NCBI GenBank assembly: GCA_018674305.1
Contig: JABHAL010000007.1
Location: 70,976-125,157 of the forward strand
Source: Candidatus Falkowbacteria bacterium
GTDB lineage: Bacteria > Patescibacteriota > Patescibacteriia > UBA11705 > JABHMO01
DNA: 54,182 bases
Reading direction: 5' to 3'
The notes below the pieces were generated by a model. That model saw nothing but the letters and a program-made list of their open reading frames with translations, was not told where the DNA came from and did not search any database. This document shows positions 1 through 54,182 of the stretch, piece by piece. Made by a program: the position numbers and the translations under genes. Position 1 is the first letter of the stretch. Every line of letters starts with the position of its first letter.

Positions 1-232
1 ACAAAGACTTGGTGTTAAGAAATATGGTGGCCAAACTGTTAGAGCCGGTAATATTTTGATTCGCCAAAGAGGGACAAAAGTTCATCCTGGAAAAAATGTA
101 ATGAAAGGAAAAGATGATACTTTATTTTCAACAATTGATGGAATAGTAGAATTTTCAAAAAAGAAAATGAAGACGTTTACTGGCAAATTGAAAAGACGAA
201 CTTTTATAAGTATTGAACCTGGAAAAAAATAA
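1..232 (+). CDS. rpmA: 50S ribosomal protein L27, 3' part
   Basis: The gene enters from the left edge and is in frame from base 2, with 76 codons visible before TAA at 230-232. The visible peptide begins [11 protein letters not shown] and continues with [12 protein letters not shown] and HPGKNV, the conserved central part of bacterial L27, which lies at the peptidyl-transferase centre of the large subunit. It ends in a lysine- and arginine-rich tail ([15 protein letters not shown]). The N-terminus lies outside the window. A strong hairpin terminator follows after about 18 bases. The partner rplU would be expected upstream but is not visible. Confidence 0.95.
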
Positions 233-250
233 TCCTCTCAGATAAAGAGA

Positions 251-281
251 AAAGGATGGAGATATGACTCCATCCTTTTTT
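251..281. terminator. Bidirectional rho-independent terminator
   Basis: GGATGGAG (254-261), a six-base loop and CTCCATCC (268-275) form a perfect 8-bp stem, followed by TTTTTT on the plus strand and preceded by AAA. It lies between convergent rpmA (+) and the C39-like gene (-), so it can serve both. Confidence 0.85.
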
Positions 282-284
282 GTT

Positions 285-2093
285 TTATTCAAAACACATA
301 AACTCTGTAAACCAAGCCTCGCCTTCTCCTACCGAATCAATCAAACCAGGAATTTCAATTTCAAAATTGTGACTGCATAATACTTCAGCTTCAGTCGGGT
401 CAAAACATGACCAAAGTTCTGGGTACTTGCAAGCACAATTGAAATCAATCCAGGGCTGACCACGCAAACAAAGTTCCTGTTTAGTCGTTTGCATTACAGC
501 AGGAGAACCAATTGACTCCCCTGTTGAACCGTACCAAATAAATGCCTTCATATTTGAAGGACAACTAACCGTACAAACAATTTCAAAAGGCTCAGGCTCA
601 ACTTCTGGTTCAGGTTCAACTTCTGGCTCAGGCTCAACTTCTGGTTCAGGTTCTACTTCTGGTTCAGGTTCTACCTCTGGCTCAGGCTCAACTTCTGGTT
701 CAGGTTCAACTTCTGGCTCAGGCTCAACTTCTGGTTCAGGTTCTACCTCTGGCTCAGGCTCAACTTCTGGTTCAGGTTCAACTTCTGGCTCAGGTTCTAC
801 CTCTGGCTCTGGTTCTACTTCTGGCTCAGGTTCATCAATGGTAATTGAATATTGACCATATTCACCAGGATTTTGACACTGCTTACTCATATCAACAGTA
901 ATCATTTCATCAAAGCCAGGAATACTCTCCAGTAGTTCTGGGTCACCAATCAAGGTCACCGGCAACTTGTCATAACCCATCTGTTCAAACAAGTCCCAAC
1001 TTTCAAAATTTCTAAGAGTTCCTTGATTATCTACAACAAAGGTTAAACCTTCACCATAAGCTGGCACATTGAAAGTTGGTTTTAACAAAGTACCATGTCG
1101 AATGTACAGCGGTCCCCCATTTGCATAAATAGAAAAGTATTGTTCATTAGCCTGATTAACAGACAATTCAACAACAGCACCTGAAATGTTCCAACTATTA
1201 AAACTTGCCTCTGAAGCAAACTGGTAAACAGAACCGCCATTCGAATCAAAGGTCTGTTTTTCCATTAGATAATAGATGTCATCAACTTTAAATAGTTCTC
1301 GATACGGTTGCCAATCAATCTCACCACCATATTCATAACAGTTGAATTCTTTTTGTGAAATTGAGATAATCTTTTGCCAATCGTAATTGTGAGCATTAAA
1401 CACTGCCTCGTTTTTGATCCAATAAGTCTTGGAGTCTATCAAAATGTAAACCTTTGCATTACCGATCACTTGAACCAGACTACCATCTGGATGCCAGGTC
1501 ACCTTGGAAGTATCCACAACTAAACTAGCGTAATTTGACGTTTTCCAGGAGGCTAGGAATGTTGCGTACGAATAGCTATTGAAAGAACCTTGTGTTTTTC
1601 CAGGATCATGCACAACTACGTTATCCTCTGTTAAGCCAACCACTACCATAAAATGTCCCATCTTGGTTGGGTCCATTTGCACATTAACTGCTACCATCAC
1701 TGGATTATCTTTCTCTAACTTTGCCTGCAAATAGCTCAGTTGGCCAATGTTCTTTTTCACTACCGGCCCTAGCTTGTATTTCCCGGTCAAAACATTAGCT
1801 ATTTGTGTGATGCTAGTTGAATTACCATCATAATATTCAGCATCCAACTGTGGTTGAATATACTCATTATCATACAACCAATCAATAACAATCTTGATCT
1901 CGTCTTCGTCCGCGTCAATTTCTAAATATGTGGAAGCTAACATGACCGCTGAAGTTGGACCGCAATTCATATTATCATCCCAATCACCAGGTGGAGACTG
2001 TGACTTAAATGTCACATTTTCAAGCAACACATCATTTGCCAAAACTGGCCAGCACCAAAACAAAATGAATACACTTAGTAAAAATCTTTTCAT
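285..2093 (-). CDS. Secreted C39-like cysteine peptidase with PEVEPE stalk
   Basis: This 602-residue protein has a signal peptide (residues 1-19, ending VLA-N) and a C39-like papain-fold domain at about residues 25-200. C44 lies in NCGPTSAVML, H147 in MGHFMVVVG, and D163 in VHDP, matching the Cys-His-Asp order of the family. The middle part (about 205-415) is not recognised. A stalk of about 13 EVEPEP repeats follows at about 420-503. The C-terminal ~95 residues are cysteine-rich and probably disulfide-bonded. No ABC transporter is adjacent, so it does not look like a bacteriocin-processing C39 exporter and is more likely an exported peptidase or peptidase-like protein. The start is set by AGGAGG just upstream. 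It is the last gene of a three-gene operon, 9 nt after its neighbour. Function on a specific substrate is unknown. Confidence 0.75.
   Translation of the reverse strand: MKRFLLSVFILFWCWPVLANDVLLENVTFKSQSPPGDWDDNMNCGPTSAVMLASTYLEIDADEDEIKIVIDWLYDNEYIQPQLDAEYYDGNSTSITQIANVLTGKYKLGPVVKKNIGQLSYLQAKLEKDNPVMVAVNVQMDPTKMGHFMVVVGLTEDNVVVHDPGKTQGSFNSYSYATFLASWKTSNYASLVVDTSKVTWHPDGSLVQVIGNAKVYILIDSKTYWIKNEAVFNAHNYDWQKIISISQKEFNCYEYGGEIDWQPYRELFKVDDIYYLMEKQTFDSNGGSVYQFASEASFNSWNISGAVVELSVNQANEQYFSIYANGGPLYIRHGTLLKPTFNVPAYGEGLTFVVDNQGTLRNFESWDLFEQMGYDKLPVTLIGDPELLESIPGFDEMITVDMSKQCQNPGEYGQYSITIDEPEPEVEPEPEVEPEPEVEPEPEVEPEPEVEPEPEVEPEPEVEPEPEVEPEPEVEPEPEVEPEPEVEPEPEVEPEPEVEPEPFEIVCTVSCPSNMKAFIWYGSTGESIGSPAVMQTTKQELCLRGQPWIDFNCACKYPELWSCFDPTEAEVLCSHNFEIEIPGLIDSVGEGEAWFTEFMCFE
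592..833. repeat. 18-bp coding tandem repeat (PEVEPE stalk)
   Basis: About 13 copies of an 18-bp unit of the type GGCTCAGGCTCAACTTCT run in frame through the C39-like gene. Third-position differences (ggc/ggt, aac/tac) distinguish copies without changing the peptide. Such in-frame arrays change length by slippage, so stalk length may vary between strains. Confidence 0.9.
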
Positions 2094-2102
2094 GACGTCC
2101 TC

Positions 2103-2771
2103 CTAAAAAACAAATCTGGAAATGAATTGATAATACATGTCGACTGCTTTACTTTGTTCTGTTTGTCTAAACAACAAGGCAAAGTCAAACACTCCTTGTT
2201 CGCCTTTGGCAATGAATCGCGTCTGTCCTTCGATCAAGCCAGTCTTGATAGTTAAACTAATAGCTTCAACTTCCGGCTGGTATGGGACTTGATAATAATC
2301 ATACTCAGCCACCAACTGCGGATAAATAATCTGCAGAATTTCTGGCCAATCTCCGCTAAGCCCAGGATAGAAATCCACCGAAAACGCCATAAAGTCCGTA
2401 GCATACTTTTCAGTGTTGACCTGCCACTCACCGCCGAAATCTTGATAATAGTCCTCAGGCAAAACTGCGCCTCTGACAATTTGGTTCTCAGTATTTTTAA
2501 TTTCATAGCTCAAACAGTTTATAGATTCATGTTTAACAATTCGCCAATCAGCGGGAAACTGAAAACTGATTTCGTCTTCATGTAATTGCCAATCTAGAGT
2601 CGCTTGCTCAGCAATATTATCATCTGAACTCAAATTTACTGTCTGACTATTTTCCCAAGAATAATCTTCTTCTAGCTCAACATGACGAACACAGCCCGGC
2701 GTAAAGACTATCCACATTGTTACTAAGATCACCACATACAAAAGAATCCCCATTTTCTCCAATCTACACAT
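2103..2771 (-). CDS. Putative exported or lipid-anchored protein, unknown function
   Basis: This 222-residue protein was not recognised. The N-terminus has a hydrophobic stretch (ILLYVVILVTMWIVF) followed by TPGC, which resembles a lipobox but with a poor -1 to -3 match, so it may be a lipoprotein or a single-span membrane protein. The rest is acidic and aromatic-rich with alternating beta-like segments. AAGGAG lies upstream of the ATG. It sits between a clear lipoprotein gene (12 nt upstream) and the C39-like gene (9 nt downstream), so the three are probably co-transcribed and co-exported. Confidence 0.6.
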   Translation of the reverse strand: MCRLEKMGILLYVVILVTMWIVFTPGCVRHVELEEDYSWENSQTVNLSSDDNIAEQATLDWQLHEDEISFQFPADWRIVKHESINCLSYEIKNTENQIVRGAVLPEDYYQDFGGEWQVNTEKYATDFMAFSVDFYPGLSGDWPEILQIIYPQLVAEYDYYQVPYQPEVEAISLTIKTGLIEGQTRFIAKGEQGVFDFALLFRQTEQSKAVDMYYQFISRFVF

Positions 2772-2783
2772 AACTTTCTCCTT

Positions 2784-3437
2784 TTAATTTAGAGTTACCG
2801 CTCGCCAAGGAAACTTATTCATAATTTGATTGACATAAGTTCTACTTGTTCCCTGATAGAGCATGATCATTTCGTGAACCTGTTCGCCATTTTGCACCAA
2901 AATAGTTGGTGCATTCCAATAATGATTTGTATTCCAATTAAGCTCAACTACTTGTCTCTGTCCAACATCAACGACGCGATGAGAGAAATAATTCGACTGA
3001 TATTTTTGTTCTAAATACTCTTCCCAATTTATTGGTAAACGAGCATCACTGATTTTTATCAAGAACAAACTGTAGTCAGCTTTGCTTTTTCTTTCTTCTC
3101 TGGCCCCTTTCTCATCCACTTCAATAAGACAAAACAAAATTGAACGTCCAACCTGCTTAACAATGTAAATGTTTTTACTTAATAGCTGAGGATCCTTGAG
3201 CCATAAAATTGGAAAATTGAAAATTTGTAATTTACTGGCTTCCCATTTACGTGGATTATACCCGAAAGCTGATACTCCAACATTTCCGTTTGAAGCTAAA
3301 CGAACATCTGGATCAATTACCTTAATTTTCTCATAATCAATTGGTTCATTGGTTCTAGCTTTCCTAAATTGTAGTTCTGGTTGACTTGCACATGAAACGA
3401 GAAATACGCTTAGTAAAAACAAACATACCTTTTTCAT
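2784..3437 (-). CDS. Putative lipoprotein, unknown function
   Basis: This 217-residue protein starts MKKVCLFLLSVFLVSCASQ. The basic n-region, hydrophobic core and LVSC lipobox predict lipidation at C16. The mature part is not recognised; it is mixed alpha/beta with a TSRTYVNQIMNKFPW segment near the end. It is the first gene of the operon that continues into the 222-residue protein and the C39-like peptidase. A G-rich ribosome binding site (GGGGGG) precedes the ATG, and two small dyads lie in the leader. Confidence 0.7.
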   Translation of the reverse strand: MKKVCLFLLSVFLVSCASQPELQFRKARTNEPIDYEKIKVIDPDVRLASNGNVGVSAFGYNPRKWEASKLQIFNFPILWLKDPQLLSKNIYIVKQVGRSILFCLIEVDEKGAREERKSKADYSLFLIKISDARLPINWEEYLEQKYQSNYFSHRVVDVGQRQVVELNWNTNHYWNAPTILVQNGEQVHEMIMLYQGTSRTYVNQIMNKFPWRAVTLN

Positions 3438-3450
3438 TTTACGCCCCCCT

Positions 3451-3481
3451 AATTGTCAATGAACAATTCGCCACTCTGGCG
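3451..3481 (-). promoter_or_regulatory. Two adjacent dyads in the lipoprotein operon leader
   Basis: AATTGT-ACAATT (3451-3468) and CGCCA-ctc-TGGCG (3469-3481) are back-to-back palindromes immediately upstream of the ribosome binding site of the operon read leftwards. They could be operator half-sites or a leader hairpin. No factor can be assigned. Confidence 0.35.
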
Positions 3482-3486
3482 ATAAT

Positions 3487-3976
3487 GACCAATTAATCAA
3501 TTGATCAAACTCTAAATAAATTCAAAAGTTGAAACACAAATTATTTACAACTTTCCACTATTGCTCCAAATATCTTTGTAATCTCTATTGCCTCCACAAT
3601 TAAAAAATTTCGCTGATTTTCCAACTCTGATTGATTTTGTGAAATATAACAAAGACTCAACCACAATCTACTTTCCTTAACTTCTTTACGGCAAATTTTA
3701 GATCTGAACACAAAATCCTTTTTACTAAAAGCTTCATTAGCCTCAATATAATTTGCAGCCACCGAACCGCTTGAGCGAATTAACTGTTTACTGTCTTCTC
3801 TATTACCAATGGTAGTGACTAATTCTTTAATAAATGCACGGCAATTAGCAGCAAATCGCTCTGTCCTTTCTTCAAGGTCGTATTTTTTTTCTTTTTTATT
3901 CATATACTTGTTTTCAATTTAGATAATTGTTATTTGAAATTTATTTAGGATTTAGAAATTGGTCAATTGATTAATT
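3487..3976. mobile_element. Four-helix-bundle gene cassette with inverted terminal repeats
   Basis: The left flank (3487-3530, beginning GACCAATTAATCAATTGATC and continuing through CTCTAAATAAATT) and the right flank (about 3935-3976, with AAATTTATTTAGGATTTAG and then GGTCAATTGATTAATT) are imperfect inverted repeats enclosing the gene at 3541-3903. A gene-less sequence at 9012-9144 carries both ends. This suggests a movable cassette, although no transposase is present. Confidence 0.55.
3541..3903 (-). CDS. Four helix bundle protein (S23/IVP family)
   Basis: This 120-residue protein matches the four-helix-bundle family first seen in 23S rRNA intervening sequences. The hallmark stretch is KQLIRSSGSVAANYIEANEA at about residues 39-58, followed by a basic helix (SKICRKEVKESRLWL) and a final helix ending IFGAIVESCK. 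Length is normal for the family. It is related in fold to the Avd accessory protein of diversity-generating retroelements, but no reverse transcriptase or template repeat is nearby. No clear ribosome binding site is seen. The gene is free-standing inside inverted repeats. Biochemical function is unknown. Confidence 0.85.
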   Translation of the reverse strand: MNKKEKKYDLEERTERFAANCRAFIKELVTTIGNREDSKQLIRSSGSVAANYIEANEAFSKKDFVFRSKICRKEVKESRLWLSLCYISQNQSELENQRNFLIVEAIEITKIFGAIVESCK

Positions 3977-4032
3977 CTACTTCTATTGTTAAACACTTCT
4001 CTCCAAGATTCAAGAAAAATGTTATCCACGTC

Positions 4033-4088
4033 CGTCAAGATTTTCAGAAACTAATTTTACTCATAGAAAAAAGTAAAAAATCTTGACG
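4033..4088. repeat. Inverted repeat CGTCAAGATTTT
   Basis: CGTCAAGATTTT (4033-4044) and AAAATCTTGACG (4077-4088) are perfect 12-bp inverted repeats separated by 32 bases, upstream of the promoter for the first HAD gene. The following GTCGACAAGATTTGACG echoes part of the motif. Could be an operator or a hairpin. Confidence 0.45.
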
Positions 4089-4111
4089 AGGTAGGTCGAC
4101 AAGATTTGACG

Positions 4112-4140
4112 TTGACAATATGGCTGATTTAAATTAAACT
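4112..4140 (+). promoter_or_regulatory. Promoter of first HAD gene
   Basis: TTGACA (4112-4117), a 17-nt spacer and TAAACT (4135-4140, 4/6 to TATAAT) lie about 55 nt upstream of the ATG at 4196. Good spacing and a perfect -35. Confidence 0.5.
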
Positions 4141-4195
4141 AGTTTAAAGTTCTTTTAAGGGATTACTTTCTTTAACATTTTTCCCAGGAGATAAA

Positions 4196-5032
4196 ATGGG
4201 CGCAAAGATGATTTTACTTGATCTGGACAAAACCATTCTTGATATCAACATGCAAATAACTGACTTGCGAATTATTGAAGAGATTGCCAGACTACAGGCT
4301 GATGGTTGGCGAATTGGACTAAACTCAGACCGTCACTTTAATTCGGTAATGCATTTTCAAAGAATATTGCAAACTAACGGTCCAATTATTGCGGAAAAAG
4401 GCAATATTGTTCGCTTAAGCCCTAACGTCAGTTCTTCTGGGTATTTAGTTGATGCTAGGCGAGATCATTTTGAGTCACTGTATATGAGATTTGTAAATAG
4501 TCTACGTAGAAACGATTCTCAAATTCTTGTCACTTCTGGGGACACCATGGATTGGCTAAGAATCCTGAGGCCACTCAAAGAAGATCCAGCCAAACCAGTT
4601 GTTATTGTAAATGGTGAACGGCAATACAGTTTTGCGTTTTACGCAAAACTGCTTGACCCTACTGGTTTTAGTCTTAATCCTAAACTTATGTCACTACTTG
4701 TAGAAAGAGCAGTAAATATGTTTAGGGAAATTCTTGGAGTTACACCTATAATTGACGTCAATCTACATGAATACTGTGCTTGTATCTTGCATCATCCTGA
4801 CTCAAGTAAAACGCAGGGAATCAAAACTCTTCAGGGTTTAATAAATATCGATTTCCTGGCTATTGTTGGTGATTCAGACTCAGACATTATTGACCTGCCA
4901 AGAGTTATCCATACTGCAGTTGCCAACGCGACAGATAATCTCAAGGCTCGCTCCAAGTTTGTTTCACAAAAAAAATTAGCCACAGGTGCAATTGAATGTC
5001 TGCAGTTCATTGAGAAAACCAGAAAGGCTTAA
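4196..5032 (+). CDS. HAD superfamily phosphatase, paralog 1
   Basis: This 278-residue protein has the HAD nucleophile motif DLDKT (D9, D11, T13), a SDR-type motif II (GLNSDRHFN), and a C-terminal metal-binding motif GDSDSDIIDLP. The insert between motif II and the C-terminal motifs, and the order of elements, resemble HAD-IIB (Cof / mannosyl-3-phosphoglycerate phosphatase-like) enzymes. The substrate cannot be read from sequence. CCAGGAG (4184-4190) sets the start. It is paralogous to the next gene: both share the pattern GW-IGL-SDR followed by NGP and E-G-I. It has its own promoter and terminator, so it is transcribed alone. Confidence 0.8.
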   Translation: MGAKMILLDLDKTILDINMQITDLRIIEEIARLQADGWRIGLNSDRHFNSVMHFQRILQTNGPIIAEKGNIVRLSPNVSSSGYLVDARRDHFESLYMRFVNSLRRNDSQILVTSGDTMDWLRILRPLKEDPAKPVVIVNGERQYSFAFYAKLLDPTGFSLNPKLMSLLVERAVNMFREILGVTPIIDVNLHEYCACILHHPDSSKTQGIKTLQGLINIDFLAIVGDSDSDIIDLPRVIHTAVANATDNLKARSKFVSQKKLATGAIECLQFIEKTRKA

Positions 5033-5040
5033 TAAACCAA

Positions 5041-5070
5041 AACTGTTCTGAAAATCAGAACAGTTTTTTA
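5041..5070 (+). terminator. Rho-independent terminator
   Basis: AACTGTTCTG (5041-5050) and CAGAACAGTT (5056-5065) form a perfect 10-bp stem with an AAAAT loop, followed by TTTTA. It ends the first HAD gene. Confidence 0.85.
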
Positions 5071-5071
5071 T

Positions 5072-5098
5072 TTGACAAAAACTTGATTTAATTATAAT
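5072..5098 (+). promoter_or_regulatory. Promoter of second HAD gene
   Basis: TTGACA (5072-5077) and TATAAT (5093-5098) with a 15-nt spacer; an overlapping TAATAT at 5095 gives a 17-nt spacer. GGAGG at 5122-5126 and ATG at 5132 follow. Confidence 0.6.
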
Positions 5099-5131
5099 AT
5101 AATAACTCGTTCCTTAAAATCGGAGGCCGTC

Positions 5132-6010
5132 ATGAGCAAAACTTTAATTCTGATTGATATCGACAGAACCATCATCAACGAAAAAGCAGAAATCACTGAC
5201 CCGACTCTAGCTACAAAAATTGCCCAAATGGTTGAGCAGGGCTGGGAAATTGGACTATGTTCTGACAGACCAACTGATGAATTAGAATATTTTGCAAGAT
5301 TTCTCCCCGTGAATGGACCACTTGTTGGTGAAATGGGTGCAGTTATCGAATTTCCTGAGTTGCAAAACTCTTTAGAATCTACCCATATGCTCTTGAGCAC
5401 CAGGATATCTTTGGGCTTCCTTGATATAAGAAATAAATTTATTGTAAGATTAATCGACATATCAAGAGAAGACTACCTGCACATCACTCTAGGTAGAAAC
5501 TCCATAGAACATGAACGTAGAATTCTAGCAGATCATCAGCAAGGTATACGTTACATTTATGTAGACATTGCCAGAGAACACAGTTTTGCCATGAGCATGC
5601 GTGTGTTTGGACCTGATGGTCCAGAAAAATGCGGTCAAATTATTGAAGACCTCGCCGAGTTTGCAAAAAGAGATTTTGCAGATCAATTTGGTAACAATCT
5701 TGAAATGGAAAGCCAAAGCTTCTCTCCAATGCTCTATGTCAATCCCGAAGAATGGGGTTGCGTTATTGTTCATTTTCCAACTAATGGAAAAAACAAAGCT
5801 GGTCAAGCCTTGCTGGACAAGTATGATTATGACCGAATCTTCATGATCGGAGACACTTCTTTTGACGACCTAAAGGACACTGAACGAGTTGTTCAACTCG
5901 GAGTGGCCAACGCCTGGGACGATTACAAAAATGTTTGTCAATTTGTCGCAGGAAGAAAGTACGCCTCCGGCGTGATTGATTGCCTAGCCTGGGCTGAACA
6001 AAACGCGTAA
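5132..6010 (+). CDS. HAD superfamily phosphatase, paralog 2
   Basis: This 292-residue HAD hydrolase starts with DIDRT (D9, D11, T13), has GLCSDRPTDE as motif II region, and ends with GDTSFDDLKDTERVVQLGVANA, a typical motif IV and following loop. The middle cap region is HAD-II-like. GGAGG six bases upstream supports the start. Its closest visible relative is the preceding gene, so the pair arose by tandem duplication and then diverged in the cap, which suggests different substrates. Separate promoters and terminators mean independent control. No specific substrate is claimed. Confidence 0.8.
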   Translation: MSKTLILIDIDRTIINEKAEITDPTLATKIAQMVEQGWEIGLCSDRPTDELEYFARFLPVNGPLVGEMGAVIEFPELQNSLESTHMLLSTRISLGFLDIRNKFIVRLIDISREDYLHITLGRNSIEHERRILADHQQGIRYIYVDIAREHSFAMSMRVFGPDGPEKCGQIIEDLAEFAKRDFADQFGNNLEMESQSFSPMLYVNPEEWGCVIVHFPTNGKNKAGQALLDKYDYDRIFMIGDTSFDDLKDTERVVQLGVANAWDDYKNVCQFVAGRKYASGVIDCLAWAEQNA

Positions 6011-6017
6011 AACCAAA

Positions 6018-6050
6018 AACGCTCCACTAAACTCGTGGAGCGTTCTTTAT
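6018..6050. terminator. Bidirectional terminator
   Basis: AACGCTCCAC (6018-6027) and GTGGAGCGTT (6035-6044) form a perfect 10-bp stem with a 7-nt loop, followed by CTTTATTTT. It lies between convergent genes ending at 6010 (+) and 6060 (-). Confidence 0.85.
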
Positions 6051-6059
6051 TTTATTTAA

Positions 6060-7358
6060 CTATTTTTTACTATTTCTAACAGTAAAAGCTACTGCAAATA
6101 CTAATAAAAGCAAGATAAACGAACCAATTATAATAAACAAATCCTTATCCGAAGTTTCAGCCGGTTTATCTTCAATTACAGACGGCTCCTCAACTACTGG
6201 CTCCTCCACTTTTGGAAACATTCCTTTGTAATATTCATCTTGTTCTAGGTTACTTAACTGCATTTTTACTTTTTCACTATCACCAGAAATCTGATTTGCC
6301 AAATCAATATAATATTTTACTTCTTTGGCATTTTCACCATCAAAGTCTGTACACAAATAAATTCTCGCATTTTCCAAGAAACCCAAAGCTCTTTCTTCTT
6401 CTGAGAAAACATTATCACCAGTAACTTTTTCCAATGTTTTTTCTGCCAATTCTTTATACAAACCTCCGTAACACATAGATTTAGATACTCTAGCAAAAGG
6501 CAAATAGGCTCGTGCTAACATGAAATAATCTTCAGCTGCTGTGTTATCCTTCACTGAGTCCTTTGTGTATGCTAAATTATTATAAACATCCCAATGTGCA
6601 ATTCCGAAAACGATATTATCTTCATGAGTAGGTTCAAAGTCAATTAAATCCCATTTTACGGTATTTTCTTCAATCGTATAACCAGTAGGTTCTATAATTA
6701 ACGGCGGATCATAAAGATCTAAAACAGAATTACGAGGACCAACCATATCCATTTCTAAATATTTTATTAAATCATAATCACTAGGAAATTTAACTTCGAT
6801 TAAAGCTGATTCAATTTCATCCTTCCACCCCTGACCGGTTTCCAAAACATAGTAAGAGTAGTTGCGCGCCATGTCACTATAGCCACCACCACTGGACGGC
6901 AAAAAATACTCAACTTCAACTACCGTTTCATCTGCAGCAAAGGTCATATCCCAAGCAATCCAATCATCTTGATAACTTGCTTCATTCAATTTGATATTTT
7001 CAGTTTCTACTTCTTGATCATTCACTCTAACGGTGAACTCTTTCGGCATATTTGGGTCTCCCCACAAATTCAAACTCATCAAATCTTCCATTGGAAAGCC
7101 AACCTGCATGTCAACCGGCTCTTCACTGTTATAAAAAACAAATTCAGCCGACACTTTAGCATTATATAAATAATAATGGCTATTCATTTCATCTGGTTGA
7201 ATATCAATCCTTACATGTTCAGATTTCATTTGAATATCCGAACTTTTCAAAGCTTTAATTGTAGCACCAGGATGAACTATAGGTGCCATATCCGCTGAAG
7301 CATTTCCTCCTATTAAAATAACTGTGAAAAAAATCACTAAAACCATTACTTTTTTCAT
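6060..7358 (-). CDS. Membrane-anchored surface protein, DUF4424-like
   Basis: This 432-residue protein has a signal peptide (1-22, ending ASA-D), a large extracytoplasmic beta-rich domain and a C-terminal membrane span (FIIIGSFILLLLVFAVAF) before NSKK, so it is type I anchored. The early segment (APIVHPGATIKALKSSDIQMKS) and the following beta strands resemble DUF4424 proteins; this is from memory of the family pattern and is not certain. A proline/glutamate-rich stretch (VEEPVVEEPSVIEDKPAE) links the ectodomain to the membrane. It starts 3 nt after the HAD-kinase fusion, so the two are co-transcribed. Confidence 0.65.
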   Translation of the reverse strand: MKKVMVLVIFFTVILIGGNASADMAPIVHPGATIKALKSSDIQMKSEHVRIDIQPDEMNSHYYLYNAKVSAEFVFYNSEEPVDMQVGFPMEDLMSLNLWGDPNMPKEFTVRVNDQEVETENIKLNEASYQDDWIAWDMTFAADETVVEVEYFLPSSGGGYSDMARNYSYYVLETGQGWKDEIESALIEVKFPSDYDLIKYLEMDMVGPRNSVLDLYDPPLIIEPTGYTIEENTVKWDLIDFEPTHEDNIVFGIAHWDVYNNLAYTKDSVKDNTAAEDYFMLARAYLPFARVSKSMCYGGLYKELAEKTLEKVTGDNVFSEEERALGFLENARIYLCTDFDGENAKEVKYYIDLANQISGDSEKVKMQLSNLEQDEYYKGMFPKVEEPVVEEPSVIEDKPAETSDKDLFIIIGSFILLLLVFAVAFTVRNSKK

Positions 7359-7361
7359 AAC

Positions 7362-8951
7362 TTATTCACTTATTAATTTTTTCAACTTGATAACCATCTC
7401 GTCGTACAACCAACATCTTTCCGCCGAAGTACAATACTCACATTTACAAGCAGAGTAAACTGAGTACCAAACAATTTGACAGAGGTGCCAAAAACTTTTA
7501 CTAAACGCTTTTTGTTGTTTTATATAATAATCCAATTCCTTTTCAATTCGCTCGACTAGACTTTGTAAACTAACCAAACTATTATTTTTTTTCAATTCTA
7601 GATTTTTACGAAAAACGGAAACCTGCAATCCAGCCAAATCAATGGCCACATTCCCTAACGCTTCTGAGCTACCCAGATATGGGAAAGCAGGGCGCGGATC
7701 AATAAAATATGCCTTATCTTGTCTTATAATTATATTGGCAGCACTCAAGTCCTTATGTGCTAGGCCACTGGTTAAATTATTCAAATATAAGTGTTTATTT
7801 TCAAGAATCCTTTTATATTTGCCTTCCAACTCTGACCATAAACCAGCCTTATGCAAATTAATTTTTAGAGCTTGTATTAATTCTGTGAAAAATAATTCCG
7901 CTTTATCTTTGTCTGGATTTTTAGTTTCATTATATATTTGTCTCAAGTTTAATAAAATCCGTTCATTACTCTTAACTAATTTTAATTCATCTTCAACTTG
8001 AGATAACCGTAAGTTTTGTTCAAAGTTATCATTACCTAAATTTTCTATTTTCAAAATTGACTGACCTTCTTGAGAATAAACCAACTCCACTTGGGGAAAA
8101 TAATCATTATAATTATCTAGTGCCTGCTGATATTTTTGATAATTAGCTAATTCTTTATTGATCTCACCGCTTAATCCGATTTTTAAAATTTGTCCGTCAA
8201 CTGAAACTGTTTTGGAGTCTGAAGTACCACCAAGATTCTTGATCTTTTTGTCTGCTACACTCTCACCTAAATATTGGGCTAAAACTTCTAGATAATTTCT
8301 TGAATTAAGCACATTTGGCAACTGTAAAATATCATCAATTGAGTGATCAGCATAATTAGATTTTTCTGAACCAACATAAACAGTGGTCACCCCCAAAGCT
8401 TTCGGGGGAATAATATCTGTGCTTTCCTGATCACCAACAGAAATAGTATTCTTGAATTCAGTTTCATACTTTTCACAAATAAACTGAAAACGGTTCCCAT
8501 GGTCTTTACGAATATCGCCTTCACCTGTATAGACATTGTTGCCGAAAATTTGGACTAAATCTAACTCCTTCAAAACTCTGGTTACCCAAATTTTCGGTGC
8601 ATCGGAAACCAGTACTAATTTAAATTCAGTGGCTAATCTCTCCAAAGTTTGCTTTACGTCCCCGACACGAACTATAAAAGAAGACGGCTCAAGGTCCCAA
8701 ACAAAATTGAAGTATTCATAACGATCCAAACCATAGCTCTTCTCCAGTCCAATACTGACACCCTCCTTGAATGTGTTTTGGACATGATTCAAAATTTCTT
8801 CTGCGCCAAATTCATCTTTATTTAATTTGTTTCCTATAAAAGCCTTAGCCCTTGCTAAAATTGCTGGCTTTAATGGAGAATTATTATAAGATCCGCCCTT
8901 CAACTGATAAAGGGTTCCGTCAAGATCTAAAATTAGAAGTTTTTTGTTCAT
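7362..8951 (-). CDS. HAD hydrolase fused to aminoglycoside-phosphotransferase-like kinase
   Basis: This 529-residue protein has two catalytic domains. Residues 1-215 are a HAD hydrolase: DLDGT (D9, D11), S116 in VLVSDAP, K184 region and GDQESTD (D174). Residues about 245-529 look like an APH/choline-kinase fold: HKDLSAANI gives H399, D401 and N406, and FIDPR gives the metal-binding D418. The extreme C-terminus has CKCEYCTSAERC, a possible metal-binding cluster. Fusion of a phosphatase with a phosphotransferase suggests a phosphorylated small molecule is made and removed by one protein, or that one domain is sensory; this is inference. GAGGTG six bases upstream of the ATG supports the start. 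It heads an operon with the DUF4424-like gene. Confidence 0.75.
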   Translation of the reverse strand: MNKKLLILDLDGTLYQLKGGSYNNSPLKPAILARAKAFIGNKLNKDEFGAEEILNHVQNTFKEGVSIGLEKSYGLDRYEYFNFVWDLEPSSFIVRVGDVKQTLERLATEFKLVLVSDAPKIWVTRVLKELDLVQIFGNNVYTGEGDIRKDHGNRFQFICEKYETEFKNTISVGDQESTDIIPPKALGVTTVYVGSEKSNYADHSIDDILQLPNVLNSRNYLEVLAQYLGESVADKKIKNLGGTSDSKTVSVDGQILKIGLSGEINKELANYQKYQQALDNYNDYFPQVELVYSQEGQSILKIENLGNDNFEQNLRLSQVEDELKLVKSNERILLNLRQIYNETKNPDKDKAELFFTELIQALKINLHKAGLWSELEGKYKRILENKHLYLNNLTSGLAHKDLSAANIIIRQDKAYFIDPRPAFPYLGSSEALGNVAIDLAGLQVSVFRKNLELKKNNSLVSLQSLVERIEKELDYYIKQQKAFSKSFWHLCQIVWYSVYSACKCEYCTSAERCWLYDEMVIKLKKLISE

Positions 8952-9011
8952 ATTTACACCTCATTTACATCTCAATCTTACCAATTTACCCCAGTTTAGT
9001 CAAACTGTATA

Positions 9012-9144
9012 AATAATCAATTTATCAATTCTCTAAATCCTAAACAATTTTAAAATTAACAATCTAAAACACAAAATAAAACTTTTGAATTTGAATATTT
9101 AAATTTGTTTAGAGTTTGATTATTAGGTAATTGATCAATTAGTT
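9012..9144. mobile_element. Gene-less derivative of the four-helix-bundle cassette
   Basis: The left part (AATAATCAATTTATCAATT, then CTAAATCCTAAACAA) matches the reverse complement of the right end at 3935-3976. The right part (TTTGTTTAGAGTTTGAT, then GGTAATTGATCAATTAG) matches the reverse complement of the left end at 3487-3530. Both ends are thus kept in opposite orientation with no gene between them, as in a miniature inverted-repeat element. Confidence 0.55.
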
Positions 9145-9161
9145 CAAACATCTCGCAACAC

Positions 9162-9197
9162 AAAAATAAAAAAGCGACCCGTACATGTACGAATCGC
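9162..9197 (-). terminator. Terminator of the Band 7 gene
   Basis: AGCGA-CCCGTACATGTACGAA-TCGCT (9172-9197) forms a hairpin with an inner CGTACATGTACG palindrome. On the minus strand it is followed by TTTTTTATTTTT, giving a good terminator 12 nt after the Band 7 stop codon. Confidence 0.8.
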
Positions 9198-9208
9198 TGT
9201 ATATCATT

Positions 9209-10012
9209 CTAAGCTATGGGCGCATCAGCATGAGCAGCTCTAAGCCCTCTGTTTTTTTCAGTTTGAACCTGTCGCAAAATGGTAATACCTACCGCTTCAA
9301 TAAGTATACCCATATGATCAACATCTTCATTCACTTTATTAACCACTTCTCTTTCCATTCTTGCTAGAAGTTCTTTGTCTTTCAAAACTTCATCCAAGGA
9401 ATTACGCGCGCAAACAGTGCGTACTGCGCTCACTATGTATGTTTCAACCAATTCTTGCAAGTTTCTACGTGAGTCTGAATCTTCTACTAACTTAGGTCTT
9501 ATGCATTTTGCTACTTCAACCACAGAACAACCATCGTCCTTGACCCTAACCTTGTTAGTGATTTCAGCTTCTACTTCTTTAATATCATCAAAAAGCAAGG
9601 CTTCCTCACCGAGTCGTTCAATGGTAAAATCTAAACTTTTTATAGGAACAAAAGAAACCATTGTATAAAACCCACGGAGTTTACCTGAACGTAAAACTCG
9701 AATGTTTCTTCCTTTAGGATAAACCAGAACATGCCCTTTGGGAACCTCGATCGCCGTATTCTCATAGAGAACACCAACCACACAAAGAAAGAGCACCAAC
9801 GCAATTCCGAAAATCCAGGCTAAAACAACTGACCCCTCAGATAGTGCGGTTAGCAAACAAAGAGCGAATACAAAAGCCCCAATAATGAAACAAATGAACG
9901 TACTGAGTTTAATAGCCTCTCTATTCCTTTCCCAAAATGACCGATCAGGAACGAAGGTTTTTTCAAAAACCTTGTCATCATCTCTTGTTACAACATGTTT
10001 ACCATCTTCCAT
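9209..10012 (-). CDS. Band 7/SPFH domain membrane protein
   Basis: This 267-residue protein has two N-terminal membrane spans (about residues 35-60 and 64-83) and then an SPFH/Band 7 domain: ENTAIEVPKGHVLVYPKGR, a middle region with VEAEITNKVRVKDDG, and a helical LQELVETYIVSAVRTVCARNSLDEVL ending GILIEAVGITIL. Such proteins form oligomeric membrane scaffolds and often tune membrane proteases. The C-terminal coiled coil is short compared with flotillin. GGGGG six bases before the ATG and a strong promoter at 10061-10089 drive it. It stands alone, with terminators on both sides. Confidence 0.8.
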   Translation of the reverse strand: MEDGKHVVTRDDDKVFEKTFVPDRSFWERNREAIKLSTFICFIIGAFVFALCLLTALSEGSVVLAWIFGIALVLFLCVVGVLYENTAIEVPKGHVLVYPKGRNIRVLRSGKLRGFYTMVSFVPIKSLDFTIERLGEEALLFDDIKEVEAEITNKVRVKDDGCSVVEVAKCIRPKLVEDSDSRRNLQELVETYIVSAVRTVCARNSLDEVLKDKELLARMEREVVNKVNEDVDHMGILIEAVGITILRQVQTEKNRGLRAAHADAPIA

Positions 10013-10060
10013 TGAGTACCCCCTTGATTAATATATTTTAACTGAACAGAACCACAGATA

Positions 10061-10089
10061 AGAATATCACAACCGAGTAAATATGTCAA
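10061..10089 (-). promoter_or_regulatory. Strong promoter of the Band 7 gene
   Basis: Read on the minus strand: TTGACA (10084-10089), a 17-nt spacer and TATTCT (10061-10066) preceded by TGA, an extended -10. It lies about 50 nt before the ATG at 10012. Confidence 0.75.
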
Positions 10090-10144
10090 GTACACCGTAA
10101 TGGTTCAATATCTTTGCAATATTAATGAGTTAAATTTCACTTAC

Positions 10145-10273
10145 TTAGCCACCTGGGGTTGAAAACCCCAGGCTATTATATTCTAAACCCCCATAAATGG
10201 GGCTAAGTCTCTTCAGGCTACTTTAGTAGCCTTTACAAAACCTAGCCTGGCCCTTTCAGGGCCAGGTGACTAA
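10145..10273. repeat. REP-like palindromic element with inverted ends
   Basis: The outer ends TTAGCCACCTGG (10145-10156) and CCAGGTGACTAA (10262-10273) are inverted repeats with one mismatch. Inside are further hairpins: CCTGGGGTTGAAAACCCCAGG, CCCCCATAAATGGGG, AGGCTACTTTAGTAGCC and CTGGCCCTTTCAGGGCCAG. This series of GC-rich hairpins resembles REP/BIME elements mobilised by RAYT transposases in other bacteria. No transposase is in the window. The rest of the 10013-10443 gap holds a promoter and a terminator but no gene that I can see. Confidence 0.7.
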
Positions 10274-10410
10274 ATACAATAATTATGAACATTTACATCC
10301 TAGAATTAATTACATTTAACTCCACTACAAGTGTTGCCAAGCTCTTGACTTTAATTCGGTACACCTAATAAAAGCATGCAAAATTACCACAAAGTAGTCC
10401 CCTCGGGACA

Positions 10411-10435
10411 ATAAAAAAGCCCCGCGTGCGGGGCT
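10411..10435 (-). terminator. Terminator of the GNAT/AstE-like operon
   Basis: AGCCCCGC (10418-10425) and GCGGGGCT (10428-10435) form a GC-rich hairpin. On the minus strand it is followed by TTTTTTATT. It lies just after the stop codon of the acetyltransferase gene. Confidence 0.85.
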
Positions 10436-10443
10436 ATGACTTA

Positions 10444-11007
10444 TCAGCAATTTACAAGCAGATACCAGTAATCATGCATGAATGGTTCCTCACTGGCTGG
10501 CTTTTGAATACCGGTTTTTTGGAAACCTAGTTGTTCAGCTGGCTTGATTGAGCCGATATTATCTTCGCGCAAGCGAGTTAATATCAGATTAGGTATAGCC
10601 ATTTTTTGTTTTTCCTTCAAAAAGCTTTTGCGAAGCAGTGTGCCGATCCCCTGCCTGCTAAATTTTGGATCAACAACCAGCTCACGCTCCCAAATGATTA
10701 AACAACCAAACTGACTCATTCTTTCCATCTGTCTATGAACCCAGAGCCACAAGTTTGTACCTCTCTCAGCTTCCAGTCGAGCAAATGACATCAAGTCATG
10801 CCAGTGCGCGCCAACAAGCTTATCTGTGTCTTCATCTATAGCCACAAAACATCGAAATCCCGGCAAGCTAAAAGCTTCTTCCCAGCGACGGAGAACTTCT
10901 TCATCGCTTAAATCTTCATGCCAGGGAAGGCCAGCAAAAGCTCGTTTATATACTGCCAGCACCTGTTCCAAATCCTCATCTTGCATCAAACGAATTTTCA
11001 GGTTCAT
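10444..11007 (-). CDS. GNAT family N-acetyltransferase
   Basis: The 187-residue protein starts at the ATG at 11007, preceded by GGGAGGG; a longer reading frame from 11058 lacks such a site. The GNAT fold is shown by the beta-alpha start (LKIRLMQDEDLEQVLAVYKRAF), the strand LVVDPKFSRQGIGTLL with the acetyl-CoA pyrophosphate loop SRQGIG, and the C-terminal NIGSIKPAEQLGF element. The acceptor is unknown. It follows the AstE/AspA-like gene in the same operon, so it may act on an amino-acid-like or peptide product; this is context only. Confidence 0.85.
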   Translation of the reverse strand: MNLKIRLMQDEDLEQVLAVYKRAFAGLPWHEDLSDEEVLRRWEEAFSLPGFRCFVAIDEDTDKLVGAHWHDLMSFARLEAERGTNLWLWVHRQMERMSQFGCLIIWERELVVDPKFSRQGIGTLLRKSFLKEKQKMAIPNLILTRLREDNIGSIKPAEQLGFQKTGIQKPASEEPFMHDYWYLLVNC

Positions 11008-11059
11008 TTTCCCTCCCTGCATGACAATCTCTGTTATAACAATATGGCAATATAACAAT

Positions 11060-11854
11060 TTAGCAATTTACTTTAAACATCTTATAACAAGCAAAATCAT
11101 ACTCTCCAACCAGAAGCGGATAAAACTTTTCACCGTCAAGTTCAACTTCCTCAAAGTTTATCAACTTCGGGTCCATTTTCTCGTGCTTGCCATACACCCA
11201 AAATATATTTTTCCCTTGTAAATTTTCTTTGGTAATTTGATTAGTATAATTCTGTAAAAAGTATTGAATTTTTTCTTGCAACTCAGCCTGAACGGAACTA
11301 CTATCTTTAGGCCCAGCTTCAATTTCAATAGCCGGCTCAAGAAATTCAACCAAAGGGCCAGTCGGTCTTTTCTCCGATGGCAACCAGAATACAATGTTCG
11401 CTATTTTGAACTGCAATGCCAAAAGTAAATCCTCAAAACTAGGCTTGGTAATAATAACAAACAAACCAGTATCTGATTTACTACCATGTAAATCAACCAT
11501 ATAATTGAATTCTTGCGCTTTCGCAATAATTTCCGCCGCGCGTCGTTCTTCGTGTTTTTCAGAATTAGGATTTCCCGGTCCTGCGCGGTTCATATCTACA
11601 TTAATAAAGCGCTTATTGGCGTCTAAAGCTTTATCATTAGCAATCAGCCAATCAATCTCTTGGGACTGCTCAATTTTTCTCATAACATCTACGCCGATCT
11701 TTTCATCTCCGTGAACTGCTGTAAAAAACAAAACATCCCGATCGACCGGCTTTTGTGGCAAAATAAAAGAATCACCACCAGCGCGCAGTTGCTCAATCTC
11801 ATTAACTAAAAGTTCGAACTTGTACTTGTAAATTGGTAAAACTTTGTCTAGCAT
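11060..11854 (-). CDS. Succinylglutamate desuccinylase/aspartoacylase-like metalloenzyme
   Basis: This 264-residue protein has the zinc-binding set of the M14/AstE-AspA family: H48 and E51 in AVHGDEKIG, the substrate-binding NR in DMNRAGPG (N89, R90), H123 in VDLHGS, and the catalytic Glu in AIEIEAGP (about E179). These enzymes remove N-acyl groups from amino acids. Length is slightly short of AstE. It is transcribed with the GNAT gene, so an acylation/deacylation pair acting on related compounds is possible. Substrate not determinable here. Confidence 0.8.
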   Translation of the reverse strand: MLDKVLPIYKYKFELLVNEIEQLRAGGDSFILPQKPVDRDVLFFTAVHGDEKIGVDVMRKIEQSQEIDWLIANDKALDANKRFINVDMNRAGPGNPNSEKHEERRAAEIIAKAQEFNYMVDLHGSKSDTGLFVIITKPSFEDLLLALQFKIANIVFWLPSEKRPTGPLVEFLEPAIEIEAGPKDSSSVQAELQEKIQYFLQNYTNQITKENLQGKNIFWVYGKHEKMDPKLINFEEVELDGEKFYPLLVGEYDFACYKMFKVNC

Positions 11855-11915
11855 ATTCTATATTCTCATTTAAAGCGTAACCTATATTAACATCTTCGTC
11901 AATAAAAGTTTAGAC

Positions 11916-11944
11916 TTGACAGCTCTTTACAAATCTTGTAAGCT
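11916..11944 (+). promoter_or_regulatory. Candidate promoter with internal dyad
   Basis: TTGACA (11916-11921) is followed after 17 nt by a weak -10 (TAAGCT, 11939-11944). The spacer holds an imperfect palindrome, CTTTACAA-at-CTTGTAAG, flanked by AGCT on both sides (11921-11944), a plausible repressor site. The ATG is at 12003 with AAAGGAGGT at 11989-11997. Confidence 0.45.
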
Positions 11945-12002
11945 ACAGTATTATCAAAGTAGACGCATTCATTTGATAAATTAACTCCAAAGGAGGTCCC
12001 AA

Positions 12003-12941
12003 ATGCGTAACAATGTTCATTCCAACATGTCTGCTTGCCATGAACCTGCGCGCAGCAAATGGTTCATGGTTCTTTCAAATGTTTTCGTGCCTGTCCTGCG
12101 AAGCCTTGGCGTAGTAGGATTTTCGTGTTTTCGTGCATTCGTGCCCTTGTGCTTTCGTGCATTCGTGTCCTTGTGCTTTTGTGCTTTCGTGCTTGTAGCT
12201 TGCGAAAGCGGTAACGGCAATGATCCCAACGACACGCCCGGCGTGGACGTGACGGATGATAAATATACACCGCCTGACGGCGAGGAGCTCGATGTCAACG
12301 CTGAAATCAGCGATCCTGATACCGATCCAGATGTTGAACTACTTGACTGCGGTAATGGTATCTGTGAGCCAGAAAAGGGTGAAAATCTACTCACCTGCAT
12401 CGAAGATTGCCAAAACCAGGGCGACTGCGGTAACTTCATCTGCGAGCCGGATAAGTTCGAAGACTACCTGACCTGCAGTAATGACTGCGAAGAGTTAGAA
12501 CATTGTGGAGATGGTGATTGTAACTACCAGGAAGAATGTATCAACTGCCCGGCGGATTGCGGTTGTGAAAAAGAGCAAGTTTGTATCCAGCCAGTAGAAG
12601 GTCAGCTCTATGTGTGCAGTGACGTTGAAGACCCACTCGAGCCATATTACTGGATCGAGGGTGAGTGGAAGTGTACTGAAGGTACAATTCAGGGCAACAC
12701 CTATACCGTCACAATTGAGGGCTGGGATACTAAATTGGGAGCGAATGTGAATGGTTTCAGTCCCTGTATCGGTTATGCAATGACCACAGAAAATCAAAAT
12801 GAATTCACGTTTAGTGGAAAATCTCAGTCAGGAAAGGTACAATGCTTCGACGGAATCATTACAAACAATGATAGCACTCTCACCTTCTCGGCGAAATCAG
12901 ACACAACTCCGACCACCAATTTCGTATATGTAAAACAATAA
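12003..12941 (+). CDS. Cysteine-rich lipoprotein with repeat-derived signal peptide
   Basis: This 312-residue protein has an unusual N-terminus of about 63 residues ending in the lipobox LVAC followed by ESGNGNDPND, so it is predicted to be lipidated at that Cys. The hydrophobic core is made of 8-residue units CFRAFVPL / CFRAFVSL / CFCAFV encoded by a 24-bp tandem repeat. The mature protein has an acidic linker, then repeats of the type CGNGICEPEKGENLLTC, CGNFICEPDKFEDYLTC and CGDGDCNYQEECINC-PADCGC, each with paired cysteines as in secreted EGF-like/Cys-rich modules, and a C-terminal beta-rich domain (about 210-312). AAAGGAGGT sets the start. Transcribed alone on the plus strand. Surface role likely; exact function unknown. 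Confidence 0.7.
   Translation: MRNNVHSNMSACHEPARSKWFMVLSNVFVPVLRSLGVVGFSCFRAFVPLCFRAFVSLCFCAFVLVACESGNGNDPNDTPGVDVTDDKYTPPDGEELDVNAEISDPDTDPDVELLDCGNGICEPEKGENLLTCIEDCQNQGDCGNFICEPDKFEDYLTCSNDCEELEHCGDGDCNYQEECINCPADCGCEKEQVCIQPVEGQLYVCSDVEDPLEPYYWIEGEWKCTEGTIQGNTYTVTIEGWDTKLGANVNGFSPCIGYAMTTENQNEFTFSGKSQSGKVQCFDGIITNNDSTLTFSAKSDTTPTTNFVYVKQ
12129..12192. repeat. TTTCGTGC tandem repeat inside lipoprotein gene
   Basis: Two 24-bp units (12129-12152 and 12153-12176) differ at one base, followed by TTTTGTGC and TTTCGTGC. Each unit is three 8-mers related to TTTCGTGC. Just upstream (12094-12119) is a palindrome centred on AAGCCTTGGC with TCCT and AGGA ends. TTTCGTG-type sequences also occur between genes at 36793-36906 and 37290-37384. 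Confidence 0.7.
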
Positions 12942-12950
12942 AAAACCAAA

Positions 12951-12990
12951 GCCACCAATTCTACACAGAGATGGTGGTCTTTTTATTTTA
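12951..12990 (+). terminator. Terminator of the lipoprotein gene
   Basis: GCCACCA (12951-12957) pairs with TGGTGGT (12972-12978, one G-T pair), followed by CTTTTTATTTT. Confidence 0.7.
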
Positions 12991-13054
12991 AATAAAAAAA
13001 CTACCCCTTTACAGATTCCGGAGCAAGTCCGGAATGACGTAAAGAGGTAGTTTT
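12990..13054 (-). terminator. Terminator of the giant gene carrying a REP-like core
   Basis: AAAACTACC (12997-13005) pairs with GGTAGTTTT (13046-13054) and CTTTAC (13007-13012) with GTAAAG (13039-13044). The loop is itself a hairpin, ATTCCGG-agcaagt-CCGGAAT (13015-13035). On the minus strand it is followed by a run of T (13000-12994), so it fits a terminator for the 13062-23216 gene. The core is the same palindrome found at 24456-25195. Confidence 0.75.
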
Positions 13055-13061
13055 AATTTAA

Positions 13062-16000
13062 TTATGGAATTATATAAATATATCCATCATAAAACTCAAA
13101 TCTGTCTGCTTCAAAATCACAATCCAATTCCCAATACCCCGTATATTCATTATCCTTATTACACCAGCCCCAGTTGTCCTTAACCTGAACACCTGGTAAG
13201 AACCGACAAGCAGTTTCACCGGTTGACAATTTTTCTTTACAACTCGTGTCGTTATCACCGACACAGTCAGGTAACCCATCAGTTGAATAACAAATATATG
13301 TATTTTCGTAAGAGAAATATCCTTCGTGACAAGCATCTGATGTATCACCAAATCTATCTTTTGGATCATCACAGTCACCATATTGACCACAAACTGAATT
13401 ATCATTACATTCATAGGTAGCTTCGTCACCTTCACCTACTCGCTCACACGGACAAGAAAATCCATCCCAGTCTCCGCATTGACCCATAGGAATTACAACC
13501 TTTTCCTGACAAAATGGTTTGTGATTTTTGAAGGAGCCACTATTTGTAATTGATCCGGCACCATCACCCCAGTTTATCGTAACTTGCTTCAATGGCATTT
13601 GTTCATGGGCAGCCCAGGCGTAGAATTTCATAGTTAAATCCAACTGACCATTGTGCGCTACGATATCGCCACCAGTGTAACTACCTAAACTCGTAGCAAT
13701 TGTGAGCTGGTTAGGGGAAGCTTTCAATGCTCCACCCGCTTCGCCAGGTCCAACTGAAGCTATCATTGGTGGATGTGGGGTGTAATCGGTAATAGTATCA
13801 CCTGAAAAATCCTCAGTATAAATTGCCTTTTCCTCATACTTCTTCGTAGTATAATTCCACGTCCATCCTTTATAAACCTTAGCAAAAATATAATCCAAGG
13901 AAGAATACTCCGGCTTGTTATTAGCAATAGTTACCTCGTCTATATTTGTGCACTGTATAGTCCTACCAACAGCGTTATGGGATTCATTCAAATAATTATA
14001 AGGCAAAGATTGGGTGCAACCATATGGTTTGCCACCATAATCAGTGCCTTGAGTGTAATTGTCATCAAATCTAGTCCAGAGACTACCCCCAGGCATTTCG
14101 TCATAACTTCCATCACAAGTATCACCTACGCACATTGAATTATTAGATCCCATATATTTATCAGGTATTTTCATTAAGGTATCTCGCCCTTCAAGAGAAT
14201 CTCCTACAGCACTACCAAATGGCGTTGGCTCTGAACCCCAAACTATACCATTACCTCCACCTGGAAGGGAAGCATTTGGATCATCTTCCTCATACCATTT
14301 TTGATATTGATATATCCTATTTGTAAACGCTTTATTAAGACTTTCACCTGCAAGAACATTAGAAGAATCATATACCTGCACCATTTCCTGCGCATATTCA
14401 TGAAACACTCCCTTGATCACCAGTTCCTGCCAACCTCCGTCCTTAGAATCATCACATAAAGCAAACCATGATTTACGCATCCGACCAGTTTCATCAAAAA
14501 TTATTCTCAAACCAAAGTAATTTTTATAAGCGGAAGCATCGCCGTCATGATTGCCCACATCACAATAACCGGTTAAAGCTTTGAATCCATTTTCTTCCTG
14601 CTTCACTGCCACAATATCACCAAAATCAAACCCTAGTTCTGTCTCCGCAGGCTCTTCTAATCCCGCAGATATATCACTAGCACACAGACCATAATTACCA
14701 TTATCATTATCAATACAAACTAAATCATCACGACAATCAGGATTTCCACTATTATTAGACTTATTCATTCGACACTCTGTATTAATACAAACTGATAGCT
14801 CGGCATTTATTGTCTTACATTTACCAACGCCCTCGGGCATATAAACAAAAGAAGAGTTACTATCCTGCCACTCCCAAGTACCGTCACAATCAGAGTCTTC
14901 ACTGCAACCTGCCAAGGGCTTTTTGACCCATTCGCTATCATCTGTTTTATAGAGTTCTAACTCATATACTGTGTCATCTATTTCAGGTTCAACATCAGCG
15001 ACTTCAGGATTATCACAATAGTCAGGATCTAATGTTGTTTGGTTTATAATGTCAATACACTCACCTTGTGAATAATCATAACCTTTACCCATGAACATAG
15101 GGGTAAACTTAGATTCCTTTTTTGCATTATCACCTTTTAAATAAACGCTCTCTTTAGGTCCACCAAATTTATAATTATTATGATTTTCTTGCAATTCGTG
15201 GCCTCCATGCCAAACAACCTGCCAATAATACCACTTTGAATAATCATTACCAAAACAATCTATTAGCTTTTCTGAAGCACCCTGAGTATTAGTATCAATC
15301 CACTCCCCTTCTCCCTTGGGACAGAAAAAAGCCCAGTCATCCTTTTTGAAAGTATGCTTATCAGTTGCTCCAGCATAACCCTTCTCGTAATTACCATAAT
15401 TATCAGTTCCATTTTTTAGAAAATATGCATATCTCTCAATGTCAAACTCTTCCGTTTTATTTCCAGGATCAATTACCACCTGCCCATCCCAGTCCTTGGC
15501 GCTTTCACACCAATCCGTACTTTGCCCATCAACACAATCAATCATGATACCAACTAATTCCTCATCATAAACTGCTGGACCACTAATCGAAGATACTCCC
15601 TCTTTATATGATTCATCACCATCTGAACCAGCCTTTAGACTAAAGGACCAATTTGGGAGTGTTCCATTTTTTTGCTCCTTTTGTTCATTACTTGAATTAT
15701 TTATAGAAAACAACGGTCTTATATACTCCTTTATATTGTGGATATCATCAGCAGGGTCTTCTGGCAAAAACATCTTCTGATTTCTTCCCTTAGCATTGGT
15801 GGTAAATAAACGACCAACATTTTCATTTGGATTATACCCTGCCTCCAAATAATTATTTGATAAATCCTGTAAACCAGCTAAACTCTGAGTTGGATACCAG
15901 GTCAAACAAGGATGCTGGTCAGGATCATTATTCATAGTTGTGCTATCATCCCACTCTAGGCAATATCCTTGCCAGCCAGTGTATTCTGTGTTTGCGCCAT

Positions 16001-19000
16001 CAACTTTTAAACACATATCGCCAGAACACTTATCAGAAGAGCACATTTTTTCATTGTTAATCTTAACTGGCGTACCACCAGAAGAATCCCCACTACAATC
16101 ACAAGGTGTATTTGTGTCTTGACAATATTGAGAACTAAGTTCATTTTTATATTCCTTCGGCACATACAATGTCATAGCCTTACCACCAAAGGTCACTGCA
16201 TAATAATTACAAGCATAATCATCTTTTTTGTCAGAATCCATATCACCGACATTTTCGAACTTAGTAGCATTTTCATATTTCTGATCACTTCTATTAAATT
16301 CACTCAGAGTAAACGGTGCTTCTATATCTGGATAAGCTCGGCATTCTGGTGAAGGTGATAATTCAAACGTAGCTGAATCGTTAAATGGTTTTACGCAGGT
16401 ATTATTCAAACAACGACAATCCTCTTCTTCCTCGTCTGCTAATTCATCCTCTATTACACCAAGTAAATACTCTAAACATGCTGACTGTGCTGAACAATAA
16501 TTATCATTTGGAGCATATGCTTCATAACCATCTAAACAAACATTCAAACAGGTCTCCTCAGTAGCACCAGTAACCGAAGTGACATCTGTTTCTAAACAAC
16601 ATTCACCACCATCAAAATGACAATCTGCTGTATTTGCCCCTAAATCATAAGCTCCCCAATTTACCACAGTTGGTACCTCCACTTTAGCCTCTTCTAAAAC
16701 GTTAACACATACATGATCAGCCGCCAACGACGGAAATGTCCAACATTGATCATAATCCGCATCCATACAAAACTCGTCAGCGTCATCACCTTCATCACCA
16801 CAAGAGACGCTAGTCATTTCTAGCTTTTTACATGTAGTATTTTGCCCATAACCATCACAATGATAATCAGAACCTAAATAATCGCAATCTGAATCCAAGT
16901 CACAACTTACTGAATCGTCAGCAATACAAATATTATCATCAATATGACAATAAGAATTAGAACCTAAACTAAGACAATCATCATCAACAAGACAAGCTAA
17001 AGTGTCTTCTACTGGAATTGTTTCAGCAGCACTCCAACCTGGCCAATCACCAGTATCACACTGACCATTACCAACCAATTCAGGACGTTGGCAAGTCGGT
17101 AGTGATGGAATGCATGGATTAACAACAGGGGCTTGAACAACGGGCTCGGTAGGAGTCTTACAAAAATCAAGAACTTCACAATCAGTGTCATTCTGACAGC
17201 TATTCATTGATTGATTTACTAAATGATAATCTGGGTCTTCATCGGGATTGTTCTGATTAATATCAAAGGCATTAGTAAATTGAACTGGATTATTTGCCGG
17301 AATAGCGAAACCTGAGTAATCATTATCATACCAACCTACTCCTCTATCTTTATTTATGTATTTATTTTCAATAATTTCATTGAATGATAAAATATTAGTT
17401 TCATCATTACTCTGTACAAATTTAGCACAAGCTGCTGAATCAACATCATCAGTTAGAGCTTCGCATAAACCGATTCGATCACAAACTTTGACATATTCAC
17501 CCTTAGCAGAATCCCAATTCCAATGACCACTTCGACAAGCATACCAGGCACCACACTCACGATCGCGGTTGACCTTGATAATTTTATTAGCATCAGTTTT
17601 TAGAACTTCATTTGCTGTACAGACTACGCCCTTATTTTGTTTCCAAGTATTCCCGTCGTCTTCTTCATCTTCTGTAAGTGGACAATAAAGCTGTTTACCC
17701 TCTATAGATGGATTTGCATCTCCCAAGACAAGACCATTTGCATCTACTGGCCCATTTTCAAAGCTAACAAATTCTCTACAATATTCATAATCATTTTCCT
17801 GAGCTAAACACTCAGTCAACCATTTACAATATTTATAAACACCACAATTTTCAGCGGTATAATCACTATCAATAAAAATTGCATCATGATCAATCAGTGC
17901 AGAATCAGTACTAACCGCAGTAACTGGACTATATGGATTACTTGATGGATCACTTGGATTTTTACTATTAATATATGTTTCGAAGGAATTATAGGAAACA
18001 CTCGGTTCACCGTCTGCGTCCATCTGGGAGGTATCATTAAACAAGATACAACCATCCTTGCGACTGACTGAATTACAGGTAGCATTATCCATCAAGTCAT
18101 TATTGATGTAGTAATATGGACGACCAGCTAAGGCCTTGGTTTTGTCAGTTGGATCAACAAAAGCAGTACACTGGTCTTCTGTTCCAGGACATAAACCAAC
18201 CCAACCTGTATAATCAGCATCCAAAGTTTTTGCCATCTGCAATACACCATCGTTGTAATATTCCTTTGAATCACACTCGACATAATTACCTTCTGCGTCC
18301 TGAGTATACCAACCATAAACACTTTCTGAATCTTTTGAAGCTTTGGTGTATTGACAGGTCTTGTCACCTGGATTTTTGAAATAATGAGTTGAGCCCTTGC
18401 CGTCAACAAATTCTTCACAGCTTGACTCCAGATTTGAACATAAAGGACTGACTGCTTCATTCTCAAACATTTCTGGATCAAGTTTGTAAAACACATTGTT
18501 CCAACCACCATCATAATCATCCTCTGCATATTCAGTGTTCACATATTTTTCCCCCTTATGATACTTTATCGGTGAATTTGCATCATTTGGATCTTCAAGA
18601 ATATCTTTAGCAGCCGCAGTTAAATTTGGTAAACCTAGGGCAGTACAACCCTTTTCACTGGTGACACAAGCTGATTGATCGTTTAATACTAAATACATTA
18701 AGGAGTCTTGAAGAATAGTAATCATTGGTTCATAACATTGTTGGGTTACCAGATCCCAATCATAACCAGATGCTTCACAACTCTTTTTAAAACTATATTG
18801 AGTACCAATCACAAACGGTTCTACGGTAAGGGCACATTGAGTCGCTGTCGCATCAACCCCAAGTAAAGTTTTATTACTTAAAGTGTTTTTTAATTGTGAG
18901 TCCATCTTAAAATTTCCCCAATTCTGGACAACTAACTCACAAACTTCTTCATTAGAAAAATTCTTTCTATACTCTTTTTCATACGGATAAACATTGTTCT

Positions 19001-22000
19001 TGGTATCCAGCACCGCCTGACAACCGACACTACCTGATTCACACAAGCTGGAATAACTCTTTAAATAATGAGTATTTGCTTCTGGGTCTCTGTATTCCCT
19101 ACAACCTAAATGCGCCTGAGCTAAATAGTTATCAGAATTTCCAGTATCTGAATTTAATTTATAATCACAAGTCGTTGGAGTTGCCCAAGTACTTTCAATT
19201 AAATATTTAACATCGTTTACTTGGGATAATTTAAAGTTATCAATATTAAACATATCCGTTAAAAAAGTATCTGCATTAATCTCAATTCCAATAGATCTAC
19301 CGGCAGTGGCCACATTAGACGAAACAACCATATGATAAAAAGTAAAGTTCTCAGTTAAGTTTCCTTCCATCAATTGCTCGACTGGATCAGCAGTTAAAGC
19401 ATCTCCCTCTTTTACATTGACTGTAAATTTACCGTCTGGGCTATTACCTTTAATCCAAAATGATAATTCATAATCACCACCACCTAAACCAACTAAATCA
19501 GAATTGGTATAAAGAGCAGGATCTCCACTTGTTTCAATTCCATTTCCTTGTGTTACTTGAAGAAATGAACCAAATTCAGGAGTAATTAATGGCACGGAAT
19601 AAGAAGTTTTCAGACTACCCAGCTCTTCATCAATAGTATCGCTAGAAAAACTATAATTTTCTACTTCTACCTCAATGCCCGCTAAATTGCCTTTGTATTC
19701 TTTACAACCAGCATTTTGGACACTACAAGACTTGCCTTCACCAGAAATAGTCATAAATATACATTCACCGTTTGCCCATCTACCTTGGCGGTTGGTACAC
19801 TCAGTAGAATCGTCAAAAGCAATGGTTCTTCGATATGGATGGCAGTCCTCACTACAAGAGATAGTCTTGGACAAGATTCGGAAATAAGCTGTGCCCGATT
19901 CATCAAAGAACTGTCGACAATCAGGGTTAATTTTTTCTTCAAAAATATCTTGATTGCATTCGTCTAGATAACTTTCTAGAACTAACTTTGGAGCTCCAGT
20001 TGGATCATCACCATCATCTTTTTGTAAAGTATACGCTTGAAGTTGATAACCTGTAACTTCATCCCCTTCCCAAGTATAATAATTACCACATAAATGTTGG
20101 TCATCAGGTAATTTCTTGCACAATCGCATTTCTGTGAAATATTCTTTGGCTTCTCCGCCTTCATCTAATAAATCTAAATTAGTAAATTCCTCACAACCAA
20201 CCTGAGCAGATTGACATTCCTTGGCTGTATCAGCTATGAAATACAAAGGAAACACATAGTCAGCAAAGAATGTTTCTGACTGACTATAACTTTGGTACCC
20301 ATTACATTCTTGTGGACAATAATCACTATATGCTGATGTACCATAAACTACGTTACCACCAACCGATGGAGTATAGGCATTACAACCAACCTCTTCAGCC
20401 GAACATAAACCAGCAAATTTGTCACACCCCTTGATTGTATCTGTTCCAGGAAAATCGTCTCCTTTATAAATTGAAGCAGTGGTTAATGGATGACCATAAT
20501 TATCATCATTATAATTGACAGCACAAATGTTATTCACACCTGTACAGTCCGAATCTACTTCACACTTATTCAGAGAAAAGCTTCCAGCACCATCTGAACA
20601 TTGTTTTTTTCCTACATTGTAACAACTCAAATACTCCGGCGCTTTCTTGGAATATTTAACATTTTTACTGGCATAATCATTGTAAACATGCCGAGAATTT
20701 TCACTTGGAACATCCAGCTCTTCCAGTATTACTGCATCATAATAAGCAGATACGTCCGTATTAAGAGTGACTTTTATATTTTCGTATGAACTATATAGTT
20801 GTTGGCCAAGATTTGAGCTTGGCTTGATAGAAACCAACACATACACTTCGGTCCATAAACCAGAATAATTATCCAATTCATTTTTTTGCTCTTTCAAAAC
20901 CTCGACAGTATAGAGAGTAGGTTTATCAGTTTCTATAGAAACACTGATTATTCCACTAGAATCTCGATAAGTCTGCGCAGAAACTGCAAAATAACGTTCT
21001 CTCTGACTTCGCACTACTGGCACCCACTCTGAAATAAGGTCAGCTGGTCCCTGAGTATCCAGAGAATAGGTTGCATCATATTTATCATCACCGTTTAATA
21101 TATGTGTTCCAGCCCAACCTGGGATTTCCATTGGTGCATTTGGTATAACATCTCCTTCAAAAATTTCAAAACTGCCATTAGGTAATAAATTAGTTCCTAA
21201 ACCTGGGGATGTACTAATAAGTCGAGTACAACCTTCTGCTCCAGGAGGACATTCATTATCATAAATTTTCCTATTTAAATGTACCCTATTTTCAAATAAA
21301 GCATCCCAATTATACTCATCCGTTGCGTCACGCATAGTGCTGTACCACAAGCAACCTACATTACTTTCATCACAATTTTTCTGTTCAACTGTATTCATCA
21401 AAAAGCTAACTTCCTTTCCTCTAGAATTGGTCATGACCTGACAAGAGTCGTATGCACCAGAACAGCCCTGACCACCAAACTTGAAAGTGCCTTTTTCCGC
21501 TGCACAATATCCCCAACCACGACAACTACCATCTTCATTGTGTTCAATACAACTCGGCATATCCACACAAGCTTCAGATCTTTCACTAGCACCACTGGCC
21601 AAAAGCATTGGGCCACTAACCGCAGCCTTACACTGAGTTTGTGGATATTTAAGAATCCAATTTGGATCTACTAAGTGACAAAACTTATCAACTTCTGGAT
21701 CACCTGTATTACAATTATAAAAGTTATCCATTACGTATTGTAGAGTAATAAGTTGCCCTTCCTGAACCTTGGAAGCTGCAATTTCCCAACCGATCGGGAT
21801 AATACGTGCCTTACGAAGTTTAACTAAGTTTGAATAACAAAATCCTCGTTCAAAACAGTCTGCATCACTATTCCTTCGGTCATTTGGACCAATAAACGGT
21901 CGATTACCAACAATATATCCTTGTTCGATTGCTTCACTCACTGATATTGGATCTCCCTGCGTGGCATTACGCACAGCCTCTGCAAAACCCGAATCCATCA

Positions 22001-23216
22001 CACAATTATTAACACCACGAAGTGATCCCCCATCGCCAGTTGGACAGTTAGCATAATCCGTCATCAGATCAATCTGTTTCGTGGCCATCGCAAAATTAAT
22101 TTTTTGAGAAGCGAATTCTTTTTGTAATTGTTTTTTGACTTCAAATACCTGTTGTTCAGGATTAAAGGAAGTCGCCTTGTCAACTAAACCTTTTTGAAAA
22201 TATTTTTGGATTACACCTGATTCCCAAAGTGAAGAAACAAAGGTGTTCAAAAATGCTAGCGCCACCTGACCAGGAATTTCAGTGATTACATCTTTTGAAG
22301 TAGACATCTCACTTTTTGTTGTTTGCTTTGCTTTTTCTAATTCTGCTTGACTATGACTTCTAGTTAATGAAGATGGTGTTTTAATATTTTTCCCTGTTAC
22401 TCCTGTTACACCCTTGGATCCCTGATCTTCTAGACGTTGTTTTTCCTTGGCATCAACTTCTTTTTGTTGGGCTTCGATTAATCCACCCTCCATAGTCATG
22501 TAGCCACCAATTTCAGACTTACTTGGAGAAAAGCTGACGTCAAAACTTTCTTGTAAAAAAGCAACACTAGTACCGTATGGATCTTTTACTTTACTCAAAG
22601 CATCTTCATACTTACTTTTAATCTGATCACCAAAAGCTTGCCAATTATCTGTTAACGCGCTAAGCGTACAATCCGGTTTTTTGAGCTGATCATATCCTGG
22701 CGTTTCTAAATAATTCAACTGTAAACCAAGTTTCATTTTCAATTCAAGTTCAGGCAGTTTTGGCTGACAAATATCTATTCCGAACATTTCATTTACATTA
22801 TCTAAAAACTGACCAACCATTTGATCTTTGAGGTCCTTTTTGAAATCACCCCAGACATCTTCGTAGAACATCGACCCCTCTCCCCAACTTCCCGTGGTTA
22901 TGTAGCTAACACTGGCTTCCGCAGCTTTCTTGGCCAACTTGACCAAAGTATTTTTCAGAGTAACTGAAACTGTCAAAATTAGCCCCTTAAATAGCTTTTC
23001 CTTGGCAAATTTTTTAATTTTGTCAGCTGCATTTTTGACAAAGGTCTTTATTTGTAAACCTATACGCTGAGGTAGCGCAGCAGGATCAGTATATTGAGCA
23101 TTGGCTGTCAGTGGAAAAAGTAAACCCGGTAAGGCTATTTGCAGGACAAAGAAGAAAGTAAGAAGCCCAAGAATAAACTTACTCTTACTTGAATTGCTTT
23201 TGTTTGAGAAAAACAT
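13062..23216 (-). CDS. Giant secreted cysteine-rich protein (3384 residues)
   Basis: A signal peptide is clear: basic n-region, hydrophobic core and cleavage after ANA (residue 40). Residues 41-420 are cysteine-poor and helical, with charged segments (e.g. KKFAKEKLFKG). From about 470 to the end the protein is full of spaced cysteines. A recurring module of about 80-120 residues carries C-x(5-7)-GC followed by an aromatic or acidic segment (QVGCEEF, NAGCKEY, SVGCQAV, EKGCTAL), and CxxDxDC motifs (CEVDSDC, CLVDDDC, CDLDSDC) cluster near 2000-2150. Carbohydrate-binding-like segments appear (LLPNGSFEIFEGD; YELSFWIKGNSPDGKF), and a PKD-like VTINWGDGAG lies near the C-terminus. No C-terminal membrane span or sorting signal is seen. 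It is probably an extracellular adhesin-like or cell-surface protein stabilised by disulfides. It lies 38 nt after the Tsp3 membrane protein gene. Confidence 0.75.
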   Translation of the reverse strand: MFFSNKSNSSKSKFILGLLTFFFVLQIALPGLLFPLTANAQYTDPAALPQRIGLQIKTFVKNAADKIKKFAKEKLFKGLILTVSVTLKNTLVKLAKKAAEASVSYITTGSWGEGSMFYEDVWGDFKKDLKDQMVGQFLDNVNEMFGIDICQPKLPELELKMKLGLQLNYLETPGYDQLKKPDCTLSALTDNWQAFGDQIKSKYEDALSKVKDPYGTSVAFLQESFDVSFSPSKSEIGGYMTMEGGLIEAQQKEVDAKEKQRLEDQGSKGVTGVTGKNIKTPSSLTRSHSQAELEKAKQTTKSEMSTSKDVITEIPGQVALAFLNTFVSSLWESGVIQKYFQKGLVDKATSFNPEQQVFEVKKQLQKEFASQKINFAMATKQIDLMTDYANCPTGDGGSLRGVNNCVMDSGFAEAVRNATQGDPISVSEAIEQGYIVGNRPFIGPNDRRNSDADCFERGFCYSNLVKLRKARIIPIGWEIAASKVQEGQLITLQYVMDNFYNCNTGDPEVDKFCHLVDPNWILKYPQTQCKAAVSGPMLLASGASERSEACVDMPSCIEHNEDGSCRGWGYCAAEKGTFKFGGQGCSGAYDSCQVMTNSRGKEVSFLMNTVEQKNCDESNVGCLWYSTMRDATDEYNWDALFENRVHLNRKIYDNECPPGAEGCTRLISTSPGLGTNLLPNGSFEIFEGDVIPNAPMEIPGWAGTHILNGDDKYDATYSLDTQGPADLISEWVPVVRSQRERYFAVSAQTYRDSSGIISVSIETDKPTLYTVEVLKEQKNELDNYSGLWTEVYVLVSIKPSSNLGQQLYSSYENIKVTLNTDVSAYYDAVILEELDVPSENSRHVYNDYASKNVKYSKKAPEYLSCYNVGKKQCSDGAGSFSLNKCEVDSDCTGVNNICAVNYNDDNYGHPLTTASIYKGDDFPGTDTIKGCDKFAGLCSAEEVGCNAYTPSVGGNVVYGTSAYSDYCPQECNGYQSYSQSETFFADYVFPLYFIADTAKECQSAQVGCEEFTNLDLLDEGGEAKEYFTEMRLCKKLPDDQHLCGNYYTWEGDEVTGYQLQAYTLQKDDGDDPTGAPKLVLESYLDECNQDIFEEKINPDCRQFFDESGTAYFRILSKTISCSEDCHPYRRTIAFDDSTECTNRQGRWANGECIFMTISGEGKSCSVQNAGCKEYKGNLAGIEVEVENYSFSSDTIDEELGSLKTSYSVPLITPEFGSFLQVTQGNGIETSGDPALYTNSDLVGLGGGDYELSFWIKGNSPDGKFTVNVKEGDALTADPVEQLMEGNLTENFTFYHMVVSSNVATAGRSIGIEINADTFLTDMFNIDNFKLSQVNDVKYLIESTWATPTTCDYKLNSDTGNSDNYLAQAHLGCREYRDPEANTHYLKSYSSLCESGSVGCQAVLDTKNNVYPYEKEYRKNFSNEEVCELVVQNWGNFKMDSQLKNTLSNKTLLGVDATATQCALTVEPFVIGTQYSFKKSCEASGYDWDLVTQQCYEPMITILQDSLMYLVLNDQSACVTSEKGCTALGLPNLTAAAKDILEDPNDANSPIKYHKGEKYVNTEYAEDDYDGGWNNVFYKLDPEMFENEAVSPLCSNLESSCEEFVDGKGSTHYFKNPGDKTCQYTKASKDSESVYGWYTQDAEGNYVECDSKEYYNDGVLQMAKTLDADYTGWVGLCPGTEDQCTAFVDPTDKTKALAGRPYYYINNDLMDNATCNSVSRKDGCILFNDTSQMDADGEPSVSYNSFETYINSKNPSDPSSNPYSPVTAVSTDSALIDHDAIFIDSDYTAENCGVYKYCKWLTECLAQENDYEYCREFVSFENGPVDANGLVLGDANPSIEGKQLYCPLTEDEEDDGNTWKQNKGVVCTANEVLKTDANKIIKVNRDRECGAWYACRSGHWNWDSAKGEYVKVCDRIGLCEALTDDVDSAACAKFVQSNDETNILSFNEIIENKYINKDRGVGWYDNDYSGFAIPANNPVQFTNAFDINQNNPDEDPDYHLVNQSMNSCQNDTDCEVLDFCKTPTEPVVQAPVVNPCIPSLPTCQRPELVGNGQCDTGDWPGWSAAETIPVEDTLACLVDDDCLSLGSNSYCHIDDNICIADDSVSCDLDSDCDYLGSDYHCDGYGQNTTCKKLEMTSVSCGDEGDDADEFCMDADYDQCWTFPSLAADHVCVNVLEEAKVEVPTVVNWGAYDLGANTADCHFDGGECCLETDVTSVTGATEETCLNVCLDGYEAYAPNDNYCSAQSACLEYLLGVIEDELADEEEEDCRCLNNTCVKPFNDSATFELSPSPECRAYPDIEAPFTLSEFNRSDQKYENATKFENVGDMDSDKKDDYACNYYAVTFGGKAMTLYVPKEYKNELSSQYCQDTNTPCDCSGDSSGGTPVKINNEKMCSSDKCSGDMCLKVDGANTEYTGWQGYCLEWDDSTTMNNDPDQHPCLTWYPTQSLAGLQDLSNNYLEAGYNPNENVGRLFTTNAKGRNQKMFLPEDPADDIHNIKEYIRPLFSINNSSNEQKEQKNGTLPNWSFSLKAGSDGDESYKEGVSSISGPAVYDEELVGIMIDCVDGQSTDWCESAKDWDGQVVIDPGNKTEEFDIERYAYFLKNGTDNYGNYEKGYAGATDKHTFKKDDWAFFCPKGEGEWIDTNTQGASEKLIDCFGNDYSKWYYWQVVWHGGHELQENHNNYKFGGPKESVYLKGDNAKKESKFTPMFMGKGYDYSQGECIDIINQTTLDPDYCDNPEVADVEPEIDDTVYELELYKTDDSEWVKKPLAGCSEDSDCDGTWEWQDSNSSFVYMPEGVGKCKTINAELSVCINTECRMNKSNNSGNPDCRDDLVCIDNDNGNYGLCASDISAGLEEPAETELGFDFGDIVAVKQEENGFKALTGYCDVGNHDGDASAYKNYFGLRIIFDETGRMRKSWFALCDDSKDGGWQELVIKGVFHEYAQEMVQVYDSSNVLAGESLNKAFTNRIYQYQKWYEEDDPNASLPGGGNGIVWGSEPTPFGSAVGDSLEGRDTLMKIPDKYMGSNNSMCVGDTCDGSYDEMPGGSLWTRFDDNYTQGTDYGGKPYGCTQSLPYNYLNESHNAVGRTIQCTNIDEVTIANNKPEYSSLDYIFAKVYKGWTWNYTTKKYEEKAIYTEDFSGDTITDYTPHPPMIASVGPGEAGGALKASPNQLTIATSLGSYTGGDIVAHNGQLDLTMKFYAWAAHEQMPLKQVTINWGDGAGSITNSGSFKNHKPFCQEKVVIPMGQCGDWDGFSCPCERVGEGDEATYECNDNSVCGQYGDCDDPKDRFGDTSDACHEGYFSYENTYICYSTDGLPDCVGDNDTSCKEKLSTGETACRFLPGVQVKDNWGWCNKDNEYTGYWELDCDFEADRFEFYDGYIYIIP

Positions 23217-23254
23217 AAATATTTTTTTATCAATTTTATTTATTTTTTTGTTAA

Positions 23255-24235
23255 TTATTCCACTGACAAACTGGCTTCATTAATAGCCTCGTAATAGATT
23301 TCCATTAGAGTTTCATCATCAATTCCAGCAAAATCTGCTTCCGAAAAACCCTGCTCCATCAGCAATGCTCTAACCTGTGCAGGTGTTTTTTTACTTAGTT
23401 GCTCTACCGCCTGATCAAGGTTCCCAGATGAATCTTCTACCTGGGTTGTTTGGGATACTGGTTCAGTAACTGGCTCAGTTGCACTTTGCTGACCACTCAA
23501 AAATCCGGCCAGCTGTGATTTCATAGCTGGATTTTCTTCTAGCATCTGATCATACATAACCAACAAGGACTGATCATCAATAGAAGCTAAATCAGCCTGA
23601 GTAATATTTCCGGTCGCCACAAGTAAACTTCGTAACTGATCTGCACTAATTTGCAAAATATCTTCTTGGTCTACCGCTATTGGTTGATACTGACTTGATC
23701 CCCCAGTAGCATCTTCTACCAGTTCTGTTGCAGTTCCTTCTTCGGGACTAAAACTAGAAAAACAATTCTGGCCTTGTGGACACATTGGATCTTCGAAATT
23801 TTGAATTTCATAAGCATCATCAAACCCGTCACTATCAGAATCAGCTAAATATGGGCTTGTTTCGTATACATACAGTTCATCAAAATCAGTAATCCCGTCT
23901 TCATCGGTATCCTGGTCCTTAAGCTTTTCTGGATCAATCTGAGATAAATCTGTTTCATCTACTACGGGTGCAACATATGGTGAATTTCCAGGCTGACCAA
24001 TACCTGGCATCGGAATCAATAAAATATTTTTTACTTGGTAAACTCCAATAATTACAACAATAAAACTAACAATCGACACCACTGCCATTGCAATATTTTG
24101 TCTTTGTTTTAATTTTTTGTGACTAAAAAATGTCTTTGGTTCTTCCTGATTTCGATTTAATATCTGTTTCAATCTTTCTTCTGATGTCAGATTTTCTTTT
24201 TCCTCAAAATTAACCTCTCCACTTTTATTTGGCAT
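23255..24235 (-). CDS. Membrane protein with Tsp3 calcium repeats and two helical repeats
   Basis: I take the ATG at 24235 (MPNKSGEV) rather than a TTG five codons upstream; GGAG lies close to this ATG. The ~326-residue protein has a charged cytoplasmic N-terminus, one membrane span (IAMAVVSIVSFIVVIIGVYQV, about residues 48-68), then Tsp3-type calcium-binding loops: DQDTDEDGITDFDE and DSDSDGFDDAYE. Two copies of a ~40-residue helical unit follow (ISADQLRSLLVATG... and TPAQVRALLMEQG..., each with IDD near the end). It stands directly upstream of the giant secreted protein and is likely co-transcribed, so it may anchor or assemble it at the cell surface; this role is inferred. Confidence 0.75.
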   Translation of the reverse strand: MPNKSGEVNFEEKENLTSEERLKQILNRNQEEPKTFFSHKKLKQRQNIAMAVVSIVSFIVVIIGVYQVKNILLIPMPGIGQPGNSPYVAPVVDETDLSQIDPEKLKDQDTDEDGITDFDELYVYETSPYLADSDSDGFDDAYEIQNFEDPMCPQGQNCFSSFSPEEGTATELVEDATGGSSQYQPIAVDQEDILQISADQLRSLLVATGNITQADLASIDDQSLLVMYDQMLEENPAMKSQLAGFLSGQQSATEPVTEPVSQTTQVEDSSGNLDQAVEQLSKKTPAQVRALLMEQGFSEADFAGIDDETLMEIYYEAINEASLSVE

Positions 24236-24342
24236 ACTCCAAAAATACAAACAAGCAACTTTAAAAATATAAGTTTTGCTTGTTCAAATTAAGTAATTTA
24301 TACTTTATAATTATATCACATTTCACACCATTTACCCAAATA

Positions 24343-24372
24343 AAAATATCCACGACTAGTGGATAAATATTT
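24343..24372 (-). terminator. Terminator or hairpin ATCCAC-GTGGAT
   Basis: ATCCAC-gacta-GTGGAT with extended A/T arms. On the minus strand it is followed by ATTTTTATTT. It would end transcripts from rsmA and GIY-YIG before the Tsp3 gene. Confidence 0.6.
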
Positions 24373-24455
24373 TTGTAAAATTAAAACAGAAAGCCTCGCC
24401 TAAACATCATTGCAAAACACCCATAAACTCCCACCCATAAACTCCCGCCCCCAAA

Positions 24456-24540
24456 CGTCATTCCGGACTTGCCCGCCTTGCCCGAAGCTCGCCTCGCTTC
24501 GCGGTCGAAGCGGGGCAGTCGAGGCAGGATCCGGAATCTA
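24456..24540. repeat. Palindrome nested inside another palindrome
   Basis: CGTCATTCCGGACTTG (24456-24471) and ATCCGGAATCTA (24529-24540) are contiguous in an intact copy at 24630-24657. Here they are separated by 57 bp (24472-24528), CCCGCCTTGCCCG...GTCGAGGCAGG, which is a member of a second GC-rich palindrome family also found at 42218-42275. The 24251-24631 gap holds these repeats and a terminator and no gene that I can see. Confidence 0.8.
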
Positions 24541-24698
24541 AGCCCTCCTCCTCGAACCACTCCCTACTCAAATCCTCCCAACCACAATTGTGAACCACAC
24601 ACTAAACGTCATTATAAAACTCCCCTAAACGTCATTCCGGACTTGATCCGGAATCTAAGCCCTCCTCCTCGAACCACTCCCTACTCAAATCCTCCCAA
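24531..24698. repeat. Perfect 51-bp direct repeat spanning the GIY-YIG gene end
   Basis: Positions 24531-24581 and 24648-24698 are identical. The second copy encodes the C-terminal residues of the GIY-YIG protein; the first lies downstream of its stop codon. It therefore records a local duplication of the gene's 3' end together with half of the flanking palindrome. Confidence 0.9.
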
Positions 24699-24970
24699 TT
24701 TGAATTCTTCTTAGTAATCAAAGTTTCTTTCCACTCTCTTTTCCAATTTTTGAATCGCTTTTCGCAAGTGATCGCTTCTTCCATAGTTGGAAAGTCTTCG
24801 TAAAACACAAGTTTAGAGCACTTATACTTTGACGTAAACGAATTAGGATAAGATTTACCTTTATGTTGCCAAACTCTACTTTTAAGACTTGCTGTTACAC
24901 CAATATACAAAACAGTATGCTTTTTATTTGTCATTATATAAACAGTTGGAGTTTTATCGTGATAGGTCAT
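24632..24970 (-). CDS. GIY-YIG nuclease superfamily protein (UPF0213-like)
   Basis: This 112-residue protein has the GIY-YIG core: VYIMTNKKHTVLYIGVT (Y10 and YIG), the following R in LKSRVWQHK, and a conserved KLVFYEDF with E in MEEAITCEKRFKNW. It is the short stand-alone family often annotated as a putative endonuclease, also known as UPF0213. The last ~18 residues are encoded by repeat sequence (LSREWFEEEGLDSGSSPE). The gene lies downstream of rsmA, separated by a five-unit tandem array, and is bordered by related palindromes on the other side. Such genes often occur with short palindromic repeats, which suggests a role in repeat spread, but that is unproven. Confidence 0.8.
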   Translation of the reverse strand: MTYHDKTPTVYIMTNKKHTVLYIGVTASLKSRVWQHKGKSYPNSFTSKYKCSKLVFYEDFPTMEEAITCEKRFKNWKREWKETLITKKNSNWEDLSREWFEEEGLDSGSSPE

Positions 24971-24990
24971 ATAACTTGAGAAGTATTGAG

Positions 24991-25195
24991 ATTCCGGATC
25001 AAGCCCGGAATGACCGCTGGGACGTGGTAAGATTCCGGATCAAGTCCAGAATGACCGCCGAGATATAGTAGAATTCCAGACTAAGAAAAGAATGACCACT
25101 GAGCCATGGTGAGATTCCGAATCAAGTCCGGAATGACCGCCGAGATATAGTAGGAGTCCAGACTAAGAAAAAAATGACCGCTGGGACTGGAGAAT
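24991..25195. repeat. Five-unit, exact 41-bp tandem array
   Basis: Units begin at 24991, 25032, 25073, 25114 and 25155, exactly 41 bp apart. The consensus starts ATTCCGGATCAAGTCCGGAA and continues TGACCGC. Units 2 and 4 share a GAGATATAGTAG tail and units 3 and 5 share CAGACTAAGAAAA, so an 82-bp dimer was duplicated. The array ends at the rsmA stop codon and lies upstream of GIY-YIG. Confidence 0.9.
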
Positions 25196-26004
25196 TATCC
25201 TATATGCTTCACCAAATCAACCCATTGTTGCAGAGACAACTGTTGAGCTCTGACATTATCCTTAATCCCCAGTTTTTCAAATGCCTTATCAACCTTTTCT
25301 AGACCAAACTTCGCTAAATTTCGTCTTAACTGTTTACGCTTTGCAGAAAAACCCGTCCTTGCAACAAGAAAAAACTTTGCTGGGTCAACCTTGAACTGAG
25401 GCTTAATATTCGCTAAATGAATCACTGAACTCTCAATCGTGGGCTCAGGAAAAAAACTTCGGGGACTGACTCTAAACAAAATTTTTGGCTCAGAATAAAA
25501 GTTCACAGCCAAACTTAATAAATTAATATCGCCCTCTTTAACTAACATACGTTCAGCCACCTCCCTCTGAACCATCAATACCATATCCCGTGGCTGATGC
25601 TTGAACTCGAAAAAGCGACGAATAAATCGACTAGTAATACTGTATGGCAAATTAGCAATCACTCTAAACTTCTTTGAGCCCAACTCTTTTAATAGCTCCG
25701 GCTCCCCTATCTTCAAAATATCGTGACATATAACTTTTGTATTTTTGAACTTTTGCTCTGATAAATACCGGTAAATTCTATTATCTTTTTCTACTGCCAA
25801 AACATTTCCGGCAACTTCGTCCAGTCGAAAAGTCAGAGAACCAAAACCTGGCCCAACCTCTACAACGTTATCCTTTTTCTGAACATCTGCCGATTTAATT
25901 ATTTTATCCAAAATATTATTATCAATCAAAAAATTCTGCCCCTTAAACTTCGAGGGCTGAACCTGCTCTTCTCTTAAAATCTGTTTTAGTTCTGTTAAAT
26001 TCAT
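25195..26004 (-). CDS. rsmA: 16S rRNA (adenine(1518)-N6/adenine(1519)-N6)-dimethyltransferase
   Basis: This 269-residue KsgA/RsmA-family enzyme dimethylates two adjacent adenines in the 3' hairpin of 16S rRNA using S-adenosylmethionine. Seen in sequence: GQNFLIDNNILDKI at the start, the SAM-binding VEVGPGFGSLT (about 47-57), the acidic VEKDN, and the catalytic NLPY (118-121) followed by SITS. The C-terminal domain has SFFPEPTIESSVI and SAKRKQLRRNL. Length is normal. The tandem array begins directly at its stop codon. Confidence 0.97.
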   Translation of the reverse strand: MNLTELKQILREEQVQPSKFKGQNFLIDNNILDKIIKSADVQKKDNVVEVGPGFGSLTFRLDEVAGNVLAVEKDNRIYRYLSEQKFKNTKVICHDILKIGEPELLKELGSKKFRVIANLPYSITSRFIRRFFEFKHQPRDMVLMVQREVAERMLVKEGDINLLSLAVNFYSEPKILFRVSPRSFFPEPTIESSVIHLANIKPQFKVDPAKFFLVARTGFSAKRKQLRRNLAKFGLEKVDKAFEKLGIKDNVRAQQLSLQQWVDLVKHIG

Positions 26005-26031
26005 AGTTAAGTGAGTAGTGAGTGGTGAGTT

Positions 26032-26712
26032 TTAACGATGTAACAATGTGACTCTTATCACACCTAAGCCGTATTTTATGCTTCTAAGTAAATTAATATT
26101 AGATGAATCTTTTTCATACTTGGTTGGACAAGCAATCTCACCAATTGAAAATTTACTTCGAATAGCTGATACCAACATCTGATTATCGAAAATAAAATCA
26201 TCTGAAAATTTATTATAGTCAATTCGCTCTAAAACCTGGCGCTGATAAGCTCGATAACCTGTATGATATTCTGATAAATTTTGTTTTAGAATTTTATTTT
26301 GTAGCCAAGTTAAAAAACGATTTGAAACGTACTTGTACTTTGGCATACCCTGCTTTACAGGAGACTCCGTCAAAAATCTTGAACCTAGAACTAAATCAAA
26401 CGATTTAACCTTTTCTACCATTGCGGGAATCAACTTGGGATCGTACTGGAAATCTGGATGCAACATAACCACAATATCGGCTCCACGTTTCAATGCTTCA
26501 TTATAGCAGGTTTTCTGATTTGCGCCATAGCCAAGGTTACTGGAATGCTGAATTACTGTTAATCCTAATTCTGAGGCTAATTTTACAGTACTATCCTGAC
26601 TTTTATCATCAACCAAAAGTATTTCATCCACTTCAGCTAAGGGAATTTCGTTATAGGTTTTGATTAAAGTTTGCTCCGCGTTGTACGCTGGCAAGACGAC
26701 TATGACTTTCAT
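26032..26712 (-). CDS. Family 2 glycosyltransferase (polyprenyl-phosphate type)
   Basis: The start is taken at the ATG at 26712 (MKVIVVLPAYNAEQ), since the longer frame begins with TTG and adds only six residues. The 226-residue protein has the GT2 nucleotide-binding start PAYNAEQTL, DDKSQDST, and HPDFQYDPK in place of the usual DxD region, plus GSRFL and a late GYRAYQ. It lacks membrane spans. It resembles dolichyl/undecaprenyl-phosphate mannosyl- or glucosyltransferases such as DpmA. A product glycosyl-polyprenyl-phosphate would fit as donor for the GT39-like enzyme three genes upstream; inference. Confidence 0.85.
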   Translation of the reverse strand: MKVIVVLPAYNAEQTLIKTYNEIPLAEVDEILLVDDKSQDSTVKLASELGLTVIQHSSNLGYGANQKTCYNEALKRGADIVVMLHPDFQYDPKLIPAMVEKVKSFDLVLGSRFLTESPVKQGMPKYKYVSNRFLTWLQNKILKQNLSEYHTGYRAYQRQVLERIDYNKFSDDFIFDNQMLVSAIRSKFSIGEIACPTKYEKDSSNINLLRSIKYGLGVIRVTLLHR

Positions 26713-26786
26713 GGTTAAATAAGTTAACAAATATTAGACTAATATTACACAGATATTGCTCCAATATTATAACAACAATTATTCAA

Positions 26787-26842
26787 ATTACCCGTCTCGC
26801 CCGTTCGCAAGGCTTACGTGCGGACGAGGCGGACTATTTACT
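26787..26842. repeat. 56-bp palindromic repeat, copy 1
   Basis: This sequence is identical, in inverted orientation, to 43011-43066. It is itself an imperfect palindrome (CCGTCTCGCCCG ... CGGACGAGGCGG around AAGGCTT). It overlaps the last codons and stop of the radical SAM gene, so the protein's C-terminal residues come from the repeat. Confidence 0.9.
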
Positions 26843-28231
26843 AATTACTTCAAATCCCTTTTTACAATAATTTTTCAACTGAGTGAAAGATTTTATTTGT
26901 TTCAAGGTTTGCCAAATATAACTTGGTCGTAAATACATTTGCTTTATGGCTTTTTGTCGAAACCGTTTAAGCTGGTCAATTGTTAAATTTGGATTTGGTA
27001 AATAAAAATTAAACACGTCCGCATTATATAATTCCTGATCACTGATCAACCCCTCTCGAATAACCATATCATACAACTTAGTTCCTGGGAAAGGATAAGC
27101 TAAATGAAATTCCGCAAAATCAGGTTTTAAATTTTGGTTCAACTTCAGAGTTTGCTCTAAACTGATTAAATTCTCACCTGGTAAATTCAGTATATAAAAT
27201 AAATAAGTTTTCAGCCCAGCTTCTTTACAATCCTGTATTGCCTTTTCAATTTGCTCAGAATCAATATTCTTGGCAACCTGATCTAATATTTGTTGCTGAC
27301 CACTTTCAATACCAAAACCAATCATCCAACAACCAGCTTGTCGCATAATCTGGGCCAACTCGAGATCAATGGTGTCCACTCTACTATTACAAACCCACTG
27401 AATTGGTAATTTTAATTTAATAATTTTTTCACAAAGATCAATTACCCATTCCCGATCCCAAGTAAAGGTATCTGCCCGGAAATAAAAGTTGCTTATTTTA
27501 AACTGCGCCAGGCACTGCTCAATCTCCTGAATTACGCTACCAGACGTTCGGTTCGCTACGTGGCTGCCGGAAAGAAAGCTCACTAAACAAAAGGAACAAC
27601 GGTTCCGGCAGCCACGGCTCGTCAGAATCGAAGTTTGCAGCTCGCCAGTGTCAGGCCGAGTATACAAGGCATTATCTATCAACTGGCGGGCAGGCATTCC
27701 CAGCTCATCCAAATCTAAATTTAATTCAGCCGAAGGATTAACAACAACCTGACCTTCATTTCGAAAAACAACTCCCTGGATTTGTTGTAAAGATAGATTT
27801 TGAGCCAACTGCCCTGCCACCTTTTCATATTCATTAATAATTGCCACATCCACAAATGGAAATTGAGTTAAAACCTCTTCTGCCTTTGCTGTAATATGCG
27901 CACCTTTTACAATAATTTTCAAATCTGGTTTCAACTGTCGAGCTTGCATACAAATTGCCATATCACTCAATAAAGTTGGCGTAGTCACACTAACAATTAA
28001 ATAATCTGGCTGGAATTCTTTTAAATCTTTTTTAAATCTGGCCAGCCCATCAACATACGCCTGATAGTCCCCTATTTTTGTTTGCCAATCATACCTCAAA
28101 AAGGCGGTGGCCATATAGGCCAAGTCCAAAGGCATACGTAAACTGGAAGTCAATCCACGAACAGGGACCTGACAACGATCATCTCGGATGTAAACACCCG
28201 TTGGTGGATTGATTAGTAAAACTTTTGACAT
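26834..28231 (-). CDS. B12-binding-domain radical SAM protein
   Basis: The start is set at the ATG at 28231 (MSKVLLINPPTG), because upstream residues of the longer frame are encoded by a GC-rich repeat. The 465-residue protein has an N-terminal cobalamin-binding-like domain (LLINPPTG, then VKGAHITAKAEEVL and FVDVAIINEYE) and a radical SAM domain with C208-x3-C212-x2-C215 in SRGCRNRCSFC, followed by IGFGIESGQQQIL. Enzymes of this class methylate or rearrange unactivated carbon, in lipids, cofactors or natural products. Its place in a cluster with glycosyltransferases suggests a lipid or surface glycan substrate, but this is not certain. Confidence 0.9.
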   Translation of the reverse strand: MSKVLLINPPTGVYIRDDRCQVPVRGLTSSLRMPLDLAYMATAFLRYDWQTKIGDYQAYVDGLARFKKDLKEFQPDYLIVSVTTPTLLSDMAICMQARQLKPDLKIIVKGAHITAKAEEVLTQFPFVDVAIINEYEKVAGQLAQNLSLQQIQGVVFRNEGQVVVNPSAELNLDLDELGMPARQLIDNALYTRPDTGELQTSILTSRGCRNRCSFCLVSFLSGSHVANRTSGSVIQEIEQCLAQFKISNFYFRADTFTWDREWVIDLCEKIIKLKLPIQWVCNSRVDTIDLELAQIMRQAGCWMIGFGIESGQQQILDQVAKNIDSEQIEKAIQDCKEAGLKTYLFYILNLPGENLISLEQTLKLNQNLKPDFAEFHLAYPFPGTKLYDMVIREGLISDQELYNADVFNFYLPNPNLTIDQLKRFRQKAIKQMYLRPSYIWQTLKQIKSFTQLKNYCKKGFEVISK

Positions 28232-28270
28232 TAAAAATTTAAGATTAATAAAAAGGTAACGACGAACAAG

Positions 28271-28304
28271 GAGAGGAGGAACCAGGCCGGCCGCCAGGCC
28301 TCTC
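28271..28304. repeat. GC-rich hairpin in radical SAM leader
   Basis: GAGAGG (28271-28276) pairs with CCTCTC (28299-28304), with a GGCCGGCC core between. It lies just upstream of the chosen start of the radical SAM gene and stands out in base composition from its surroundings. Confidence 0.4.
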
Positions 28305-28416
28305 AATGGGGAGGGTGGGTGGGATGACTGGTTTTAGTGAGTGGAAACTAATGCGTCAATTTTTAGAAACATGTAATTTGAACTTGTCCCACTATAATGA
28401 GATAGGGTGAAAGTTG

Positions 28417-28959
28417 TCATTTACTGTTTACCACAATAAACAAATGTTCCAACGGATAACCAATAAACGGCTTTTTCACAGCTTCAACTTTATAATTACA
28501 GTTAAGTTTAGTTAAGAGTTCATTCCACTGTTTTTTATTTTTAAAATTAAGAGGTACTGGCATTTGCGGACGATGGAACCAGTTAATCCCCTTGTCAATC
28601 AAACGCGCCCAAAAATTTCCCTGCATTTCAAAAATCAAAACTGTTTCTGCCACTCGTAAAGATTCTGCAATTAATTTTTCAATACATTCAGTATGATGCA
28701 GAACATCATTAAACATAGCGACTTTAAACTGTTTGTCCGGAAATGGCAATTTTTCAAGATCAGTCATTTTTTTGAATTCAATTTTCTTTTTTAAATACTG
28801 ATCAATATCCGTACCAACTAATTTTATTTCAAACTTATTAAGAAAATAGTCAGACACTTCCCCATTCCCACAACCAATATCTAAAACATCCACACCTGAA
28901 GCTAGGTATGGTTTATACAATTTGGCTATCATTTTTGCTCTATATTTAGTCAATAACAT
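28417..28959 (-). CDS. Class I SAM-dependent methyltransferase
   Basis: This 180-residue protein has the class I motif I DVLDIGCGNGEVSDYF (about residues 24-39), an acidic residue in LVGTDIDQYL, and a post-motif region LPFPDKQFKVAMFNDVLHH typical of small-molecule or lipid methyltransferases (Methyltransf_11 type). Its start overlaps the end of the GT39-like gene by 14 nt, so the two are translationally coupled. The substrate is unknown; the cluster suggests a polyprenol-linked sugar or lipid. Confidence 0.85.
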   Translation of the reverse strand: MLLTKYRAKMIAKLYKPYLASGVDVLDIGCGNGEVSDYFLNKFEIKLVGTDIDQYLKKKIEFKKMTDLEKLPFPDKQFKVAMFNDVLHHTECIEKLIAESLRVAETVLIFEMQGNFWARLIDKGINWFHRPQMPVPLNFKNKKQWNELLTKLNCNYKVEAVKKPFIGYPLEHLFIVVNSK

Positions 28960-30493
28960 TTTTCTCGAACAGAATTAATTCTACTTTCTGAACCGCTTCA
29001 CTATTATCAGGAAAGTAATAGTATTTTACAGGATTTAAATTTTCTTTCAAATAATTCACTAAGTAACCAGACGGATCTTGGACCCCCGAGCTCTGTGGTA
29101 AATAATTAAAAAACCAAACCCGTTGATTATTTTCAATTAAACCTTGAACTAATCCCACATTTTCTTCAGTCATCACATTGTAATCCCAGTAACGCCAACG
29201 TTGATCAGCCGTGGCCAAATTATTTTCATACGGCATAAACAGTTCAACTTCTGAATCGCCATGATAATAATGTGGTAATGATAAATCATTAAAGTGATCC
29301 GTTAGAATCAAATCACCAGGTTGTTCATTTTGTTCAATAAACTCATAAGCACTGGGTGCATAAAATAAAAACTGGTCCTGAATTGAAGTTGCCCGATTAG
29401 CATTAACAGTTATTGAAAAGAGAATCATGATTAATATGAACGCTCCTATTTTGAGCAACAAGTTTTTAATTTGAAACAATGCACTGGCGATAAATATTAC
29501 TACCGGAATAGTAAAAATTATAAAATACTTGGGCACATAAACCCATTTTAGAATTGCTAAACCAACATAACCTCCCAAAATTAGAAAAAACAGAAAACGC
29601 ATTTTCCTCTCTGACCAGAAATAAGCAGTTATTGACACCAAAAGCAGAAATACGAAACCGCCCAGCAATAAAGAATAATCGGCCAAATATATTTTACCAA
29701 AAACTAAACTTTTTAAATACAATAAAAACTCCTGATAACCGCCATGAGAAAAAGTACGCTGAAAAAATGGAGTTAACCTAGAATCTCCGGCCCATAAATC
29801 CTGCCAACGACTAAAATATAAAAATTGCGGAACATAAAGTAGGAATATTGGGCTATGTACACTAAGAATCTTCTGCCATTTATGATGGTTAAAAAACAAC
29901 AACAAAACAAACCAAATTGCCAAGTAAACAATGGCCGTATAATGAGAATATAAACTTAATAAAGTAAAAACAATGTACAAAATCCAATCGCGATTTCGAT
30001 TATGCTGCCAGCCCTTCCAGCCAAACAACATGGACAAACTAACCAGAAATACCAGCAAAGAATAAGTCCTTAATTCTGTGGCGTAACTAATGTTTAAAGC
30101 TGACAAACTAAAAAATAGGCTCGCTAAAAGACCTATCTTTTTATTAAAAATTTCCTTAGCCAGATAAAAGACGCTAACTATACTGGCTAGACTAAAAATG
30201 AATGGCAATAAAACTAAGGTTGTGAGGCTACTCCCAAATATATTTTGCCATAACCAAAGTAGCAAATAAAACAATGGCGGACTGGAGTCAAATTTTAAAA
30301 TATTAAATAAACTTTCAAAGTCCAAACTAGCATAATGAATTGACAATGCTTCATCAAACCAAATTACCTTTGAACTGTCAATTTGCCCAGGTATAACTGT
30401 TCTAAACTCTGGCAATCGCACTAGCAACCCAATCAAAACAATTACCACCAGGATGGCTATATACCTCCAGTTTTTTGTGATTGACTTGCACAT
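28946..30493 (-). CDS. GT39/PMT-like membrane glycosyltransferase
   Basis: The start is set at the ATG at 30493 (MCKSITKNWRYIAIL); the longer frame from a TTG would overlap the MFS gene. The 515-residue protein has about ten membrane spans and the hallmark first extracytoplasmic loop: WFDEALSIHYA with the D-E pair, then SSPPLFYLLLWLW, as in PMT_2/ArnT-type transferases that use polyprenyl-phosphate sugars. The C-terminal ~130 residues are soluble and probably outside. It fits with the GT2 enzyme as donor maker. AAGGG lies close upstream. Confidence 0.85.
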   Translation of the reverse strand: MCKSITKNWRYIAILVVIVLIGLLVRLPEFRTVIPGQIDSSKVIWFDEALSIHYASLDFESLFNILKFDSSPPLFYLLLWLWQNIFGSSLTTLVLLPFIFSLASIVSVFYLAKEIFNKKIGLLASLFFSLSALNISYATELRTYSLLVFLVSLSMLFGWKGWQHNRNRDWILYIVFTLLSLYSHYTAIVYLAIWFVLLLFFNHHKWQKILSVHSPIFLLYVPQFLYFSRWQDLWAGDSRLTPFFQRTFSHGGYQEFLLYLKSLVFGKIYLADYSLLLGGFVFLLLVSITAYFWSERKMRFLFFLILGGYVGLAILKWVYVPKYFIIFTIPVVIFIASALFQIKNLLLKIGAFILIMILFSITVNANRATSIQDQFLFYAPSAYEFIEQNEQPGDLILTDHFNDLSLPHYYHGDSEVELFMPYENNLATADQRWRYWDYNVMTEENVGLVQGLIENNQRVWFFNYLPQSSGVQDPSGYLVNYLKENLNPVKYYYFPDNSEAVQKVELILFEKNVID

Positions 30494-30497
30494 ACCC

Positions 30498-31706
30498 TTA
30501 AATAACGTTAATGAGCAAAGCGGCAATAGCGGCCATTAAAAAAGCTGCTACAAAAGAACCTCCGGTTATGAAAAATACTCCTGCTACTAGACCAATCATT
30601 ACGACCTTACCAAAATTTAAGGAAATTTCTCTAACCACTGTATATTCATCTACATAATGTCCACTATCGGCGGCCTTTTCGTACATCAGAGCATCAAACG
30701 GTGTACGCATAACAATACTGGCAAAACTGTGATAAGTACTAGCAATAAAAATTTGAAAACCTGTGCCCACAAACATTTTAAATAACCAACCAAAAGAATT
30801 TAGAATTGTCCCCCAACGCAAAACTCTGTGTTTATCATAACGGTCTGAAAATTCGCCCATGATTAACCTCAAAAGCAAACTAAATAAAACAATTAAAGAC
30901 GAAACTAAACCGACTGTCTCATAATTTTTATCCAACAATAACCAAATGAAAATAGGCCAAATTACAATACCAACCATAGACTGCATACCATCCGCACCAT
31001 AGGACAATAATAAACGTCTATTCTTTTTACTAAAAACTTCTTTGTAGGACTGAAAATAACCAAATGAAAAATTTTCCCGAATATCTGGTAATAAAAATAA
31101 TGGGATAACTGACATGATATATATAATTATCACAAACAGAAACAAGGCATCAAACCCGTATGCATTAATAACATACCCCGCGATAAATGGTGTAAAAATA
31201 CTAACCAAAGAAGCAATGGACACTAAAAACGAAATCTGCTTACCACGAGTTCGTCGATCTGTGAATTTGGCAAAATCAGTATGATACGGCACCCAGTAAA
31301 GCAACCTATCTAAAGTTGCTGCGAAAATTACAAAAATTAATATGTACAAAAGTGAATGTAAGTCATACAACCGGAGGAAATAAAACTGGGCAGTCCCAAA
31401 TATTACTGAAATAATTAAGGCCTTTTTCATACCAATCTTAGACATTATCATAGCGCCAATCGGAATAATCAAAACCCAAATACTCCAGCTGATAAGATAA
31501 TACAAAAGCAGTTTATATAAAGAAAAATCAAACGCTATATAGAAAAAAATTGGAAGAAACAAACCTAACAATCCCCCGGCGAACTGCTGTATAATTCTAT
31601 TGGAATACAAAGCTGTCAAAGAACCTGACAACTTCGTGTGCTTGAAGCTGTCAATCAATCCTTCAACTGATTGATTGTGAGGGAAAATTTTATCGTGTCT
31701 ATGCAT
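30498..31706 (-). CDS. Major facilitator superfamily transporter
   Basis: The ATG at 31706 (MHRHDKIFPHNQ) is preferred to a TTG twelve codons upstream. The 402-residue protein has about 11-12 membrane spans in two halves, with a loop containing TDRRTRGKQISF between spans 4 and 5 and GEFSDRYDKHRVLRWG, a variant of the MFS motif A, in the second half. The substrate is unknown. The gene ends 5 nt before the GT39-like gene and follows the epimerase, so it belongs to the surface-glycan or lipid cluster and may move a precursor. Confidence 0.8.
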   Translation of the reverse strand: MHRHDKIFPHNQSVEGLIDSFKHTKLSGSLTALYSNRIIQQFAGGLLGLFLPIFFYIAFDFSLYKLLLYYLISWSIWVLIIPIGAMIMSKIGMKKALIISVIFGTAQFYFLRLYDLHSLLYILIFVIFAATLDRLLYWVPYHTDFAKFTDRRTRGKQISFLVSIASLVSIFTPFIAGYVINAYGFDALFLFVIIIYIMSVIPLFLLPDIRENFSFGYFQSYKEVFSKKNRRLLLSYGADGMQSMVGIVIWPIFIWLLLDKNYETVGLVSSLIVLFSLLLRLIMGEFSDRYDKHRVLRWGTILNSFGWLFKMFVGTGFQIFIASTYHSFASIVMRTPFDALMYEKAADSGHYVDEYTVVREISLNFGKVVMIGLVAGVFFITGGSFVAAFLMAAIAALLINVI

Positions 31707-31768
31707 AAAATTAGTAAATAGTAAAAAGTAACTGGTAAACAAAAATTGTTATAGAGTATACGGTCACA

Positions 31769-32701
31769 TTATACGCTTTGTGACTTGAACCATTTAACAG
31801 TCTTTTCAATACCTTCAGCTAATTCAACCTCCGGTTTCCAACCCAAAGCTTGGACTATCTTTGATGAACTGAGACAACTAACGTTTTGACCATGAAAAAC
31901 ATCTTGATGCTTGGCCTCAATTGAAGAAGCTAAGCTCTTTCGAATATGACCAAAAACTTCATTTACAGTTGATTGCCTGCCTGTGCCAATATTATAAGTA
32001 TCACTCTCTGGGCTAGTGAAAGATAGCATGTTTGCATTAATCACGTCACTAACAAAAACATAATCTCGGGTTTGATGACCATCACCATGAATAATTGGCT
32101 GTAGTCGAGCTAGTAATTTCTGAGCAAAAATTGAAATTACTCCAGCTTCGCCCTTGGGGTTTTGCCTTGGTCCATACACATTTGCATACCGCATAATACC
32201 GTGCTCAAGTCCATACTGTCGACTGTAAAATCGGATATATTTTTCCACTGCCAGCTTAGCAATTCCATACGGTGATTCTGGTTCACAAGGATAGTTTTCT
32301 GGTGTTGGCACCATCTCAGCTTCGCCATACAAAGCTCCACCAGTTGAAGAAAACATTACTTTTTTGACACCAAACTCAACACATAAATCCAATAACCCTA
32401 AACTACCAATAATATTTACGTCTGCATCAAAAACTGGATCCTCCACTGAACGATTAACATTCATTTGCGCGGCAAAATGAAAAACAAACTGCGGTTTTTC
32501 TTGTTCAAAAACAGCTCTCAATTTATTTTCTTCCCGAATATCCAGTTGATGAAATTTTGCCTCAGCATTAACATTGCTTTTACTCCCGCTGGATAAATCA
32601 TCAACCACCACTACCTTATAACCCGCCATTACTAAAGCATCGACCTGGTGTGAGCCGATAAAACCAGCGCCACCAGTGACTAGAACTTTTGGTTTAAACA
32701 T
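31769..32701 (-). CDS. NAD-dependent sugar epimerase/dehydratase (GalE-like)
   Basis: This 310-residue extended SDR enzyme has GGAGFIGSH (NAD-binding GxxGxxG), DDLSSG after strand 2, LDIRE, and the catalytic YGIAK with S upstream in FSSTGG. MRYANVYGPRQ and GDGHQTRDYVFVSD are typical of nucleotide-sugar epimerases. UDP-glucose 4-epimerase is the most likely activity, though related dehydratases cannot be excluded. It heads the MFS-GT39-methyltransferase run. Confidence 0.9.
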   Translation of the reverse strand: MFKPKVLVTGGAGFIGSHQVDALVMAGYKVVVVDDLSSGSKSNVNAEAKFHQLDIREENKLRAVFEQEKPQFVFHFAAQMNVNRSVEDPVFDADVNIIGSLGLLDLCVEFGVKKVMFSSTGGALYGEAEMVPTPENYPCEPESPYGIAKLAVEKYIRFYSRQYGLEHGIMRYANVYGPRQNPKGEAGVISIFAQKLLARLQPIIHGDGHQTRDYVFVSDVINANMLSFTSPESDTYNIGTGRQSTVNEVFGHIRKSLASSIEAKHQDVFHGQNVSCLSSSKIVQALGWKPEVELAEGIEKTVKWFKSQSV

Positions 32702-32728
32702 ATGATTTTATTTTATGTATAAAAAATT

Positions 32729-33245
32729 AAGGGCAAGGGAGGGATTAAGGTTCAAGAAAGAAAGATTCAAGCGAACTGTAGAATTATTCATTTTTGGCTT
32801 TCTCTACTATTCCAACAATAGTACTTAGAATTTTAGTTAATTCCAATGCTTCTTGAGAAAGTCTTTTTCTTTCTTTTTCAATAGATTGATCATCTTCACA
32901 ATCTAAAAGTTCTAACCAATGTTTACTCTCCTTTGCTTCTTTTCGACTAATTTTTAACCTATGTAATTCATCTTTTTACTAATTGCATCCCAAGCCTCGA
33001 TATAATTTGCTCCTACTGACCCGGAAGATCTAATTAATTGTTTGCTATCTTCAAAATTTGCTGAAATTTTTGGCAACCGCTTTACCAAAGCACGACAATC
33101 TTTTGCAAACTTGAACATTCTCTTATATAACGCTTCTTTCTTAGAATAATTGTAATCATTATGATTCTCATTCATATTTATAATCTTAATCTCCCTATTC
33201 CTGAACCTTGCCCACTAAACCTTCCCTTGCCCCTGGCCCTTGAAT
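32729..33245. mobile_element. Second four-helix-bundle cassette with GGGCAAGGG inverted arms
   Basis: The left arm (32729-32776, containing GGGCAAGGGAGGGATTAAGG then TTCAAG) and the reverse complement of the right arm (33191-33247, GGGCAAGGGAAGG and GGGCAAGGTTCAGG) are related inverted repeats around the broken gene at 32784-33175. The repeat sequence differs from that at 3487-3976, but the layout is the same. Confidence 0.45.
32784..33175 (-). pseudogene. Four helix bundle gene, single-base frameshift
   Basis: The first 69 codons read MNENHNDYNYSKKEALYK ... RSSGSVGANYIEAWDAISKK, the family hallmark. The frame then breaks in a run of five A (32973-32977 as T on the plus strand). Restoring a sixth A gives the expected second half (DELHRLKISRKEAKESKHWL, then LTKILSTIVGIVEKAKNE) to a stop at 32784, about 130 residues in total. 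Either a recent inactivation, a sequencing error in a homopolymer, or slippage-dependent expression. Confidence 0.8.
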
Positions 33246-33253
33246 CCTAAATC

Positions 33254-34348
33254 CTAATCTTTTAATTGAAGATATTTCATGATATTTTCTTGTTCTTTCT
33301 CGTCAGCTAAGCGTGGTTGAGCGAAATCTTCAATTACAACTGGAAAGTATTCCACTTCTTGCACGCCATCCATATTTATTCTTAATTTAACCGCTAAACC
33401 CTGTCGTGTTTCCTCCGACCACATCTGATCAAATACAAAATTTCCTAAACTGTAGAATATATATTTATCTTTATAAATTTCAAGCTCTTGAACAACATGT
33501 GGATGATGACCGATTACTAAATCTGCGCCTTGGTCAATTGCCAAATGAGCGAATTTTTGCTGATGAACATTACTTTCATGTTCATATTCTACTCCATCGT
33601 GCATAGATACAACCAGGAAATCAACCTTTTCTTTCGCATTTTGAACATCTTTAACTAAACGACTTTCCTGCATCAAGGCAATTCCAGGTCCGTTATCTGC
33701 CTCGTAATAATCTGGGCCATAAGCATACCCGAGAAAACCAACTTTATATTTATTTACTTCTTTGATGACTAATTGATTATCCAGCTCAGTTAAATTTTCT
33801 GCCGCCCCAAAATAATCAATAGAATATTTCTTTAAATGATCAAAGGTTGACTGTAATCCTGCTTCATCCTTATTTAAACTATGATTGTTCGCTAAAGTCA
33901 TTACATCAAAACCGGCCCAATCTAGACTTTCAGCTGTTTCAGGGTCAGCTCGAAAAACAAAAGATCCCGTCAGAACCGGCGAGCCAGCAATTATTGGACT
34001 TTCCAAATTACCAAAAGTTATATCAGCAGAACTAAGTAATGATTGCACTTTCAAAAACGGATAATGGTAATCATCGTATTTAACCATTTTCTGGCCGACC
34101 ATCCGAGACAGCATTACGTCACCAACTGCCAGCAAAGAAAAACCTTGCTCCATCAACTCCTGCGCCTTGGTTTGTAAATTCACTTTTGCAACTTTCTCTT
34201 GTTCCGCTTGCCATTCATCCAAACTGATTAAACCCTGGGGATCAAAACTTACCACTGTCTCTACTTCGTCAGTTTGCGATTCCCAATAAATAAAACCACC
34301 AGCGCCAATTACGCCAAGAGCTATTACAATTATGATTAGTTTTTTCAT
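33254..34348 (-). CDS. CapA-family metallophosphatase-like protein
   Basis: This 364-residue protein has an N-terminal membrane anchor (LIIIVIALGVIGAGGFIYW) and a CapA/PGA_cap domain: LLAVGDVMLSR, FGNLESP, ANNHSLNKDEAG, SMHDGVEYE, GHHPHVVQ, and SLGNFVFDQMW. These conserved D, N, H residues match the calcineurin-like metal centre. In other bacteria CapA takes part in poly-gamma-glutamate capsule anchoring, but here no capBC genes are seen. It probably acts outside the membrane on a cell-wall or surface polymer. Confidence 0.85.
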   Translation of the reverse strand: MKKLIIIVIALGVIGAGGFIYWESQTDEVETVVSFDPQGLISLDEWQAEQEKVAKVNLQTKAQELMEQGFSLLAVGDVMLSRMVGQKMVKYDDYHYPFLKVQSLLSSADITFGNLESPIIAGSPVLTGSFVFRADPETAESLDWAGFDVMTLANNHSLNKDEAGLQSTFDHLKKYSIDYFGAAENLTELDNQLVIKEVNKYKVGFLGYAYGPDYYEADNGPGIALMQESRLVKDVQNAKEKVDFLVVSMHDGVEYEHESNVHQQKFAHLAIDQGADLVIGHHPHVVQELEIYKDKYIFYSLGNFVFDQMWSEETRQGLAVKLRINMDGVQEVEYFPVVIEDFAQPRLADEKEQENIMKYLQLKD

Positions 34349-34358
34349 ACTTTTTTGA

Positions 34359-34422
34359 CCTGCGCCAGCCTCGACTAGACTTGAAATCCATCACTATGTA
34401 GTTTTGGTCGGGTCTGGGCAGG
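34359..34422. repeat. GC-rich palindrome overlapping the end of prfB
   Basis: CCTGCGCCAGCCTCGACT (34359-34376) and GGTCGGGTCTGGGCAGG (34406-34422) are imperfect inverted arms related to the GTCGAGGCAGG / GCCCGACC palindromes at 24472-24528 and 42218-42275. The right arm encodes the last residues of RF2. Confidence 0.6.
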
Positions 34423-35509
34423 CCTCCTGTCGCAAATAAGTTTCTATAAACTCTAATATATTACCATTTAAAACTGCTTCTGTGTCAGTAACTTCAAAAT
34501 TCGTACGATGATCCTTTACCATTTTGTAAGGATGTAAAACATAAGACCGAACTTGATTTCCCCAAGCCGCTTCCGTATATTCACCTCTAAGTCTTTGCTT
34601 TTCTTCTTCTTTTTCTGCTTCATAATATTGTTGCAATTTTGAAGTTAAAATTTTCATTGCCGTTTCCTTATTTTGTTGCTGGGAACGTTCGTTTTGACAA
34701 GTTGCTACTAATTTTGTCGGTAAATGCGTGATTCGCACAGCTGAATCTGTAGTATTAACACCCTGCCCACCATGACCACTAGCTCGGTAGGTATCAATTT
34801 TCAAATCTTCTGACTTCACTTCAATTTCCACTTGATCAGACACATGTGGCAACGCTTCCACCAAAGCAAAAGAGGTATGACGCATTTTTTCAGCATCAAA
34901 AGGTGAAATTCTAACTAAACGATGTACCCCCTTTTCTGCCTTGAGATAACCATAACTATTCCTACCTTTAACTTCAAACAAGACACTTTTGACTCCGGCT
35001 TCACTCCCCGGTGACAAACTAATAATTTGAGTTTTCCAGTTTTGAATTTCGCAAAAACGTAAATACATTCTCAAGAGCATTTCTGCCCAATCCTGAGCAT
35101 CGGTTCCACCGGCACCGGCGTGAATTGCCATAATTGAGCTAGAGTGATCATATTTATTTTTAAAAAGAAGAGCAAACTCTAGTTGCTCAAACTTTTTTTT
35201 GAATATTCCTAATTGTTTGGTTGCCTCCTCTCTTAAATCAACGGTCTGATCATCTTTGTCTAACTGAGTGATTTCCAATAAATCATAAATATCTTTTTTT
35301 ATTTTTTCCCAATCGGTCACCTCCTCTTCCAGGTCACTGGCTCTTTGACTGATTTGCTTTGCATTGTCCTGATCATTCCAAAATCCAGGTTCACTCATTT
35401 TGTGCTGTAACTCAATCACTTGTTGCTTTTTGCTATCAATTCCAACCACCTGCCAGGCTTTCATCAGCCGGTCTTTTAATTCAATTAGTTGTTTAATGAT
35501 ATCCTGCAT
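34394..35509 (-). CDS. prfB: Peptide chain release factor 2
   Basis: The start is the ATG at 35509 (MQDIIKQLIELK); a TTG further upstream is less likely. The 371-residue protein has the RF2 stop-codon tripeptide SPF in VRISPFDAEKMRHTSF and the GGQ peptidyl-hydrolysis motif in ASGHGGQGVNTTDSAVRITH. No internal UGA frameshift site is present, unlike E. coli and many other bacteria: the frame is open through the region. Its presence implies that UGA is read as stop. The last ~9 residues (ACPDPTKTT) are encoded by a palindromic repeat and go beyond the usual family end. Confidence 0.95.
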   Translation of the reverse strand: MQDIIKQLIELKDRLMKAWQVVGIDSKKQQVIELQHKMSEPGFWNDQDNAKQISQRASDLEEEVTDWEKIKKDIYDLLEITQLDKDDQTVDLREEATKQLGIFKKKFEQLEFALLFKNKYDHSSSIMAIHAGAGGTDAQDWAEMLLRMYLRFCEIQNWKTQIISLSPGSEAGVKSVLFEVKGRNSYGYLKAEKGVHRLVRISPFDAEKMRHTSFALVEALPHVSDQVEIEVKSEDLKIDTYRASGHGGQGVNTTDSAVRITHLPTKLVATCQNERSQQQNKETAMKILTSKLQQYYEAEKEEEKQRLRGEYTEAAWGNQVRSYVLHPYKMVKDHRTNFEVTDTEAVLNGNILEFIETYLRQEACPDPTKTT

Positions 35510-35572
35510 TTGCAATAACCAATACACAATTTCCAATACCTAATAATTATTATGAATTGTACATTTTTATAA

Positions 35573-36787
35573 TTACTCTTCACGTTTAACCAAAATAACT
35601 GTAATCACCTTTTCTTCACCGTCATGAACAATTTTTAGTTCAACCTGTTCATCTGGTTTATATTTCGCAATTTCATTTAATAAAGTATGTTCACCATCCA
35701 GTTTAACACCATTTACTTCAAGAATAATATCATTTTCAACTAAACCTGCTTTGTCTGCTGGTGAATCTGGGACTACTGCTAACTGAGTCTCGCTATCACC
35801 ACGTACAACTAAAGCACCATTTTCATAATCTAGATTATTCAGACCAGCAATTTCTGCGTTTAATTGGACATAACGAACCCCAAGCCATGGACGAATGATT
35901 TCTCCAAACTCCTTAACACTTTCTATAACATTTTTGGCTTGATTAACTGGGATAGCAAAGCCAATAGAACGGCCCTGCCAGTTAACTGCTGTATTTATAC
36001 CAATAACCTGCCCATCCAAATTAAGTAACGGGCCACCTGAATTACCAGGATTTATTGCCGCGTCCGTTTGAATAGCACCATCCAAAACTTCTGATTTGCC
36101 ATAATTATCACCTGCTACAATTTGACGATCAATACCACTAATAACTCCACGGGTTACAGTATTTTGATATTCTGAGAGAGCATTACCAATCGCGATTACC
36201 GTTTGTCCAATTTCTAAATCGTCAGAATCCCCTAAATCAACCACTGGTAAATCCGTAGCTTCGATTTTCAAAATCGCAATATCATTTACCGGATCCCGTC
36301 CCAAAACTGTAGCTTCATGCTTAGTTCCATCATTAAAAATCACAGAATACTCTGCTTCGAGATCACTAACTACATGCTTATTAGTCAAAATTAGTCCTTC
36401 GGAATCAATAACAAATCCAGTTCCTCCACCAACTTCTCTTTTTTGAGTTTCTTCCTCTTGCGGTAATGTCCCACTAAAATTCCAATAATCAAAAACATTA
36501 GGACCGGTTAAATTATAATAATTACTCAACTCTTTAGTAATTACAATACTAACAACAGATGGTGAAACGTCCTTCACCACATCAATTGTAGATGACTCTT
36601 CCGTAACTTTATAAACCTTGGTATTTGCGTTTTTCACAATGGGGTTATTGCCTAAAAATTCCTGCCCCCAATGATAACTTTCTAAATAAGGTTTAAGAAA
36701 AAAAGAACCAAAGGCGCCAGCTATAGCGCCAACAACTAAGGCAACTATAATTGTTAAAGCGAATTGCCCTTGATTTTTTCTCTGCAT
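35573..36787 (-). CDS. HtrA/DegP-type serine protease with PDZ domain
   Basis: This 404-residue protein has an N-terminal membrane anchor (FALTIIVALVVGAIAGAFGSFF), a trypsin-like domain with catalytic H138 (TNKHVV), D169 (VNDIAIL) and S250 (GNSGGPLL), and one C-terminal PDZ domain (from about 300, including SPADKAGLVENDIILEVNG). It is thus the membrane-anchored one-PDZ type (DegS/HtrA-like), acting in quality control of secreted proteins. This is relevant to a cell exporting very large disulfide-rich proteins. It lies 63 nt upstream of prfB on the same strand. Confidence 0.95.
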   Translation of the reverse strand: MQRKNQGQFALTIIVALVVGAIAGAFGSFFLKPYLESYHWGQEFLGNNPIVKNANTKVYKVTEESSTIDVVKDVSPSVVSIVITKELSNYYNLTGPNVFDYWNFSGTLPQEEETQKREVGGGTGFVIDSEGLILTNKHVVSDLEAEYSVIFNDGTKHEATVLGRDPVNDIAILKIEATDLPVVDLGDSDDLEIGQTVIAIGNALSEYQNTVTRGVISGIDRQIVAGDNYGKSEVLDGAIQTDAAINPGNSGGPLLNLDGQVIGINTAVNWQGRSIGFAIPVNQAKNVIESVKEFGEIIRPWLGVRYVQLNAEIAGLNNLDYENGALVVRGDSETQLAVVPDSPADKAGLVENDIILEVNGVKLDGEHTLLNEIAKYKPDEQVELKIVHDGEEKVITVILVKREE

Positions 36788-36792
36788 ATTTT

Positions 36793-36906
36793 TTATTCAC
36801 GAAATCACAAAACCACGAAATCACGAAAACATCACACTGCTTTCTTCTTTCTTATGTTTTTTTATGCTTTCTGTGTTTTTGTGTTTTCCGTGTTTGTTAT
36901 TCACAA
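36793..36906. repeat. CACGAAA/TTTCGTG repeat, copy 1
   Basis: A left arm of CACGAAATCAC-type units (CACGAAATCACAAAACCACG) and a right arm of TTTCTGTG/TTTTCCGTG units are imperfect inverted repeats. A similar structure lies at 37290-37384 on the other side of the small membrane protein gene. Confidence 0.6.
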
Positions 36907-36961
36907 AAAAATAAGTAATATACTATAAACAAAAACCATTGCCTACACAATATTACTTATT

Positions 36962-37282
36962 TCATTTTAAGAACTCTTCAATTTCTGCTTTATTAAGGCC
37001 TGATGTTCCTTGAATTTGATTAATCATTTCAAATATATTATTAGTATCAGGAGCACTTGTCTTATTTAAATTACCCATCACTCCCTGATAAGTATTTAAT
37101 GCTTCTTTAAAAAATGGTAAAGCAAACATAACTGCTATAACTAAAGGAACGACAATAACAACAATTTTTATTACACTAAAAATTTGTTGAAAAATAATAT
37201 ACTTCCGGATTTTTTTAACCATTGTATGAATCTCTTTGGTATATTCTAGATTTTTGTTTATTTGTCTTTGTAAATCCTCCAT
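36962..37282 (-). CDS. Small single-span membrane protein, unknown
   Basis: I take the ATG at 37282 (MEDLQRQINKNLEYTK); a GTG four codons upstream is possible. The 106-residue protein has an N-terminal helix with heptad character (DLQRQINKNLEYTKEIHTMVKKI), one long hydrophobic span (IVVIVVPLVIAVMFALPFF) and a soluble C-terminus ending LNKAEIEEFLK. I do not recognise it. It is flanked on both sides by CACGAAA/TTTCGTG repeats in the same orientation. Confidence 0.6.
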   Translation of the reverse strand: MEDLQRQINKNLEYTKEIHTMVKKIRKYIIFQQIFSVIKIVVIVVPLVIAVMFALPFFKEALNTYQGVMGNLNKTSAPDTNNIFEMINQIQGTSGLNKAEIEEFLK

Positions 37283-37289
37283 ATGTGGG

Positions 37290-37384
37290 ATCACGAAACC
37301 ACGAAATCACGAAACCATCAAATCAATTAACGTTTATTTGTGTTTTCTTGTGCTTTCTGTGTTTTCTTGTGTTTTCCGTGTTTT
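37290..37384. repeat. CACGAAA/TTTCGTG repeat, copy 2
   Basis: TCACGAAACCACGAAATCAC units on the left and TTTGTGTTTTCTTGTGCTTT units on the right, as in the copy at 36793-36906. The right arm abuts the nrdG stop codon. Confidence 0.6.
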
Positions 37385-38071
37385 TTATCTAACTCTACAA
37401 ACTCTAAACCATTCTTTTAAGGGTTGAACTATTTCATTAAGTTGCTTTTTGGTATATGGTCGTTCAATTACAAAATCATCACTCACTAGCTTATCACTTA
37501 CTTGAAATTGTTGTAGGTAATATCTATCCGCTCCTTTAATTTGCCTCGCCATGGACTCTATATCCTCAGGTGAATGCAAGGCTGGCAAAATAGTTGATCT
37601 AAACTCATAATCAACTTTTCCCTTCTTTAATATTATAACACTTTTTTTAATTGCTGATAAGTCCAGTTTACGACAAGTCACCTTGGCGTATTTTCGCCAA
37701 GGAGCTTTAATGTCCATTGCCACATAATCAACTAACTTCTTATCAATTAACTTTTGCAACAACTCTGGATTAGTTCCATTGGTATCCAACTTAACTAAAT
37801 AACCCAAATTTTTTAATTTCTTTAAAAAACTAATCAGCCCACTTTGAATTGTTGGCTCTCCCCCAGTAATACATACTGCATCCAAAAGTTTTCTACGTTT
37901 CTTTAAGAAATTAAGAATCTCATCTGTAGCAATTACTTTAGCTATCCCTTTTACAATATCTGGATTATGACAAAAAGAGCAGCGAAAATTGCATCCTATA
38001 GTAAAGACTGTCGCTGCTACTTTATCTGGGTAATCCAATAAAGTTGTTTTTTGTAATCCTCCGATAAGCAT
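37385..38071 (-). CDS. nrdG: Anaerobic ribonucleotide reductase activating protein (radical SAM)
   Basis: This 228-residue radical SAM activase has C27-x3-C31-x2-C34 in GCNFRCSFCHNPD for the 4Fe-4S cluster and the family pattern TTLLDYPDKVAATVFTIGC, followed by ITGGEPTIQSGL. It generates the glycyl radical on NrdD. Length matches the ~220-230 residue type often paired with ATP-cone NrdD. It follows the two nrdD ORFs on the same strand, with a hairpin in the gap. Confidence 0.9.
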   Translation of the reverse strand: MLIGGLQKTTLLDYPDKVAATVFTIGCNFRCSFCHNPDIVKGIAKVIATDEILNFLKKRRKLLDAVCITGGEPTIQSGLISFLKKLKNLGYLVKLDTNGTNPELLQKLIDKKLVDYVAMDIKAPWRKYAKVTCRKLDLSAIKKSVIILKKGKVDYEFRSTILPALHSPEDIESMARQIKGADRYYLQQFQVSDKLVSDDFVIERPYTKKQLNEIVQPLKEWFRVCRVR

Positions 38072-38082
38072 ACAGTAAATTA

Positions 38083-38170
38083 AAAGTCCACAGGTAAAAG
38101 GTAAAAGTATTTACTAAGAAACTTATGACTAAAGACTATACTGTAAACTTTTACCTTTGGACTTTTACTT
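38083..38170. repeat. Inverted repeat between nrdG and the NrdD C-terminal ORF
   Basis: AAAAGTCC then GGTAAAAG on the left pair with CTTTTACC then GGACTTTT on the right, an interrupted stem enclosing about 45 bases. Could be an RNA hairpin that separates expression of nrdG from nrdD, or another intergenic repeat. Coordinates are within a base or two. Confidence 0.6.
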
Positions 38171-38174
38171 AACA

Positions 38175-38318
38175 TTATACTTTATGTAAAACTTTATTAA
38201 ATGTTTTTCTATCAGAGAATTCCGCTTTTTTACCATCGTTCCAACGTTGAACTGGACTTAGGTAACCAACGACTCGTGAATAAACCTCACATTTTTGTCT
38301 TTGCATCTTGATTGACAT
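38175..38318 (-). CDS. nrdD: Detached glycyl-radical C-terminal segment of NrdD
   Basis: This 47-codon ORF begins ATG at 38318 and ends TAA at 38175-38177. It reads MSIKMQRQKCEVYSRVVGYL and continues SPVQRWNDGKKAEFSDR. KCEVYSRVVGYL-PVQ-WN-GK is the conserved glycyl-radical loop at the C-terminus of class III ribonucleotide reductases, with the radical Gly at position 18. The main nrdD ORF lacks this segment. The 135-nt gap between them is a multiple of three but holds nine in-frame stops, so simple readthrough is excluded. No clear ribosome binding site is seen. It may work as a separate peptide that joins NrdD, as GrcA/YfiD does for pyruvate formate-lyase, or be joined by an RNA-level event, or be a remnant. 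The intact reading frame and motif favour function. Confidence 0.85.
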   Translation of the reverse strand: MSIKMQRQKCEVYSRVVGYLSPVQRWNDGKKAEFSDRKTFNKVLHKV

Positions 38319-38453
38319 AATTTACGGATTACGGATTGATGCAGAATATACGGACTATTATAAAAACTATAATCACTTCAGTATATCAGCTTGCCGTGAA
38401 CTTAACAAAGTCATAGTTCATGGTACAATCAATTATCAATTTACTTTTATTTT

Positions 38454-40517
38454 TTATTTTTTATTTATATTTTCTAATTTAATTGCATCATCAATATAAC
38501 CCATTTCCTCATCACAATGGGGACAATATTCATGCTCACCCTCAATATAACCATGTTGCGGACAAACACTAAAAGTAGGTGTTATTGTGAAATATGGCAA
38601 CTTGAAATTTTCTGCTATTTTCTTGACCAAAGCCTTAGTACTTTCCGCAGACGGCAACCTTTCACCAATAAAACCATGCAAAACTGTACCACCAGTGTAT
38701 CTAGTTTGTAGATCATCCTGCAATTTCAAAGCTTCGAAAATATCATCAGTATAACCAACCGGCAATTGAGTGGAATTAGTATAATATGGCTCTGCTCCTT
38801 GACTTCCAACTGCTTCTTCATTGGCAACAACAATTTCTGGGAATTTGACCTTGTCTAATCGAGCAAATCGATAAGCTGTACCTTCTGCTGGGGTAGCCTC
38901 CAAGTTAAACAATTCGTTAGAGTCATTTTGATAATCCATCATTCTTTCTCGCATGAAATCTAAAACTTGGCGAGCAAATTTATGACCTTCAGGATGAGTA
39001 ATGTCAACTTTCAAAAGATTTAAACAAGACTCATTAACACCATTCAAACCAATGGTATTAAAATGATTTTTCCAATATTGACCAAATCGTTCCTTGATAA
39101 CTGCTAAATAAAATCTTGAATAAGGGTAAAGGCCACCTTCTGTGAATCTCTCCAAGGCTGCCCGTTTAACTTTTAGACTTTTCTTTGCTAAATCCATTAG
39201 GTAAGCCAGTCTTTCAAAATATTGTTCTTTGTTTTCGGAAGTATAACCCAGTCTAGCCATATTTATTGTGACCACCCCAATTGATCCAGTCAAAGGATTA
39301 GCTCCAAACAAGCCACCACCACGCTTACGTAGCTCCCTATTGTCTAAACGTAGGCGACAACACATACTACGAGCATCATCTGGGCTCATGTCACTATTAA
39401 TAAAATTGGAGAAATATGGAATACCGTACTTAGAAGTCATCTCCATAATTTTTTCAATAATTGGAGCATCCCAATCCCAATCTGCAGTCACATTATAAGT
39501 TGGAATTGGCCAACTAAGCACTCTCCCTTTTCTGTCTCCCTCGGTCATAATTTCAATAAATGCTTGATTAAACATGTCCATTTCTTTTTGGAATTCACCA
39601 TAGGTTTCCTTTTGTGGTTCACCACCAATAATAACTGACTCACCAGCTAAACTTGAAGGTGGAAATAGATCAAGGGTGACATTAGTAAATGGGGTTTGAA
39701 AACCAACTCGAGTTGGCACATTGATATTATATAAAAATGTCTGAACCTGTTGCTTGACCTGTTTGTAATCCAATCCATCATGACGAATAAATGGTGCCAC
39801 AAGAGTATCTAAACTAGAAACTGCCTGTGCGCCAGCCGCTTCACCCTGCAAAGTATAGAAAAAATTAACTAACTGACTAAGAGCAGTACCAAAATGCTTT
39901 GGTGGCTTACTTTCAACTTTACCCCGAACACCTCCAAAACCTTTGAGTAATAGATCTTTAAAATCCCAACCACAACAATACGGTGCTAAAAGTTGTAAAT
40001 CATGAATATGAAAATCACCGTCAACGTGCGCATTTTTAATTTCAGGAGAATAAACCTTATTTAACCAATAATTCGTACTAATGGTTGAAGCCACATAGTT
40101 ATTCAATCCTTGCAAAGAATAATCCATGTTGCTATTTTCCTTGACTTTCCAATCCAACTGGCCTAAATAACTTTCCATTAATTCGTCTGAATTGATCATT
40201 GATTGAAAGTCTCTCAACTTTGAATGTTGGTCTCGATAGATGATATAAGACCTAGCAACCTTGAGCAATTTACTCTCAATTATCACCTCTTCTACTAAAT
40301 CCTGAATTTCCTCAACTGCTGGTATAGATCTTTCATGAAATTTTTTATTAAGTAACTCCAATACCAAATCACTCAACTCTTCTGCTTTTTCCTTGTCCGG
40401 TTCTCCGACCGCGCGCATTGCATTAAAAATCGCCAAGGAAATTCTTTCCTGGTCAAAATCCACTATCCTATCATCACGTTTTCTTACCTGAATAATTTTA
40501 TTAGCTGTGTAAACCAT
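38454..40517 (-). CDS. nrdD: Anaerobic ribonucleoside-triphosphate reductase, catalytic part
   Basis: This 687-residue protein has an N-terminal ATP cone (VRKRDDRIVDFDQERI, with IPAVEEIQDLVEEV), the class III reductase barrel (HIHDLQLLAPYCCGWDFKDLL, then SMCCRLRLDNRELRKRGGG and NPLTGSIGVVTIN) and a C-terminal zinc site (VCPQHGYIEGEHEYCPHCDEE). The family normally continues with a linker and the glycyl-radical loop RVxGY; here it stops at ENINKK, so the essential Gly is missing from this chain. The missing part is at 38175-38318. It reduces ribonucleoside triphosphates to deoxyribonucleotides without oxygen. ATP-cone regulation is expected. Confidence 0.95.
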   Translation of the reverse strand: MVYTANKIIQVRKRDDRIVDFDQERISLAIFNAMRAVGEPDKEKAEELSDLVLELLNKKFHERSIPAVEEIQDLVEEVIIESKLLKVARSYIIYRDQHSKLRDFQSMINSDELMESYLGQLDWKVKENSNMDYSLQGLNNYVASTISTNYWLNKVYSPEIKNAHVDGDFHIHDLQLLAPYCCGWDFKDLLLKGFGGVRGKVESKPPKHFGTALSQLVNFFYTLQGEAAGAQAVSSLDTLVAPFIRHDGLDYKQVKQQVQTFLYNINVPTRVGFQTPFTNVTLDLFPPSSLAGESVIIGGEPQKETYGEFQKEMDMFNQAFIEIMTEGDRKGRVLSWPIPTYNVTADWDWDAPIIEKIMEMTSKYGIPYFSNFINSDMSPDDARSMCCRLRLDNRELRKRGGGLFGANPLTGSIGVVTINMARLGYTSENKEQYFERLAYLMDLAKKSLKVKRAALERFTEGGLYPYSRFYLAVIKERFGQYWKNHFNTIGLNGVNESCLNLLKVDITHPEGHKFARQVLDFMRERMMDYQNDSNELFNLEATPAEGTAYRFARLDKVKFPEIVVANEEAVGSQGAEPYYTNSTQLPVGYTDDIFEALKLQDDLQTRYTGGTVLHGFIGERLPSAESTKALVKKIAENFKLPYFTITPTFSVCPQHGYIEGEHEYCPHCDEEMGYIDDAIKLENINKK

Positions 40518-40632
40518 ACTTTAGTAAAATTCTAAATACTAATTTCTAAATTCTAAATAAATTCATAATTACCAATACTCAACTTTCCAAAATAAACAAA
40601 ATCAACAGGCACTTCTTGTGCCCTACCTAAAC

Positions 40633-40947
40633 AAAAAAAACCGCTTTCATTTGGTCTCTAATTTTCATGAGCTATTAAGAGTGCAGGATGCAAGCCAAAA
40701 TTGATTTAGCGGTATCAATTTTGTTTTTATTCAAAGCACGAGGAACGAAACGATGCTAAAAGCATCATGAGAGACGAGTAATGCAGAATAAGGGCAAAAT
40801 TGAACCGCCCGGAGGGAAGCCAAAAAATGACTGATTTTTTTGTCGATCCTCCTTGAAGTAACTTACAGTTACTCCTATGTCGTCGCTTCGCAAAATCACC
40901 TCCTTTTTCAGCTTCTAAATCTGATTTTGGTTTGCATCCTTCACTCT
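40633..40947 (-). ncRNA. Long structured leader or MITE-like element upstream of nrdD
   Basis: Ends 40678-40709 and 40915-40947 are complementary over about 32 nt with few mismatches (AGGATGCAA and CCAAAAT blocks and ATTTAG ends). Inside are more hairpins: GATGCT-aaa-AGCATC and AGTAACT-gt-AGTTACT on the minus strand. Between this element and nrdD, the minus strand has ACCGCT (40713-40708) able to pair with AGCGGT (40645-40640), followed by eight T, i.e. a possible terminator competing with the long helix. It could be a cis-regulatory RNA of nrdD or a miniature inverted-repeat element. The rest of the 40518-41294 gap holds a GGCAC-GTGCC hairpin near 40603 and the repeat at 41137; I see no gene. 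Confidence 0.5.
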
Positions 40948-41136
40948 ATCCATTATATACCAAATACAACATCGCTTCAAAGTTTAAAGAAAATTTAAAC
41001 TTTGATGTAAAATTTGGTTTTATTTAAGTGTCGCATAATTTTTAAATCTGACATTTAAAAACTGTGGATAAGTATTAGTAAAACATGTACCTTTCCTCCA
41101 GCGTTCCACCTGCCTGTTGGAATATGTGAACCCCCT

Positions 41137-41224
41137 TGTCATCCTGAGTTTACCGAAGGACGACAAAGACAGCTCTTCTGATTGATTTCATACAATGTCA
41201 TACTTCGGTAAACTCAGCATGACA
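41137..41224. repeat. Inverted TGTCATCCTGAGTTTACCGAAG repeat pair
   Basis: Two 29-bp copies in inverted orientation (41137-41165 and 41196-41224) match at 25 of 29 positions, separated by 30 bases. Together they form one large hairpin. The sequence is like the TCATCCTGAG...GAAGGA repeats seen between genes in many bacteria. Confidence 0.8.
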
Positions 41225-41294
41225 TTGATCAAAACCCAAATCGTCGGCAAACCAAAAAGCAAATCAATGAATGACCCGCTTTTCTGCTATGACC

Positions 41295-41651
41295 TCAAAT
41301 TATTAATTTAAACCCCAATTCTTGCTCTGCATTCTCCAATTCATCGATTAAACGATCATATTCAGAATCTTGTTTATTGGGATCTTTCGACTTTCTTAAG
41401 TCTTCAATCATACGAGAAGAATTGCCAAATTTAATCTGCGGGTATTCTTCTGGCTTACTTTGAGCATAATTAAACAAAGCCATTCTAGCATCAATAATCG
41501 CCCTAGCTTTTTCCAGATGTTCATCTGTTACCCTTGACATTGGCAACTTTTCGCCACTTTTTTCATTAATTAAAAATGAAGAATCTTCATCTTCATCACA
41601 TTCGGTAGGTACTTCTAAATTTGGTTGTCCTTTCTTCATATAATTTTTCAT
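41295..41651 (-). CDS. Hypothetical protein
   Basis: This 118-residue hydrophilic protein is not recognised. It has an acidic patch (TECDEDEDSS), then two predicted helices: TDEHLEKARAIIDARMALFNYAQ and a C-terminal coiled-coil-like SEYDRLIDELENAEQELGFKL. AGGAG lies seven bases before the ATG. It is cytoplasmic, with no signal or membrane span. The neighbours on the same strand are two other small unknown genes. Confidence 0.6.
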   Translation of the reverse strand: MKNYMKKGQPNLEVPTECDEDEDSSFLINEKSGEKLPMSRVTDEHLEKARAIIDARMALFNYAQSKPEEYPQIKFGNSSRMIEDLRKSKDPNKQDSEYDRLIDELENAEQELGFKLII

Positions 41652-41689
41652 TAAATCTCCTATATTATATGTTATTTAACAAGAATGTC

Positions 41690-41718
41690 AAAAGAAGCTC
41701 CGCATAACGGAGCCTTTT
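41690..41718 (-). terminator. Terminator after the 40-residue ORF
   Basis: GGCTCCG and CGGAGC on the minus strand form a hairpin followed by TTCTTTT. It lies 9 nt after the stop of the small ORF at 41727-41849. Confidence 0.7.
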
Positions 41719-41726
41719 AAGATATC

Positions 41727-41849
41727 TTATCCTTTAAGTTTTTCAGCGGCCTCGCTTATTTCGCCGCCAGCAGCAAGTTTTTTCTTTGTCTTTGGGTCTT
41801 CTAGCCCTGGGATAGGTAAATCAAATTTTCCCATATATTTTAGTTTCAT
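41727..41849 (-). CDS. Small ORF, 40 residues
   Basis: The ORF reads MKLKYMGKFDLPIPGLEDPK and continues with KKKLAAGGEISEAAEKLKG before TAA. It is not recognised. Support: a terminator directly downstream, a codon pattern like neighbours and a position between two other small genes on the same strand. A second ATG at residue 6 (MGKFDLP) is possible. No clear ribosome binding site. Confidence 0.4.
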   Translation of the reverse strand: MKLKYMGKFDLPIPGLEDPKTKKKLAAGGEISEAAEKLKG

Positions 41850-41874
41850 TTGTTAACTTAAAATGTTTTATATT

Positions 41875-42186
41875 TTAAGACGAATGATTTTTGTGAGACT
41901 TCCCATCTCCAAGCACTAGCCTGTGCATTTCTAAATACAAATGATAATCCTCGGGAAATCGACTTGCTATATCATTAAGTATAGCTAATTGTCGTTTCTT
42001 GATTGAAACATACCTTTTAAGTTGCTCAGCTCCCTCAGAACTTTGCAGGGCTACCTTTTCCAACTCACCCTCAGCTGCAAGACGACCTAGAATCTCCTTC
42101 TGTTCTTTTTGGAGGTCTTCTATGTCTTTTCGGAAATTATCAATTATAACTTCGCGATCAATTGTTATGGGGGGAATGTTTTTCAT
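41875..42186 (-). CDS. Hypothetical helical protein
   Basis: The ATG at 42186 (MKNIPPITIDREVI) is preferred to a TTG five codons upstream. The 103-residue protein is almost all helix with charged heptads (DNFRKDIEDLQKEQKEILGRL and QLKRYVSIKKRQLAIL), suggesting a coiled-coil hairpin. Not recognised. It precedes the 40-residue ORF by 25 nt. Confidence 0.55.
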   Translation of the reverse strand: MKNIPPITIDREVIIDNFRKDIEDLQKEQKEILGRLAAEGELEKVALQSSEGAEQLKRYVSIKKRQLAILNDIASRFPEDYHLYLEMHRLVLGDGKSHKNHSS

Positions 42187-42217
42187 ATAAAACAGAAACA
42201 AGAAATACGAAATAAAG

Positions 42218-42275
42218 CCCGCCTTGCCCGACCAAATTATTACTTCTGGATGAATTATTGGACAGTCGAGGCAGG
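42218..42275. repeat. GC-rich palindrome (GCCTTGCCCG / GTCGAGGCAGG)
   Basis: CCCGCCTTGCCCG (42218-42230) and GTCGAGGCAGG (42265-42275) with ACC...GGAC flanking a non-conserved middle. Same ends as the inserted palindrome at 24472-24528. It lies between genes upstream of 42186. Confidence 0.7.
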
Positions 42276-42312
42276 AAACTAAGGGTTACTTAAGAATCTT
42301 AACTACCATCAC

Positions 42313-43002
42313 CTAAATATTATAAACTACATTTTTTCTTTCCACAACTACATTCCATCCTCGCTTTTGAGCTTCTTGATATAAGGGAAGAGTTGGATTG
42401 AAACAAATTGGGTGACCAACGATTTCTAAAAAGTTAATATCACCTTCACTGTCACCTATGCCCCAAATATTTTCTTTTGGAATGTCCGCAAATTCAGGTC
42501 TCTGCATAATTTTTTGGGCAATGCTAGCTTTATCATGCGGAACACTTCTCATTGAAGTATAGCGACCATCTACCTGTTCGATCTCCGCTGCGTGAGATTC
42601 ATTCATCCCCCAAGCTTCGGCAAACGGCTTTACTGCTTCCTCGGGAGAGCAACTGATCGCTGTAATATACCAACCTTGTTCTTTTTTTTCCTTAATTAAT
42701 TCTCTAGTATAACGATAAACTTGATCTTTGTATTCAGCAACCATTTCCCTACCCAAAAGCTCAAAATCTTCTACCTTAACTCCAGAAATGCGCGCTTCAA
42801 ATATTTCTATTACTTTATATAGATATTCATCGTAACTACCCTTGCGTTCTCGCCATTTTTTTTCTTCAACATTAAAATGTTTTCTAATCATTTCATTAAA
42901 AATACCAGTCTCGATCAATTTATCAACCATATACAAAAACAAAGACCAACGGAAAAAAGTACCGTCTAGATCAAGAAATAATAATCCTTTATATTCTTTC
43001 AT
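42313..43002 (-). CDS. HAD-IB family phosphatase (SerB-like)
   Basis: The ATG at 43002 (MKEYKGLLFLDLDGT) is preferred; the longer frame adds residues encoded by the 56-bp repeat. The 229-residue protein has DLDGT, a helical cap (about 20-85), motif II TAISCSPEEAVKPF, K in HDKASIAQKI and IGDSEGDINFLEIVGHPICFNP, the usual HAD-IB signature seen in phosphoserine phosphatase and related enzymes. Substrate is not certain; it may act on phosphoserine or a lipid phosphate. It stands alone between repeats and ftsZ. Confidence 0.8.
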   Translation of the reverse strand: MKEYKGLLFLDLDGTFFRWSLFLYMVDKLIETGIFNEMIRKHFNVEEKKWRERKGSYDEYLYKVIEIFEARISGVKVEDFELLGREMVAEYKDQVYRYTRELIKEKKEQGWYITAISCSPEEAVKPFAEAWGMNESHAAEIEQVDGRYTSMRSVPHDKASIAQKIMQRPEFADIPKENIWGIGDSEGDINFLEIVGHPICFNPTLPLYQEAQKRGWNVVVERKNVVYNI

Positions 43003-43010
43003 ATAAGTAT

Positions 43011-43066
43011 AGTAAATAGTCCGCCTCGTCCGCACGTAAGCCTTGCGAACGGGCGAGACGGGTAAT
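43011..43066. repeat. 56-bp palindromic repeat, copy 2
   Basis: Identical to the reverse complement of 26787-26842. It lies directly upstream of the SerB-like HAD gene start. Confidence 0.9.
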
Positions 43067-43104
43067 TAGTAATTTGTAAACAGTAAAAAATAGCTTGTAA
43101 AACG

Positions 43105-43126
43105 AAGAGCGACCTCAGTCGCCCTT
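43105..43126 (-). terminator. Possible ftsZ terminator
   Basis: AAGAGCGAC-ctca-GTCGCCCTT forms a 9-bp stem with one mismatch. On the minus strand it is followed by CGTTTTAC, a short T tract. About 48 nt after the ftsZ stop. Confidence 0.55.
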
Positions 43127-43173
43127 CCATATCCTACTTTATAAACTTTTCAACTTTCAACTTTTTAACTGAC

Positions 43174-44424
43174 TTACATCATTTTACGGCGAATAAAAGC
43201 CGGAATTTCTAAATCTTCATCATCACCTGTAGTCGTTGTTTGAGTAGTTCCAACCATAACGTCTTCTGGTTTAATCTTATCAGGATCTTCTGGTTCTGGT
43301 TCTAACGTTTTTTGTTCTAGTGTCTTTGCATCAAATCCTAAATCCTCATCATCATCTTGAGCTTTCTCCATAGACATTGCAGTTGGTTGTTCTGCTATTC
43401 TATTTGAAGCAAAATAAGATGGTGCGGATTTAGCTGCTACCGGTGACCTTAACATTGAATTTTTAGCCATCAATTCGTCAAATCCAGTGGCTACGACAGT
43501 AATCCTTATTTGATCTTTTAAATTTTCATCAACAACTGCACCGAAAATTATTCTTGCATCATTATCTACTGATTCAGTTATAGCTTTCGCAGCTTCACTG
43601 ACTTCATACATAGTAATATCCGGGCCACCTGTAACGGTAAATAAAATTCCCTTCGCACCTTCAATAGATAATTCTAATAACGGACTGGAAATCGCTGCTT
43701 TGGCCGCTTCAACTGCCCGGTTGTCACCAGAAGACTCACCCATACCCATCAAAGCAGAACCACTGGATTCCATAATAGTCTTGACATCAGCAAAATCCAC
43801 GTTAATTAAACCAGGCAAAGTAATTACTTCTGAAATACCTTGAACACCCTGTCTTAATACTTCATCTACCACACCAAAAGCTTCTAATAGTGGTGTTTTT
43901 TTATCAATAATTTGCCAAATCCTATCGTTAGGAATTGTAATCAATGTATCCACTTTACCACTAAGTTCATTTAGTCCATCTTCAGCTACGCGCTTCCTTG
44001 GTCCACCCTCAAAAGAAAATGGTTTAGTAACGACAGCAATAGTCAAAGCCCCCAATTCCTTAGCAATTTCTGCTAGCTTTGGGCCACAACCCGTACCTGT
44101 GCCACCACCTGCACCATAAGTGATAAATACCATGTCTGCGCCCTTTAGAACCTCTCTAAGTTCATTCTGAGACTCCTCTGCGGCCTTACGTCCAATGGAT
44201 GGGTTCATCCCTGCGCCTAGACCACGAGTTGTGCTTTTGCCAATATGTATTTTGGTAGGAGCCATGCTGTTTTGCAAAGCCTGTAAATCTGTATTAACCA
44301 CAATAAACTCAACTCCCTTAACGCGAGCCTGAATCATGCGATTAACTGCTGAGCTACCCCCTCCACCTACGCCAATAACTTTAATTTTTGCAAATGTTTG
44401 AATTTCTGGTTTTACTTCTGGCAT
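43174..44424 (-). CDS. ftsZ: Cell division protein FtsZ
   Basis: This 416-residue tubulin homologue polymerises at mid-cell. Seen: VIGVGGGGSSAVNRM, the tubulin signature GAGGGTGTG (104-112), and the T7 loop NVDFADVKTIM. A variable acidic linker (about 325-400) follows, and a conserved C-terminal peptide DLEIPAFIRRKMM binds FtsA and other partners. It follows ftsA on the same strand, as usual. Length and motifs are normal. Confidence 0.98.
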   Translation of the reverse strand: MPEVKPEIQTFAKIKVIGVGGGGSSAVNRMIQARVKGVEFIVVNTDLQALQNSMAPTKIHIGKSTTRGLGAGMNPSIGRKAAEESQNELREVLKGADMVFITYGAGGGTGTGCGPKLAEIAKELGALTIAVVTKPFSFEGGPRKRVAEDGLNELSGKVDTLITIPNDRIWQIIDKKTPLLEAFGVVDEVLRQGVQGISEVITLPGLINVDFADVKTIMESSGSALMGMGESSGDNRAVEAAKAAISSPLLELSIEGAKGILFTVTGGPDITMYEVSEAAKAITESVDNDARIIFGAVVDENLKDQIRITVVATGFDELMAKNSMLRSPVAAKSAPSYFASNRIAEQPTAMSMEKAQDDDEDLGFDAKTLEQKTLEPEPEDPDKIKPEDVMVGTTQTTTTGDDEDLEIPAFIRRKMM

Positions 44425-44648
44425 ATGTAAAAATAAATAATAAATAATAAATAATAAATTGAAACTTAGTACTCAGTACTTACCACTTACTTTTTTTATT
44501 GAAAAAAGGGAAAGAAAAGTGAGCAGAGCTATAAGACTAGAAGGTTCTAGGAAAATATAAATTCCCGCCCCCTCCTACTTTCATTTTCTAGCTCTTATCA
44601 CTCTTCTATCCCTTGATTTTAAGGATATTTTACTTTACCACACCTACT

Positions 44649-45899
44649 TTAGGAAATCAAATTTTTAACCCATTTCTTCATCTTGTCAGCAGCCTCCTTA
44701 ACAGACTTAAATTGGTTAGAAAGACCAAATCTAGCCATTCCCTTTTCGTTCATAACATTATAACCCCACATAACCAAGCCGAGGCCAGTTACAAATGATA
44801 AATCATTAACCTTATCAACTGCTGTATTGAATTTTTTACTAGCACCTAGTGAAACTGGCAACATTGTTTTTCTTTTTCCGACTTCAATTAGTCCTGGCAA
44901 TTTCGAACCGCCACCAATTAATATTATACCAGCGGGCAATAGTCCGCTACGATTAATCTTTTGTAATTCCTGATCTACTTTTTCAAATACTTCCTCTACT
45001 CTAGCTTCAACTATTTCAGCAATATATTTTTTTGAGAACACTTGATCTTCACCGCCATGATCTCTTAGATTAATTTCATCTTCTTTTTCGAAGTTTTTAG
45101 GCAAAGCGGTACCAATTTCAATTTTTATTCTTTCGGCAACATCCAAAGATGTTTGCAATCCAATAGCCAAATCAGCCGTAATATGATCAGCACCAATTGG
45201 CAAAACTGAAACATGCAAAACATCACCTTCCTCAAACACTATAACCTTAGTAGTTGATGCGCCAATGTCTACTAATGCTACGCCTAATTCTTTTTGCCTT
45301 GGAGACAAAACAGCTTCAGCAGCAGCCAAGACGCTAAGTACCAAATCATTAATATCTAAACCAATCCGATAAATACATTTTGTTAAATTTTTTACCTGGG
45401 AGTTAAGAGCTCTAATAACTTGTGTTGTTACTTCTAGACGAATGCCTGACATCCCAATTGGATCCTTAACACCAGTTTGATTATCAATTGAAAAATTCTT
45501 AGGAACCACGTGAAGGATTTCATAATTAACTGGAGCTGCTACTGCTCGGGCCGCTTCAATTACACGCTCAACATCATTTTCTTGAATTTCACCACTGGTT
45601 CGAGCGATTGCTATCACACCATTACTTTCCTGTGAAGAAATATGAGTTCCCCCAATACCCACCCAGGCATTTTCAATCGGCAGACCAATCATTCGTTCAG
45701 CTTTTTCTAAACAAGCAGAAATACTAGAAACAACATCTTCAATACTAACAACAGCGCCTTTGTTCAACCCTTGGGCCGGCACTTCTACAACACCAATTAC
45801 ATTTAACTGTTCTGTTTCACCAGCTCGGGATGTTTGTCCTACCACAATACGAATATGTGAGGATCCAATATCCAAACCAGCAATAATATTTTCTGCCAT
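44649..45899 (-). CDS. ftsA: Cell division protein FtsA
   Basis: This 416-residue actin-like protein links FtsZ to the membrane. Seen: AGLDIGSSHIRIVVG at the start, a 1C-domain region (VVPKNFSIDNQTGVKDPIGM), VALVDIGASTTKVIVFE, and IILIGGGSKLPGL. The C-terminal amphipathic helix (DKMKKWVKNLIS) fits the membrane-targeting sequence. ATG at 45899; a hairpin (GAGGC-at-GCCTC, 45909-45921) lies just upstream and may affect translation start. Confidence 0.97.
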   Translation of the reverse strand: MAENIIAGLDIGSSHIRIVVGQTSRAGETEQLNVIGVVEVPAQGLNKGAVVSIEDVVSSISACLEKAERMIGLPIENAWVGIGGTHISSQESNGVIAIARTSGEIQENDVERVIEAARAVAAPVNYEILHVVPKNFSIDNQTGVKDPIGMSGIRLEVTTQVIRALNSQVKNLTKCIYRIGLDINDLVLSVLAAAEAVLSPRQKELGVALVDIGASTTKVIVFEEGDVLHVSVLPIGADHITADLAIGLQTSLDVAERIKIEIGTALPKNFEKEDEINLRDHGGEDQVFSKKYIAEIVEARVEEVFEKVDQELQKINRSGLLPAGIILIGGGSKLPGLIEVGKRKTMLPVSLGASKKFNTAVDKVNDLSFVTGLGLVMWGYNVMNEKGMARFGLSNQFKSVKEAADKMKKWVKNLIS

Positions 45900-45984
45900 A
45901 GATTACTAGAGGCATAGCCTCAAAATATGATCAAGCATAATCCAGGGCACTAACCCAATTAGATTACGCTTTTATACTATTAAT

Positions 45985-46013
45985 ATAATACATTAAATAA
46001 CATTTTACAGCAA
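45985..46013 (-). promoter_or_regulatory. Candidate ftsAZ promoter
   Basis: On the minus strand TTGCTG (46013-46008), a 17-nt spacer and TATTAT (45990-45985, 5/6). It lies about 85 nt upstream of the ftsA ATG. Confidence 0.45.
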
Positions 46014-46021
46014 GTAAGTAA

Positions 46022-46044
46022 ATTATCCCAATTTAGTGGATAAT
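46022..46044 (-). terminator. ATTATCC-GGATAAT hairpin after dgkA
   Basis: Perfect 7-bp inverted arms with a 9-nt loop, between dgkA and the ftsA promoter. On the minus strand it is followed by TT only, so it is a weak terminator or an operator for ftsA. Confidence 0.35.
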
Positions 46045-46087
46045 CTACTATTTTGTACACCAAAATGGTTCAACAAGATAATCTCTA

Positions 46088-46441
46088 TTAAAAGTAAGGT
46101 ACAAAAATTAACAAAGCAATTATAACGCTAGCAATAGAAGCAACCAACACAATTGCAGACATGATATCCTTTACCTCCTTAACATAACTATGCAATCGTG
46201 GTTTAAACAAGTCCAACAATCTCTCAAAAACAGTATTAAGCATTTCTAATATTAAAACTCCAGCAATCATCAAAACTATTAAACTCCATTGCCATAATTT
46301 AATTTGCATGTACCAACCTAGAAAAATAACCACAACAGTTGCAATCATGTGGATCTTAAAATTTTGCTCTTTCTTGATTAATGATAATAATCCTCGAAAT
46401 GCAAACCTGAAACTCTTGTACAATCGTTTAAGATTTATCAT
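46088..46441 (-). CDS. dgkA: Diacylglycerol/undecaprenol kinase family protein
   Basis: This 117-residue protein has three membrane spans and the family signature LEMLNTVFERLLDLF, then VKDIMSAIVLVASI. In Gram-positive-type bacteria this small enzyme phosphorylates undecaprenol, feeding cell-wall and glycan lipid carriers; diacylglycerol is the other known substrate. It overlaps ybeY by 14 nt, a common pair in bacteria. Confidence 0.92.
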   Translation of the reverse strand: MINLKRLYKSFRFAFRGLLSLIKKEQNFKIHMIATVVVIFLGWYMQIKLWQWSLIVLMIAGVLILEMLNTVFERLLDLFKPRLHSYVKEVKDIMSAIVLVASIASVIIALLIFVPYF

Positions 46442-46862
46442 AAAATTTATTTAAAATTTTTACTTCCAAGGCCTCCATTTTTTTTGCTACTTTTTCCTGG
46501 TGATGTTCATATCCTAACAAATGCAAAAAACCATGTAAGACTAATTTTAGAACCTCCTGCTCAAAAGTATTATCATAATCCCCTGCTTGTTTCTTGGCCT
46601 GCTCTGGGCAAACTAATATTTCTCCTAAAAACTTGGGGCCGGCTTTCGTCTGTTCTTCTACAAAAGACAAAACATCAGTAACTTGGTTTTTGTGGCGATA
46701 AGCTTTATTCCATTTTTTAATTACTACTGGATCAACAAAGGCCACTGAAACCGAAGCCTTACCCTGATGTTTGGCTTGCTTTTGGGCAAAGTTAAGGATT
46801 GAACTAATCTTTTTTCTTGGCAAACGAAAACTGGTTTGATTATTAAACTCAGTATTAATCAT
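46428..46862 (-). CDS. ybeY: Endoribonuclease YbeY (rRNA maturation factor)
   Basis: This 144-residue metalloprotein has the zinc site H110, H114, H120 in VLHGFLHLLGYEHH, and the upstream NKAYRHKNQVTDVLSFV segment typical of the family. It takes part in 16S rRNA 3'-end processing and ribosome quality control. It overlaps dgkA and begins 3 nt after the Tsp3/PsbP-like gene, so it is read through from the surface-protein operon. Confidence 0.95.
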   Translation of the reverse strand: MINTEFNNQTSFRLPRKKISSILNFAQKQAKHQGKASVSVAFVDPVVIKKWNKAYRHKNQVTDVLSFVEEQTKAGPKFLGEILVCPEQAKKQAGDYDNTFEQEVLKLVLHGFLHLLGYEHHQEKVAKKMEALEVKILNKFYDKS

Positions 46863-46865
46863 AAA

Positions 46866-48107
46866 TTAAAAACTTACAGGTGGTGGTCCAGAACTTTCTG
46901 GTTCTTCTTCGACAACTACAGAATCTTCAACAACCGGATCTATTGGAGCCGCTGGTTCCTGAACAACTGGAACTACAGGTTGAGTAACAACTTCTACAAA
47001 CTCAAAACTGCTGACGATCATAGCAAAGACATTTGGAAAGTTAGCTTTCTCTTTCAATCCAATATTATAATTTACTGCAAATACTTTATCCTTGGCTGGA
47101 CTTTCGACATACACAGTAAAACCGTCTGGACTCTCTACCACATTAAGTTCGTTATAAGTTTTATAATGTTTTAACTGACTAATCTTGACTGATGAAGCAA
47201 TGCTCAAGTACCAATTATCTACGCTCTGCGCCGGTTTCTTTTCATAAACTAAAATATTTACAAATTCATTCTGATTGGAACTGATCATTAAATCACTTGG
47301 ATCATCCTGGTCCAATGGCTGAATTAACCAGGTAGTTGGATATAATATTTTATAACCATACATATTGTTTGTATAATAATCCACAAAATCCTTCTCCCAA
47401 AGTCGAACACTTGTCTCGTCAACTGGGCTATAAAAATTCATGATTTCTTCCTGATCTTTGTAAACATCACCATCAGTATCATTTAAACTTTCACTTGTTC
47501 CAAAAACAACTTCCTCGGCATCAGTTAGCTTATCTTTGTCTTTGTCCGGTCCAGCCAACAAGCCAAGACTGTATTGATTAATATCATCTGGATTAAACTT
47601 CAATTCATCTTCTTCTACCACGGGTTCTTCAACTGGCTCTATTACTGGCTCTGGCTCTTCTGGTTCTTCTACTGGAACAACTGGCTGTTCAGGCATCGGC
47701 TGAACTTTAGGTGCCTGCACTACTGGAGTAACACTTTCTGATCCTGTTTGATCATAGCTTTTGTAAAGCAAGAAAGCTGAACCAAGCACGACTACAACTA
47801 TAACTAAAATTATAATTAAATTTAAATTCTTTTTACTCCCTGGCGCCTTGGGCTTAGACAGCTTCGGTGGTTTGGCAACAACTCCTGAAGCTACTGGTTT
47901 ACCCTTAACAATTGGCTTCCCAGCATTTGTAGAAGCTATTGTTTTATCGCCCAAATAATACTCCATAGGCATAGTATGAATATCCGCTTTTTCTTTGGCA
48001 GTACCTTTGTCTTTTTCAGGCTTAGGTCCTGATGGAGAATTTGAAGGTGCCGGCGGCGCGGCTGGCGCTGGTGGTTGAGGTTTTTTATTATCAGTGTCGT
48101 CAAACAT
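46866..48107 (-). CDS. Membrane protein with Tsp3 repeats and PsbP-like domain
   Basis: This 413-residue protein has a proline-rich cytoplasmic N-terminus, one membrane span (NLIIILVIVVVVLGSAFLLY, about 95-115), a Pro/Glu/Val stalk (PVVPVEEPEEPEPVIEPVEE), Tsp3-type calcium loops (PDKDKDKLTDAEE, NDTDGDVYKDQEE), and an outer domain at about 240-365 (YGYKILYPTTWLIQP ... FAMIVSSFEFV) that resembles PsbP/DUF1795-like folds. It ends in a Pro/Val/Glu-rich tail. Likely a surface-anchored protein linked to the giant protein two genes upstream. Confidence 0.75.
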   Translation of the reverse strand: MFDDTDNKKPQPPAPAAPPAPSNSPSGPKPEKDKGTAKEKADIHTMPMEYYLGDKTIASTNAGKPIVKGKPVASGVVAKPPKLSKPKAPGSKKNLNLIIILVIVVVVLGSAFLLYKSYDQTGSESVTPVVQAPKVQPMPEQPVVPVEEPEEPEPVIEPVEEPVVEEDELKFNPDDINQYSLGLLAGPDKDKDKLTDAEEVVFGTSESLNDTDGDVYKDQEEIMNFYSPVDETSVRLWEKDFVDYYTNNMYGYKILYPTTWLIQPLDQDDPSDLMISSNQNEFVNILVYEKKPAQSVDNWYLSIASSVKISQLKHYKTYNELNVVESPDGFTVYVESPAKDKVFAVNYNIGLKEKANFPNVFAMIVSSFEFVEVVTQPVVPVVQEPAAPIDPVVEDSVVVEEEPESSGPPPVSF

Positions 48108-48188
48108 AAAAAGTTATTTTAAATTATAAATTATAAATTTAATATTATTAAAAAATGCTATTGCTTATTACTATTTACCAATTACTAG

Positions 48189-48788
48189 TTACTGTTTACT
48201 ACTCTTCAACTCGGTCAAAGCTTTCTGAAAATTCAACAACTTACCCGGGCCTTTCGGATTATAACCTCCCAAAACTTCCTCACCATCGAGAAAACCATCC
48301 CCATCAGTATCTGCAGTCAAAGGATCTGTTTTGTAAACATTAACTTCACTTATATCAAACAATCCATCACCATCGGAATCTGCTTTAAATATATTAGTCC
48401 CAAGTTCTTTTTCCAGATCATCAGATAAGCCATCGTTGTCCCGATCTGAAACATTTGGAGTATTGGGAATGCTTGAGTCTACCGGTGCTACTACTTTATC
48501 TACCGGAACAACTTCCACTTCTTCTTCAACTTGTTCAATTACTGGAGCTTCAACTACTGGGGTTTTCATTTTTTTAATAAAACTAATTAAAAACCAAACT
48601 ACACCAATCGTAATTAACACGATTATAACAATAATCGCAATTTTCACTGCGGGATTTGGACCAACTGGATCTGGTGCAACAGGCTGGGCTTGTGTTTGCG
48701 CTTCCGGCCTTGATGCTGGCGCTGCTTTTACTTCCGTATGATCAAACTGGTCAAACGGATCTTCTATTTTGTTGTTTTCATTTGGCAT
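48189..48788 (-). CDS. Membrane protein with Tsp3 calcium repeats
   Basis: This 199-residue protein starts MPNENNKIEDPFDQFDH, with an acidic/proline-rich cytoplasmic tail, a membrane span (IAIIVIIVLITIGVVWFLISF) and three Tsp3-type loops: DRDNDGLSDDLE, DSDGDGLFDISE and DTDGDGFLDGEE, each with Asp at the calcium-binding positions. The C-terminus (GPGKLLNFQKALTELK) is short. It lies between the giant protein (48 nt upstream) and the Tsp3/PsbP-like gene, and its layout is like the 23255-24235 gene. Confidence 0.85.
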   Translation of the reverse strand: MPNENNKIEDPFDQFDHTEVKAAPASRPEAQTQAQPVAPDPVGPNPAVKIAIIVIIVLITIGVVWFLISFIKKMKTPVVEAPVIEQVEEEVEVVPVDKVVAPVDSSIPNTPNVSDRDNDGLSDDLEKELGTNIFKADSDGDGLFDISEVNVYKTDPLTADTDGDGFLDGEEVLGGYNPKGPGKLLNFQKALTELKSSKQ

Positions 48789-48835
48789 AAAAAATTATTT
48801 GGTATTTGGTATTAGTTAGTTGATGTTTATTATTA

Positions 48836-51800
48836 CTAATATATAGAGCCTTCTTCTATCGGAACACCAACTTCTTCTCCTGTTGAGGTAATTCCAGAAA
48901 TAATCTTTGGCAATAATGATTGTAAATCAGCAATACTGCCTTTTTCATAAATACCTTGATTCCCTTCTGCTTGCATTTGAGTATAATATGTATAATCGGT
49001 CAAAGAAAAATATCCGGGGCTATTCATTTCACTTGGCTCACCTTCAAAAGCGTCCAAAGGATGATTACATCCACCATCAAGCATATCTATCTGTCCATCA
49101 CCATCGTCGTCAGTTCCATTTTTACATTGTGGATCTACCAAATTACCAATGTAAATTAAATGCACTGGGGATTGCATAGAATCAGCGGAAGTAACAACGG
49201 ACAATCTAGACATATCATCAGCACACGACTCACTAGGTGTCATCTTTGTACACCCATCAAGATCCTTGGCATCGGTTATAATTATATAGACCACACCAGC
49301 ATAGAAATTACCATTATTTGAGACCAGTTCCAAAACATTAGAAACAAATTTTGAAATCCTATGTGGCGTACCATTATGACTTTTATAGACATATGGATAT
49401 CCCGGGGTATCAAGATAATCAATAAACGCTTGAGTACTACTAGAACCATCAAAAGTATTATCTTCAATAGCATAATCAGCATCGAAATCATCCTTATTTA
49501 TCTCTACCGTTGAACAAAAACTTTTACCAGCAGAACAAAGATCTGAAGCTTTTTCAAGTAAATAATGTGCTTCCACTCCCTTAACATCATCAATTCCATC
49601 AATATGCGTCTCTCCAACATCCATACCCAGAACTATTGCTTTAATAATTTCCAGATGATCATGTCCAGGATCATTAGTCCCCATACTACTGCTATTATCA
49701 ACATAAAACGCAAACAATATATTTCCCTGAGACATTCCATCTTCTTCTGAATTATCAAATTCATTCGAACATTTAAGATCCGCCATATCAATATCTCCAT
49801 CGCCGTCATTATCTGCCCCATCTGCGCACTGAACAGGTTCTAATTCACTTTCATCAAGGGTTGAATCGCAACTCTCGTCACGAGGTAAATGATTAACGTC
49901 ACTATTACCAGTACCACAATAATTATTTAGGAAAGTACAAGTGCAACCAGCTGCGGCATAATCACAACTTCCATCACTATCATTATCAATACCATCATTA
50001 CAAAAGGAAAAATCTTCAAGTGGATCATTAAAACTGTCACATCCAGGATCACCACCACCACCTTCTGAATAATCAGCATAACCATTATTATCATTATCTT
50101 CACCATCATTACATTGACCTAAAGTACCATCTGGTGCATCTGCTGGCAGAGCTTCGGTAATCCAGTCATCCTCATCAAAGCTTGGAGTAACAATATGATT
50201 GTAAAGCTCACCATCAAGCTCCAAGGCGAAACTTAAATTATAGGCTGATGTATCGCCAGTATTCATAGGATCTACCTGGAAGGAATAAACATGGTGGTCT
50301 CCTGGATCTGCATCATAGAAATTAAAGAATTTTTGAGTTTCACTATTGTAACAAGTATTAGGATCATAACCGTTCGGGCACTGGACACAGAATAATGCTG
50401 GTATCTTACACTGATAATCGCCAGGACTACCGCCAATTGGATTTGGACATTGATAAGCTAAATCACCTGGCTCTACGAACTGCGGATCAGGACATTTAAC
50501 TCCTGTATTTGCTTTGCTCGCTTTTTCCCATTTGAAATGATTAAGAGGATCAATTGGCATGACCTGCTGAATAGCACTACTAAATTCATTTTGCCATGAT
50601 GGCCACACACTAAACACTCGACCACGCACATAAGTACCTGAATCTAACTGCGGAACTTGGCCATTGTGTCCTTGTTTATATAACTTAACATACTGACGCA
50701 TCAAGATCATATCCATGATACGCTGTGAATCTCGAATCAATTTAACTTTTTCTGGTTGTACTCCCGAATCAGTTACCAAATCAGTATTGAACCATAATAA
50801 ATTAACCAATTGACTATAAATATTCATGGTCGCTTCGTTTGATCCCAATGAATGTCCTAACACATAAATGTTATTGTAAATTTTTGTTTTCTCACCTTCG
50901 ACGGTTGGCGCAAGATTACTAGCTGCTACATAAACTGTTGGGCCATCTTGTACTGCTGGATAACAGAAAGTTCCATAATCATCTGTCTGACAATCAACCT
51001 GGACTGGATTAGCATTACCAGCATTCGGAGCATATTTCTGATACCAAATATCTGGTGGTAAATTTTCTGAGTTTTCATAGATTCTCAGTGAAATCGCGTC
51101 TGCGACATGATCATTGGTTGGATATGGCTGTCCAGTACTTGGATTCAAATCATCATCAACTCTAATAAAGAAATACTGTTCAAACAGTTCTGGTTCTTCC
51201 CATGGATCTTCAATACTCTTACATTTTGGATCACCAAACCAAGTATCAGCATTATAATCCTGAACTCCATCACCATCATTGTCTAAACCATCATTACATT
51301 GATGTTCAAGGTCTCCTGATAGGTCACCCCAATCCAATTCACCTGGTGTTTCTATAAACAATCCATTAGCCTTTGCCAATTCAGTTAAATTAGTATGATA
51401 AAATTCAGTACCTAGACATTGCGAATTAATATCGTTAGAAGAACAATGTTCTTCAATAACATCCTGTTTAAATGATTTGTCTTGCACGTCCTGATTAAAA
51501 TTCCACAATCCTTGCAAAGATGGTTCAGTTGTAGGATCAACTATATTACCCAACTCCGGCAACTTGTTGGAACTATCCCAAATTCTAAATTCATCAATAT
51601 ATCCAGCAAACGACACTGAAGCTGTTTGAGTTTTTCCTAAACCACCAATATATAAATCATCATAATTATCCCAATCACTATCACCATAATGTCCGGTTGA
51701 TATTGGCCATTTATTTAAATTATCAACCGTCAAGTTTGCTTCTTGAACAGTATCAGCCTCTACTCCATTAATATATAATTTAGCTACACCTGCTCCATTA

Positions 51801-54182
51801 TAGCTAAGGGCAATATGGTTAAAGCCTTCTTCTAAAAGATAAGGGTCAGCAACCGTAGACTGTACAAGTGGTGGATAATTTCCCGTATCGATAGCATAAG
51901 TTAAAGATCGTTTAAATTGACAGTCTTGGCAATTATTTACATTTGGAACATCACCGTATTCCCAATAACAAACATCACCACCTTCATCAACACAACCGGT
52001 TCCCCACTGTCGAACCATCAATTGAGCATGATGATCTGTGGCTGAATCATTATCTAAGTTTTTATAAAATAAACGAGAGAACTTTCCTTCAGCAACATCC
52101 TGATGATAAACCCAAGCTTCAATCATCCAATCACTCTGATCACCAGCATCATCAGTATTCATAAATTCTAAATTATTAGCTTTTACCTGTACATAATCTT
52201 GGTTCCTATCAAAATAAATACCGTAACGAGGAGTAGACTTTTTGGTAATAAAATCCGCCAAACCAATATCAATTTTTGGTAAGTCATCGTCCAAGCCTGG
52301 TCCTCCAAAGTCGCGACAGTAGAATAAACCTACGTTGAAGTTCTCCTCATATATATAAGTAGTGTGGTAAACACCGGTATCAATCATAGTTTCAAATTTA
52401 CCCCACTTGTTATTACCTTCTTCATCAGGAGCATACGCACCTGGTTCCCATAAATTATCACACAACAAAACTTGGTACTTGGCATTGCCCGCAGTTTGCT
52501 CACCAACTGTACCAGCTTCGGCATTTCCTAATAAATCACCAAGAGCTTCGGCAATTTCATCATGAGTAATTGTTGCTCTGGCCATAACCGGAGTAGTCCC
52601 GTTTTTGTTGTTACTAACTACATTAATATACTGTGAATTCAATGGTTCATTTAATAATGGCTGAAGTGCATTTTTTACGCACATATAATCACCGTTAACT
52701 AATTCATAAGTACAAGCATATTTATCGGTAATTAATGAATCATCATCCAACTGCCAATCCCATTGCCAATCATAAATACCTGGGTTTGAAACAATAGGTT
52801 GATCACCACTCTGAGGAACTGCGTACAAAGTTGTTGTAATATCAGGTTTAGTTACTAATGCAAATTGTGGATTTATTGCTACATTATCCAGCAGACAATA
52901 ATCATACCCGGTTCTAAACTCCATATCTAGATCAGACAACTGTCCACAATTATTAGCAATATTATCAAAAGTAATTTTATAATCACGGTTAGGCATTAAT
53001 GGACTATTAGGAGTAATAGCAACTACAGTATCACCATTAAGATTATTGGTAGCCAAAAAGCTCTGACCCACTTCACACCAGGCAGATTCCGCTAAGCCCA
53101 CTTTTATAAATAGTCCTTTTACAAACTGCTTAACTTTATTATAAGTTTTTTTAATGAAACCTCCTTGGGCGCTAGAAACATTATAGCAATCTCCGTAATA
53201 TTCCAACTTTACAGAATCTTTATCCAATTGAACCTGCTCAGTTAAAGTAATATAAAGCAATGAATTTAGACAAATATTAGTATCACCTGGCGCTGGTTTA
53301 CTCAAATCCGAATCAAATTCTGCCGAAGCATCACACTGCTCTAATGGCAATGTCTCTTCTGTATTATCTGAACAACTTTCACAATCAGGATCATTACCAA
53401 AATCAATATGCGTGTCATTGTCATTATCAAATCCATCTGAACACTGTGGAGTTGTTCCACCTTCATCTTGGTCAGTTGGACTTTCACAGTTTGGATCACA
53501 ATTTGAACAAGTCCCTTCTGCTGGATCACAATAATCAATCAAATTATCTCCATCATTATCTTGTTCATCCGAACAAGCATAAACATCATCACCATCATCA
53601 TCACCACTATTCTCAAGCTCATCCTTGTCTCCCGCTGAGCTACACCCTGTATCAAATTTTACTTGCTCGCCATTAATAATGCAATATGAAACCTCTCCGG
53701 CTGTAACTAAAGTTTCATTACCATAATCACACGTCCCATCATCATCATTATCAATTCCATCAGAACAGTCAGTTATACAATTACCTGCTTCTGAATTTCC
53801 AGCTGAGTTATTACAGCAAGAATCGGCTAAATCTATTTGTCCGTCATTATCATTATCCTCGCCATCATTACAAACAGTATCCCCATCCACACCATCAACC
53901 TCATTCTTATCGCCAGCTGAGATACAACCAGGGTCAAATGGTAATATTCCCTCATTTTCGTCCAAACAATATAAAACCTCACCATTCGCAACCAAAACGT
54001 CATTGCCGTAATCACATTTCCCATCCCCATCATTGTCAATCCCATCAGAACAAGCAGCTACACAATCACCTGCCTCTGTATTCCCAAACGAGTTCTTACA
54101 GCAAGAATCGGCTAAATCTGTTTGTCCATCACCATCATTATCCTCGCCATCATCACAAGCATTATCACCACCTGGTGGTGTG
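48836..54182 (-). CDS. Giant secreted protein with Asp/Cys repeats, LamG-like and vWA domains, 5' incomplete
   Basis: The frame stays open to the window edge, so the N-terminus is missing; a TTG at 53995 is not the real start. At least 1780 residues are visible. In order: repeats of the form CxDGxDNDxDGxxDxxD (about ten, spread through the protein; Tsp3/calcium-like with paired Cys), an Ig-like/SbsA-type region (VQLDKDSVKLEYYGDC), a LamG/ConA-like domain at about 51560-52240 (YGIYFDRNQDYVQVKANN ... FAGYIDEFRIWD), and near the C-terminus a von Willebrand A domain with MIDAS DxSxS in FYVDNSSSMG (about 49700) and IIITDAKDLDG. vWA and LamG domains bind proteins or sugars. The two Tsp3 membrane genes follow directly. 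Probably a surface adhesin; inference. Confidence 0.8.
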   Translation of the reverse strand, partial: TPPGGDNACDDGEDNDGDGQTDLADSCCKNSFGNTEAGDCVAACSDGIDNDGDGKCDYGNDVLVANGEVLYCLDENEGILPFDPGCISAGDKNEVDGVDGDTVCNDGEDNDNDGQIDLADSCCNNSAGNSEAGNCITDCSDGIDNDDDGTCDYGNETLVTAGEVSYCIINGEQVKFDTGCSSAGDKDELENSGDDDGDDVYACSDEQDNDGDNLIDYCDPAEGTCSNCDPNCESPTDQDEGGTTPQCSDGFDNDNDTHIDFGNDPDCESCSDNTEETLPLEQCDASAEFDSDLSKPAPGDTNICLNSLLYITLTEQVQLDKDSVKLEYYGDCYNVSSAQGGFIKKTYNKVKQFVKGLFIKVGLAESAWCEVGQSFLATNNLNGDTVVAITPNSPLMPNRDYKITFDNIANNCGQLSDLDMEFRTGYDYCLLDNVAINPQFALVTKPDITTTLYAVPQSGDQPIVSNPGIYDWQWDWQLDDDSLITDKYACTYELVNGDYMCVKNALQPLLNEPLNSQYINVVSNNKNGTTPVMARATITHDEIAEALGDLLGNAEAGTVGEQTAGNAKYQVLLCDNLWEPGAYAPDEEGNNKWGKFETMIDTGVYHTTYIYEENFNVGLFYCRDFGGPGLDDDLPKIDIGLADFITKKSTPRYGIYFDRNQDYVQVKANNLEFMNTDDAGDQSDWMIEAWVYHQDVAEGKFSRLFYKNLDNDSATDHHAQLMVRQWGTGCVDEGGDVCYWEYGDVPNVNNCQDCQFKRSLTYAIDTGNYPPLVQSTVADPYLLEEGFNHIALSYNGAGVAKLYINGVEADTVQEANLTVDNLNKWPISTGHYGDSDWDNYDDLYIGGLGKTQTASVSFAGYIDEFRIWDSSNKLPELGNIVDPTTEPSLQGLWNFNQDVQDKSFKQDVIEEHCSSNDINSQCLGTEFYHTNLTELAKANGLFIETPGELDWGDLSGDLEHQCNDGLDNDGDGVQDYNADTWFGDPKCKSIEDPWEEPELFEQYFFIRVDDDLNPSTGQPYPTNDHVADAISLRIYENSENLPPDIWYQKYAPNAGNANPVQVDCQTDDYGTFCYPAVQDGPTVYVAASNLAPTVEGEKTKIYNNIYVLGHSLGSNEATMNIYSQLVNLLWFNTDLVTDSGVQPEKVKLIRDSQRIMDMILMRQYVKLYKQGHNGQVPQLDSGTYVRGRVFSVWPSWQNEFSSAIQQVMPIDPLNHFKWEKASKANTGVKCPDPQFVEPGDLAYQCPNPIGGSPGDYQCKIPALFCVQCPNGYDPNTCYNSETQKFFNFYDADPGDHHVYSFQVDPMNTGDTSAYNLSFALELDGELYNHIVTPSFDEDDWITEALPADAPDGTLGQCNDGEDNDNNGYADYSEGGGGDPGCDSFNDPLEDFSFCNDGIDNDSDGSCDYAAAGCTCTFLNNYCGTGNSDVNHLPRDESCDSTLDESELEPVQCADGADNDGDGDIDMADLKCSNEFDNSEEDGMSQGNILFAFYVDNSSSMGTNDPGHDHLEIIKAIVLGMDVGETHIDGIDDVKGVEAHYLLEKASDLCSAGKSFCSTVEINKDDFDADYAIEDNTFDGSSSTQAFIDYLDTPGYPYVYKSHNGTPHRISKFVSNVLELVSNNGNFYAGVVYIIITDAKDLDGCTKMTPSESCADDMSRLSVVTSADSMQSPVHLIYIGNLVDPQCKNGTDDDGDGQIDMLDGGCNHPLDAFEGEPSEMNSPGYFSLTDYTYYTQMQAEGNQGIYEKGSIADLQSLLPKIISGITSTGEEVGVPIEEGSIY

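Follow-up and report, generated by a model that had tools for sequence, protein, structure and literature searches.

MITEs and other dispersed palindromic repeats (Correia, NEMIS, ERIC, RUP and the Rickettsia palindromic elements) are 100–350 bp long, carry inverted repeats at their ends and no ORF, and occur in multiple, mostly intergenic copies whose insertion is bounded exactly by the repeat ends. Held apart from these are the insertions in rRNA genes of the CPR, which were reported in 48% of 16S and 82% of 23S genes (Tsurumaki et al. 2024; PMC11270868). Those inserts without intron features or an ORF were left uncharacterised in that study, with RNase III-type intervening sequences (IVS) suggested for some, and the terms "palindrom" and "inverted repeat" do not occur in its main text. 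No paper on MITEs or palindromic repeats in Patescibacteria was found in the open-licence literature, within which the element family of Patescibacteria set out below is previously undescribed.

The window analysed here is a stretch of 54,182 nt from a Candidatus Falkowbacteria genome, in which a structured segment precedes an nrdD-like gene. The original prediction had read this segment as an nrdD leader RNA with an attenuator-like terminator and had named, as the alternative, a miniature inverted-repeat element that had landed there; it is the alternative that holds. The segment very probably belongs to a dispersed family of palindromic, non-autonomous mobile elements of Patescibacteria, about 270 bp long, one copy of which inserted between the nrdD promoter and nrdD. 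What was taken for the switch of a single gene would thus represent a mobile-element family, so far undescribed, in a very large group of uncultured bacteria.

The palindromic segment and the nrdD promoter

The features of the locus are listed below in window coordinates.

38454..40517, minus strand: nrdD-like ORF of 687 aa (anaerobic ribonucleoside-triphosphate reductase), named from the original prediction and its sequence, with homologues 74–85% identical in nine relatives
40633..40645, minus strand: AGCGGT and T8 stretch of the claimed attenuator, outside the element; its role as a terminator partner is unsupported
40678..40947, minus strand (nrdD-sense): palindromic element of 270 bp, very probably mobile; the second copy aligns over exactly the same interval, and covariance models R1 and R2 match end to end
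40678..40709, minus strand: 3' terminal arm of the outer stem (P1), pairing with 40915..40947
40709..40808, minus strand: arm B, the second internal hairpin, with ACCGCT at its base; the conserved partner of CCGC is GCGG within the element
40816..40915, minus strand: arm A, an internal hairpin with the most conserved, purine-rich motif of the family (GGAGGANYRACAAARAAATC), which was also the genome-scan pattern
40915..40947, minus strand: 5' terminal arm of the outer stem (P1), pairing with 40678..40709
40952..40980, minus strand: predicted sigma-70-like promoter TTGAAG-17-TATAAT just upstream of the element, matching the consensus at 10 of 12 positions

Complementary ends were found to bound a 270-bp segment at 40678–40947, in which 24-nt arms (40678–40701 and 40924–40947) are 92% complementary and lie 222 nt apart; the 33-nt terminal arms are 88% complementary by blastn. 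The nrdD strand from 40620 to 40960 (341 nt) folded at -104.4 kcal/mol (z = -5.0), and the 270-nt element on the strand opposite nrdD at -94.2 kcal/mol (z = -7.2), with no dinucleotide shuffle equalling either value. The predicted 270-bp segment with 32–33-nt complementary ends and a strong structure was therefore confirmed. The span claimed for it, 40633–40947, was right as to the repeated element at 40678–40947, and the 45 nt downstream are not part of it. No ORF of 60 aa or more lies within the 270 bp, and a search against Rfam 15 matched no family, in line with the earlier failure to recognise a riboswitch consensus; weak microRNA matches in this search were discarded as chance.

The element begins 4 nt past the -10 hexamer of the nrdD promoter, and a comparable TATAAT precedes nrdD in relatives without the element. 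As the promoter-like sequence ends at 40952 on the nrdD strand, transcription would start in the element's first bases or right beside them, in the outer stem. Because of this position directly downstream of a sigma-70-type promoter, the 270 bp are probably transcribed as part of the nrdD leader.

Further features were noted around the promoter. A perfect DnaA-box-like TTATCCACA lies upstream of it at 41063–41071 (minus strand), with a GCGACACTTAA-like block about 30 nt later (41025–41039). TTATCCACAG also precedes nrdD in relatives L006–L009 and L014, which suggests a conserved, perhaps replication-linked, regulation of nrdD at the DNA level. A perfect 12-bp hairpin (TCAAAGTTTAAA/TTTAAACTTTGA; 40977–41005, minus strand) overlaps the -35 hexamer and is a possible operator. 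The same intergenic region contains a separate inverted repeat (TGTCATCCTGAGTTTACCGAAGGACGACA..., 41137–41224), the arms of which are 90% complementary; it matched Rfam AaHKsRNA41 weakly, below the threshold, relative L018 contains a similar sequence (TGTCATCCCGAG...CGAAGGG), and it is probably another dispersed repeat. The element-free nrdD leaders of L006–L009 and L014 have a run of T7–T8 some 40–80 nt past TATAAT, sometimes after a hairpin (in L008, ACAACAG...CTGTTGTTTTTTT), and true attenuation of nrdD would be conceivable in these relatives.

Copies at other loci, conserved pairing and variable ends

A second full-length copy is present in the same genome (G000:C4:173537-173805). It shares 76% identity across the 270 bp, the alignment stopping at the inverted-repeat ends, and it sits between convergent genes, a rightward membrane protein gene and a leftward SpoIID-like gene, and is therefore the leader of neither. 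No third copy was detected in this genome with a covariance model built from the two. All nine order-level relatives have nrdD and lack the element there; the gene pair flanking the second copy was found in nearly all order-level relatives, again without the element.

DNA similarity alone revealed nothing outside the own genome, whether in 93 relatives, in 381 genomes of the class (with a 29-base pattern allowing 3 mismatches), in genome contigs (with a stricter pattern), in phage and plasmid collections or in viral contigs, so that the covariance model was needed. With this two-sequence model, relatives of full length were recovered from three distant genomes belonging to the class, and a pattern taken from their most conserved stretch found 29 stretches among 84,980 species genomes, nearly all of them Patescibacteria. 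The model and this one genome scan together yielded about 70 relatives in Patescibacteria, carried by Nealson-, Yanofsky-, Azam-, Harrison-, Buchanan-, Uhr-, Staskawicz- and Liptonbacteria and further bins; an archaeal match (L066) was rejected as chance, there being no element at that place. Copy numbers, halved since each copy matches the model on both strands, reached about 20 in JAUYPW01, a genome of about 0.7 Mb, and 16 in a Liptonbacteria genome, followed by 11, 8, 6, 6 and 5, with 1–2 in others and two in the own genome. Of 379 other genomes drawn evenly from the phylum, 5 were positive, a lower bound in view of the stricter filters used.

Most copies are intergenic and lie at unrelated loci, next to genes that look, by eye from their sequence, like rpoB, tuf, ftsW, trxB, nth, yraN and others. 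They cluster by genome (the five JACZRI01 copies are 86–93% identical), and no near-identical pair of whole copies was seen, the maximum being 96%. Orientation relative to the neighbouring genes is mildly biased (22 ++ against 13 -- among 66 copies); a sense-strand bias that had looked strong in the first 30 loci shrank to these figures in the larger set and was dropped. Such a multi-copy, patchy and genome-clustered distribution is the pattern of a mobile element. Short, GC-richer partial relatives of 59–163 nt occur in several copies in G093 (L030, L032–L035), one of them a compact full model match of 163 nt, and 164-nt model matches in G582 resemble these; they are perhaps a shortened subfamily.

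Between the two own-genome copies, both partners had changed in 10 pairs and all 81 modelled pairs were intact, a count that is weak by itself because the 81-pair structure was derived from the same two copies. In an alignment of 28 members, which was fitted to the model and hence leans towards it, 91.7% of cells were paired and two-sided changes affected 53 of the 81 pairs; two-sided cells numbered 262, against 24–60 with slid partners and 83 on average in shuffles. When 20 members were aligned independently with MAFFT, 85 pairs emerged, of which 56 had a compensated change. The family architecture comprises an outer stem of about 30 bp, two hairpin arms and invariant internal motifs. The opposite strand of most copies also matches the model, at about 40–60% of the score, and the whole element is thus nearly palindromic.

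Within a copy the arms (18 nt) match at 87–98% on average, whereas between copies of one genome the match may be only 36–69% (G381, G384, G385 and G390); in G382, G383 and G386 the ends are alike between copies too. Four JAUYPW01 copies have interiors that are 96–98% identical and arms that are 50–83% alike, every arm pair being self-matching, and one pair each with like interiors and unlike, self-matching arms was seen in Staskawicz-, Harrison- and Yanofskybacteria genomes. Step-by-step compensation of the arms within an interior divergence of 2–4% is implausible. Either one arm was copied from the other, or the interiors were gene-converted while older arms stayed. Many outer arms, in the last 25 nt of L063, L074, L083 and other copies, contain a GGTTCGAATCC-like motif resembling a tRNA T-arm (of 69 copies, 13 have GTTCGA and 14 have GTTCGTA); it is absent in other subfamilies.

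TA stands at the left border of 26 of 66 copies (39%) and at the right border of 28 (42%), against a background of 6.7%. Since left and right are uncorrelated (TA on both borders in 13 copies, 11 expected), this is not proven to be a duplication. No direct repeat of 1–9 nt rose clearly above the shuffled-partner expectation, and none was present at the 23S site described below; a strong target-site duplication or a TA duplication was rejected on the basis of this border analysis. A further idea, that one arm is resident target sequence, had been suggested by L076, where a murB-like ORF ends inside an arm. It is unsupported, because an in-frame TAG arises directly when the L076 flanks are joined, and the empty 23S site holds neither arm.

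Insertions in rRNA genes

Several copies were located inside rRNA genes. In Uhrbacteria (L027), the element interrupts a 23S gene in which a group I intron and an ORF resembling a LAGLIDADG endonuclease are likewise found; the group I match lies at 915–1165, and no Rfam intron match was obtained within the rRNA-gene elements. Four relatives without the element provide the empty 23S site, the G139 gene minus 270 bp having the same length as theirs, with no duplication. In Harrisonbacteria (L143), 294 nt replace 21 model positions of the 16S gene, and in Liptonbacteria (L154) two copies lie at the 3' end of 23S, with recognisable 23S resuming, on inspection, between and after them. All three are stem-forming inserts other than group I or II introns, as in IVS, although the family is not confined to rRNA genes, most copies being intergenic.

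The palindromic family supplies an identity for part of the uncharacterised, ORF-less rRNA inserts of the CPR (PMC11270868), linking these to dispersed palindromic repeats. By analogy with the classical IVS of 23S, insertion into an rRNA gene could be tolerated if RNase III cut the long stem out of the transcript. Elements at the ends of metagenome contigs and inside 16S genes may also disturb binning and primers.

Movement, alternative readings and comparison with known systems

Mobility is supported by the presence of multiple copies, their patchy occurrence at unrelated loci, the exact presence and absence at the 23S site, a fold kept by paired changes, the lack of a long target duplication and the TA-rich borders. 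Movement would involve DNA folded into a hairpin, probably single-stranded or a cruciform, which an enzyme supplied in trans would recognise by its shape and conserved internal motifs. Its ends may be kept or made complementary in each copy by the copying of one end from the other during movement or repair; alternatively, gene conversion might homogenise interiors and not ends. Self-matching ends specific to each copy are unusual, and would imply either templated-end transposition or a strong structural constraint together with gene conversion. The full account, in which a family recognised by its fold has its ends rewritten as a matched pair in each copy, spreads to intergenic sites and to 16S and 23S genes and so explains part of the rRNA insertions of Patescibacteria, is offered tentatively.

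Movement of a BIME/REP-type repeat by a resident RAYT/Y1 (HUH) transposase would suit a palindromic element without target duplication, given that Y1 enzymes recognise folded DNA, and three Y1_Tnp matches were obtained in the own genome. However, among 15 carrier genomes with incomplete assemblies, in which Y1_Tnp was the sole transposase family searched, seven were positive and eight negative, the latter including the multi-copy G383, G384, G385 and G390. The terminal arms, unlike usual transposon ends, are also not conserved between copies, and this explanation appears unlikely.

Co-option of the mobile element at nrdD to tune expression, through cleavage of the 5' UTR by RNase III, for instance, would draw on the start of the element 4 nt after the -10 hexamer, which would place the beginning of the transcript in the outer stem; a long RNA stem would be a good RNase III substrate. 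Yet the element is not conserved at nrdD in any other genome examined, and this copy is unremarkable save for a chance-level 6-mer match, which leaves co-option quite improbable. Since nothing singles out the copy at nrdD, it is most likely a passive passenger in the leader, a local side effect on the 5' UTR being possible as a matter of conjecture.

A family of multi-copy structured non-coding RNA genes, each RNA functional and spread by duplication, would likewise show strong covariation, conserved internal motifs and, as in many such families, an outer stem that varies with compensation. If selection acted on one RNA strand, however, G.U should outnumber A.C, and where folds of both strands support a stem, G.T and A.C numbered 31 and 33, and in the outermost 16 bp of 65 copies 23 and 29 (tRNA acceptor stems, a small and weak control, gave 8 and 2). 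Neither strand is thus favoured, as expected if folded DNA matters, and this would indirectly favour folding at the DNA level over one RNA strand. Recent copies accumulate uncompensated, pair-breaking changes, as would be the case for a fold required during movement but not for persistence at a site. With no sigma-70 promoter match upstream of the second own-genome copy, rRNA-gene insertions in both orientations and a patchy distribution, an RNA gene family is very unlikely.

The predicted ACCGCT...AGCGGT and eight T are indeed present on the nrdD strand (40713–40708, 40645–40640 and 40640–40633). They offer a helix of only 6 bp with a 62-nt loop, and at least one such 6-mer match arose in 65% of shuffles (1298/2000). 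This terminator helix can be imposed only at a cost of 22 kcal/mol and has a pairing probability of about 3e-15; in the predicted transcript fold, ACCGC pairs with the conserved GCGG(T) of arm B. Of 69 copies, the one at nrdD is alone in being followed by GCGG and a run of T. The proposed mutual exclusion of terminator and long helix does not stand, and the attenuator idea for the nrdD leader fails. A cis-acting leader RNA built on that exclusion, as riboswitch or attenuator, could invoke the promoter directly upstream, the strong fold with covariation and the co-directional downstream genes (35 against 22 in 66 copies), but is scarcely credible with copies dispersed at unrelated loci in the own and many other genomes, also within rRNA genes, none before nrdD in the nine order-level relatives, no G.T excess on the transcribed strand and no Rfam match. 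Such dispersed copies were what the original prediction had itself named as its refutation; the structure it described is real, with many compensatory changes in relatives, and is probably transcribed, and it is the leader role that falls.

As a mobile element, the family can be set beside several known systems. With BIME/REP-RAYT repeats and IS200/IS605 derivatives it shares a palindromic form, recognition as folded DNA (here proposed) and the lack of target duplication; it is much longer, has no constant end motif, and Y1 is missing in about half of the carriers. Integron attC sites and retron a1-a2 repeats resemble it solely in how they work, through sequence-variable but always self-complementary arms recognised by fold; length and architecture are different, and no integrase, cassette array or reverse transcriptase was noticed beside copies in an unsystematic look. 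Like rRNA IVS and the ORF-less inserts of PMC11270868, it forms stems within 16S and 23S genes of Patescibacteria that are likely RNase III substrates, but it is also found at many loci outside rRNA genes. The likeness to MITEs and Correia-type repeats extends to short length, lack of an ORF, terminal inverted repeats, dispersed copies and an insertion bounded exactly by the repeat ends at the 23S site. It differs from them in ends that vary between copies yet match within a copy, in a two-arm interior kept by covariation and in the absence of a fixed-length target-site duplication, and no sequence relation is known or was found. The element is thus a MITE-like palindromic element without the classical target duplication and constant ends of MITEs, and an IVS-like one whose range extends beyond rRNA genes.
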